Of a DNA stretch of 45,381 nucleotides, positions 1 to 45,381 are shown piece by piece. How positions within the stretch are numbered: the stretch's first letter is position 1; each line of letters starts with the position of its first letter. Origin of the DNA: Trinickia symbiotica (GTDB lineage Bacteria; Pseudomonadota; Gammaproteobacteria; Burkholderiales; Burkholderiaceae); NCBI RefSeq assembly GCF_002934455.1, contig NZ_PTIR01000033.1, positions 1 through 45,381 on the forward strand. The letters are read 5' to 3'. The notes beneath the pieces are model-generated. The model was not told where the DNA came from. It made no database searches and was given only the letters and a program-made list of their open reading frames with translations. A program made the position numbers and the translations under genes.

Positions 1-16
1 ATCTCGTATCTCCCTC

Positions 17-58
17 GTTACCCGGTAACTATCGATTCGAAACATGTTACCCGGTAAC
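17..58. promoter_or_regulatory. Two LacI/GntR-type palindromic operators
   Basis: The 13-bp near-palindrome GTTACCCGGTAAC occurs at 17-29 and again, identically, at 46-58, a centre-to-centre distance of 29 bp. The arms GTTACC/GGTAAC are perfect around a single central base. This shape resembles operators of LacI-family sugar regulators such as gluconate repressor GntR. Two copies this close suggest a repressed promoter. No gene starts to the right of them within 300 bp, so the controlled gene is probably off the left edge and transcribed leftward. The regulator identity is inference. Confidence 0.5.
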
Positions 59-356
59 GCGAAATCTACCGATGTGTGGCAGATTTAGCGCTTACAGTTC
101 AACGAGGTTGGCCGAAGCGCCAGCGCCTGTAACGTGCGACGCCGCGTGCGACCCATACGAAGGCATCTAGTCTTGGCGCAATCGGCGACCGCGTCGCGTG
201 CGTGCGACCGGCCCTGAGGCGAGACGGCGGGGCATCAGGCTATTGGCCCGAACGGCCGGAGCCCAGCGACTGTGCAAGGGCCTTTCCCACCACTTTTGAG
301 AATTCCCAAAGATGGTGGGAATCCTTGATACAAACGGCAGCTGAGTTTGTCCCGTG
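59..356. other. Non-coding stretch left of the three-gene cassette
   Basis: About 300 bases with no convincing reading frame on either strand. Apart from the palindromes at its left border and the hairpin at 284-321 I see nothing functional in it. Confidence 0.5.
284..321 (-). terminator. Hairpin downstream of the three-gene cassette
   Basis: TTCCCACCA at 284-292 pairs perfectly with TGGTGGGAA at 313-321, enclosing a 20-nt loop that contains a second, weaker CTTT/AAAG pairing. It lies 36 bp beyond the stop codon of the last cassette gene, where a transcription end is expected. No T-run follows the stem in the minus direction, so it may be a weak or Rho-assisted terminator, or an mRNA-stabilising structure. 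Confidence 0.4.
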
Positions 357-1190
357 TCACTCAGCCAGCACAGGCTGTTGAGGGTCAGCGGCGAGGCTGA
401 TGTGCTCCAGCCTCCAACGCTTCAGCTGCTTGAACATCTGATAGGTGAGCGCTGACTCCGACATCGGTTCGCAGGAACGCAGTTCGATGTGCTGCCATTT
501 CTTTGAGGGGGCAAAAAGCTTTTCCCTGAAGGCGGTCTCGATGGTATCGGCAGCCGTAGTTGCCGCCTTTTCCGCCGCAAAAAAATCGGGGTCCGCCTGG
601 TGCAGGATAGTGATGTCGAGCTTATAGGTGTCGTCCGGACCGTTCCGAGTGACTTCCGCGCCTTCGTCCACGTCGAAGAAGACGCCGATAATCAATTCCC
701 CATGCGGCTTGACCGCCTTCGCGATTTTCTCCGCCAGTTTGGTTTCCTTGGTCAATCGACGCTCGAATTCATCCGCAAAGGCAGAGCGCCGGTACCGACT
801 GGCCAGCCACATCTGCCAGACGGCGTGGTCCTCGGAACGAAGTCGGACGTCGGAGCGAGGCAGATATTCATTTAGCTTGAGCTTGACGACATCAACCTTG
901 GCTGTCGCCTCGAACTCCGCCCAGAAGGGAGCATCGCCCGCAAACTCGATGTGAAGCTTGCGAGCGTTTTTGGCGTGGGTGCAGTTGCCATCCTTCGCGG
1001 CCAGACAACCCACGACGACCTCAACGACCGGCTCGAATTGCGGGTCCTGCGCGAGGTCACAGTCGTGAGTGGCAACGACGACTATCGTCTGGTCGGGGTC
1101 TTCCGCATGGCGAAGCCCCAAAGCATCAATGGCGTCGTCGCCGAGAGGAAAACCCTGGCGCCACGGTGTATCACGATTCCACTCCACCAC
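357..1190 (-). CDS. Uncharacterised protein with HDCD motif (third gene of cassette)
   Basis: A 277-residue soluble protein I do not recognise. No signal peptide or membrane segment is visible. The N-terminal third holds the most motif-like segment: a hydrophobic strand followed by T-H-D-C-D-L-A (His42, Asp43, Cys44, Asp45), then E-P-V-V-E-V-V-V-G and C-T-H-A-K-N-A-R-K near residues 70-78. Clustered His, Cys and Asp could form a metal or active site, but that is inference. The middle (about 130-165) is charged and helical; the C-terminal half has two predicted strands (IIGVFFDVD, YKLDITIL) and a basic helix. It starts with GTG nine bases after the preceding stop codon, and its AAGG ribosome site overlaps that stop, so it is translated from the same transcript. 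It is the candidate effector of the cassette. Confidence 0.8.
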   Translation of the reverse strand: MVEWNRDTPWRQGFPLGDDAIDALGLRHAEDPDQTIVVVATHDCDLAQDPQFEPVVEVVVGCLAAKDGNCTHAKNARKLHIEFAGDAPFWAEFEATAKVDVVKLKLNEYLPRSDVRLRSEDHAVWQMWLASRYRRSAFADEFERRLTKETKLAEKIAKAVKPHGELIIGVFFDVDEGAEVTRNGPDDTYKLDITILHQADPDFFAAEKAATTAADTIETAFREKLFAPSKKWQHIELRSCEPMSESALTYQMFKQLKRWRLEHISLAADPQQPVLAE

Positions 1191-1199
1191 GTCGCACCT

Positions 1200-1835
1200 T
1201 TACACCTGGTCGTTAGATGGGGGAAGGTCAAAGTCAGCAGTAGCTGGCGTCTTCGCGCGGTTGGCAAATCGAGCGTTCATGCGCTCGCGTTGAGCGACCT
1301 CGCGCCGGTGAGTCTGCACCAGCATTAGCGCCGCGTCACGTGCGGAGTCCCCTGCCTGTGCAACTTGCATGAGTGTCCGCCCGTTGGCGAACTTCCGCTT
1401 AAGCAATGCCGCATTTACGGCGACTCCCTCGTGGGCCAGCACATCGGCCGCCTGAGCAAGGTCCTGCAACCTGGCAGCATTTTCCTCCGCAACTTGCTCG
1501 CCATTGAGCCAGTTGTAGACCGACTGACGGGACACACCGAGAGTCGCGGCAAGGTCCGACACCGCCGGATGCAAAACTTCGCGAATCCGTGCAAGGTCTT
1601 CGGCGGGCGTCCGGACATCGTCGACCACCGCTACTTCGACGCCGGGAGTCGCATACAGGGCATGCTGCCCGCCTCGCTGGAGGTGTTCGGGTGACAGGTG
1701 ACCGCCCGTGCCGATTACCGACAGCGCTGCGCCGGCCGCTACGAACCATCCCACCAGCCGAACAACGTTCGAAGTGTCGCCGGTTGCTGCCGGATGGTCC
1801 ATTACCCATCCTCCGTACGTCGTTGCGCTGCTCAT
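1200..1835 (-). CDS. Membrane-anchored helix-turn-helix protein (second gene of cassette)
   Basis: A 211-residue protein. One hydrophobic segment lies at about residues 24-43 (VVRLVGWFVAAGAALSVIG), and a helix-turn-helix follows at about 90-112 (L-A-A-T-L-G-V-S-R-Q-S-V-Y-N-W-L-N-G-E), typical of Xre-type DNA-binding domains. The C-terminal 70 residues are helical and end in an acidic, proline-containing tail. The layout suggests a regulator tethered to the inner membrane, or a short hydrophobic region used for oligomerisation. The start is supported by a good GGAGGA ribosome site seven bases upstream. It sits ten bases after the TIGR04255 gene and nine before the HDCD gene. The direct repeats ahead of the operon are plausible binding sites for it. 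A role as autorepressor or antitoxin-like partner is inference. Confidence 0.8.
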   Translation of the reverse strand: MSSATTYGGWVMDHPAATGDTSNVVRLVGWFVAAGAALSVIGTGGHLSPEHLQRGGQHALYATPGVEVAVVDDVRTPAEDLARIREVLHPAVSDLAATLGVSRQSVYNWLNGEQVAEENAARLQDLAQAADVLAHEGVAVNAALLKRKFANGRTLMQVAQAGDSARDAALMLVQTHRREVAQRERMNARFANRAKTPATADFDLPPSNDQV

Positions 1836-1845
1836 GATTCCTCCC

Positions 1846-2640
1846 TCAGGCCCAAGCGGCCAACGCGTGCTCGGTCACGATGGCTTTGAAGCACTTATCA
1901 ATTTCGTCGTGAAGGGCTTTCAGCTGCGTCTCAACATTGCCCAAGTCGAATGCTTCTCGCTGAGTCGTAGAAGCATCGGTGTCGATTATGGCGTGCAAAC
2001 CGGCCCCCTGCGTGAATCGCGGGTCGATTTTGGGGGCGAGTGCGGTTAGTTCAAGCGGCAGACCGACTAGCCCGTGCCGAATGAGCACGCGGGAGACAAG
2101 CTGGCCTGCAGGTGTCGCGACGATGGTTTCACTGACTGAGTGCTGGTGCTGAACATCCCCTCGCAGCGACAAACCAAGAACCTCCGGCACGAGGAAGTCT
2201 CGGAGCGACTCCCTTTCTTCTGACGGCCGTACAGCATCCAGGTAGCGCAGCCCGATTCGCTCAATAAAGTCGAGACGAAGGGCGTCATGCACGACGCCCA
2301 AACCCGCCAATAGCGCTCCTGAGAAAGCCTCGAACGTTTCATAAGCCGTGGTCTGAAACGACAAGGCGTTCGTCTCTAACACAAACCGCCTGTTGCCCGA
2401 GATATCACCGAACTGGTACCTCGACTGAGGCGTGACGGTCGGCGCCGTAACCCGACCGGGCTCCCCGCCGCCGAAGGGCAGCACCAGACGCTGGACGACC
2501 TCCGGCTTGTAGTCCGGATAGTGTCGCTCGCGCATCTTGGCCTGAATCGCGGGAATATACGCGTCCAAATCCAGGACGGGGTTGAACTGGACCTGAGCCA
2601 CGGTGTAGTAGACCGGCGCATTGTTCAGTTTCTTTCCCAT
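1846..2640 (-). CDS. TIGR04255 family protein (first gene of cassette)
   Basis: A 264-residue protein matching the sporadically distributed TIGR04255 family, whose function is unknown. The recognisable features are the start L-N-N-A-P-V-Y-Y-T-V-A-Q-V-Q-F, a mid-region strand F-V-L-E-T-N-A-L-S-F-Q-T-T-A-Y-E-T-F-E-A-F, the conserved R-I-G-L-R-Y-L-D segment at about 138-145 and the late I-I-D-T-D strand. Members usually run 230-270 residues, so it looks complete. The start has a GAGG ribosome site. It opens a three-gene operon with a membrane HTH protein and an HDCD protein. Codon use and GC look lower than in the core genes to the right, which fits acquisition by transfer. Family assignment is from memory of the pattern. 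Confidence 0.8.
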   Translation of the reverse strand: MGKKLNNAPVYYTVAQVQFNPVLDLDAYIPAIQAKMRERHYPDYKPEVVQRLVLPFGGGEPGRVTAPTVTPQSRYQFGDISGNRRFVLETNALSFQTTAYETFEAFSGALLAGLGVVHDALRLDFIERIGLRYLDAVRPSEERESLRDFLVPEVLGLSLRGDVQHQHSVSETIVATPAGQLVSRVLIRHGLVGLPLELTALAPKIDPRFTQGAGLHAIIDTDASTTQREAFDLGNVETQLKALHDEIDKCFKAIVTEHALAAWA

Positions 2641-2657
2641 GACATCCTCAACGGTTG

Positions 2658-2696
2658 ACTTGACAGGCAGGTTGACACTTTACACTGTACTTTACA
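2658..2696 (-). promoter_or_regulatory. ACTTTACA direct-repeat operator of the cassette
   Basis: ACTTTACA occurs at 2677-2684 and 2689-2696 (12-bp period), with a one-mismatch copy ACTTGACA at 2658-2665. The group lies 18-56 bp upstream of the TIGR04255 start. On the minus strand a weak -10-like TACAGT falls between the two perfect copies, so a bound protein would block it. The HTH protein of the same operon is the natural candidate binder. The repeats are seen directly; the regulatory role is inferred. Confidence 0.45.
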
Positions 2697-2935
2697 GGTT
2701 AGCCATCGAAAAGTACTTTTGGCATCTCGTATGGTCGCGCGCCCTGCTGTGGTTTCGAAGCTAGCTGCCTCCGGCGCCAGACGCGCTCGCTCGCTGGGGG
2801 CAAATCGGTGGCAATTCTGATTCATTGCCGTGCTCGAAAAAACTGGTGGCAAATAAGTGGCAATTTTGTCCCGATTGCCACCAGCATCGCTGTCTATTGC
2901 GTGACCGTTGACTCCAATAAGTCATTGATTTGAAT
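2697..2935. other. Non-coding segment between cassette and tRNA remnant
   Basis: No credible gene. It contains the upstream region of the cassette and, from 2808, the GTGGCAA repeat cluster listed separately. No tRNA 5' half is present here. Confidence 0.5.
2808..2881. repeat. GTGGCAA iterons near the attachment site
   Basis: The heptamer GTGGCAA occurs at 2808-2814, 2846-2852 and 2857-2863, and inverted (TTGCCAC) at 2875-2881. The last two form an eight-base perfect inverted repeat, GTGGCAAT/ATTGCCAC, with a nine-base spacer. A second dyad, GGCAAT/ATTGCC, spans 2810-2829. Clusters of short repeats within about 150 bp of a tRNA attachment site are typical arm-type binding sites of tyrosine integrases. 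No integrase gene is in the window, so this role is inferred from position. Confidence 0.45.
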
Positions 2936-2952
2936 GAATCCCCCTCACCCCG
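2936..2952 (+). repeat. Degenerate second copy of the tRNA-Pro 3' end
   Basis: GAATCCCCCTCACCCCG at 2936-2952 nearly duplicates GAATCCTCTCACCCCG at 3006-3021 inside the tRNA remnant, differing by one substitution and one added base. The two copies are 70 bp apart in the same orientation, as expected if a second, smaller insertion had used the same site or if an attachment site had been duplicated. Confidence 0.35.
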
Positions 2953-3025
2953 GGGTACGGATATCTGAAGCGAAAGGGCGTTCGGGACGTAGAGGCCGGA
3001 GGTTCGAATCCTCTCACCCCGACCA
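2951..3025 (+). pseudogene. tRNA-Pro(CGG) 3' remnant (attachment site)
   Basis: From 2997 to 3025 the sequence is a perfect tRNA-Pro 3' end: T-arm GGAGG-TTCGAAT-CCTCT, acceptor strand CACCCCG, discriminator A and encoded CCA. Upstream, 2981-2987 still reads as an anticodon loop, TTCGGGA (anticodon CGG). The anticodon stem, however, keeps only three pairs, and the D-arm (about 2960-2976) lacks the GCGC stem and GG loop. CGGGGTA at 2951-2957 can pair with six of the seven acceptor bases. It is therefore not a functional tRNA. It is best read as the attachment-site copy left at the right end of an element integrated in a tRNA-Pro(CGG) gene, with the intact gene expected to the left of the window. 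Confidence 0.7.
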
Positions 3026-3038
3026 GGTTCCCTTCAGA

Positions 3039-3071
3039 AACAGCGAGTTGCTTAACTCGCTGTTTTTGTTT
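3039..3071 (+). terminator. Intrinsic terminator of the tRNA-Pro gene
   Basis: AACAGCGAGTT (3039-3049) pairs perfectly with AACTCGCTGTT (3054-3064) around a GCTT loop, followed by a T-rich tail. It lies 13 bases after the CCA end. Its retention shows that this side of the junction is native chromosome and that the break lies inside the tRNA. Confidence 0.85.
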
Positions 3072-3175
3072 TGTGCGGAGATCAGTGGCAGTCGCCCCGC
3101 AACAATTGCATTTCGCTGCCTACTTCGGCACCCAACGGCGCCTGCTACCTCGATGTCCCGAAGACATCTCTACGA

Positions 3176-3199
3176 AAAAGGGCGCTTTCGCGCCCTTTT
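3176..3199. terminator. Bidirectional terminator after the RND gene
   Basis: AAAAGGGCGC (3176-3185) and GCGCCCTTTT (3190-3199) form a ten-base perfect stem with a TTTC loop, giving A/T runs on both sides. It is 15 bp past the stop of the leftward RND gene and faces the tRNA terminator, so it ends transcription from both directions. Confidence 0.8.
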
Positions 3200-3214
3200 C
3201 CCATTCGCGGATCG

Positions 3215-6200
3215 TCACGACGCCTCGACCTCAGGACCGGGTAGCGCCTCAGCATCGTCGCCTTCACGCTGCGGCCGATCGGCAGCCTCCTCCTGCACGG
3301 CTCGCCGCCGCTGCGTGACGCGCATCACAAAATAGAAGGCCACTGGCGTAAAGACGAGTCCGAGCAACGTCGCGGCGATGACGCCGCCGAACACGCCAGT
3401 CCCAAGCGAATGCCGGCTTTCCGCACCCGCGCCCTGCGAAAACACGAGCGGCACGACGCCGAGCAAAAACGCCGCCGATGTCATCACGATCGGCCTGAAG
3501 CGCATCGCCGATGCTTCGACGATTGAGTCGACAAGCGGCATGCCGCGCGCATGCAGATCGCGCGCGAACTGCACGATCAAAATCGCGTTCTTCGCCGCCA
3601 AGCCGATGACCGTCACCATGCCGATCTTGAAATAGATATCGTTCGGCAGACCGCGCATGAACATGGCCGCCACGGCACCCGTCATCGCGAGCGGCACGAC
3701 GATCAGCACCGCGAACGGAATTGTCCAGCTCTCGTAAAGCGCGGCCAGCACCATGAACACGGCGAGCATCGACAAGCCAATCAAGAGCGGCGTCTCACGC
3801 GTCGCCGCTGTTTGAGCAAGCGACGCATCGGCCCAGTCATACGCGATGCCCTCGGGCAGACGGGCGGCGAGCCGTTCCATCTCGGCCATCGCCTCGCCCG
3901 AGCTGTAGCCGTCCGCCGCGCGGCCCGTCACGTCGAGCGACGGGTAGCCGTTGTAGCGCGTGAGCATGGTCGGCCCGCGCGTCCAATCAAGCGACGCAAA
4001 GGCCGCAAACGGCACCATCTGTCCACTCGCGTTACGCACATCGAGCTTGAGCAGATCGGCATCGGTCGCGCGCATCGACGCGTCGGCGCCGACCATTACG
4101 CGCAGCATGCGCCCGCCTGCCGGAAAGTCATCGACATATGAGGTGCCGAACGTGTTGGCAAGCACATCGTCGATCGCGTCGAACGACACGTTCATCGCGT
4201 AAGCCTTCGCGCGGTCGATGTTCAGTACGACGCGCGGCGCGTCGGGCAGCGTCTCGGAATGCACGTCCGCGAGAACGGGACTTCGCGCGGCCAGTTGCAA
4301 CAGCTGCTCGCGTGCCGTATTGAGCACGTCATTGCCAGCGCCGCCCCTGTCCTCGAGATGGAACGTAAAGCCGTCCGACTTGCCGAGCCCTGGCACCGAG
4401 GGCGGCAACTGTGCGATTACCCGGCCCGCGGCAATCTTGTCGAACTTGGCATTGAGCCGGTCGCGCAACGTCTGTGCGTCGATGTCGCGATTCTTCCAAT
4501 CCTTCATGTCGACAAACGCCATACCGACGTTCTGCCCGCTACCGTTGAAACTCCAGCCTATGACCGTCGTGACGTTCGAGATCGCCGATTCCTGCCGAAG
4601 GACATCTTCGACTTCGCGAATGACCGAAAACGTACGCCCTTGCGTAGCCCCCGGCGGAAGCTGGACCATGACGTGCAGCTGACCTTGATCCTCGGTGGGC
4701 AGGAATCCGTCGGGCAGCGATGCATACATCAGCGCCGCCGCACCGATCAACGCAACATGAACCCCGAAGACGGGCCGTGAACGCCGGAGCAATCGCGCGA
4801 CCAGATTCCGGTAGCGGCCCGAAGCGCGATCGAACGACGCCACGAAACGACCGCCGAAACCCTTGGCATGATCGGCCGCCGGCTTGGGCGCCATGCGCAA
4901 GCTCGCGCATAGCGCCGGCGCGAGCGAGAGCGCCATGAACGCGGAAACGAGGATGGCCGCGATCATCGCAATCGCGAATTGCCGATAGATGCCGCCCACG
5001 CCCCCCGCGAAGAAAGCCATCGGCACGAATACGGTCGTCAGCACCGCCGTCACTCCGACTATCGCGCCGCCGATCTGCGTCATCGCCTTTTTCGTCGCCG
5101 CTCTCGCGCTCAAGCCCTCTTCCCGCATGATGCGTTCGACGTTCTCGACAACGACGATCGCGTCGTCGACGAGAATGCCGATCGCGAGCACGAGGCCGAA
5201 CAGCGTAAATACGTTGATCGACAGCCCGCATACGGCCATCGCGGCGAGCGCGCCCATCAGCGCGACGGGAATCACGACACTCGGCACGAGCGTGTAGCGC
5301 AAGTCGCGCAGGAAAAGCCACATCACGCAAAAGACGAGCACGATCGCCTCGAGCAGCGTGACGACGACCTCGTCGATCGCAATCTTGACGAAGTGCGCGC
5401 CGTCGTACGGGATCGAAACGGCGACGCCGGGCGGTAGCTGTTTCGAGATCTCCGCGAGGCGCGCGCGAATGGCTTTCGAAGTCGCGAGCGCATTGCCGTC
5501 GGGCGCGAGCGAGATGCCGACCGTCGCCGCGTCGTGACCATTCAGACGCGACCAGAACGTGTAGTCGCTGCGGCCGAGCTCGACGCGCGCCACATCGCCG
5601 AGCCGCACGAGCGCACCGTTCTGCTGGGCTTTCAGCACGATATTGGCGAATTCAGCAGGGGTGCGCAGTTGGCCGCGCACGCTGACGGAGGCCGTGATCG
5701 CCTGCCCTGGCCCCGACGGAGTGTTGCCGATCGCTCCCGCCGTGACGGCCGCGTTCTGCGCGCGAATAGCTGCGTTGACGTCCGCCGGGGCAAGACCATA
5801 CTCGCGCAGCTTCATTGGGTCGAGCCAGATCCGCAGCGCCTCGTCGGCATCCCAAAGCTCGGCATTGCCGACACCGGGCGCGCGCTTCAACTCGCGCAGC
5901 ACATAGCGGCTCAGATAGTCGCCGAGCGCCGTGGAATCGCGCGTGCCGTCGGTCGAAACCAGACTCACGAGCATGAGGAACGTATTCGTCGCCTTGAAGA
6001 CGCCGATACCCTGTTGCACAACCTGCTGCGGCAGCCGGGGCTCGACCTGCTTCATGCGATTTTGCACGCCGACCATCGCAATATCGGGATTCGTGCCTGG
6101 CGCGAAAATCGCGTCGATTTCGAGGTTGCCGAAACCGTCGCTCGATGTCGCGTAGTACTGCAGGCCGTCGACGCCATCGAGACTCTCCTCGATGACGCTG

Positions 6201-6385
6201 GCGACGTTGCTGTCGACCACCTCGGCGGAAGCCCCCGGGTACGACGCACTGATGACAATGCGCGGCGGCGTGAGCTTCGGGTATTGCATGACCGGCAACA
6301 TCGGCATCGCGAGCACGCCGGCCAGCACGATTCCGAGCGCGACGATCCACGCGAATACAGGACGGTCGATAAAGAAAGAAGGCAC
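3215..6385 (-). CDS. HAE1-family RND multidrug efflux transporter (AcrB-like), orphan
   Basis: A 1,056-residue inner-membrane proton/drug antiporter of the AcrB/MexB type. The N-terminus FFIDRPVFAWIVALG is family-typical and starts here with GTG. The proton-relay pair falls at Asp407-Asp408 (GILVDDAIVVVEN), exactly as in AcrB, and the transmembrane lysine is present in GLAAKNAILIVQFA. Length and both large periplasmic loops are complete. Such pumps need a periplasmic adaptor and an outer-membrane channel, usually encoded in the same operon upstream and downstream. Here the 5' side is a 217-bp divergent intergenic region and the 3' side runs straight into terminators and the tRNA remnant, so neither partner is local. 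It may borrow an adaptor from elsewhere. Substrates cannot be told from the sequence. Confidence 0.93.
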   Translation of the reverse strand: MPSFFIDRPVFAWIVALGIVLAGVLAMPMLPVMQYPKLTPPRIVISASYPGASAEVVDSNVASVIEESLDGVDGLQYYATSSDGFGNLEIDAIFAPGTNPDIAMVGVQNRMKQVEPRLPQQVVQQGIGVFKATNTFLMLVSLVSTDGTRDSTALGDYLSRYVLRELKRAPGVGNAELWDADEALRIWLDPMKLREYGLAPADVNAAIRAQNAAVTAGAIGNTPSGPGQAITASVSVRGQLRTPAEFANIVLKAQQNGALVRLGDVARVELGRSDYTFWSRLNGHDAATVGISLAPDGNALATSKAIRARLAEISKQLPPGVAVSIPYDGAHFVKIAIDEVVVTLLEAIVLVFCVMWLFLRDLRYTLVPSVVIPVALMGALAAMAVCGLSINVFTLFGLVLAIGILVDDAIVVVENVERIMREEGLSARAATKKAMTQIGGAIVGVTAVLTTVFVPMAFFAGGVGGIYRQFAIAMIAAILVSAFMALSLAPALCASLRMAPKPAADHAKGFGGRFVASFDRASGRYRNLVARLLRRSRPVFGVHVALIGAAALMYASLPDGFLPTEDQGQLHVMVQLPPGATQGRTFSVIREVEDVLRQESAISNVTTVIGWSFNGSGQNVGMAFVDMKDWKNRDIDAQTLRDRLNAKFDKIAAGRVIAQLPPSVPGLGKSDGFTFHLEDRGGAGNDVLNTAREQLLQLAARSPVLADVHSETLPDAPRVVLNIDRAKAYAMNVSFDAIDDVLANTFGTSYVDDFPAGGRMLRVMVGADASMRATDADLLKLDVRNASGQMVPFAAFASLDWTRGPTMLTRYNGYPSLDVTGRAADGYSSGEAMAEMERLAARLPEGIAYDWADASLAQTAATRETPLLIGLSMLAVFMVLAALYESWTIPFAVLIVVPLAMTGAVAAMFMRGLPNDIYFKIGMVTVIGLAAKNAILIVQFARDLHARGMPLVDSIVEASAMRFRPIVMTSAAFLLGVVPLVFSQGAGAESRHSLGTGVFGGVIAATLLGLVFTPVAFYFVMRVTQRRRAVQEEAADRPQREGDDAEALPGPEVEAS

Positions 6386-6602
6386 GCGCTCACCTCACCG
6401 TGAAAGTAAATGGCGGGGCATTCGCAAAACGTGAACTTGCCGTTGCTCGGTGGATGCTAGCGAGCCAAATTACCGCCGTCAAACAAAGTTTGATGAAAAC
6501 AAATCTTGTCTTCCCAGCCTTGGCCACTCGGCCAGTCGGGCTGACGAAAAGGTCTCTGCTATATTCTGTGCATCCTTATCCCTTCCGCTTTTTGCGTAAC
6601 GC

Positions 6603-7898
6603 GTGGAACAAATTCCTTTATGGGCGCAGATCGGCGCCGTCATCGTTCTGCTCTTCTGCTCCGGCTTCTTCTCGATCTCCGAAACAGCCATGATGGCGTT
6701 GAACCGCCATCGCCTGAAACATCTCGCCAACAAGGGCGCGTTCGGCGCCAAAACGACGCAGGGCCTGCTCGCGCGCACCGACCAGCTGCTCGGCGTGGTC
6801 CTCATCGGCAACAATCTGCTCAACACGATCATCCCGGTGCTGACCACCTCGATCGCCCTGCGCACGTTCGGCAACGACAACGTCGTGCTTTCGGTCGCCA
6901 CGGGCATCGTCGCGTTTCTCATCATCGTATTCGCCGAAATCACGCCGAAGATCGTAGGCGCCACTTATCCGGACAAAATCGCGCTCCCGGCCAGTTTCGT
7001 CATCGCGCCGCTCATGCGCGTGCTGAAGCCTGTGATCTGGTTCGTCAATCTGTTTTCGAACGCGATCCTCTTCGCGCTGCATATCAATCCGAGGGGAGGA
7101 CGGGAACAACGGCTCACCACCGACGAGCTGCGCACGATCGTGCTCGAATCGGCCAGCTACATGCCGACCAAGCACCGCAGCATCCTGCTCAATCTGTTCG
7201 ATCTCGAAGACATCACAGTCGACGACGTGATGATCCCGCGCCGGCGCATCGAGGCGCTCGATTTCAACGCGCCGTTCGACGAGATCCTTCATCAGCTCGA
7301 AACCTGCTATCACAACAAGCTCATCGTCTACGAGGGCGACATCGATCGTGTACTCGGCGTCCTCCACGTGCGCAAGACGCTCGCCGCTCTGCACAAGCAG
7401 GAGCTCGAGCGCGAATCGCTGCGCGAATTGCTCGCCGAGCCGTACTTCGTGCCCTCGGGCACGCCCGTCTTTCAGCAACTGCAATTTTTTCAGGAGTCGC
7501 GGCAGCGCACGGCGCTCGTCGTCAACGAGTATGGCGAGCTGCAAGGACTCGTCACGCCCGAGGACATCCTCGAGGAACTAATCGGCGAGTTCACGACGTC
7601 GATTCCGCGCGGCGTCGGCTCGCGACGCGGCTGGAATGAGCAAGGCGAGTGCATCGTCGCCGGCAGCATGCCACTGCGCGAGCTCAATCGCTGGCTTCAG
7701 CTTAGCTTGCCGACGGATGGCCCTAGGACATTGAACGGCCTCCTTCTCGAGACGCTCGAGGAGATTCCCGAAGGCGATGTCTGCGTGCAGATCGGCGAGG
7801 TGCAGATCGAGGTCTTGCAAAGCGACGACCAGACCATCCGCACGGTCAAAGTCTTCAAGCCCAGGGGCCTCGCCGTCGCGAAAAGCGCGCGCGCCTGA
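6603..7898 (+). CDS. CNNM/CBS-domain membrane protein (YfjD/CorB-like, HlyC/CorC family)
   Basis: A 431-residue protein with the DUF21 (CNNM) membrane domain at about 1-190, containing several hydrophobic segments and the family signature FFSISETAMMALN. Tandem CBS domains follow at about 205-335 (D-D-V-M-I-P-R-R-R starts the first), then a C-terminal CorC/HlyC transporter-associated domain at about 345-425 ending F-K-P-R-G-L-A-V-A-K. Relatives are linked to magnesium or cobalt efflux and ion homeostasis; the old name hemolysin is misleading. The start is GTG at 6603. It is divergent from the RND gene, and TATATT at 6560-6565 could be its -10 box, but no clear -35 is visible. It ends 62 bp before pilB. 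Confidence 0.9.
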   Translation: MEQIPLWAQIGAVIVLLFCSGFFSISETAMMALNRHRLKHLANKGAFGAKTTQGLLARTDQLLGVVLIGNNLLNTIIPVLTTSIALRTFGNDNVVLSVATGIVAFLIIVFAEITPKIVGATYPDKIALPASFVIAPLMRVLKPVIWFVNLFSNAILFALHINPRGGREQRLTTDELRTIVLESASYMPTKHRSILLNLFDLEDITVDDVMIPRRRIEALDFNAPFDEILHQLETCYHNKLIVYEGDIDRVLGVLHVRKTLAALHKQELERESLRELLAEPYFVPSGTPVFQQLQFFQESRQRTALVVNEYGELQGLVTPEDILEELIGEFTTSIPRGVGSRRGWNEQGECIVAGSMPLRELNRWLQLSLPTDGPRTLNGLLLETLEEIPEGDVCVQIGEVQIEVLQSDDQTIRTVKVFKPRGLAVAKSARA

Positions 7899-7960
7899 GT
7901 GCCGCCGCGAAAAGCGGTCCTGGCCATCCGGCCGAGTACCGGCCCGCCCCCGATCGCGCG

Positions 7961-9235
7961 ATGATCGCGCCATCGTGTTTCAACGGCGGCGGTTGCCGAC
8001 ATTCGATGTCTTCCTCGCTTCTCTCTTCTTCGATCGCGGCCGCATTGCCGCAGTCGTCCGGAATGGATGACGCACCCGCGGTCCGGCTCCTCGCCGAGAC
8101 CCTCGCGCAGGCCTGCGCACTCGGCGCATCGGATATCCACGTCGAGCCCGGCGAGCGCGGCTGGCGCATTCGACTGCGCGTCGATGGCACGCTGCACGAA
8201 TCGGCCCGGCCGCCCGCGCATCTGCGCGACGCTTTCGTCACGCGCGTCAAAGTGCTGGCCCGCCTCGACATCGCCGAACGGCGCGTGCCGCAAGACGGAC
8301 GGCTTCGGCTCGCCTCGGCGGCGGGCAAGACGGAAGATTACCGGGTGAGTTCGCTCCCCACCCTCTTCGGTGAAAAGCTCGTGCTGCGGCGTCTCGATAC
8401 GTTGCCGGACGAGTTTTCGCTCGATGCGCTCGGCTTCACGACGCAGCAACGCGCCGTCGTCGAGGCCGCGATCCGCACACCGCACGGCCTCATTCTCGTG
8501 ACGGGGCCGACCGGCAGCGGAAAAACGCTTTCGCTGCATTGCTTCATGCAGATGCTCAACGCGGAGTCGCGCAACATCTGCGCAGTCGAGGATCCGGCCG
8601 AGATTCAGCTTGCCGGCATCAATCAGGTCAATGTCCGGGAGAAGGCCGGACTGACGTTCGCCGTGGCGCTGCGCGCGTTTTTGCGGCAGGACCCCGATGT
8701 CATCATGGTTGGCGAAATCCGCGACGGAGAAACGGCGGACGTGGCGTTCAAGGCCGCGCAAACGGGGCACCTCGTCCTCTCCACGCTGCACACGAACGAC
8801 GCCGCAGGGGCGATTGCACGCCTTCTCGACATCGGCGTCGCCCCCTATAACCTCGCCGCCGCGCTGAAGCTTGTAACGGCGCAGCGCCTCGTTCGGCGCC
8901 TTTGCACAAGCTGCAGAAAACCTGATCGAGCGGCGGATGCCTCGCTGCGCGCGGCAGGATTCGCGCAAGACAAAATCCGCGGCTGGACGCCTTATCTCGC
9001 CTGTGGCTGCGAAGACTGCCACGGTATCGGCTATAAGGGCCGCGTCGGTATCCACCAGGTCATGCCGGTATCGCCTGCCATGCGCGAGCTCATCATTGCG
9101 CGCGCAACGGGCGAGCCGTTAGCGCGCCAGGCCCGCGCGGAGGGGACCGAAACACTTCGCCAGGCGGCGCTTGCCCGCGTGCGCGACGGCACGACGAGCT
9201 TGACCGAGGCGGTCGCCGCGACGGAGGCCGGATGA
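7961..9235 (+). CDS. pilB: Type IV pilus assembly ATPase PilB (GspE/PulE family)
   Basis: A cytoplasmic hexameric ATPase that powers pilus extension. Visible motifs are A-S-D-I-H-V-E-P in the N2 domain, Walker A G-P-T-G-S-G-K-T at about residues 182-189, the Asp box, Walker B D-P-D-V-I-M-V-G-E-I-R-D, the His box L-S-T-L-H-T-N-D and a zinc-binding four-cysteine region (C-T-S-C then C-E-D-C). At 424 residues it is about 140 shorter than classical PilB because the N1 domain is missing. The first 34 residues are weakly supported: ATG at 8006 or 8063 is an alternative start, and the last begins right before the conserved P/A-A-V-R-L-L-A-E segment. PilC and PilD genes follow. A GspE of type II secretion is less likely given pilD and coaE next door. 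Confidence 0.9.
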   Translation: MIAPSCFNGGGCRHSMSSSLLSSSIAAALPQSSGMDDAPAVRLLAETLAQACALGASDIHVEPGERGWRIRLRVDGTLHESARPPAHLRDAFVTRVKVLARLDIAERRVPQDGRLRLASAAGKTEDYRVSSLPTLFGEKLVLRRLDTLPDEFSLDALGFTTQQRAVVEAAIRTPHGLILVTGPTGSGKTLSLHCFMQMLNAESRNICAVEDPAEIQLAGINQVNVREKAGLTFAVALRAFLRQDPDVIMVGEIRDGETADVAFKAAQTGHLVLSTLHTNDAAGAIARLLDIGVAPYNLAAALKLVTAQRLVRRLCTSCRKPDRAADASLRAAGFAQDKIRGWTPYLACGCEDCHGIGYKGRVGIHQVMPVSPAMRELIIARATGEPLARQARAEGTETLRQAALARVRDGTTSLTEAVAATEAG

Positions 9236-9284
9236 GCGAGCGCACGCTCGCATTCCGTTGCTGGGCGGCGGGACGGGAGGCGAT

Positions 9285-10517
9285 ATGAACGCACGGGGCG
9301 AGTTGCTAGAAACAAGCGCGGTCCGCGCCGAGCGGCGCTTCGCGTGGCAAGGCATCGAACTCGACGGCCGGCGCCGGCGCGGCGTGGTCGTAGCTGTCGA
9401 TTCAGCGGCGGCACGAGTGCGGTTGCGCAGGCGCAACGTCGTCGTGCTCGCGCTCGCCGAGCGCGGCGAAGCCCCTCGACCGAAAGCGACCCAGCGCGAG
9501 GTTACCGGCTTCACGCGGCAACTGGCGAGCCTGTTGCACGCGGGTGTGCCGCTCGCGCAAGCGCTCGATCTCATCGCGCAAGCGTCAGACGCAAGCGGCA
9601 TGACGCGCATCGCCGAGGCGCTCGCACGCGGCATCACGGACGGAACCCGGTTCGCGGCGGCACTCTCGTCGTTCCCTATACAGTTCGACGCCTTTTACTG
9701 CCAGCTCGCCGCAGTCGGCGAGGCGTCGGGGTCGCTGGCCGCGACGCTCGGGCGGCTCGCCGAAGAGCGCGAGCGCGCCGCGGACTTACGTGCCAAAGCG
9801 CGGGCCGCGCTCGCCTATCCGATGGCCGTATTGCTTTTTGCAATCGCCGTCACAGCCGCGTTGCTCGTCTGGGTCGTACCGACGTTTCAGCAAGTCTTCG
9901 ACAGCTTCGGAAGCAGCTTGCCCGCCCCCACGCGCATTGTCATAGCGATGTCCGAGGCGCTCGCTGAGGCAGGCGGCGCGATTGCCGCTGCGATCGCGGC
10001 GTGCTATCTGCTCGCGGCGCGCCTCGTGCGAACCTCGCGGCGCGCACGTCTTGCGTTGCATGAGATGGCCTTGGCCGCACCGATCGTGGGACCGCTTTGC
10101 ACGGCGCTTGCCGCCGCACGCTTTTGCCGCGCGCTCGGCACGCTGCTCGCCGCGGGCACGCCCCTCGCCGAGGCGCTCGGCGCGCTCACGCAGGCAACCG
10201 GCAACGTTCATTTCGATCATGCGGGCACCGAAATCGCGGCCCGCCTGGCCCGCGGAGAACGGCTCGCTGCCGCGATACGAGCCGTGGGCCGTTTCCCACG
10301 CTCGATCGTCGAAGCCATCGCGATCGCCGAAGAATCGGGCGCGCTCGATAGGATGCTGCTCGACATGGCCTCGCTCGCCGAGCGCGAAGCGCGTCAAAAG
10401 CTGACCCTGCTTACTGCGCTGGCGGAGCCGGTCGTCGTCATTGTGCTGGGCGCGCTCGTGGGCGGCCTGGTCGTCGCGCTCTACCTGCCCGTCATCGAGC
10501 TCGGCAACGTGGTGTAG
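9285..10517 (+). CDS. pilC: Type IV pilus inner-membrane platform protein PilC (GspF family)
   Basis: A 410-residue polytopic protein that forms the inner-membrane platform on which PilB acts. It has the two repeated GspF domains (about 85-205 and 290-405). Each starts with F-T-R-Q-L-A-S-L-L-H-A-G-V-P-L or the equivalent F-C-R-A-L-G-T-L-L-A-A-G-T-P-L, and each is followed by hydrophobic segments (AVLLFAIAVTAALLVWVVPTF; VVVIVLGALVGGLVVALYLPV). The ATG at 9285 is chosen because GGGAGG lies just upstream; an upstream TTG would add nine unlikely residues. It starts 50 bp after pilB and ends 42 bp before pilD. No pilin gene is in the window, so the major pilin must be encoded elsewhere. Confidence 0.9.
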   Translation: MNARGELLETSAVRAERRFAWQGIELDGRRRRGVVVAVDSAAARVRLRRRNVVVLALAERGEAPRPKATQREVTGFTRQLASLLHAGVPLAQALDLIAQASDASGMTRIAEALARGITDGTRFAAALSSFPIQFDAFYCQLAAVGEASGSLAATLGRLAEERERAADLRAKARAALAYPMAVLLFAIAVTAALLVWVVPTFQQVFDSFGSSLPAPTRIVIAMSEALAEAGGAIAAAIAACYLLAARLVRTSRRARLALHEMALAAPIVGPLCTALAAARFCRALGTLLAAGTPLAEALGALTQATGNVHFDHAGTEIAARLARGERLAAAIRAVGRFPRSIVEAIAIAEESGALDRMLLDMASLAEREARQKLTLLTALAEPVVVIVLGALVGGLVVALYLPVIELGNVV

Positions 10518-10559
10518 CATCCAGCCCATTCGACCCTCTGCTCGTCGCCACTGCCATCC

Positions 10560-11468
10560 GTGTACACCTTCATGTTCAGCACCCCGTTCTCGGAGCCGAC
10601 CTCGAGCTTCGGCGTGGCCCTCGCCCATTTGCCGCCCGGCTGGCAATACGCCTTCGCGATCGTTTTCGGCCTGGTGATCGGGAGTTTTCTGAACGTCGTC
10701 GCGCATCGGCTGCCCGTCATGCTGGAGCGCGCCTGGCGCCTGGAAGTCAGCGAGGCGACGGGCGAGCCCCCGGATGCGGACGGACTGCCGGCCCGCTACA
10801 ACCTTTGGGTGCCGCGCAGCGCCTGTCTTCACTGCGGACATGTGCTGCGCGCGTGGGAGAACATCCCGCTGCTCAGCTATCTGCTGCTGCGTGGACGCTG
10901 TTCGGCATGTCGGGCGCCGATCGGCGTCCGCTATCCCGCTATCGAGCTCGCGAGCGGTGCATTGGCGGCCCTCGCGCTCTTCCGCTTCGGTCCGTCCGGC
11001 GCCGCGCTCGCGGCTTTCGGGCTCTGCGCGGCGCTGCTTGCGATGAGCGCGATCGATATCGAGACGCGTCTGCTGCCCGACTCCCTCACGCTGCCGCTGC
11101 TGTGGGCCGGACTTATCGTGAATTTCGCCGATACCTTCGCTAACTTGCGCGAAGCCGTTGCCGGTGCCATCGTGGGGTATCTGTTCCTGTGGGGCGTCTA
11201 TTGGGTGTTTCGGTTCGTGCGCGGCATCGAGGGCATGGGGTACGGAGACTTCAAGCTGCTCGCGGCGCTCGGGGCGTGGCTCGGCTGGGCGGCGCTGCCG
11301 CAGGTCGTTCTCATCTCGGCCGTGACAGGGGCGCTCGTCGGACTCCTGGCGACCGGGCTCGGCCGGATGCGCTTCCAGGAGCCGCTGCCGTTCGGCCCGT
11401 TTCTCGCGGCGGGCGGCGCGGCGACGCTCTTTTGCGGAACGCCGCTCTTTCACTTGTTCGGGACCTGA
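10560..11468 (+). CDS. pilD: Prepilin leader peptidase/N-methyltransferase PilD (A24 family)
   Basis: An inner-membrane aspartic protease that cleaves prepilin leaders and N-methylates the new N-terminus. The N-terminal domain (after [17 protein letters not shown]) carries the four-cysteine zinc site C-L-H-C at about residues 92-95 and C-S-A-C at about 116-119. The two catalytic aspartates are in [13 protein letters not shown] and [10 protein letters not shown]. About seven hydrophobic segments follow. The start at 10560 is GTG; ATG at 10572 is equally possible. It completes a pilB-pilC-pilD operon that runs on into coaE. Confidence 0.93.
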
Positions 11469-11475
11469 GGTGACG

Positions 11476-12968
<1,493 letters not shown>

Positions 12969-13055
12969 AGCGTGCGGGCAGAATAGCCGGTTCGCCGGTC
13001 GCGGCCCCGCTCGACACGGCTCGACCGAACCTGTTTTTCGACGATTGCTTGAGCG

Positions 13056-13259
13056 ATGATCACCGTTGTGAAATGCCCGACATGCGGCAGGGAAGTCCGC
13101 TGGGTACCTGAAAACCGCTTCCGCCCCTTTTGCTCCGAGCGATGCAAGCAAATTGATCTCGGCGCATGGGCCGCCGAGCGGTACCGGATCGGCGGGGCGG
13201 ACGACGATGAAGCGCCGTCGGCCGACGATGCCCCGGGCGGCGACGATTTGAAGAACTGA
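13056..13259 (+). CDS. yacG: DNA gyrase inhibitor YacG (zinc-binding)
   Basis: A 67-residue protein that binds the GyrB subunit and blocks gyrase activity. The zinc ligands are Cys7, Cys10, Cys26 and Cys30 (C-P-T-C, 15 residues, C-S-E-R-C), followed by the conserved I-D-L-G-A-W-A and Y-R-I. The acidic tail is variable, as usual in the family. It is the last gene of the rightward block and converges on mutT, with 23 bp between the stops and no clear terminator there. Confidence 0.93.
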
Positions 13260-13282
13260 AGCGCTAAGCGAGCCGCGCCAGC

Positions 13283-13708
13283 TCAGTCCGCCGCCAAGAG
13301 CTGGAGCACGGGAATCGCCGCCGGTAGCAGCGGCGAGACTGCCACGGGCAAACCCTGCCAGCTGAATGCCTGCCCCTCGCGGCCATGGGGCTCGCCGCGC
13401 CAGCGAGTGACTTTGCAGAAGTAGAGGCGCACGTAGGCGTGCGGGTAATCGTGCTCGAGCGTGTGCCAGAGATGGCATTCCTCGACGAAGATGCCCAGCT
13501 CTTCATGCAGCTCGCGCGCGAGCGCCGCTTCGACGGTCTCGCCGATCTCGAGCTTACCGCCAGGAAATTCCCAATAGCCCTCGTACGGCTTACCAGCCGG
13601 ACGCTGCGCGAGCAAGTAGCGACCGTCCGGCTGCACGAGCACGCCGACCGCCACCTCGGTGACCGGCCTCGGCGACTTTTCACCCGGCATCGGGGCTGCG
13701 CTCGTCAT
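13283..13708 (-). CDS. mutT: NUDIX hydrolase, MutT (8-oxo-dGTP diphosphatase)
   Basis: A 141-residue enzyme that hydrolyses oxidised dGTP so it is not misincorporated opposite adenine. The NUDIX box is complete: G-G-K-L-E-I-G-E-T-V-E-A-A-L-A-R-E-L-H-E at about residues 45-64, then E-L-G-I, preceded by Y-W-E-F-P, which is typical of MutT. The chosen ATG at 13708 overlaps the stop of the upstream ATPase gene by four bases (ATGA), which argues against the longer open frame upstream. Other NUDIX specificities cannot be excluded, but the neighbourhood secA-mutT-yacG matches that of enterobacterial mutT. Confidence 0.9.
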   Translation of the reverse strand: MTSAAPMPGEKSPRPVTEVAVGVLVQPDGRYLLAQRPAGKPYEGYWEFPGGKLEIGETVEAALARELHEELGIFVEECHLWHTLEHDYPHAYVRLYFCKVTRWRGEPHGREGQAFSWQGLPVAVSPLLPAAIPVLQLLAAD

Positions 13709-14565
13709 TTCTTGCCCGACCGATCGCGCGCGAACTGCCAGGCCACACGTCCGGACCGCGAGCCGCGCTCGAGGGCCCAGACGAGCGCGTCGCCGCGAGC
13801 CGCCTCGATTTCCGCATCGTCGCAACCGAAATGGCGGAGCCAGTGCGCGACGATCGTCAGATAGTCGTCCTGCTTGAACGGATAGAAGCTGACCCAGAGG
13901 CCAAAACGTTCGGACAGCGAAATTTTTTCTTCGACGACTTCACCCGGGTGAATCTCACCGTCCGCCGTGTGCTTGTACGTCTCGTTGTCGCTCATGTACT
14001 CGGGCATCAGATGGCGGCGATTCGAGGTCGCGTAGATCAGCACGTTGTCCGACTGTGCCGAAACCGATCCGTCGAGTGCCACTTTCAGCGCTTTGTAGCC
14101 CGATTCGCCTTCTTCGAACGACAGATCGTCGCAAAAGACGATGAACCGCTCGGGGCGCGGCGCGATAAGTTCCGTGATGTCGCCGAGGTCATGCAGGTCG
14201 TCCTTGTCGACCTCGATGAGGCGCAGGCCATCGGCCGCGTACGCGTTCAGGCATGCCTTGATCAATGACGACTTGCCCGTGCCGCGGGCACCCGTCAGCA
14301 GCACATTGTTCGCGGGCCGCTTGGCCACGAACTGGCGCGTGTTCTGCTCGATCAGAGCCTTTTGCCGATCGATGTTCTGCAAATCGCCGAGCGTAATCGG
14401 CGAAATCGCCTGGACCGGCTGCAGATAGCCGCGCCCTTGGCGCTTGCGCCAGCGAAAGGCCACCGCGGCCGACCAGTCCACGTCGGGCGCGGCCGGCGGC
14501 ACCATCGCCTCGAGGCGGCCGAGCAGGGACTCAGCGCGAGCGAGAAACTGTTCGAGTTTGTCCAT
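13705..14565 (-). CDS. DUF815 AAA+ ATPase
   Basis: A 286-residue P-loop ATPase of the DUF815 family; its substrate is unknown. An N-terminal helix (MDKLEQFLARAESLLGRLE) is followed by a linker. Walker A is G-A-R-G-T-G-K-S-S at about 89-97 (preceded by N-N-V-L-L-T), Walker B is F-I-V-F-C-D-D-L-S-F, and sensor 1 is I-Y-A-T-S-N-R-R-H-L. The ATG at 14565 removes a basic N-terminal extension present in the longer frame. The gene is next to mutT (4-bp overlap) and 62 bp after argJ in many Burkholderiales. A chaperone-like remodelling function is likely from the fold but unproven. Confidence 0.9.
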   Translation of the reverse strand: MDKLEQFLARAESLLGRLEAMVPPAAPDVDWSAAVAFRWRKRQGRGYLQPVQAISPITLGDLQNIDRQKALIEQNTRQFVAKRPANNVLLTGARGTGKSSLIKACLNAYAADGLRLIEVDKDDLHDLGDITELIAPRPERFIVFCDDLSFEEGESGYKALKVALDGSVSAQSDNVLIYATSNRRHLMPEYMSDNETYKHTADGEIHPGEVVEEKISLSERFGLWVSFYPFKQDDYLTIVAHWLRHFGCDDAEIEAARGDALVWALERGSRSGRVAWQFARDRSGKK

Positions 14566-14627
14566 GAGAGAAAGAGCCTGCGTGCCGCGGCGGCATGGGA
14601 AAAAACCCGCCGCCGGCGGCTTCGAGC

Positions 14628-15857
14628 TTACGAGCGGTAGTCGGCGTTGATGCTCACGTATTCGTGCGACAGGTCGCACGTCCAGACCGTCGCGTCGGCC
14701 GAACCGCGGCCCAGCAGGACGCGGATCGTGATCTCGCTTTGCTTCATGACGCGCTGGCCGTCCTCCTCACGATACTCCGGGTGGCGGCCGCCCGCCTTCG
14801 CGACATGAACATCGTCGAGATAGAGATCGATTTTCGCGACGTCGAGATCGGTCACGCCGGCGTAGCCGATCGCCGCGAGGATTCGCCCGAGATTCGGATC
14901 CGACGCGTAGAACGCCGTTTTGACGAGCGGTGAGTGACCTATCGCATAGGCGATCTGGCGGCACTCGGCAACGCTCGTTCCGCCCTCGACGCGCACGGTG
15001 ATGAATTTGGTCGCCCCTTCGCCATCGCGCACGATCAATTGCGCGAGTGTCTGCGCGACTTCCACGACCGCGTTGCGCAGCTCGGCATAAGCCGGCGTTG
15101 TCGTCGACGTGATCGGCGGCAGGCTCGATTTGCCGGACGCGATCAGGATGAACGAGTCGTTGGTCGACGTGTCGCCGTCGATCGTGATGCAGTTGAACGA
15201 ACGATCGGCGACCTCCTTCACGAGTGCGTCGAGCACGGGCTGCGCCACGGCCGCGTCGAACGCCAGAAAGCCGAGCATGGTCGCCATGTTCGGCTTGATC
15301 ATGCCCGCGCCCTTGCTGATGCCGGTGAGCGTCACGCTATGACCCTCGATGCTCACCTGGCGTGAGGCGGCTTTCGGCTGCGTGTCGGTCGTCATGATCG
15401 AGTGCGCCGCCTCGTACCAGTGTGCGGCCCGCAGATTCGACAAGGCAACCGGCAAACCGGCCTTCAGTCGGTCGATCGGCAGCGGCTCGAGAATCACGCC
15501 CGTCGAAAACGGCAGCACCTGCTCGGGCGCGATTCCCGCGAGGCGCGCGAACTCGGCGCAGGTCTCGCGCGCGTGCGCGAGACCGGGCTCGCCGGTGCCG
15601 GCGTTGGCATTGCCCGTATTGACGACGAGCGCGCGAATCCCGTTGCCTTTCGCCAGGTGCTTGCGGCAGACCGTCACCGGTGCCGCGCAAAACCGGTTCG
15701 TCGTAAAGACGCCCGCCACCGTCGCGCCTTCCTCGATCGACATCACGAGGACGTCCTTGCGATTCGGCTTGCGAATGTTGGCCTCGGCCCACCCGAGCGT
15801 GACGCCCGCGACGGGATAAAGTTGCTCGGGATCGATCGAAGGAAAATTGACAGCCAT
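14628..15857 (-). CDS. argJ: Bifunctional glutamate N-acetyltransferase / ornithine acetyltransferase
   Basis: Catalyses the first and fifth steps of the cyclic arginine pathway, transferring acetyl from N-acetylornithine to glutamate (and possibly from acetyl-CoA). The 409-residue precursor cleaves itself into alpha and beta chains; the site is visible in [14 protein letters not shown], where Thr193 becomes the N-terminal nucleophile of the beta chain. The substrate motif N-T-G-N-A-N-A-G-T-G is at about 80-89, and the C-terminus ends in the conserved [12 protein letters not shown]. Whether it is bifunctional or only an ornithine acetyltransferase cannot be told by eye. It lies between secA and the DUF815 gene, separated from secA by a repeat element. 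Confidence 0.95.
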
Positions 15858-15944
15858 CGTCTGAAGACCTATCGGAAGCCGTGAAAGGTGAAAACGTCTC
15901 GCGCCCTCAAGGGGCCAAATGAGTGCATGCGGGTGATTGCCAAC

Positions 15945-16076
15945 GCCTCGGGCGGGCCGCCCCTAGCGAGGCGTCGCCCCCTCGCGCCCCGAAGGGCGCA
16001 CCCTTTTGGGGGCTCCCTGAGGAAGTCCCCTTGCGGGAGGGGGCAGCGAACGCAGTGAGCGTGGGCGCAGCCCTCA
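15945..16076. repeat. REP-like intergenic repeat between argJ and secA
   Basis: A very GC-rich, hairpin-dense segment filling most of the 225-bp argJ-secA gap. Dyads include GGGCGGGCCGCCC, GCGCCC-CGAA-GGGCGC and ACGC-AGTGA-GCGT, with CCCCTTGCGGGAGGGGG between them. Similar blocks (a C/G run, then GGCAGCGAACGCAGTGAGCG) recur in intergenic regions of Burkholderiales genomes, from memory. Such elements can act as transcription attenuators or mRNA stabilisers, here after secA. Copy number cannot be seen from one window. Confidence 0.5.
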
Positions 16077-16082
16077 TCAACT

Positions 16083-18920
16083 TCATGCCAGCCTGCCGTG
16101 GCATTGTTTGTACTTCTTGCCGCTTCCGCACGGGCACGGATCGTTGCGCCCGACTTTCGGCACGCTGCCCGCGGCGGATTGCGCGCCTGCGGTGGCATGA
16201 GCACCGTGGCTCATCGCCTCGCCGACCATCTGGGCCGTTGCGTCGGCCGCCGTGGGCGCCGCGACCGCGGCCGCGGCCGCGGCCGTCGCCGTCGCGGCCT
16301 CATCGGCGAATTCGGCGTGGCGGAACTCGACGTTCTCGATGTGGCCGCCCTGCTCTTCGTATTGCTCCGTGGCCTCCTCGAGTTGCTCGGGCGACTGGAT
16401 CCGCACGTTCATCACGATGCGCGTGACCTCGGTCTTGACAATATTGAGCAGCGCCTCGAAGAGCTCGAACGCTTCGCGCTTGTACTCCTGCTTGGGGTTC
16501 TTCTGCGCGTAGCCGCGCAGATGGATCCCTTGCCGCAGATGGTCGAGCGCGGCGAGATGCTCGCGCCAAAAGCGATCGAGCGTTTGCAGCATGATCGAGC
16601 GCTCGAATGCACTGAACGCTTCGCGCCCGACGAGGGTGACCTTCGCCTCGTAGGCTTCGTCCGCGGCCGCGAGCACGGCTTCGACGATGTCTTCGGCATC
16701 GAGCGACTGCGACTCGCTGATCATCTCCTGGACCGCGAGATCGAGCTGCCAGTCACTGCGCAGCGCCTCTTCGAGTTCGGGCGCCTGCCACTGTTCTTCG
16801 ATGCTGCCCGCGGGGATGAATTGATGGACCACGTCCGTAATCACGGCATGGCGCATTGCCGCGATCGTTTCGGTGATGTCGTGCGCCTCGAGCAACTCGT
16901 TGCGCTGCTGATAGATAACCTTGCGCTGATCGTTCGCGACGTCGTCGTACTCGAGCAGTTGCTTGCGAATATCGAAGTTGCGCGCCTCGACCTTGCGCTG
17001 CGCCGATTCGATCGAGCGCGTGACGATGCCGGCCTCGATCGCCTCGCCTTCGGGCATGCGCAGGCGGTCCATGATCGCGCGCACGCGGTCGCCCGCGAAA
17101 ATGCGCAGCAGCGGATCCTCGAGCGAAAGATAAAACCGCGACGAACCCGGGTCGCCCTGACGGCCCGCGCGGCCGCGCAGCTGGTTGTCGATGCGGCGCG
17201 ACTCGTGCCGCTCGGTGCCGACGATATGAAGGCCACCCGCTGCCTTCACCTGATCGTGCAGCGCTTGCCACTCGTCATAAAGTGCCTGGGCCCGGGAAGC
17301 CTTCTCCTCGGGAGAGAGCGACGGATCGGCCTCGAGTAGCGCGGCTTGCTTCTCGGCATTGCCGCCCAGCACGATGTCGGTGCCGCGGCCCGCCATGTTC
17401 GTGGCGATCGTGATGCGCTTCGGCCGCCCCGCTTCCGCGACGATCCCGGCCTCACGCGCGTGCTGCTTCGCGTTCAGCACTTCGTGCGGCAAACCCGCCT
17501 TCGTCAGCAGGTTCGAGAGCAGCTCTGAATTCTCGATCGAAGTGGTGCCGACGAGGACCGGCTGCCCGCGCTCGTAGCATTCGCGGATATCGCGGATTAC
17601 CGCGTCATAACGCTCCTTTGCCGTCTTGTAGATCTGATCCTGCAGATCGATTCGCTTCGGTGGCCGGTTCGTCGGAATGACGACCGTCTCGAGGCCATAG
17701 ATCTCGTTGAACTCGTAGGCCTCGGTATCCGCTGTGCCCGTCATGCCCGAGAGCTTCACGTACATGCGGAAATAGTTCTGGAACGTGATCGAGGCGAGCG
17801 TCTGGTTCTCGCTCTGGATCTTCACGTGCTCCTTCGCCTCGACCGCCTGGTGCAGCCCGTCGGACCAGCGGCGGCCCGGCATCAGCCGGCCCGTGAACTC
17901 GTCCACGATGATGACTTCGCCGTTCTGCACCACGTAGTGCTGGTCGCGGAAGAACAGCGTATGCGCGCGCAGTGCCGCGTAGACGTGGTGCATCAGCGTG
18001 ATGTTCTGCGGCGCGTAAAGACTTTCGCCCTCGGCGATCAAGCCCCACTCGAACAACATCCGCTCGGCCTTCTCATGGCCCGATTCGGTCAGATAGACCT
18101 GGCGCGACTTTTCGTCGAGCGTGTAGTCACCGGGCTTCTCGACGCCCGTCCCGTCGGCGCGCTCCTCGCCGATCTGCCGCTCGAGCAGCGGCGGCAGCGC
18201 GTTCATGCGGACATATAGATCCGTATGGTCTTCGGCCTGCCCCGAGATGATCAGCGGCGTACGGGCCTCGTCGATGAGGATCGAGTCCACTTCGTCGACG
18301 ATCGCGAAGTTGAGCGAGCGCTGCACGCGCGCGCTCGTCTCGTAGACCATGTTGTCGCGCAGATAGTCGAATCCGAACTCGTTGTTCGTGCCGTACGTGA
18401 TATCGGCCGCATAAGCCTCCTGCTTGGAGGCATGATCCATTTGCGACAGATTGACGCCGACGCCGAGGCCGAGAAAGTTATAGAGCTTGCCCATCCACTC
18501 GGCGTCGCGCTGAGCGAGGTAGTCGTTGACCGTCACGACGTGTACGCCGCGGCCCGAGAGCGCATTGAGATAAGCGGCGAGCGTGGCGACGAGCGTCTTG
18601 CCCTCACCCGTGCGCATTTCGGCGATCTTGCCGTAATGGAGTGCCATGCCGCCGATCAACTGCACGTCGAAGTGCCGCATCTTCAAGACGCGTCGGCTCG
18701 CCTCGCGACAGACGGCGAACGCCTCGGGCAGCAGCTTGTCGAGCGATTCCCCGCTCGCCACGCGCTGGCGGAACTCGTCCGTTTTGGCGCGCAGTTGCTC
18801 GTCCGTCAATTGCTCGATCTGCGGCTCGAGCGAATTGATCACCGCAACGGTCTTTAGGTACTGCTTGATCAGCCGCTGATTGCGGCTGCCAAAAATCTTT
18901 TGGAGAAAACCGGTGGTCAT
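16083..18920 (-). CDS. secA: Preprotein translocase ATPase SecA
   Basis: The motor of Sec-dependent export, driving unfolded preproteins through SecYEG. It is 945 residues, slightly longer than the roughly 900 of E. coli. Visible are the N-terminus starting [13 protein letters not shown], Walker A M-R-T-G-E-G-K-T at about 100-107, the DEAD-box-like [15 protein letters not shown] and the second nucleotide fold ([10 protein letters not shown]). The C-terminal SEC-C zinc tail is [20 protein letters not shown] long Ala/Thr tract sits in the linker before the zinc tail. The ATG at 18920 is chosen by homology; the frame stays open further upstream. TAAAAT (complement at 19043-19048) could be its -10. 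Confidence 0.97.
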
Positions 18921-19161
18921 CGGTCGGTTTGCGTCGCGGCTTCGGTCGGTCCGCACGCGAAGTGCGGCTCGCGGAGAGGGCTCCGCGGGATGCCGAATCG
19001 TATGGCCTCGGCGGCTTATCCATGAGTGAATTCGAATCGCGGATTTTAGCACGCGAGACTTAATGTGCCGTGTCAGTAGCGGGGCAGGCCGGACGCGGCC
19101 GCGCCCCGCTCTGGCGGCGGCGAGCGCGGCGTGAAGCGACGGCAAAGGTACAATCGCGCCC

Positions 19162-19662
19162 ATGAGCCGTTTTTCGCGATCATCCCCCCCCGCCGGGCCG
19201 GCCCGGCCGCAACCGCTCGCCGAGGTGCTCGGCCGTACCGATGCGTTCGCGGCGCTGCGCGCCGGCGTCGAGCAGATTTCGGCGCTCGAGCGCGATCTCG
19301 CGCAATTGCTGCCCGACTATCTGGCAACGAGCGTGGAGCCCGGCTTCATCAAGGACGGCGCGCTGACGCTCTTCGCCGCGCATAGCGCGCTCGCGGCGCG
19401 GCTCAGGCACCTCGAGCCCCGGCTCGTCGCCGAATTGCAGCAACGCGGCTGGAACGTGCGCACGCTTGCCGTGAAGGTGCGGCCCAAGACCGAGGCGCGG
19501 GCCCCGCGACCGAAAGAGGCACGCATGACGCCGATCGGCGCGGCGGCATTGCGCACGCTGAGCGAAACACTGCCGCCCTCGCCACTGACGGCCGCGCTCG
19601 CCCGCATGGCGGCGCGCCACGGCGCGGGCCAATCCGCCGGCGACGGCAAGAAAAACAAATAG
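19162..19662 (+). CDS. DUF721 (DciA-like) domain protein
   Basis: A 166-residue cytoplasmic protein with a DUF721/DciA-like domain at about 40-115: an N-terminal helix [16 protein letters not shown], then [25 protein letters not shown] and V-K-V-R-P. DciA proteins help load the replicative helicase in bacteria lacking DnaC; whether this short version does so is unknown. N- and C-terminal tails are Pro/Ala/Lys-rich and probably disordered. It is transcribed divergently from secA and converges on lpxC. A gene of this type next to secA and lpxC is common in betaproteobacteria. Confidence 0.8.
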
Positions 19663-19764
19663 GCGGCGATGCTCGGAGCAAGGCCGCCTTTGTGTGTCAC
19701 GACTATCGCCGAATCAGTGGCTCAGCACTGTCGCAAAGCGTGCAACAGGCAATCCGCAGGGCTT

Positions 19765-20682
19765 TCAGGCGAATGCCGTCTGTGCGTCGTAGCCGAACCC
19801 GCGCGGCGCGTGTTGCGCATCCTCGAACGCGACGATCTCATAAGCGTCTTCGCGAGCGAGCAGCTCGCGCAGCAACGCATTGTTGAGGCCATGCCCCGAT
19901 TTGTACGCGGTGTAAGACGCCAATAGCGGATGGCCGATGACATAAAGATCGCCGATCGCATCGAGCATCTTGTGCTTTACGAACTCGTCGTCGTAACGAA
20001 GTCCGTCGTTATTGAGGATGCGGTATTCGTCGAGCACGATCGCATTGTCCATGCTGCCGCCGCGCGCGAGGCCGAGCTCACGCATCATTTCGACTTCGTG
20101 CGCAAAGCCGAAAGTGCGTGCGCGGGCAATTTCACGAACATACGACGTCGTCGCGAAATCGACTTCGAGCGCCTGTCCCGTCTTGTCGACAGCCGGGTGA
20201 TGGAAATCGATCGTGAATTTGAGCTTGAAGCCGAAATAGGGCTCAACGCGCGCGAACTTGTCGCCGTCGCGCACTTCGACAGGCTTCGTCACCTTGATGA
20301 ACTTCTTCAGCGCGTCCTGCTCCTGAATGCCGGCCGACTGCATCAGGAAGACGAACGATGCCGCGCTGCCGTCCATGATCGGAATCTCTTCGGCCGTCAC
20401 GTCGACATAGAGATTGTCGATCCCGAGGCCGGCGCAGGCCGACATCAGATGCTCGACGGTCGAAACGCGCGCGCCATCCTTTTGCAGCACGGAAGCAAGA
20501 CGTGTGTCGCCGATCGCGAGCGCCGAAGCCGGAATATCGACGGGGCTCGGCAAATCGACGCGCGTGAACACAATGCCGGTGTTCGCGGCAGCGGGACGGA
20601 GCGTCAGATCGACCTTGCGTCCTGAATGGAGGCCAATGCCGACTGTCTTGACGATCGATTTGATAGTGCGTTGCTTCAGCAT
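19765..20682 (-). CDS. lpxC: UDP-3-O-acyl-N-acetylglucosamine deacetylase LpxC
   Basis: The committed, zinc-dependent step of lipid A synthesis in the cytoplasm. It is 305 residues from the ATG at 20682, the usual length; a second ATG six bases upstream would add Met-Thr. Key residues seen are the zinc ligand His78 in S-T-V-E-H-L-M-S, the substrate loop [12 protein letters not shown], and the second zinc and acid/base segment [11 protein letters not shown] with the later G-H-G-L-N-N. It stands 627 bp downstream of ftsZ behind its own strong-looking promoter, so it is likely transcribed separately from the division operon. Confidence 0.96.
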
Positions 20683-20733
20683 GGTCATTCGTCGATTGGA
20701 AATATCAATCGCGCTTCTTGTTTCATAGTACGG

Positions 20734-20762
20734 ATTATACCGTATTGGCGTGCCGCTGTCTT
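20734..20762 (-). promoter_or_regulatory. Sigma-70 promoter of lpxC
   Basis: On the minus strand, TATAAT (20739 to 20734) is a perfect -10 box and AAGACA (20762 to 20757) lies exactly 17 bp upstream as -35. The start site would be near 20727, about 45 bases before the lpxC ATG. The -10 sits inside a small dyad, ACGG-TATAAT-CCGT, where a regulator could bind. Confidence 0.65.
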
Positions 20763-21315
20763 GCTGCCGTACGTATCAGTGTGTTTCTTCCCGTTACCCG
20801 AGGGCGTAACGGCATCCGGCGCCCGGAACGGAGGCATTCCCGGGCGCCGGCGATTCGCTGGCGGTACATCGAACGTTAGAAAGCGACTCGAAAGAGCAGG
20901 GCAGACGTGGCCTCGGCGCAACGCTTTGCGCCGGTTTTTTCGTCGAAGCGACGGCCGTCGACGTCTTCCGTCCGCGCGATCGCACTCCGCGCATCTTGCC
21001 CGAGATGCGCGCCTTTCGCACGGCAGGGAGCCTCGACGCAGACCGCGCGCCGCCAACCTATCTTGCGGCCCGCTGCCAGATCCGTCTGTCGCAGGGCGCT
21101 TCGCAGACTCGCGTGCGCCGTGCGCCGCCGCGCGCCGCCACCGGACGCATACGAGCCGACAGCCTGCCGACCCGCTTCGCCGATGTGCCGCGCACGGTCG
21201 CCCCGGCCGCGCGTCCGAGAAGACGCGGCCGTCTTGCGCCGTTGCCGTTCAACATGCTCAGCCCTTCGTGCGCTCGCAAGCGCTCATCGCGCGACGCCGT
21301 CCGGCGCCGCGCGCG
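20763..21315. other. Large ftsZ-lpxC intergenic region without a recognisable gene
   Basis: No reading frame on either strand gives a protein-like sequence; the open frames are Arg/Ala/Pro-rich shadows of GC-rich DNA. It holds an 11-bp perfect hairpin (CCGGCGCCCGG at about 20817-20827, repeated inverted at 20840-20850), a T-tailed terminator at 20914-20940 and another dyad near 21206-21232. I searched for remnants of a protein gene and found none I could support. Confidence 0.5.
20914..20940 (+). terminator. Orphan rightward intrinsic terminator
   Basis: CGGCGCAA (20914-20921) pairs with TTGCGCCG (20926-20933) around a CGCT loop, followed by G and six T (20935-20940). It is oriented to end plus-strand transcription, yet no plus-strand gene lies upstream of it before lpxC. 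In the minus direction the stem is not followed by T residues, so it is a poor ftsZ terminator. It may end an unannotated small RNA or antisense transcript. Confidence 0.6.
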
Positions 21316-22524
21316 TCAGTCCGCCTGCTTGCGCAAAAACGCCGGGATGTCGTACGTGTCGACGCCCTTTTCCTGCAGCGCCTGCACGTGCGAAGCGGCG
21401 GTTTCGCGCGAGTTGCGCCAGACGGCCGGCGTGTCGAACGCGCCGTAATCGGCCGACGACGTCGCGTGCGGCGTCGCATAGCCGTGATGCACGGCGCTGA
21501 CGGGCTGGTTGTCCGTGCCCGTGCGCAGGAGCGTCATCGGTGCCGATTGCTGCTTTTTCGCGGCGCTCGCGGCGGTACGGCCAAGACCCGTCGCGACGAC
21601 GGTCACGCGCAACGCATCGCCCATCGCGTCGTCGTAGACGGCGCCGAAGATGACGGTCGCGTCTTCAGCCGCGTAGCTCTTGATCGTGTTCATGACTTCG
21701 CGCGTTTCCGACAGGCGCAGCGAACGGCTCGACGTGATGTTGACGAGCACGCCGCGCGCACCCGACAGATCGACGCCTTCGAGCAGCGGGCTCGCAACGG
21801 CCTGCTCGGCGGCGAGCCGTGCCCGATCGACGCCGGCCACGGTCGCCGTGCCCATCATCGCCTTGCCCTGCTCGCCCATCACCGTCTTCACGTCTTCGAA
21901 GTCGACGTTCACGAGACCGTCGACGTTGATGATCTCCGCAATGCCGGCCACCGCGTTGTTGAGCACATCGTCAGCGCACTGGAAGCACTTGTCCATTTCG
22001 GCGTCATCGCCCATCACCTCGAACAGCTTGTCGTTCAGGACGACGATCAGCGAGTCGACGTGATCCTCCAGTTGCTGCGAACCTGCTTCCGCCACGCGCA
22101 TCCGCTTGCCGCCCTCGAACTCGAACGGTTTGCTGACGACGCCGACGGTCAGGATGCCCATCTCCTTGGCGATTTGCGCGACCACGGGCGCCGCGCCCGT
22201 ACCCGTGCCGCCGCCCATGCCGGCCGTGATGAAGACCATGTGCGCGCCGCGCAGCGCATCGGCGATCCGCTCGCGCGCCTCTTCGGCCGCCGCGCGCCCC
22301 ATCTCGGGCTTCGCACCGGCGCCGAGGCCCGTGTTGCCGAGCTGGATCACGTGCGACGCGCGCGAGCGCGCGAGCGCCTGCGCATCGGTGTTCATGACGA
22401 CGAAATCGACGCCTTGCACCCCCTTGTTGATCATATGCTGCACGGCGTTGCCGCCGGCACCCCCAACGCCGACCACCTTGATGATGGTGCCGCTGGTTTC
22501 CGTTTCCAACATCTGGAATTCCAT
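21316..22524 (-). CDS. ftsZ: Cell division GTPase FtsZ
   Basis: The tubulin homologue that polymerises into the Z-ring. It is 402 residues with a strong GGAGG ribosome site. The nucleotide fold begins K-V-V-G-V-G-G-A-G-G-N-A-V, the tubulin signature G-G-G-T-G-T-G is at residues 104-110, and the T7 synergy loop is N-V-D-F-E-D-V. A linker of about 60 residues leads to the C-terminal peptide Y-D-I-P-A-F-L-R-K that binds FtsA and ZapD. It is the last gene of the dcw run, separated from ftsA by 105 bp that could carry a regulatory hairpin. Confidence 0.98.
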   Translation of the reverse strand: MEFQMLETETSGTIIKVVGVGGAGGNAVQHMINKGVQGVDFVVMNTDAQALARSRASHVIQLGNTGLGAGAKPEMGRAAAEEARERIADALRGAHMVFITAGMGGGTGTGAAPVVAQIAKEMGILTVGVVSKPFEFEGGKRMRVAEAGSQQLEDHVDSLIVVLNDKLFEVMGDDAEMDKCFQCADDVLNNAVAGIAEIINVDGLVNVDFEDVKTVMGEQGKAMMGTATVAGVDRARLAAEQAVASPLLEGVDLSGARGVLVNITSSRSLRLSETREVMNTIKSYAAEDATVIFGAVYDDAMGDALRVTVVATGLGRTAASAAKKQQSAPMTLLRTGTDNQPVSAVHHGYATPHATSSADYGAFDTPAVWRNSRETAASHVQALQEKGVDTYDIPAFLRKQAD

Positions 22525-22540
22525 ATTGCCTCCGTCAAGA

Positions 22541-22587
22541 AAAAATCCCGCTCTCGGCCGTTATTCGGCAAGGGATCGGGCAATCCC
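22541..22587 (-). promoter_or_regulatory. Possible attenuator hairpin in the ftsA-ftsZ gap
   Basis: On the minus strand, ATCCC (about 22577-22573) can pair with GGGAT (about 22550-22546), enclosing a nested GCCG-AATAA-CGGC hairpin, and six T residues follow directly before the ftsZ ribosome site. This looks like a weak terminator or attenuator that would lower read-through from ftsA into ftsZ. Confidence 0.3.
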
Positions 22588-22629
22588 CTGTCGCGCGCAA
22601 GCCGCCGGCGCCGGCGCGAATTCAAAAAT

Positions 22630-23862
22630 TCAAAAATTGCCCAAAAACCAATCCTTCATGCGCGAGAAGACCTGCCCCATCGATCCCGACTGCACGGCGA
22701 CCTTGCGGCCGCGCATGCGCTGCGACGAGCCTTCGACGAGCAGCCCCATCGCCGTCGAATAGCGCGGATTGCGCACGACGTCGGCCAGGCCGCCCGCGTA
22801 CTCGGGCACGCCGATGCGTACCGGCTTCAGGAAGATGTCCTCGCCGAGCTCGACCATGCCCGGCATCATCGATGCGCCGCCCGTCAGCACGACACCCGAG
22901 CTCAAGAGCTCCTCGTACCCGGACTCGCGCACGACCTGATGCACGAGCGAGAAGAGTTCTTCGACGCGCGGCTCGATGACGGCCGCGAGCGCTTGGCGCG
23001 ACAGCGTGCGCGGCCCGCGCTCGCCGAGCCCCGGCACTTCGATCATTTCGTCTGGGTCGGCGAGCGCCTGCTTCGCGATGCCGTAGCCGACCTTGATGTC
23101 CTCGGCGTCGGGCGTCGGCGTGCGCAGCGCCATCGCGATGTCGCTCGTCACCTGGTCGCCCGCGATCGGGATCACGGCCGTATGGCGAATCGCGCCCTCG
23201 CTGAAGATCGCGATGTCGGTCGTGCCGCCGCCGATGTCGACGAGCACGACGCCGAGCTCCTTCTCGTCTTCGGTCAGCACCGCGAGCGACGACGCGAGCG
23301 GCTGCAGGATCAGATCGTTGACCTCGAGGCCGCAGCGGCGCACGCACTTGACGATGTTCTGCGCGGCCGACACGGCACCGGTCACGATGTGCACCTTCAC
23401 CTCGAGGCGGATGCCGCTCATGCCGATCGGCTCACGCACGTCTTCCTGCCCGTCGATGATGAATTCCTGCGTGAGGATGTGCAGCACCTGCTGATCCGTG
23501 GGAATGTTGATCGCCTTGGCCGTTTCGATCACGCGCGCGACGTCCGTCTGCGTGACCTCCTTGTCCTTGATCGCGACCATTCCGCTCGAGTTGAAACTGC
23601 GGATATGACTGCCCGCGATGCCGGTAAAGACGTTTGTGATCTTGCAATCGGCCATCAGTTCCGCTTCTTCGAGCGCGCGCTGGATCGATTGCACGGTGGC
23701 CTCGATATTGACCACCACGCCTTTCTTGAGCCCCTTCGATTCGCTTTGCCCAAGACCGATCACTTCGTAATGGCCTTCGCCCCGAAGCTCGGCGACGATC
23801 GCGACGACCTTGGCCGTGCCGATGTCGAGAGCAACCAGCAGATCTTTGTAGTCTTTACTCAT
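22630..23862 (-). CDS. ftsA: Cell division protein FtsA
   Basis: An actin-like ATPase that tethers FtsZ to the membrane and recruits later divisome proteins. It is 410 residues. The phosphate-1 loop is A-L-D-I-G-T-A-K-V at about 11-19, the SHS2 (1C) region includes I-A-G-S-H-I-R-S, the phosphate-2 loop is L-V-D-I-G-G-G-T-T-D-I and the adenosine motif is V-L-T-G-G-A-S-M-M-P-G. The C-terminal amphipathic membrane helix is visible as V-F-S-R-M-K-D-W-F-L. The ATG at 23862 is chosen by homology (M-S-K-D-Y-K-D-L); a longer upstream frame is spurious. It starts 26 bp after ftsQ. Confidence 0.97.
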   Translation of the reverse strand: MSKDYKDLLVALDIGTAKVVAIVAELRGEGHYEVIGLGQSESKGLKKGVVVNIEATVQSIQRALEEAELMADCKITNVFTGIAGSHIRSFNSSGMVAIKDKEVTQTDVARVIETAKAINIPTDQQVLHILTQEFIIDGQEDVREPIGMSGIRLEVKVHIVTGAVSAAQNIVKCVRRCGLEVNDLILQPLASSLAVLTEDEKELGVVLVDIGGGTTDIAIFSEGAIRHTAVIPIAGDQVTSDIAMALRTPTPDAEDIKVGYGIAKQALADPDEMIEVPGLGERGPRTLSRQALAAVIEPRVEELFSLVHQVVRESGYEELLSSGVVLTGGASMMPGMVELGEDIFLKPVRIGVPEYAGGLADVVRNPRYSTAMGLLVEGSSQRMRGRKVAVQSGSMGQVFSRMKDWFLGNF

Positions 23863-23888
23863 AGCGTGCTCATGTGTGGTTCTTTCTC

Positions 23889-24650
23889 TTACTTCTTGGG
23901 CTGCGCGGCGCTCGATGCATCGCCGATGAAACGCATCCCCGCCGCGCGAATCGCAAAGCCGTTCGGATAGCGCAAGTCCGCATATTCGATGTCGTTCCCC
24001 CAGCGCGCCGTCACTGCCTTCCATGCCGCGGTCAACCGCCGGCTGCGCTCCTCGAGCGTCGACGCGTTACGCTCACGGCCGTATTCGATCTCGGTGCCGT
24101 TCGACAGTTTCACGGTCCACGCATAACGCGGCGACAGCGTCACTTCCTCCGGCGTCGCCCCGATCGGCGCCAGCCACTGCTTGAATTCGAAGTAGCGCGC
24201 GACGACTTCCTTCGCCGTGCCCGGCGGACCGTCGAACGCGGGCAGTTCGTTATCGAGCTCGCCCTGGTTCGCCGTGAAAAGCTCCCCGTCGGCGGAAACG
24301 AGCTGATCGCTGCCCCACGTTCCGAGCGGCTTGTACTCCTCGAGGGTGACGGCGAGCGCGTTCGGCCACACACGCCGCACGCTTGCGCGTCGCACCCACG
24401 GCATCTGCTCGAACGCCTGCCTCGCCGCGTCGAGATCGACCGTGAAAAAGTTGCCCTTCAGGTGGCCGATCACACTCGCGCGCACGGTCGGCGTGTTGAT
24501 GTGATCGGTATCGCCGCCGATGAGAATGGCGGAAAGCGCAAACGACGGACGTTGCGCGAGCCAGATCCCGCCCGACGCGACGAGCGCGGCGAGCGCCAGC
24601 GCATAAAGCGCGTTGGCGGCGAGATTGAGCTGGCGAACGTTGTTCCACAT
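23889..24650 (-). CDS. ftsQ: Cell division protein FtsQ
   Basis: A bitopic inner-membrane protein that links cytoplasmic and periplasmic divisome parts through FtsB and FtsL. It is 253 residues: a short cytoplasmic N-terminus, one membrane helix at about 12-32, the POTRA domain (F-A-L-S-A-I-L-I-G-G-D through V-R-R-V-W-P-N-A-L-A-V-T-L-E-E) and the FtsQ/DivIB beta domain, ending D-L-R-Y-P-N-G-F-A-I-R. It follows ddl by 10 bp and precedes ftsA by 26 bp in the operon. Confidence 0.95.
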   Translation of the reverse strand: MWNNVRQLNLAANALYALALAALVASGGIWLAQRPSFALSAILIGGDTDHINTPTVRASVIGHLKGNFFTVDLDAARQAFEQMPWVRRASVRRVWPNALAVTLEEYKPLGTWGSDQLVSADGELFTANQGELDNELPAFDGPPGTAKEVVARYFEFKQWLAPIGATPEEVTLSPRYAWTVKLSNGTEIEYGRERNASTLEERSRRLTAAWKAVTARWGNDIEYADLRYPNGFAIRAAGMRFIGDASSAAQPKK

Positions 24651-24660
24651 GATGTGTGCG

Positions 24661-25599
24661 TCAGTCCTTGTCGAGCGTCAGCGCGAGCACCTCGACGACG
24701 AGCGCCTCGTAGCTGATGCCGACCGCGCGCGCCGCCTTCGGCGGCAACGAGTGATCGGTCATGCCAGGCGCCGTGTTCACTTCGAGGAAGTACGGGTTGC
24801 CGGCCGCGTCGAGCATGAAATCGGCCCGGCCCCAGTCGGTACAGCCGAGCACGTCGAACGCGCGACGCGAAAGCGCCTGCAGGCGCGCCTCCTCTTCGGG
24901 CGCGAGGCCGCACGGAATCAGGTATTGCGTGTCCTTCGCGACATACTTCGCGTGATAGTCGTAGAACTCGCCGGCCGGCACGATCTTGATGATCGGCAGC
25001 TCGAGCTTGCCCGCGATGCAGGCCGTGTACTCGCCGCCCTCGATGCTCTTCTCGACGAGCACGATCTTGTCGAACTTCGCCGCCTCCGCGAGCGCGGCCG
25101 GCAGCGTATCGGCGCTCTTCACCTTCGTCACGGCGACGCTCGACCCCTCACTCGCCGGCTTGACGAAGAGCGGCAAGCCGAGCTTGGCGACGATGGCCTG
25201 CGCCCGCGCCGCGTAATCGTCGCCGCGCATCACCGCCTCGAACGGCGGCGTCGGAATGCCGAGTTGCTGCCAGACGAGCTTCGTGCGGAACTTGTCGAGA
25301 CCGAGCGCCGAGCCGAGCACGCCGCTGCCCGTATAGCGAATGCCGTAAAAATCGAGCGCGCCCTGGAGCTGGCCGTTTTCGCCATAGCCACCGTGCAGTG
25401 CGTTGAACGCGCGCACGAAGCCCTCGTCTTTCAACGCGGAGAGCGGACGCTCGGACGGATCGAACGGATGCGCGTCGATGCCGGCCGCGCGCAGTCCCTG
25501 CAAGACCAGGCGCCCGGAATTGAGCGAGACCTCGCGCTCGGCGGATTCGCCACCGAGCAGCACCGCCACTTTGCCGAAACGTTTTGGATCGATATTCAT
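24661..25599 (-). CDS. ddl: D-alanine--D-alanine ligase
   Basis: ATP-grasp enzyme that makes the D-Ala-D-Ala dipeptide used by MurF. It is 312 residues. The N-terminal motif is [16 protein letters not shown], then [21 protein letters not shown] and the metal-binding end [11 protein letters not shown]. It is probably the DdlB-type copy found in dcw clusters. The ATG at 25599 lies one base after the murC stop; an ATG 15 bases earlier would overlap murC and is less conserved. Confidence 0.96.
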
Positions 25600-25600
25600 G

Positions 25601-26992
25601 TCATGCCTTTGCATCTTGGACGAGCCGCGCCGGCACCGTGCCGATCGAGCCCGCGCCCATCGTGATCACCACATCGCCGTCGTGCACGAGCGCCGCGAGG
25701 GCCGCCGGCACGTCGTCGGCCGTTTCGACGAATACCGGCTCGACCTTGCCCGCCACGCGGATCGCGCGCGACAGCGCGCGCCCGTCCGCCGCGACGATCG
25801 GCGTCTCGCCTGCCGCATAGACATCCGTCAGCACAAGCGCATCGACGCTCGAGAGCACGCTGACGAAGTCCTCGAAGCAATCGCGCGTGCGCGTGTACCG
25901 GTGCGGCTGAAACGCGAGCACGATCCTGCGCTCGGGGAACGCGCCGCGAGCGGCCGCGATCGTGGCCGCCATCTCGACCGGGTGATGGCCGTAGTCGTCG
26001 ACGAGCGTGTAGCGGCCGCCCGAGCCGATCTCGATTTCGCCGTACCGCTGGAAGCGCCGGCCCACGCCCGTGAACTCGGCGAGCGCACGCTGGATGTCGG
26101 CATCGGCGACTTCGAGTTCAGTGGCGATCGCGATCGCCGCCAGCGCGTTCTGCACGTTGTGCATGCCCGGCATATTGAGCACGATGTCGAGCGCCGGCGC
26201 GTCCTCGCGCATCGCCGTGAAATACATCTTGCCGTCGCGCGCGAGCACATTGACGGCGCGCACCTGCGCGTCGGCCGCGAAGCCGTAGCGGATGATCGGC
26301 TTCGAGACGAACGGCAGGATTTCCCGCACGTTCGAGTCGTCGACGCAGAGGACCGCGATGCCGTAGAACGGCAGCCGCTGCGTAAACTCGATGAAGGCCT
26401 GCTTGAGCCGCGCGAAGTCGTGCCCGTACGTATCCATATGGTCCGCATCGATGTTCGTCACGACTTCGATCACGGGCAACAGATTGAGGAACGACGCGTC
26501 GGATTCGTCCGCTTCGGCCACGATGAAATCACCTGTGCCGAGCCGAGCGTTCGCACCGGCGCTCGTCAGGCGCCCGCCGATCACGAACGTCGGGTCGAGC
26601 CCGCCGGCGGCGAGGACGCTCGCGACGAGGCTCGTCGTCGTGGTCTTGCCGTGCGTGCCGGCGATCGCAATACCCTGCTTCAGGCGCATCAGCTCGGCCA
26701 GCATGACCGCGCGCGGCACGATCGGCACGCGCAGGCGGCGTGCGGCGAGCACCTCGGGGTTGTCGCTGCGCACGGCCGTCGACACGACGACCGCGTCCGC
26801 GCCTTCGATATGCGCGGCGTCATGGCCGAGCGCGATGCGCGCGCCGAGCGATGCCAGGCGATCGGTCGTGGCGCTGCGCGCGAGGTCCGAGCCGCTCACC
26901 CGATAGCCGAGCGTCACGAGCACTTCCGCGATGCCGCTCATGCCGGCACCGCCGATCCCGACAAAATGAATGTGTTTGACGATGTGTTTCAT
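25601..26992 (-). CDS. murC: UDP-N-acetylmuramate--L-alanine ligase
   Basis: Adds L-alanine, the first stem-peptide residue, to UDP-MurNAc in the cytoplasm. It is 463 residues. The N-terminal Rossmann-like domain has [12 protein letters not shown], the ATP site is G-T-H-G-K-T-T-T-T at about 112-120, and the central acidic loop includes [10 protein letters not shown]. The ligand-binding segment D-D-Y-G-H-H-P-V-E is typical of MurC. Its ATG overlaps the murG stop by four bases. The true start is set by [10 protein letters not shown]; the frame remains open upstream. Confidence 0.97.
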
Positions 26993-28095
26993 TGCTTTCC
27001 TTGCTGGCGCGCTTGCGCCACGGCCGCGCAAACCTGCGCGACCCGATCCGTCGCCTCGGGCTTCGCGAGCGAGCGCGCGCGCCCGGCCATCTCGGCGAGC
27101 GTTTCGCGCGTTTGCGCGCGCAGCCAATCGGCCAGAGCTTCGGGCGACAAGTCGCGCTGCTGCACGAGTACCGCCGCCTCACGCTCCGAGAGAAACTCTG
27201 CGTTCGTCGTCTGATGATCGTCGACCGCGTAGGGAAACGGCACGAAGAGCGCCGCCACGCCGATGGCCGCGATTTCGGCCACCGTCATCGCGCCCGAGCG
27301 GCAGATGACGAGATCGGCGTCGGCGTAAGCCGCGGCCATGTCGTCGATGAATGGAACGAGCTGGAGCCCTTCGCCCGTCGCGAGGCCTGCCGCTTCATAA
27401 TTGGCGTGCAACGCGTCGATATGCTTCGCGCCCGCCTGATGCACCACGCGCGGACGCGAATCCGGCGACAGCAACGCGAGCGCGCGCGGGACGACTTCGT
27501 TCAATGCGGCGGCGCCGAGACTGCCGCCGACGACGAGCAGGTTCAGCGGACCGATGCGGCCCGCATAGCGCGCCTTCGGCTCGGGAGCATGCGTGAACGC
27601 ATCGCGCAGCGGATTGCCGGTCCACTCCGCGTTCGGCAGCGCGTCGGGAAACGCAACGAGCACGCGCCGCGCGAGCTTTGCCAGCACCTTGTTCGCGAGA
27701 CCGGCCACCGAGTTCTGCTCGTGCAGGACGAGCGGCCGCCGCTCGAGCGCCGTCATGACGCCGGCCGGAAACGTGATGTAGCCGCCCATGCCGAGCACGA
27801 CGTCGGGCCGCACGCGCCGCAATGCGCGCCGGCTTTCCAGGCAAGCGCGCAACAAATTGACGGGCAACATCAGCAGCGTCTTGAGCCCCTTGCCGCGCAA
27901 GCCGCCGAAGCGCACGTACTCCATCGGAATCCCGTGCTTCGGGACGAGCGACGCCTCCATGCCGGCCGGATTGCCGAGCCAGACCACTCGCCAGCCCCAG
28001 GCGCGCATGCGGTGGGCGACCGCGAGCCCGGGGAAGACGTGTCCCCCGGTGCCGCCGGCCATCACCATGAGCGTGCGCTGTGGCGTGGAAGTCAT
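26989..28095 (-). CDS. murG: UDP-GlcNAc--undecaprenyl-PP-MurNAc-pentapeptide GlcNAc transferase MurG
   Basis: Peripheral inner-membrane GT-B glycosyltransferase converting lipid I to lipid II. It is 368 residues. The glycine-rich loops are [13 protein letters not shown] at about 10-22 and G-M-G-G-Y-I-T-F-P. The second half carries the UDP-GlcNAc site V-V-G-G-S-L-G-A and [11 protein letters not shown]. The ATG at 28095 overlaps the ftsW stop by four bases and its own stop overlaps the murC start, so all three are translationally coupled. Confidence 0.97.
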
Positions 28096-29384
28096 ACCTT
28101 CCCCCCGCGCATCAGCACACGATTTTCGTAATCGACGCGCATGAGGAGCGCGATCGCCAGGCAATTGAGCACGATGCCCGAGCCGCCATAGCTGACGAGC
28201 GGCAGCGTCAGGCCCTTCGTCGGCAAGATGCCGAGATTGACGCCGATGTTGATGAACGTCTGCACGCCGAACCAAAGTCCCACGCCCTTGGCCACTAGGC
28301 CGGCAAACGTACGGTCGAGCGCGAGCGCCTGCCGGCCGATCTCGAACGAGCGGCGCACGATCCAGTAGAAAAGCAGGATCACGGCGAGCACGCCAACGAA
28401 GCCAAGCTCTTCGCCGATAACGGCGAGAATGAAGTCGGTATGCGCTTCGGGCAAGTAATTGAGCTTCTCGACGCTGCCGCCGAGCCCCACGCCGAACCAT
28501 TCCCCGCGGCCGAACGCGATCAACGAGTGGGTGAGCTGGTAAGCCTTACCCTGCGCGTAGCGATCGTCCCACGGATCGAGGTAGGCGAAGATCCGCTCGC
28601 GCCGCCACGGGGACGCCCAGACGAGCAGCCCGAACGTGCCGACGGCCGTGGCGACGAGCCCGCCGAAGAGCTTGCCGTTCACGCCCCCCAAGAAAAGCAG
28701 GCCCATTGCGATCGCCGCGATCACCATGAACGCACCCATGTCGGGCTCGAGCAGCAACAGCGCGCCGACGACGCCGACGGCGAACGCCATCGGCAAAAAG
28801 CCCTTCGCGAAACTGCCCATGTACTCCTGTTTGCGAACGGTGTAATTCGCCGCGTAGATCGTCACCGCAAGCTTCATGATCTCGGACGGCTGCATGTTCA
28901 TGAGGCCGAGCGGCAACCAACGGCGCGCGCCGTTCACGCCCTTGCCAATGTGCGGAATCAGCACGATCACGAGCCCGACGAGGGCGATCAGGAAGAACTT
29001 CGGCGCCTGCTTGTCCCAGACCGAAATCGGGATCTTGAACGCGACGACGGCGGCGATCGTCGCGACGGCGATCGAAGCAATGTGACGCACGAGGAACGCG
29101 TACGTGTGATACGACGCGTACTTCGGCGAGTCGGGCATCGCGATCGAGGCCGAGTAGACCATGACGACGCCGAGCCCGAGCAAGGCAATGACAGCCCACA
29201 GCAGCGAATGATCGTAATCGAGCATGCGCGAGCGCGTCGGCCGCATGCCGCTCACGACGCTCGCGAGGCCGCCCGTGCGCCTGCTCGCGTCCGACTCCGC
29301 GCCTGCCTTGGGGTCGCCACGCCGTAGCGATGCGCCGCTGCGTTCGGTGAAGAACCGTTGTCCGGTGCGCTCGGTCCAGCTCAT
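28092..29384 (-). CDS. ftsW: Septal peptidoglycan glycosyltransferase FtsW
   Basis: SEDS-family polymerase that works with FtsI at the septum. It is 430 residues with a 55-residue basic cytoplasmic N-terminus and about ten membrane helices starting at L-L-W-A-V-I-A-L-L. Family signatures include G-A-R-R-W-L-P-L-G, the catalytic-aspartate segment L-L-L-E-P-D-M-G-A and the C-terminal P-L-V-S-Y-G-G-S-G. Both ends overlap neighbours by four bases (murD before, murG after). Confidence 0.96.
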
Positions 29385-30925
29385 AGCATCGTCCCCCGTT
29401 CCGCCGCGATGTCGTCGACCGCGCCGCGAAATACCTCGGCGCGATGCGCGTAGTGCTTGAACATGTCAAAGCTCGCGCAGGCGGGCGAAAGCAGCACGGC
29501 GTCGCCGGCTTGCGCGACGGCGGCCGCCGCGCGCGTCGCCGCTTCGAGCGTCGGATGCGTTTCGAGCGGGACGCCGGTCTCGGCGAGCGCCGCGCGAATA
29601 AGCGGCGCGTCGCGGCCGATCAGCATCACGGCGCGGCACCAGCGCGCCACGGGCCGCGCAAGCGGCGCGAAGTCCTGCCCCTTGCCCTCGCCGCCCGCGA
29701 TCAGCACCGTCCGTTGCGCGAGCCCGTCGAGGGCCGCGACAGTCGCGCCGACATTCGTCCCCTTGCTGTCGTCGACAAAGTCGACACCGTCCAGCGAGCC
29801 GATCAGCTCGACGCGATGCGGCTCGCCGCGATACTCACGCAGACCGTGCAGTACGGGCGCGGCAGGCAGGCCGATTGCCCGCGCGAGCGCAAGCGCGGCG
29901 AGCGCATTCGCCGCGTTATGCAAACCGCGGATGCGCAGGGCATCGGCGGGCATCAGGCGCTTCAGGGTGAGATCGACCGGGGCCGCCGACGCGGCGCCCT
30001 CGTGCCTGCGCCGCCGCGACGACGAGGCCGGCTCGTCGGCGGGATCCCGCTCTTGCGCTTGCGCAAGCCAATTGATGCCGTTCTCGCGCACGAGGCCATA
30101 GTCGCCGACGCGCTGCGGCTCGTCGAGGCCGAATGTGATCACGCGCTCGGCGCCGCTTGCTTTCGCCGAATCCGCCGCGCCCGCGAGCGTCATCGCGCGA
30201 GCGTCGTCGCGGTTGAGCACGCGTGTGGTATGCGGGCCGAAAATGCGCCCTTTCGCGGCCGTATAAGCATCGAAGCTGCCATGCCAGTCGAGGTGATCCT
30301 GCGTGATATTGAGCACGGCGGCCGCGTCGGGGTCGAATGTCAGCGCGGTTTCGAGCTGAAAACTCGAGAGCTCGAGCACCCAGACATCGGGCAGCGCGGT
30401 GTTGTCGATCGCCTCGGAAAGCGTATCGAGCATCGTGGGACTGATGTTGCCGGCGACGGCGACGCGCTTGCCGGCGCGCCGGCAGAGCAGCCCGGTGAGG
30501 CTCGTGGTGGTCGTCTTGCCGTTCGTGCCCGTGATGGCGATCACCTTCGGCGCATAGCCGCTCTCACCGAGATGCCGCAGCGCGCATGCGAAGAGTTCGA
30601 GCTCGCCCCACACGGGAATGCCGCGCTCGCGCGCGCTCGCGAGCAGCGCGGCGAGATCGGGCGCGAGCGGAGAAAGACCGGGGCTCACCGCGATGAGTTC
30701 GATGCCGCCTTCGATGAGCGCGGGCGTGAACGCACCGCCGACGAATTCGGCCTCGATGCGCTCGGCATCGAGCAGCGACAGATTCGACGGCGCCTCGCGC
30801 GTGTCGGCAACGCGCAGCCGGCACCCGTGGCGCGCGCACCAGCGCGCCATCGCGAGGCCGGATTCACCGAGCCCCAGTACCAGCACCGTCGGACTTTGCC
30901 GATCACGAAACATCTCGCCGAACAT
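29381..30925 (-). CDS. murD: UDP-N-acetylmuramoylalanine--D-glutamate ligase
   Basis: Adds D-glutamate to UDP-MurNAc-L-Ala. It is 514 residues, about 75 longer than E. coli MurD. The N-terminal fold is [14 protein letters not shown], the ATP loop [10 protein letters not shown] is at about 131-140, followed by N-I-S-P-T and the acidic Q-D-H-L-D-W-H. An Arg/Ser/Ala-rich insert at about 291-318 ([14 protein letters not shown]) accounts for part of the extra length and is probably a disordered surface loop. The gene is 19 bp after mraY and its stop overlaps ftsW. Confidence 0.96.
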
Positions 30926-30944
30926 CGCTTGCTTTTCCTTCCTA

Positions 30945-32114
30945 TCAACGCAACTTGAGAGTGGAGAGTCCGAACAGGCACAGCATCAACGTCACGATCC
31001 AGAAGCGCACGACGACCTGGGTCTCCTTCCATCCGGAGAGCTCGAAGTGGTGATGCAGCGGCGCCATCTTGAAGATGCGCCGCCCTTCGCCGTATCGGCG
31101 CTTCGTAAACTTGAACCACGTCACTTGCAGCATCACGGACAGCGTCTCGGCAACGAAAATGCCGCCCATGATGAACAGCACGATCTCCTGGCGCACGATC
31201 ACGGCGACGGTGCCGAGCGCACCGCCCAGGGCCAGCGCGCCGACGTCGCCCATGAAGACCTGCGCGGGGTGCGTGTTGTACCAGAGGAAGGCGAGCCCCG
31301 CGCCGCCCATTGCGGAGCAGTAGACCATCAACTCGCCCGCGCCCGGGATGTGCGGGAACAGCAGGTACTTCGAGTAAACGGAGCTGCCCATCACATAGGC
31401 GAACACGCCGAGCGAAGCGCCGACGAGCACGACCGGCATGATGACGAGGCCGTCGAGACCGTCCGTCAGGTTGACCGCGTTGCTCGCGCCGACGATGACG
31501 AAGTACGTGAGCGCGATGAAACCCCATACGCCGAGCGGATAGGTGACCGACTTCAGAAACGGCAACAACAGGTCCGCCTTCGCCGGCAATCCCATCGAAA
31601 GCCCGCTTCTCACCCATGCCATGAACAGATCGAAGACGCGCACATTGCTCGCCTCCGAAACGCTGAATGCGAGGTAGACCGCCGCGAAGAGCCCGATCAC
31701 CGATTGCCAGAAATATTTTTCGCGCGAGGACATCCCGCGCGGATCCTTGTAGACGACCTTGCGGTAGTCGTCGACCCAGCCGATCACGCCGAAGCCGAAG
31801 GTCACGAGCATCACGATCCAGATGAAGCGATTCGTGAGGTCGGCCCAAAGCAACGTCGACACCGCAATGCCGATGAGGATCAGCACGCCCCCCATCGTCG
31901 GCGTGCCGGACTTGACCAGGTGTGACTGCGGCCCATTCGTCCGTACCGCCTGGCCGACCTTCATCGCAGTGAGCTTGCGAATGACCCACGGGCCACAGAC
32001 GAGCCCGATCAAAAGCGCGGTGATCGTTGCCGCCACCGCGCGAAACGTCAGATAGTTGAACACGCGCAAAAAGCTTGCGTCGTTCTGCAGCCATTGCGCC
32101 AACACCAGCAGCAT
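30945..32114 (-). CDS. mraY: Phospho-N-acetylmuramoyl-pentapeptide-transferase MraY
   Basis: Integral membrane enzyme that transfers phospho-MurNAc-pentapeptide to undecaprenyl phosphate to make lipid I. It is 389 residues with ten predicted helices. Signatures are K-S-G-T-P-T-M-G-G, the magnesium aspartates in [19 protein letters not shown] and the His-rich loop M-A-P-L-H-H-H-F-E. The ATG at 32114 gives the usual N-terminus M-L-L-V-L-A-Q-W-L. It starts 13 bp after murF. Confidence 0.97.
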
Positions 32115-32127
32115 GCTCGTCCTTCTC

Positions 32128-33582
32128 TCAGTGCGTACCGGGCTCGGCGCCCGGCACATTCGGTTGTAATTGAGTCAATGCATCGACGACGCGCTCCATG
32201 CGCATGAAGCGCGACCCCTTCACGAGCAACGTCGCGCTCTCGTCGAAGCCGGCCTGCCGCAACGCGTCGATCAACGCGGCCACTTCGTCGAAATGGCGCG
32301 CTCGCCGCGCCGAGGCCTGCGCGGCGGCAGCGCCGACCTCGAAAGCCGCGCAGGCGTCGCGCGTCGCGTCGCCGAGCCCAAAGAGCGCATCGATGCCGCG
32401 CTCGCGCGCGTACGCGCCGATCTCGCGATGAAACGCCGGCCCGTGATCCCCGACCTCGCCCATATCGCCCATCACGAGCACGCGCGGCGCCGGTCCGGCG
32501 GCTAGCACGTCGATCGCCGCGCGCATCGAATCGGGATTCGCGTTGTAGGTGTCGTCGATGACGGTCGCGCCGGCAAGCGAGCCCGAAACGGCACGCTTCA
32601 CCTGCAGCCGGCCTTTGACAGGAGAGAACGCCTCCAGGCCTCGACGGATCGGATCGAGCGCGACGCCGGCCGCCAACGCCGCCGATGTCGCCGCGAGCGC
32701 GTTGCGCGCGTTGTGCGCGCCCAGCACCTGCAGCGCCGCTTCGAACTCGCCGGCCGGCGTGCGCACTCGCAAACGGTTGCCGGCGAATTCGCCGGTGACG
32801 GCGGCGGCATGCGCGGGTTGCGCCTCACCGGCCGTCAGCAGCGCGAAATCGACGATCCGGTTGCCCGTCGCCGCGACACGCCAGATCCCCGCGTAAGCAT
32901 CGTCGGCGGGAAACACAGCAATGCCGTCCGGCCCGAGCGCATGAATCACGCTCGCATGCTCGAGCGCGACGGCTTCGACCGTCTCCATGAATTCCTGGTG
33001 CTCGCGCTGCGCGTTATTGACGAGCGCGATCGTCGGCTCGGCGATCTTCGCGAGCGTATCCGTTTCGCCGGGATGATTCATCCCGAGCTCGACGACGGCG
33101 AGCTTGTGCGTAGCGTTCAGGCGCAAGAGCGTGAGCGGCAGCCCGATATCGTTGTTGAAGTTGCCGGCCGTCGCGAGGCGGTCGTTCGCGCCCACCGCCG
33201 CCGCGAAGATCGACGCGATCATCTCCTTCACCGTCGTCTTCCCGTTGCTGCCCGTCACCGCCACGAGTGGGATCGGGAAGCGCCGGCGCCAGCCGCGCGC
33301 GAGGTCCGCCAGTGCCGCGCGGGTGTCGGATGCGACGATCGTCGGCAGGTTCCAATCGGACGAGGGGATGCGCGCCGCGAGGACGGCCGATACGCCGCGC
33401 GCGGCGACGTCGGCAAGAAAGTCGTGCGCGTCGAAGCGCTCGCCTCTCAAAGCGACGAATAAGTCGCCGGGGCCGGCCGTGCGGCTATCGGTGCAAATGC
33501 GTTCGAACGCGGCTGCACCGTTGCCCACGATCGTTGCGTCGGGAATGAGACGCGCTGCTTCGGTCAGCGTCAGCATCGTCAT
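32128..33582 (-). CDS. murF: UDP-N-acetylmuramoyl-tripeptide--D-alanyl-D-alanine ligase
   Basis: Adds the D-Ala-D-Ala made by Ddl to complete the pentapeptide. It is 484 residues. The ATP loop is [11 protein letters not shown], preceded by [13 protein letters not shown] in the UDP-binding domain, with [20 protein letters not shown] and [10 protein letters not shown], all MurF-specific. The ATG at 33582 overlaps the murE stop by four bases; a second ATG six bases on is an alternative. The open frame continuing upstream is an artefact within murE. Confidence 0.96.
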
Positions 33583-35120
33583 TCGCCGCCTCCGCGCGTG
33601 TGTGTCGCCCGGGCCGCGAGTGCGAGCCGTGCGTGGTCCTGATCGGAGAAAGCGCGCTTCTTGCCCATGATTTCCTGTGTTGCTTCGTGCCCCTTGCCGG
33701 CCAGCACGACGACGTCCTCGCGCGCCGCACCGCGCACCGTTTGCAAGATCGCGTTCGCGCGATCCTCGATGGCGCGCGCGCGGCTCGCGTCGCGCATGCC
33801 GGCGACGATCTGCTCCATGATCGACTGGGGCTTCTCGCTGCGCGGGTTGTCGCTCGTCACGACGACCACGTCGGCAAGCCGCTCGGCGATCGCGCCCATC
33901 AGCGGGCGCTTCGTCGCATCGCGATCGCCGCCGCAGCCGAACATACAGACGAGCTTGCCGCCGCGCGCCTCGGCGATCGGCCGCAGCGCCTCGAGCGTTT
34001 TCTCGAGCGCGTCGGGCGTATGCGCATAGTCGACGACGATGAGCGGCTCGTCGCTCGCGAGCCGACCGCCGAGCCGCTGCATGCGTCCGTTGACGGGCTC
34101 CAGCTTGGCGAGCCGCACCAGCGCATCGGCAAGCGGCACGTCGGCCGCGAGCAGCGCGCCGAGGACCGCGAGCAGATTGCTGACGTTGAATGCGCCGAGC
34201 GTTCCGACTTCGACATCGGTGTCGCCCCAATCCGACGACAGATGAAACGCCGTGCCCGCCGCCGTCGCGCGGACGTTCGTCGCGATGAGCCGCGCGTCGG
34301 CGCCCGGTGCGTCGAGGGCCTTTTCGGCGCTATCGGCGCCTATCCCATAGGCGATCGTGCGGACACGACCTTGCGTGCGCGCGATCAAACGGCGGCCGGC
34401 CGCGTCGTCGCGGTTGACGATGGCCGCACGCAGCGTGGGCCAGTCGAAAAGTCGAGCCTTCGCCGCTTCATAGGCCTCGAAGGTCCGGTGATAGTCGAGG
34501 TGGTCCTGCGTGAGATTCGTAAAAACGGCGATGTCGAACGCGGTTCCGTTCACTCGCCCCTGATGGAGCGCGTGCGACGACACCTCCATCGCCACGGCGC
34601 GCGCACCGCCGGCAAGAAGCTCGGCGAGACTGCGTTGCAGCTGTGGCGCATCGGGCGTCGTAAATCCCGTCTGCACCAAATGACCCGGCATCCCGCTACC
34701 GAGCGTGCCGATCAGGGCGCACGGCGTATCGAGCGCGGTCAGCGCCGCCGCGATCCAATGCGAGCACGATGTCTTGCCGTTGGTCCCCGTCACGCCCACC
34801 GTCAAGAGCCTCTCGCTGGGGGAACCGTACCAGCGGCTCGCGATCTCGCCCGCCCATTCGTTCAGCGCGGGCACCGCGAGCATGCGCGTCGCATCGACGT
34901 TGCCTGTAAAGCCTTCCGGCTGATAGAGCGCGGCCGCCGCGCCGGATTCGAATGCTCGGGCGATATGGGCACGATTGTCGGCGCCCTCGACGGCGTATGC
35001 GAGGAACGCGTCCCCAGCGGCGAGCGTCCGTGTATCCGAATGCAGGTGCGAACCCGGCGCGACGTGCGCGCGCAGCCAGCCGAGCGCGTCGGCGATTTGC
35101 CGTTCGGCCGGCGCCCTCAT
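33579..35120 (-). CDS. murE: UDP-N-acetylmuramoyl-L-alanyl-D-glutamate--meso-2,6-diaminopimelate ligase
   Basis: Adds the third stem-peptide residue. It is 513 residues. The ATP loop is V-T-G-T-N-G-K-T-S at about 109-117, with T-T-P-D-A and M-E-V-S-S-H-A-L, and the diaminopimelate-specificity motif D-N-P-R appears in T-S-D-N-P-R-S-E, so meso-diaminopimelate rather than lysine is the substrate. Asp/His in D-Y-A-H-T-P-D-A-L-E are also conserved. Both ends overlap neighbours by four bases. Confidence 0.97.
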   Translation of the reverse strand: MRAPAERQIADALGWLRAHVAPGSHLHSDTRTLAAGDAFLAYAVEGADNRAHIARAFESGAAAALYQPEGFTGNVDATRMLAVPALNEWAGEIASRWYGSPSERLLTVGVTGTNGKTSCSHWIAAALTALDTPCALIGTLGSGMPGHLVQTGFTTPDAPQLQRSLAELLAGGARAVAMEVSSHALHQGRVNGTAFDIAVFTNLTQDHLDYHRTFEAYEAAKARLFDWPTLRAAIVNRDDAAGRRLIARTQGRVRTIAYGIGADSAEKALDAPGADARLIATNVRATAAGTAFHLSSDWGDTDVEVGTLGAFNVSNLLAVLGALLAADVPLADALVRLAKLEPVNGRMQRLGGRLASDEPLIVVDYAHTPDALEKTLEALRPIAEARGGKLVCMFGCGGDRDATKRPLMGAIAERLADVVVVTSDNPRSEKPQSIMEQIVAGMRDASRARAIEDRANAILQTVRGAAREDVVVLAGKGHEATQEIMGKKRAFSDQDHARLALAARATHTRGGGE

Positions 35121-36946
35121 CGGACGACTCCCGGATTGTTGCGCGGATTCGCCGATACCGCGAGCGGCCGTCCACCTGCCGCCGCCATCGTGGCCGTCTT
35201 GGCCGTATCGTCGGAAACGACCAGCTGCTTGACGGGCATATCGGGCGGCACGTTCAAGGTGCGCAGCGTATCGCCGACGATCGACGCAAACACGGGCCCG
35301 GAGACATAGCCGCCGAAGTGGCTGCCCGAGGTCGGCTCATCGATCGAGACAGCGACGACGATGCGCGGATTGGGCATCGGCGCCATCCCGACGAAAGAGG
35401 CACGATATTTCGAGTGGTCATAACCGCGGCCCGCGTGTTTGTAGGCCGTGCCGCTCTTGCCGCCGACGCGATAGCCGGGCACCGCGGCCTCGGGCGATGT
35501 ACCTTGCGCGGAGACGACCGATTCGAGCATCGCCCGCACTTCGCGGGCCGTCGTCGGGGAAAAGATCTGCGGCCCGGTCACGGGCTGGGTTGGATCGACT
35601 CTGAAAATGGAGACGGGCAGCAACATGCCGTCGTGCGCGATCGCCGTATAAGCGCGCGCGAGCTGGAACAGCGATGCCGAAAGCCCATAACCGTACGACA
35701 TCGTCGCCTGTTCGATGCGGCGCCAGCTTTTCCATGGGCGCAACCGCCCCGCGGCAGCGCCGGGAAAACCGACCTTCGGCGGCTGGCCAAGGCCGATGCT
35801 CGTATACATATCCCACATTTCCTCGGGCTTGAGCGTCATGGCGATCTTCGTCGCGCCGATGTTGCTCGACTTCTGGATCACGCCGCCGACCGTCAGCACG
35901 CCAAAGCCGGAATCGTCAGTGATCGTCGCGCCGTCGAGCGTGAAGTGGCCGTTACCTGTGTCGACGAGCGTGTTCGGGGTGACGCGGTGCAGGTCGAGCG
36001 CGAGCGAGACGGTAAACGGCTTCATGATCGAGCCGGGCTCGAACACGTCGGTCAGGATCCGGTTGCGCAACTGCTCGCCGGTCAGATGCGAGCGATCGTT
36101 CGGGTTGTAGGTCGGATAGTTGACGAGCGCGAGCACCTCGCCCGTCCGCACGTCGATAACCATTGCGGCTCCGGCCTTAGCCTTCGACTTCTCGACGGCC
36201 GCCTTCAGGTTCGCGTAGGCGATGTACTGGATCTTGCTGTCGATCGAGAGCTCGACGTCCTTGCCGTTGCGCGGCGGGACCTGCTGGTCGACATCCTCGA
36301 CGATGCGGCCGATGCGGTCCTTGATGACATGGCGGATGCCGGGCATCCCCGAGAGGATCTTCTGATCGCCCAGCTCGATGCCCTCCTGACCCTCGTCCTC
36401 GACGTTCGTGAAGCCGACGAGGTGCGCCGTGATCTCGCCTTCGGGATAAAAGCGCTTGTATTCGTCCCGCTGATAGATACCGGGAATGTCTAGCGCGATG
36501 ACTTTCTCGGCGACATCGACGGGAACCTGCCGCTTGACGTAAGCAAACGTCTTGTCGCCGGAGAGCTTCGAGCGCAACTCCTTCTGACTCAAGCCTAACA
36601 GGGATCCGAGCGCCGCGAGCTTGCCGGGATCGATGTCTTCGGGCACCGATTCGGGAATGGCCCAGATCGCGCGCACGGGTAGGCTCGTCGCAAGCACGAG
36701 CCCATTGCGATCGAGAATCTTGCCGCGTGTGGCGGCAAGCTCGATCGTGCGCTGATAGCGGCTCTCGCCCTGCTTCAGATAGAACGCGTTGCCGGGCCCC
36801 TGGATCCAGAATGCACGGCCGGCGAGCGCGACGAACGCCATGAACAGCAGGAACACGACGAGCTTGGAACGCCACATCGGCAGCCTCACGGAAAGCACGG
36901 GGCTGGCGGAAAACGTGACGCTCTTGCGATTGCCCGGCAGTTTCAT
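35117..36946 (-). CDS. ftsI: Septal transpeptidase FtsI (PBP3)
   Basis: Class B penicillin-binding protein that cross-links septal peptidoglycan with FtsW. It is 609 residues: one membrane helix at about 29-47, the pedestal domain, and the transpeptidase domain with catalytic Ser306 in S-I-M-K (306-309), the S-S-N triad at 360-362 and K-S-G-T at 497-500. These are the three canonical active-site motifs and are intact. The ATG at 36946 overlaps the ftsL stop; the longer open frame upstream is spurious. Confidence 0.97.
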   Translation of the reverse strand: MKLPGNRKSVTFSASPVLSVRLPMWRSKLVVFLLFMAFVALAGRAFWIQGPGNAFYLKQGESRYQRTIELAATRGKILDRNGLVLATSLPVRAIWAIPESVPEDIDPGKLAALGSLLGLSQKELRSKLSGDKTFAYVKRQVPVDVAEKVIALDIPGIYQRDEYKRFYPEGEITAHLVGFTNVEDEGQEGIELGDQKILSGMPGIRHVIKDRIGRIVEDVDQQVPPRNGKDVELSIDSKIQYIAYANLKAAVEKSKAKAGAAMVIDVRTGEVLALVNYPTYNPNDRSHLTGEQLRNRILTDVFEPGSIMKPFTVSLALDLHRVTPNTLVDTGNGHFTLDGATITDDSGFGVLTVGGVIQKSSNIGATKIAMTLKPEEMWDMYTSIGLGQPPKVGFPGAAAGRLRPWKSWRRIEQATMSYGYGLSASLFQLARAYTAIAHDGMLLPVSIFRVDPTQPVTGPQIFSPTTAREVRAMLESVVSAQGTSPEAAVPGYRVGGKSGTAYKHAGRGYDHSKYRASFVGMAPMPNPRIVVAVSIDEPTSGSHFGGYVSGPVFASIVGDTLRTLNVPPDMPVKQLVVSDDTAKTATMAAAGGRPLAVSANPRNNPGVVR

Positions 36947-37326
36947 CGCGCGCCTCCGCGGCTCGTCGGCGCCGGGCGCTTCGTCGCGCGAGGCGCCGTA
37001 TTGGCGAAGGTCGGCGCGCTGGCAGCCGTCGGGATCGCGGCATCGCGCGCCTCGGCTGCGCCGGCGCCAAGCGTCAGATATTGGGTGCTGCCGCTCGCGA
37101 CCGAGCGCATCTTGAGCGAATCGGAGGCGAGCCCTTCGATTCGCGACGTCTTCGACAGCGCGCTCTGCTCGTATTGCAGTTGCGCGTAGTCCTGCTGAAG
37201 CTGACGCTCCTCGGCCTGCGCGCGCTCCAGCTGGACGAAAAGACGCCGCTGCTGGTTCGTCGCGTTGACGACGGACAACGCACAACCCAGAAGGACGATC
37301 AACAGAAGGATGTTGAGACGGCTCAT
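36943..37326 (-). CDS. ftsL: Cell division protein FtsL
   Basis: Small bitopic protein forming a trimer with FtsB and FtsQ that activates FtsWI. It is 127 residues: a membrane helix at about 3-20 ([17 protein letters not shown]), a coiled coil at about 24-60 rich in Gln, Glu and Leu ([17 protein letters not shown]), and an Ala/Pro/Arg-rich periplasmic tail longer than in E. coli. It overlaps rsmH and ftsI by four bases each. Confidence 0.93.
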
Positions 37327-38264
37327 GGCGCGACGCGCTCCGCGACGCGCATCACGGCCGAACGAGCTCGCGGGTTGGCCTCGACCTCAGCGGCGCCGGC
37401 AAACACGCGCTCGATGATTTTGAGCGGGGGACTCGGCAGATCGGCGGCGCGAATCGGCAAGCGACGGTCGACGGCAGGCGCTTTCGCGTGCGCCTGCATG
37501 AATCGCTTCACGATTCGATCCTCGAGCGAATGAAAGCTGATGACCACCAGCCGCCCCCCTTGCTCCAACAACGACAATGCAGCCTCTAAAACGACTTGCA
37601 GCTCCGCAAGCTCTTGATTGACGTGAATCCGTATAGCCTGAAAGGTGCGGGTTGCCGGATCCTTACCCTTCTCGCGTGTCTTGACGGCGTGAGCCACGAT
37701 TTCGGCAAGCTCGCCCGTGCTGACGAGAGGCCCGAGACGGTCGGACTCTGCCCGGCGAGCAACAATCGCCTTTGCAATCTGAACAGCAAACCGTTCTTCC
37801 CCATAATCTCGTATCACCTCCGTCAGTTCCTGCTGCGTTGCTCGCGCGAGCCACTCGGCCGCCGATTCTCCACGCGTCGGGTCCATCCGCATATCGAGCG
37901 GACCGTCGGCGCGAAAGCTGAACCCCCGCTCCGGATCGTCGAGCTGCGGCGACGACACGCCGAGATCGAGCAATACACCCGAGACCCGCGCGATACCGCG
38001 AGCGGCAAGGGCGGACGAAAGCGCGGCGAAGCTGTCGTGCACGATCTCGAAACGCCCATCGCCGATCGAGCGCGCCGTCTCGATCGCCTGCGGGTCTTTG
38101 TCGAACGCGATCAACCGACCGGCGGCACCGAGCCTGGCCAACAGCGCCCGACTGTGCCCGCCGCGCCCGAACGTGCCGTCGACATAAATGCCATCGGTGC
38201 GCGTCACGAGCGCATTTACCGCTTCCTCGAGCAACACCGTCTGGTGTCGCAGCTCGTTTCCCAT
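37323..38264 (-). CDS. rsmH: 16S rRNA (cytosine(1402)-N(4))-methyltransferase RsmH (MraW)
   Basis: S-adenosylmethionine-dependent methyltransferase that modifies C1402 in the ribosomal P site. It is 313 residues. The cofactor loop is [12 protein letters not shown] near the N-terminus, followed by [10 protein letters not shown] and G-P-L-D-M-R-M-D. The C-terminal signature [12 protein letters not shown] is intact. It is the second gene of the division operon, 25 bp after mraZ. Confidence 0.97.
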
Positions 38265-38289
38265 CGCAGCGTCCTTCGATAAACCGCGA

Positions 38290-38718
38290 TCAGAACGTGA
38301 AATTCTTCAACGCTTCCGGCATACCCTGCGCCATCGCGGCTTGTTCCTTGGCCGCGTACGTCTGCGCGTCCCACAGTTCGAAGTGGCTTCCCATGCCGAG
38401 CAACATGACTTCTTTTTCCAGCCCCGCGGCCATACGCAATTCAGGAGAGACAAGGATGCGGCCCGCGCTATCGAGATCGACGTCGGACGCATTGCCGAGA
38501 AAAATCCGCCGCCACCAATGCGCATCCATCGGCAGCGCCGCGATCTTCGTGCGAAAGACTTCCCATTCGGGGCGGGGAAACAGCAAAAGGCAGCCGTCCG
38601 GGTGCTTCGTCAGCGTCACCCGCCCTTGTGCCTCGCCTTGCAGCGCTTCGCGATAACGAGAAGGCACGGACATACGGCCTTTCGCATCGAGCGTCAGCGC
38701 TGACGCCCCTTGGAACAC
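38290..38718 (-). CDS. mraZ: Transcriptional regulator MraZ
   Basis: AbrB-like DNA-binding protein that represses the dcw promoter in other bacteria. It is 142 residues when started at GTG 38718, giving the conserved [18 protein letters not shown]; a GTG 21 bases upstream would add seven residues and is less likely. Two SpoVT/AbrB-type repeats are visible, each with a D-x-x-G-R motif (D-A-K-G-R-M at about 11-16; D-S-A-G-R-I). Its predicted binding boxes lie 67-101 bp upstream of the GTG, so autoregulation is expected. Confidence 0.95.
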
Positions 38719-38784
38719 GTCCTTTTCCCCTCGGGGCACCCTGCCCCGCTCCGCTCTCGAAATTCGGCCGAAATGGTCCGATCA

Positions 38785-38819
38785 ATCCACAAAAATACAC
38801 TTTCTCACACTGTCTCCCA
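38785..38819 (-). promoter_or_regulatory. MraZ box array (four repeats, 10-bp period)
   Basis: On the minus strand, TGGGA (38819-38815), TGTGA (38809-38805), TGTAT (38799-38795) and TGGAT (38789-38785) each follow a G and are spaced exactly 10 bp apart. This matches the known MraZ operator pattern of TGGG-type repeats separated by five bases. The array overlaps the -10 end and runs through the transcription start, so occupation should repress. Confidence 0.7.
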
Positions 38820-38847
38820 CTTTAGAGTAACGCTCTAGGCGGGTCAA
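38819..38847 (-). promoter_or_regulatory. Main promoter of the dcw cluster (Pmra)
   Basis: On the minus strand, TTGACC (38847-38842) and TAAAGT (38824-38819) are separated by 17 bp. The start site would be near 38812, giving a leader of about 94 bases before mraZ. The first MraZ box overlaps the end of the -10 box. Confidence 0.65.
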
Positions 38848-39103
38848 GGGAGAAACACCGTTTTTTCGAGCGGTTTTATTTGAAAGAACAAGGACTTACG
38901 TGCCCTTCCTCACATAGAGCCAAAACCGAAAAACGTTATAAATGAATGAACTACTGCATGTTCTGAAGGTGAAACCTGAGAAGCGTTCGGCAAGCGCCGG
39001 GGTGATAAGCGCGAAAGCGGCTCGAACGAGGGAAGGATGAGCGGGTGACGAACAGTGACAGCGAGTGACGGGCGATGCGCGGGCGCACCGCCGGGACGAC
39101 ACT
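38848..39103. other. Intergenic region between coq7 and Pmra
   Basis: About 256 bases with no credible gene. An A/T-rich stretch lies at 38920-38965 and three GTGAC repeats with 10-bp period at 39045-39069. No clear T-tailed terminator for coq7 is seen, so coq7 transcripts may reach the dcw promoter region. Confidence 0.45.
39045..39069 (+). repeat. GTGAC triplet with 10-bp period
   Basis: GTGAC occurs at 39045-39049, 39055-39059 and 39065-39069, exactly one helical turn apart. The phasing is the same as in the MraZ array about 230 bp away, but the core sequence and strand differ. The function is unknown. Confidence 0.4.
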
Positions 39104-39730
39104 TCACACGTAGTAGGCGGTACGGGTCATGACCTTCGACGCGACCCGCATCAATGCGCGGACAGGCCGCGGCAGATCGACACCGCCCGCGTCCATTGCA
39201 GCCTTTGCGTGCGCCGTTTCGTCGGCGCGCATCTGCTCCACGATCGCGCGCGATTCGACATCCGCCTCGGGCAGCGCCGACAAATGCCCGTCGAGATGAT
39301 GCTCGACCTGGCGTTCGGTCTCCGCCATGAATCCGAGGCTGACTTTGTCGCCGAGGCACCCGGCCGCGAGGCCGATGGCAAGCGAGCCCGCGTACCAGAA
39401 CGGATTGAGGAGACTCGGGCGCGAATCGAGCTGCTTGAGCCGGTGCGTGGTCCACGCAAGGTGGTCCTCCTCCTCGCGAGCAGCTCGATCGAATGCGGCC
39501 TTGAGCGCAGGTGAGCGCGCGGCGAGTTTTTGCGCCTGATAAAGCGCCTGTGCGCAGACTTCGCCGACATGGTTGACTCGCATCAATCCGGCGGCGTGGT
39601 TCTGCTCGGCGAGCGTCATTTCCGTGCCGGCCTCGGCCGATGGCGATGGAACAGGGCGGCTCATCCGGCTCACGCCGGCCATCGAGCGCAGGCCCCGATC
39701 GAATTCGGTGATCAACTCATCCAACGTCAT
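39104..39730 (-). CDS. coq7: Ubiquinone biosynthesis hydroxylase Coq7
   Basis: Di-iron monooxygenase that hydroxylates the C-6 position of the demethoxyubiquinol ring; it replaces UbiF in many betaproteobacteria. It is 208 residues from the ATG at 39730 (ribosome site GGAGAG). The ferritin-like iron ligands appear as [16 protein letters not shown] and A-D-E-T-A-H-A, with a hydrophobic, probably membrane-contacting helix [11 protein letters not shown] between them. It is 170 bp downstream of fadD on the same strand. Confidence 0.94.
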
Positions 39731-39900
39731 GCATCTCTCCGTTGCCCCGCCATCCAACGCCCCCTTCCACGACGCACGTCCGCCCCGCGACTACGGGCGG
39801 CCGCATCGGCGCAAAGCGAAGTTGCTGGCAAAAAGGCGGCTAACCGTGCATTTTAGACGATGTTGAGCAAGCCAGACAGTCGCGTCTAGTCGCTACCGCG

Positions 39901-41616
39901 TCAGTCGTTGCGCGCGGTTGCGAGCGGCGCCCTTGCGGGAGCCGAGGCCGCCGTTTCACGGAGTTCACGCCGGAGGATCTTGCCGACGTTGGTCTTAGGC
40001 AATTCGCTGCGGAACTCGACGAATTTCGGGCGCTTATAGCCCGTCAACTGCTCCTTGCAGAAGGCCAATACGTCCGCCTCAGTGAGCGCGGGATCCTTCT
40101 TGACGACAAAAAGCTTCACCGCCTCGCCCGAGTGCACGTCGGGCACGCCGACGGCCGCCACTTCGAAGACGCCGGGATGCTTCGCGACCACATCTTCGAC
40201 TTCGTTCGGATACACGTTGAATCCCGAGACGAGAATCATGTCCTTCTTCCGATCGACGATCCGGAAATACCCGCGCGCATCCATGACGCCGATGTCGCCG
40301 GTCTTCAGAAAGCCGTCGGCCGTCATCACTTTCGCCGTCTCGTCGGGCCGGTTCCAGTAGCCGGCCATGACCTGAGGACCGCGAATGCAGACTTCGCCGG
40401 GCTCGCCCATCGGCACGGGATTGCCGCCATCGTCGCGGATCGAAACTTCTGTCGAAGGCAGCGGTACGCCGATGGCCCCGCTGTATTCGGTCGCGGTAAC
40501 CGGATTGCAGACCGCGGACGGCGATGTTTCCGACAAGCCATACCCTTCGACGATCGCTTTGCCCGTGCGCTCGTACCAGCGCCTCGCCACCGCTTCCTGC
40601 ACGGCCATGCCGCCGGCGTTCGCGCACCTCAGCTTCGAGAAATCGAGCTGGCCGAAGTCCGGATGGTTGAGCAAAGCGTTGTAGAGCGTGTTCACAGCCG
40701 GGAACGTGCTGATCGCGTAGCCCTTCAGCTGCTTGATCATGCCGCCTATATCGCGGGGATTGGGAATGAGAATGCCGAGACCGCCGCCGCGCACCGTCAA
40801 CAGAAAACAGACGGTCAATGCGTAGATGTGATAAAGCGGCAGGGCGACGACGTTGATGATCTGCTCCGCCTCGGCCCCTTCCGGATGCGCCGGCTCGTGC
40901 CAGGCCGCGGACTGCAAGACGTTCGCCACGACGTTGCCGTGCGTCAGCATCGCACCTTTGGCGACGCCCGTCGTGCCGCCCGTGTATTGCAGGAAGGCGA
41001 GGTCCGAATGCGTCGGCCGGGCCGGCACGAACGTTTGCCGGGCCCCTTCGGCTACGGCATCGTTGAACTTCACATGGCCCGGCAGGCTCCAGGCCGGAAC
41101 CATCTTCTTCACGCGGCGCACGACGAAATTGACGATGAAGCCTTTCGCGCCCATCAGATCGCCCATCGATGCCACGACGAGGTGCTTGACCGACGTGTTG
41201 CGCACGACGGCCTGCACCGTCGCCGCAAAATTCTCGAGCACGACGATCGCCTCCGCGCCGCTATCCTTGAGCTGGTGCTCGAGTTCGCGCGGCGTGTAGA
41301 GCGGATTGACGTTCACGACGACATATCCCGCTCGCAACACCGCCGCGGTGGCAACCGGATATTGCAGCACGTTGGGCATCATCAGCGCGATCCGCGCGCC
41401 GCGGGCGAGCCCCTTCGATTGGAACCAGGCGCCGAGCTTGCGCGAAAGATCGTCGAGCTCGCCGTAGGTGATCGCCTTGCCCATGCAAACAAAAGCGCGC
41501 CTTTCCCGGTAATTGCGAAAGCTCTCTTCGAGCAGTTCGCCGACCGATGCATAAGCGGACGCGTCGATTTCCGCAGGGACACTGGGCGGATAAGACTTGA
41601 GCCAGATTTTTTCCAT
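39901..41616 (-). CDS. fadD: Long-chain fatty acid--CoA ligase FadD
   Basis: Activates imported long-chain fatty acids to acyl-CoA through an acyl-AMP intermediate at the inner face of the membrane. It is 571 residues and resembles E. coli FadD along its whole length: start E-K-I-W-L-K-S-Y-P, V-V-N-V-N-P-L-Y-T-P-R-E-L-E, the ATP motif L-Q-Y-T-G-G-T-T-G-V-A-K-G, E-G-Y-G-L-S-E, and the FACS motif T-G-D-I-G-V-M-D with D-R-K-K-D-M-I-L-V-S-G-F. The C-terminal lysine in N-V-G-K-I-L-R-R is present. The ATG at 41616 has a GGGAGG ribosome site. Confidence 0.94.
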   Translation of the reverse strand: MEKIWLKSYPPSVPAEIDASAYASVGELLEESFRNYRERRAFVCMGKAITYGELDDLSRKLGAWFQSKGLARGARIALMMPNVLQYPVATAAVLRAGYVVVNVNPLYTPRELEHQLKDSGAEAIVVLENFAATVQAVVRNTSVKHLVVASMGDLMGAKGFIVNFVVRRVKKMVPAWSLPGHVKFNDAVAEGARQTFVPARPTHSDLAFLQYTGGTTGVAKGAMLTHGNVVANVLQSAAWHEPAHPEGAEAEQIINVVALPLYHIYALTVCFLLTVRGGGLGILIPNPRDIGGMIKQLKGYAISTFPAVNTLYNALLNHPDFGQLDFSKLRCANAGGMAVQEAVARRWYERTGKAIVEGYGLSETSPSAVCNPVTATEYSGAIGVPLPSTEVSIRDDGGNPVPMGEPGEVCIRGPQVMAGYWNRPDETAKVMTADGFLKTGDIGVMDARGYFRIVDRKKDMILVSGFNVYPNEVEDVVAKHPGVFEVAAVGVPDVHSGEAVKLFVVKKDPALTEADVLAFCKEQLTGYKRPKFVEFRSELPKTNVGKILRRELRETAASAPARAPLATARND

Positions 41617-41749
41617 GCGGCGCCCTCCCGTGATTTTTGAATGTATTTCGAATGATCGTGCGGAAGTCGGCATCCTAGCCGGTCGCCCTCGATCGAACAA
41701 TTGGATTAGACCTCGACTTCCAATTCAAGGCGCCGAACCACATACGCAT

Positions 41750-43828
41750 TCAGACGCGTTCGACCTCGACGAGGCAATCGTAGAACGTGGCCGATCCGCC
41801 GAGATCCGTCAGTGCCTGACTGGTGACCTGGTTGGCGTTGCGACCATCCGGGGAGAGCTTTTTCCACCAGATTGATAGTCCGACGACGACACCCTCGCGC
41901 GCGCGATCGGTGACACGGGCACGTGCCGTCAGCGAGCCCCGGTCGTTACGGACGCGCACATAGTCACCTTCATGGATTCCGCGCGGCGCCGCGTCCGCGG
42001 GATGGATGTCCAGATGAGGCTCGCTTTCGGTTGCGCGAAGGCTTTCGACGTTCACGAAGCTGCTATTGAGGAAGTGGCGCGCAGGCGGCGAAATCATCGC
42101 GAGCGGGTAGCGTGAGGCGAGTTCGGGTGAACCGTCCGGCGATTCGTAAGGCGGCAGGTAGTCGGGCAAGGGGTCCGCGCCGAGGCCGGCGAGCAGTGTG
42201 CTGGCAAACTCGCATTTGCCCGTGGGCGTCTGAAATCCCCCCTCGGCAAATGGCGCATCGGGCAGCCGCAGCTTCGCCCAGCCGGCCGCGGCGAGCTTCT
42301 CCCAGCTCATGCCAGCGAGCGTCGGATCGTCCCAACGCAGGGACACCCGCGCCACCGCTTCGTCGCTCTCGTAGAGCGTTGGCTCGTCGATGCCCATGCG
42401 CCGGGCGATTCCCCGAAAAATTTCGGTATTCGACCGCGCTTCGCCGATGGGGGCCATGAACGGACGATTGACCATCACGTAGGTGTGTCCATAGGACTTG
42501 TGGACGTCGAGGTGCTCGAACTGCATCGTCGCCGGCAGCAGGAGGTCGGCGTAGTCAGCGGTGTCCGTTTGGAAATGCTCGAGCACCACGGTGAAAAGGT
42601 CTTCTCTCGCGAAGCCGGCCGCGACACGCTCCGAATCGGGAGCGACGGCGACGGGATTCGAGTTGTAGACGACGAGTGCCTCGATTTTCGGGCCGAATGT
42701 TCCGCCGCCCGGATGAAGCAAGACGTCGCCGATCGCATTCATATTGACGACGCGCGGCAGACGGTTCGGCCAGCCCGGCAGCAGATCGGGCCGCTGCAGC
42801 GCCTGATGATCGATCGGAGCCCAGTTCGACGACGAGAGCAGTAAGCCGCCCGCACGGTCTCGCCACGCGCCGGTAAGCGATGGGAGACAAGCGATCGCGC
42901 GCGTGGCGTTGCCGCCCCCACGTACGCGTTGCATGCCGTAGTTCAGGCGAATAGCGGCCTTGCGAGTCTTGCCGTAAAGGCGCGCAAGATCGACGATTTC
43001 GCGCTCTTCGATACCGCAAATCTCGGCGACGCGTGCCGGCGGATAGGCGCGCGCCCGCTCCGCGAGCGCTTCGAAGCCGGAGGTATGCGCTTCAATATAC
43101 GCGTGATCGAGCAGGTCTTCGTCGATGAGCACGTTCATCATGCCGAGGGCGAACGCCGCGTCGGTGCCCGGGCGCAAGGCGATGTGCTGATGACACTTCT
43201 CGGCGGTGAGCGATCGATAAGGATCGATTGCAACCAGCCTCGCCCCGCGGCGTTTCGCTTCTTGGGCGCGCGTCCAGAAATGGAGGCTGGAGGCGATCGG
43301 GTTCGCACCCCAAATGAGAATGAGCTCGCTTTCCTCGAAGGACTCGACATGCATGCCGAGACTGCCGCCATACGTATATTTCAGACCGGCCGCGCCGGCC
43401 GCCGAGCAGATCGTCCGGTCGAGCCGCGACGCGCCGAGCTTGTGAAAGAAACGCTGTGCGATGCTTTCGCCCTGCACGAGGCCCATCGTGCCCGCATAGC
43501 TGTAAGGAAGCAGCGCTTCCGGTTCCCGGCGCACGATGTTCGAGAGGCGTTCGGCCGCGATCGAAAACGCTTCGTCCCAGCCGATCGGCTCGAACCGCCC
43601 TTCGCCTTTGCGCCCGATTCGCTTCATCGGCACGGTCAAGCGGTCTCGGTGATGAACGCGCTCCGCATAGCGGCTGACTTTCGTGCAAAGCACGCCCTGC
43701 GTCGGCGGGTGATCGGGGTCGCCGACCACTTTGACCGCCACCCCGTCCTTGACGGTCACACGCATTGCGCAGGTATCGGGACAGTCATGCGGGCAAACGG
43801 CACGGGCGAAGTCGGTCGGGGCGTTCAT
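41750..43828 (-). CDS. Molybdopterin oxidoreductase (4Fe-4S, DMSO reductase family)
   Basis: A 692-residue cytoplasmic-type molybdoenzyme; no twin-arginine signal is visible. The N-terminal iron-sulfur site is Cys12, Cys16, Cys20 and Cys48 (C-P-H-D-C-P-D-T-C, then G-V-L-C-T-K). The bis-MGD-binding domains follow with L-I-L-I-W-G-A-N-P and V-V-Y-N-S-N-P-V-A-V, and the C-terminal molydopterin-dinucleotide domain has I-H-P-A-D-A and G-D-Y-V-R-V-R-N-D-R-G. The residue that would bind molybdenum falls in I-C-S-A-A-G and cannot be fixed without an alignment. The start at 43828 gives the conserved N-terminus. It stands alone without subunits; the substrate is unknown. Confidence 0.88.
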   Translation of the reverse strand: MNAPTDFARAVCPHDCPDTCAMRVTVKDGVAVKVVGDPDHPPTQGVLCTKVSRYAERVHHRDRLTVPMKRIGRKGEGRFEPIGWDEAFSIAAERLSNIVRREPEALLPYSYAGTMGLVQGESIAQRFFHKLGASRLDRTICSAAGAAGLKYTYGGSLGMHVESFEESELILIWGANPIASSLHFWTRAQEAKRRGARLVAIDPYRSLTAEKCHQHIALRPGTDAAFALGMMNVLIDEDLLDHAYIEAHTSGFEALAERARAYPPARVAEICGIEEREIVDLARLYGKTRKAAIRLNYGMQRVRGGGNATRAIACLPSLTGAWRDRAGGLLLSSSNWAPIDHQALQRPDLLPGWPNRLPRVVNMNAIGDVLLHPGGGTFGPKIEALVVYNSNPVAVAPDSERVAAGFAREDLFTVVLEHFQTDTADYADLLLPATMQFEHLDVHKSYGHTYVMVNRPFMAPIGEARSNTEIFRGIARRMGIDEPTLYESDEAVARVSLRWDDPTLAGMSWEKLAAAGWAKLRLPDAPFAEGGFQTPTGKCEFASTLLAGLGADPLPDYLPPYESPDGSPELASRYPLAMISPPARHFLNSSFVNVESLRATESEPHLDIHPADAAPRGIHEGDYVRVRNDRGSLTARARVTDRAREGVVVGLSIWWKKLSPDGRNANQVTSQALTDLGGSATFYDCLVEVERV

Positions 43829-43988
43829 CGTGGGGTTAGATCTTTGAGCGGGCAGGCGAAGTTGCCGGGCCACGCCAAAATTCTAACCGCTTGCGGCACC
43901 CTGCCGGCCCAAAACGTCGTCTTGCCGGTTGGGCGTAGAATGGCTCAGACAGTCATATATCTTCGATACTCCGTCGGCAAACCCAATC

Positions 43989-45188
43989 ATGAAGCTCATT
44001 CCCGAAGTTCTCGCGGCACGAGACGAAATTCAGGCAATTCGACGAACGATCCACGCCCATCCTGAACTGCGCTACGAGGAGGTCCGCACGGCGGAACTGG
44101 TTGCGCAACGCCTCGAACAATGGGGTATCGAGGTGCATCGGGGCTTGGGGAAAACGGGTGTCGTCGGTGTGCTGAAGCGCGGGACGAGCCAGCGTGCTGT
44201 AGGTCTGCGCGCCGACATGGACGCATTGCCGATCCATGAGCTGAACACGTTCGAGCATCGCTCGCAAAACAACGGAAGAATGCATGCCTGTGGTCACGAC
44301 GGGCACACCGCAATGTTGCTCGGAGCGGCGCAATATCTCGCCAGTCGGGGCGAGTTCGATGGGACGATCGTCTTCATCTTTCAGCCCGCCGAGGAAGGGG
44401 GCGCCGGCGCCCGCGCGATGATCGAAGACGGGCTTTTCTCGAAGTTTCCTGTCGATGCGGTATTTGGTATTCACAACTGGCCAGGGTTGCCGCAGGGGAC
44501 GTTCGGTGTCAAAGAAGGTCCAATCATGGCCTCGAGCAACGAATTCCGAATCGACATCAAGGGAGTCGGTGCCCATGCGGCCATGCCGCACAACGGACGA
44601 GACCCCGTGTTTGCCGCCGTGCAGGTTGCCAGTGCTCTGCAAAGCATCATCACCAGGAACAAGAAGCCGATCGAGACGGCCGTTCTGTCGGTGACGCAAA
44701 TACATGCCGGCGACGCCGTCAATGTCATCCCCGACGACGCGTGGCTCGCCGGAACGGTTCGCACATTCACGATGGCGACGCTCGATATGGTCGAGGACAA
44801 AATGCGCAAGATCGCGGAAGCGACCGCTGCCGCCTTCGACTGCTCGGTCAACGTGGCCTTTCATCGCAATTACCCACCGACCGTCAACAGTGCGGAAGAG
44901 GCAAAGTTTGCTGCTGAAGTCATGCGGGAGATCGTCGGCGCGGAGAACGTCAATACGGCCGTCGAGCCGACGATGGGCGCGGAGGATTTTTCATTCATGC
45001 TGCTTGAGAAACCGGGATGCTACGCGTTCCTCGGCAACGGCGACGGCGCTCATCGCGAGATAGGGCATGGCGACGGACCCTGCATGCTTCACAACGCCAG
45101 TTATGACTTCAACGACGAGCTGCTGCCGATCGGGTCGACCTATTGGGTAAGGCTCGCGCAGCGGTTCCTCGTGCCAACTCAGGCGTAG
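43989..45188 (+). CDS. M20 family metallo-amidohydrolase (hippurate/N-acyl amino acid hydrolase type)
   Basis: A 399-residue cytoplasmic enzyme of the M20D peptidase family, which hydrolyses N-acyl amino acids such as hippurate or N-acetyl compounds. Metal and catalytic residues are visible in H-A-C-G-H-D-G-H, F-Q-P-A-E-E-G-G and T-M-G-A-E-D-F-S-F, with the dimerisation-domain His in G-V-G-A-H-A-A-M-P-H. The ATG at 43989 gives the typical M-K-L-I-P-E-V; an open frame 60 bases upstream lacks support. It diverges from the molybdoenzyme gene. The exact substrate cannot be assigned. Confidence 0.9.
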   Translation: MKLIPEVLAARDEIQAIRRTIHAHPELRYEEVRTAELVAQRLEQWGIEVHRGLGKTGVVGVLKRGTSQRAVGLRADMDALPIHELNTFEHRSQNNGRMHACGHDGHTAMLLGAAQYLASRGEFDGTIVFIFQPAEEGGAGARAMIEDGLFSKFPVDAVFGIHNWPGLPQGTFGVKEGPIMASSNEFRIDIKGVGAHAAMPHNGRDPVFAAVQVASALQSIITRNKKPIETAVLSVTQIHAGDAVNVIPDDAWLAGTVRTFTMATLDMVEDKMRKIAEATAAAFDCSVNVAFHRNYPPTVNSAEEAKFAAEVMREIVGAENVNTAVEPTMGAEDFSFMLLEKPGCYAFLGNGDGAHREIGHGDGPCMLHNASYDFNDELLPIGSTYWVRLAQRFLVPTQA

Positions 45189-45198
45189 CGGCGATCCT

Positions 45199-45219
45199 TG
45201 TAGCGCTGCTTGCGCTACA
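45199..45219 (+). terminator. Small hairpin after the M20 gene
   Basis: TGTAGCG and CGCTACA form a seven-base stem around CTGCTTG, 11 bp past the stop codon. There is no T-run, so termination is uncertain. Confidence 0.35.
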
Positions 45220-45244
45220 CCACTTGCGCGACGCCCCAAAACAC

Positions 45245-45276
45245 AAACCCCCGCGAGCGAGAGCTGGCGGGGGTTT
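45245..45276 (-). terminator. Terminator of the rRNA operon
   Basis: AAACCCCCGC (45245-45254) pairs perfectly with GCGGGGGTTT (45267-45276) around a 12-base loop. It lies 14 bp beyond the 5S 3' end in the direction of rRNA transcription and is followed by a T-rich stretch on the minus strand. Confidence 0.75.
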
Positions 45277-45290
45277 GATGGGGTTGGGGA

Positions 45291-45381
45291 GCCTGACGAT
45301 TACCTACTTTCACACGGGGATCCGCACTATCATCGGCGTGGAGTCGTTTCACGGTCCTGTTCGGGATGGGAAGGGGTGGTA
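45291..45381 (-). rRNA. rrf: 5S ribosomal RNA (5' end cut by the window)
   Basis: The reverse complement reads as betaproteobacterial 5S rRNA from CCACCCCTTCCCATCCCGAA through GGACCGTGAAACGACTCC to the 3' end GGTAATCGTCAGGC. About 20-25 bases of the 5' end lie beyond the window. It is the last gene of an rRNA operon transcribed leftward. Confidence 0.95.

Follow-up and report, generated by a model that had tools for sequence, protein, structure and literature searches.

The window analysed here is a 45,381-nucleotide stretch of the Trinickia symbiotica genome (contig NZ_PTIR01000033.1), which begins with a compact cassette of three minus-strand genes that we call T, H and C in operon order. 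The first, T (1846-2640, minus strand), encodes a 264-residue TIGR04255 protein with a predicted alpha/beta saddle-like fold, and is the constant component of the operons described below. It is followed by H (1200-1835, minus strand), which encodes a 211-residue helix-turn-helix (HTH) protein, a putative antitoxin and autorepressor that holds the same position in T-H-C loci, and by C (357-1190, minus strand), which starts with GTG and encodes a 277-residue HDCD protein, the candidate effector or toxin. The gaps are 10 bp between T and H and 9 bp between H and C, and an AAGGTG site ahead of C overlaps the TAA stop of H. An earlier interpretation made without database searches (the sequence-only reading) had described this same arrangement of strand, gaps and overlapping ribosome site, and the open reading frames agree with it exactly. 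The first three kilobases of the window have a GC content of 0.58, 0.61 and 0.58, against 0.59 to 0.70 in later kilobases, consistent with the suggestion that the cassette is less GC-rich than the core.

Upstream of the cassette lies a duplicate of a tRNA-Pro 3' end (2979-3025, plus strand), the putative right end of an integrated element. Its counterpart is an intact tRNA-Pro(CGG) on contig C51 of this genome, of which it matches the 3' 47 bp (94% over a 67-bp match); the tRNA-Pro remnant noted earlier is thus real. The assembly comprises 61 contigs (6.7 Mb) and the window starts at base 1 of its contig (C33), which places the cassette at a contig end. Most simply, the trio would form the right end of an element that had inserted into tRNA-Pro, and C51 and C33 would carry the two ends of that one element. 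An ORF beside the intact tRNA-Pro on C51 looked integrase-like by eye, and was set aside as an integrase candidate when Pfam gave no match. As a separate observation, positions 1-98 hold a repeat with two TTACCCGGTAAC palindromes; it has 10 matches among those listed in its own genome, several of them near contig ends, and is found at 7 places on one Burkholderia savannae plasmid.

When genome loci were collected with a profile of C alone and the best 80 of 111 confirmed loci were kept, the order T-H-C was present in 79 of the 80 (some are cut by contig ends, and one has T and H fused). The single exception, L022, has a transposase-looking ORF, as judged by eye, directly before a shortened C. 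The same order was found in 25 of 26 viral contigs, the exception being at a contig end. On plasmids, each of the eight records that contain C also has T close upstream, and in all seven that were inspected the gene lying between T and C is annotated as HTH or hypothetical. Median gaps over 112 trio loci, with starts chosen by script, are 17 and 11 bp. Because the trio recurs with its order kept in 79 of 80 genome loci, the association is not due to chance, and these genome loci and viral contigs answer positively the question raised by the sequence-only reading of whether the trio occurs elsewhere as a unit.

Further support for a shared regulatory unit comes from the promoter/operator region ahead of T (2641-2700, minus strand), where TGTAAA/TGTCAA repeats occur. 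Among 101 regions upstream of T, counted on either strand and with close relatives included, AGTTTACA was present in 67 and GGTTGACA in 63, compared with 10 of 88 for the commonest octamer in control stretches 2 kb upstream. The repeats also occur at loci from three other phyla (L019, L024 and L025), and the cassette's own operator, proposed earlier from this one copy, is thus a shared feature. As in type II toxin-antitoxin systems, the three genes run in one direction in a compact operon, one of them encodes a DNA-binding protein that is a candidate antitoxin, and the operator is conserved.

The distribution of the genes is sporadic, as had been anticipated. T was detected in 25 of 299 relatives, a count that includes the present genome, and was absent from all 10 genomes of the genus that were listed; C was found in 10 genomes of these 299 relatives and in 8 of 398 genomes of the phylum, at 16 distinct places. 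T is adjacent at 13 of these, a contig end interrupts one (G381) and two are without T (G237 and G354). In G381, T and an H-like gene lie at one contig end (L150) and H and C at another (L217), probably representing one trio split by the assembly. A tree of 78 C rows, some of which are MAG bins that may be impure, carries 13 phylum labels, and on its well-supported branches the Pseudomonadota label must change at least 9 times. Bordetella, Solimonas and Thauera belong to three families and have nearly identical C proteins. Lateral transfer of the trio would fit this distribution, short of proof for each branch. No near DNA match to two trio relatives was found in E. coli genomes. One Acinetobacter phage record of 208 kb (L009) also carries a trio, with genes for a DGQHR-domain protein and a methyltransferase in its vicinity.

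The occurrence on plasmids, on viral contigs and at a tRNA site agrees with the island location suggested by the sequence-only reading. One alternative is that the trio is a selfish addiction module that maintains plasmids or islands and has no defence role, being otherwise built as we propose below. Such a module would be expected at the end of an element and on plasmids, where the trio does occur (one of these plasmids has a phage tail gene close by); however, the trio also resides on megabase scaffolds, and we consider this explanation quite improbable. Another possibility is an antiphage system of different logic, in which T senses phage, H is only a transcription regulator and C attacks phage nucleic acid with no antitoxin relation. 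It would suit the sporadic occurrence of the trio, its presence on plasmids and viral contigs, and the restriction-modification genes that two plasmids (L005 and L008) carry at most 8 kb away from it. Against it, fusions tie H to T (see below), and a comparison with PADLOC showed no enrichment that would set genes close to the trio apart from more distant ones: the 145 near genes used (of 213) matched 78 families and the 145 far genes used (of 163) matched 163, these counts being families rather than genes, with ORFs called by a crude longest-ORF rule. We therefore find this account rather unlikely. T and C themselves matched no PADLOC model at E up to 1, and H matched only the mad1 HTH (E 0.006, over 20 residues).

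The assignment of T to TIGR04255, made previously from the sequence, is secure, with 152.6 bits over residues 4-263 against a curated NCBIfam cut-off of 30 bits. This was its sole NCBIfam match, and no Pfam family was found at E up to 1; a PDB sequence search with the T profile returned chance-level or generic HTH matches at most, and no sequence repeat was found between the two halves of the protein (E 0.064). Membership of the SecB family was rejected on sequence grounds, there being no SecB match in Pfam or NCBIfam. The structural model of T resembles guanidino-kinase and AdoMetDC folds, but either the rmsd is around 4 or the TM-score is low, and folds unrelated to one another (kinases, TBP and AdoMetDC) score almost alike; these fold matches are weak, and a SecB-like chaperone is absent among the matches listed. 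On the strength of the guanidino-kinase/AdoMetDC-like model, T might be a catalytic effector or small-molecule sensor, with C and H as its regulators or nucleic-acid-binding partners. Given how loosely and how unselectively these folds match, and that known toxin families occur among the third genes of such operons and not in T, we regard this as unlikely.

C, the putative toxin, belongs to no NCBIfam family and has only sub-threshold Pfam matches, so no curated family is above its cut-off, and the H-D-C-D motif that had been pointed out in this otherwise unrecognised protein is located at residues 42-45 (1056-1067, minus strand). Its C44 and D45 are invariant across 73 aligned C proteins, as are R77, W128, R132 and R135. 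The AF2 model of C has a pLDDT of 90.7, and residues 8-136 (783-1169, minus strand) adopt a predicted MazF/CcdB barrel fold, with a fold score only somewhat above those of unrelated models; behind it is a further C-terminal domain of about 140 residues. Structure prediction, which had been proposed for this protein, thus yields a fold found in toxin-antitoxin toxins. MazF toxins have a catalytic Arg/Thr. Sequence homology to MazF was rejected for C and for two C-like families described below, short-C and SNSCD (hhalign E 0.23, 0.43 and 0.059, respectively, the value for C coming from a comparison with 12 PemK sequences), and C has no Pfam match to PemK (PF02452) at E up to 1. PDB sequence searches with C and short-C profiles gave nothing past generic HTH and chance-level matches, and no MazF relatives were confirmed in viral contigs. 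C does match phrog_34320 (3.8e-8), whose function is listed as unknown in PHROG. In Meiothermus taiwanensis (L005, 8001-8030), an in-frame stop lies near the start of the C match, and the record annotates a later start.

The second protein, H, had been read as one membrane segment joined to an Xre-like HTH. The HTH part stands: a Cro/C1-type domain (1500-1562, minus strand; about residues 92-112) is matched by several Pfam HTH models, all under their cut-offs, and R103 and W109 are invariant in 74 aligned rows, while a PDB sequence search with the H profile gave only generic HTH and chance-level matches. The hydrophobic stretch is also real in this copy (residues 25-41, KD17 1.88), within a segment that includes a GTG motif (1701-1763, minus strand; about residues 25-45) and that we consider a putative docking tag for T. 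A membrane-like score (KD17 of at least 1.6) is reached by 40 of 74 aligned H proteins, leaving 34 below it, and by 62 of 112 in a larger set; because of this, the description as membrane-anchored applies at most to this copy and not to the family. The motif, which is [GS]TG with G, S, T, A, C or V as its fourth residue and lies in the N-terminal 80 residues, is better conserved than the hydrophobicity: 98 of the 112 proteins have it, against 4.0 expected by shuffling, and 14 lack it (the count includes close copies). Some H proteins (L040, L041 and L045) retain the motif with no hydrophobic stretch. In operons without C, N-termini of the membrane-like kind are rare (3 of the 21 middle proteins examined there).

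In two fusions, T is attached ahead of H, at its N-terminal side. The one from Rugamonas sp. A1-17 (L018) reads through in frame from T to H and has lost the first ~70 residues of H together with the motif; the second, from a metagenome (P0249), retains the GTG motif. At the T-less H-C locus of G354 (L216), H has no GTG motif, and in G237, also T-less, the H N-terminus is likewise gone, although the gene there looks disrupted. An N-terminus that serves as a tag for T fits better than an anchor, although the cases are few. The hydrophobic stretch here and the 40 of 74 membrane-like scores would favour a membrane-anchored HTH signalling cassette, as the sequence-only reading proposed, but the 34 proteins below the score, the motif kept without hydrophobicity, and fusions that place T before the hydrophobic segment or replace it all run against this explanation, which we judge very improbable, and we reject a membrane anchor as the general role of H.

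We examined 55 other TIGR04255 genes from the same two surveys (299 relatives and 398 genomes of the phylum), of which 12 adjoin a C found by the C profile. By mechanical ORF calls, 51 of the 55 are followed by two same-strand ORFs, each within 45 bp. BLAST clustering (E < 1e-3) grouped the third genes into clusters of 15 (C and short C-like proteins), 10, 7, 6 (with a QGD...SNSCD pattern), 2 and 2, with 9 singletons, and the middle genes into clusters of 20, 13 (H-like), 4, 2, 2 and 2, with 8 singletons. The partner of the H-like middle gene is C in 12 operons and a zeta toxin in one (L116; PF06414, 1.5e-8), that is, in 1 of the 55 T operons; no further T-H-zeta operon was found beyond G066 in 199 relatives, compared by coordinates, and 474 plasmid records have a zeta match. 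One other third gene (L140) encodes PemK/MazF (PF02452, 1.1e-18), although it may stand there by chance. Similarity among the C, short-C and SNSCD profiles is either weak or confined to the QG...CD region, with single hhalign comparisons among them giving E values of 0.0004 (36% probability), 0.002 (14%) and 5e-5 (67%).

Several observations on the remaining third genes were made by eye. One BLAST family of small proteins follows TIGR04255 in L126, L131, L144, L146, L151, L152 and L160, and another in L121, L124, L128, L129, L135, L145, L148, L156, L157 and L159; both show a recurring F...LSV-type motif and share a middle family with a WDGY-type motif. Pfam has no family for the third genes of L126, L145 and L160 or the middle genes of L128 and L145. 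The third genes of L127, L136 and L137 have an HVGI...CHLAWH...GLTCATF-like pattern that recalls permuted NlpC/P60-like enzymes, a reading (NlpC/LRAT-like) that was dropped as Pfam support is absent for L127 and L137, and a HEPN reading of L155 and L161 was likewise dropped, Pfam support being absent for L155. The operons of L120 and L124 lie amid phage-structural-looking genes.

From what was computed (operon unity and order, operator repeats, the predicted fold of C, GTG conservation, T-H fusions and differing third genes), we infer toxicity of C, neutralisation of C by H, T-H binding and a trigger, and assign a probability of about one in two to the trio being a mobile tripartite toxin-antitoxin-like module with C as effector, H as antitoxin and autorepressor, and T as a partner docking on H. 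As effector, C would have a MazF/CcdB-fold domain ahead of its own C-terminal domain, and H would both serve as antitoxin and repress the operon through its HTH on the TGTMAA repeats ahead of T. T may bind the N-terminal hydrophobic/GTG segment of H and so keep H folded or active, acting as SecB-like chaperones do in toxin-antitoxin-chaperone (TAC) systems but docking at the opposite end of the antitoxin. If T were titrated or inactivated, for example by a protein of an invading phage, H would fail and C would arrest the cell. Counting against this mechanism are the T-less H-C loci, the fusion that keeps its motif, the 14 of 112 H proteins without one, the lack of a profile link between C and MazF, the modest margin of C's fold score over unrelated models, the weak fold matches of T, the single zeta operon among 55, the scarcity of membrane-like N-termini in the other middle proteins, the weakly joined third-gene families and the absence of enrichment in the neighbour comparison. 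Of the original toxin-antitoxin-like interpretation, the unit, its sporadic and mobile nature, the operator and, in addition, the predicted fold of C are upheld; the membrane link is not, given the commoner GTG motif and the attachment of T to the N-terminal side of H. More tentatively, TIGR04255 could be the core of a widespread modular immunity/toxin platform. In it, a constant, saddle-shaped sensor-chaperone would recognise a tag at the N-terminus of interchangeable antitoxins, and these would in turn hold interchangeable toxins (MazF-fold HDCD proteins, a zeta kinase and probably some families that are not yet recognised); proteins of invaders would displace T from the tag.

None of the open-access papers searched names TIGR04255, sporadTIGR04255, IPR026349 or CHP04255, the last two presumably being further names of the family (most subscription papers and bioRxiv preprints are outside this scope), and nothing on this trio was found among the papers listed on three-gene defence operons and tripartite toxin-antitoxin systems. 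The trio looks like an undescribed three-part toxin switch with an exchangeable toxin-like part, present in many bacterial phyla. Should TIGR04255 be the constant part of a tripartite toxin system, numerous hypothetical proteins encoded downstream of TIGR04255 genes would be candidates for antitoxins and toxins, and chaperone addiction would have arisen with a second, non-SecB partner.

C resembles MazF, Kid and CcdB toxins in the predicted fold of residues 8-136, but differs in its undetectable profile similarity, its additional C-terminal domain and its own invariant residues. Omega-epsilon-zeta is a three-gene toxin-antitoxin system with regulator, antitoxin and toxin in one operon, and our trio would share these roles, with one T-H operon ending in a zeta toxin; unlike that system, no epsilon was seen in the T operons, T is no known part of it, and zeta is confined to the one operon noted above. 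In SecB-type TAC systems, as described in PMC5105189, a SecB-like chaperone binds a C-terminal ChAD, which also works when grafted onto the N-terminus of model proteins. The trio is alike in having three parts, in an extra antitoxin segment that would impose dependence on a dedicated partner, and in one partner family going with several antitoxin families, and unlike in that T has no SecB sequence match, the third-gene families differ, and the extra conserved motif of H is N-terminal instead of C-terminal. PMC11618068 states that TAC systems use SecB-like chaperones, calls the CmdTAC partner a chaperone, and describes a phage capsid protein that takes this chaperone off, CmdT being an mRNA ADP-ribosyltransferase. 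The proposed logic, in which a chaperone is drawn away, the antitoxin is lost and the toxin is freed, would be similar to that of CmdTAC, from which the trio differs in that CmdT is such an ADP-ribosyltransferase. Finally, Panacea (PMC8832971) pairs a constant antitoxin domain with many toxins, and the trio would be comparable in combining a constant module with many toxins, with the difference that its constant part is a separate protein, T.
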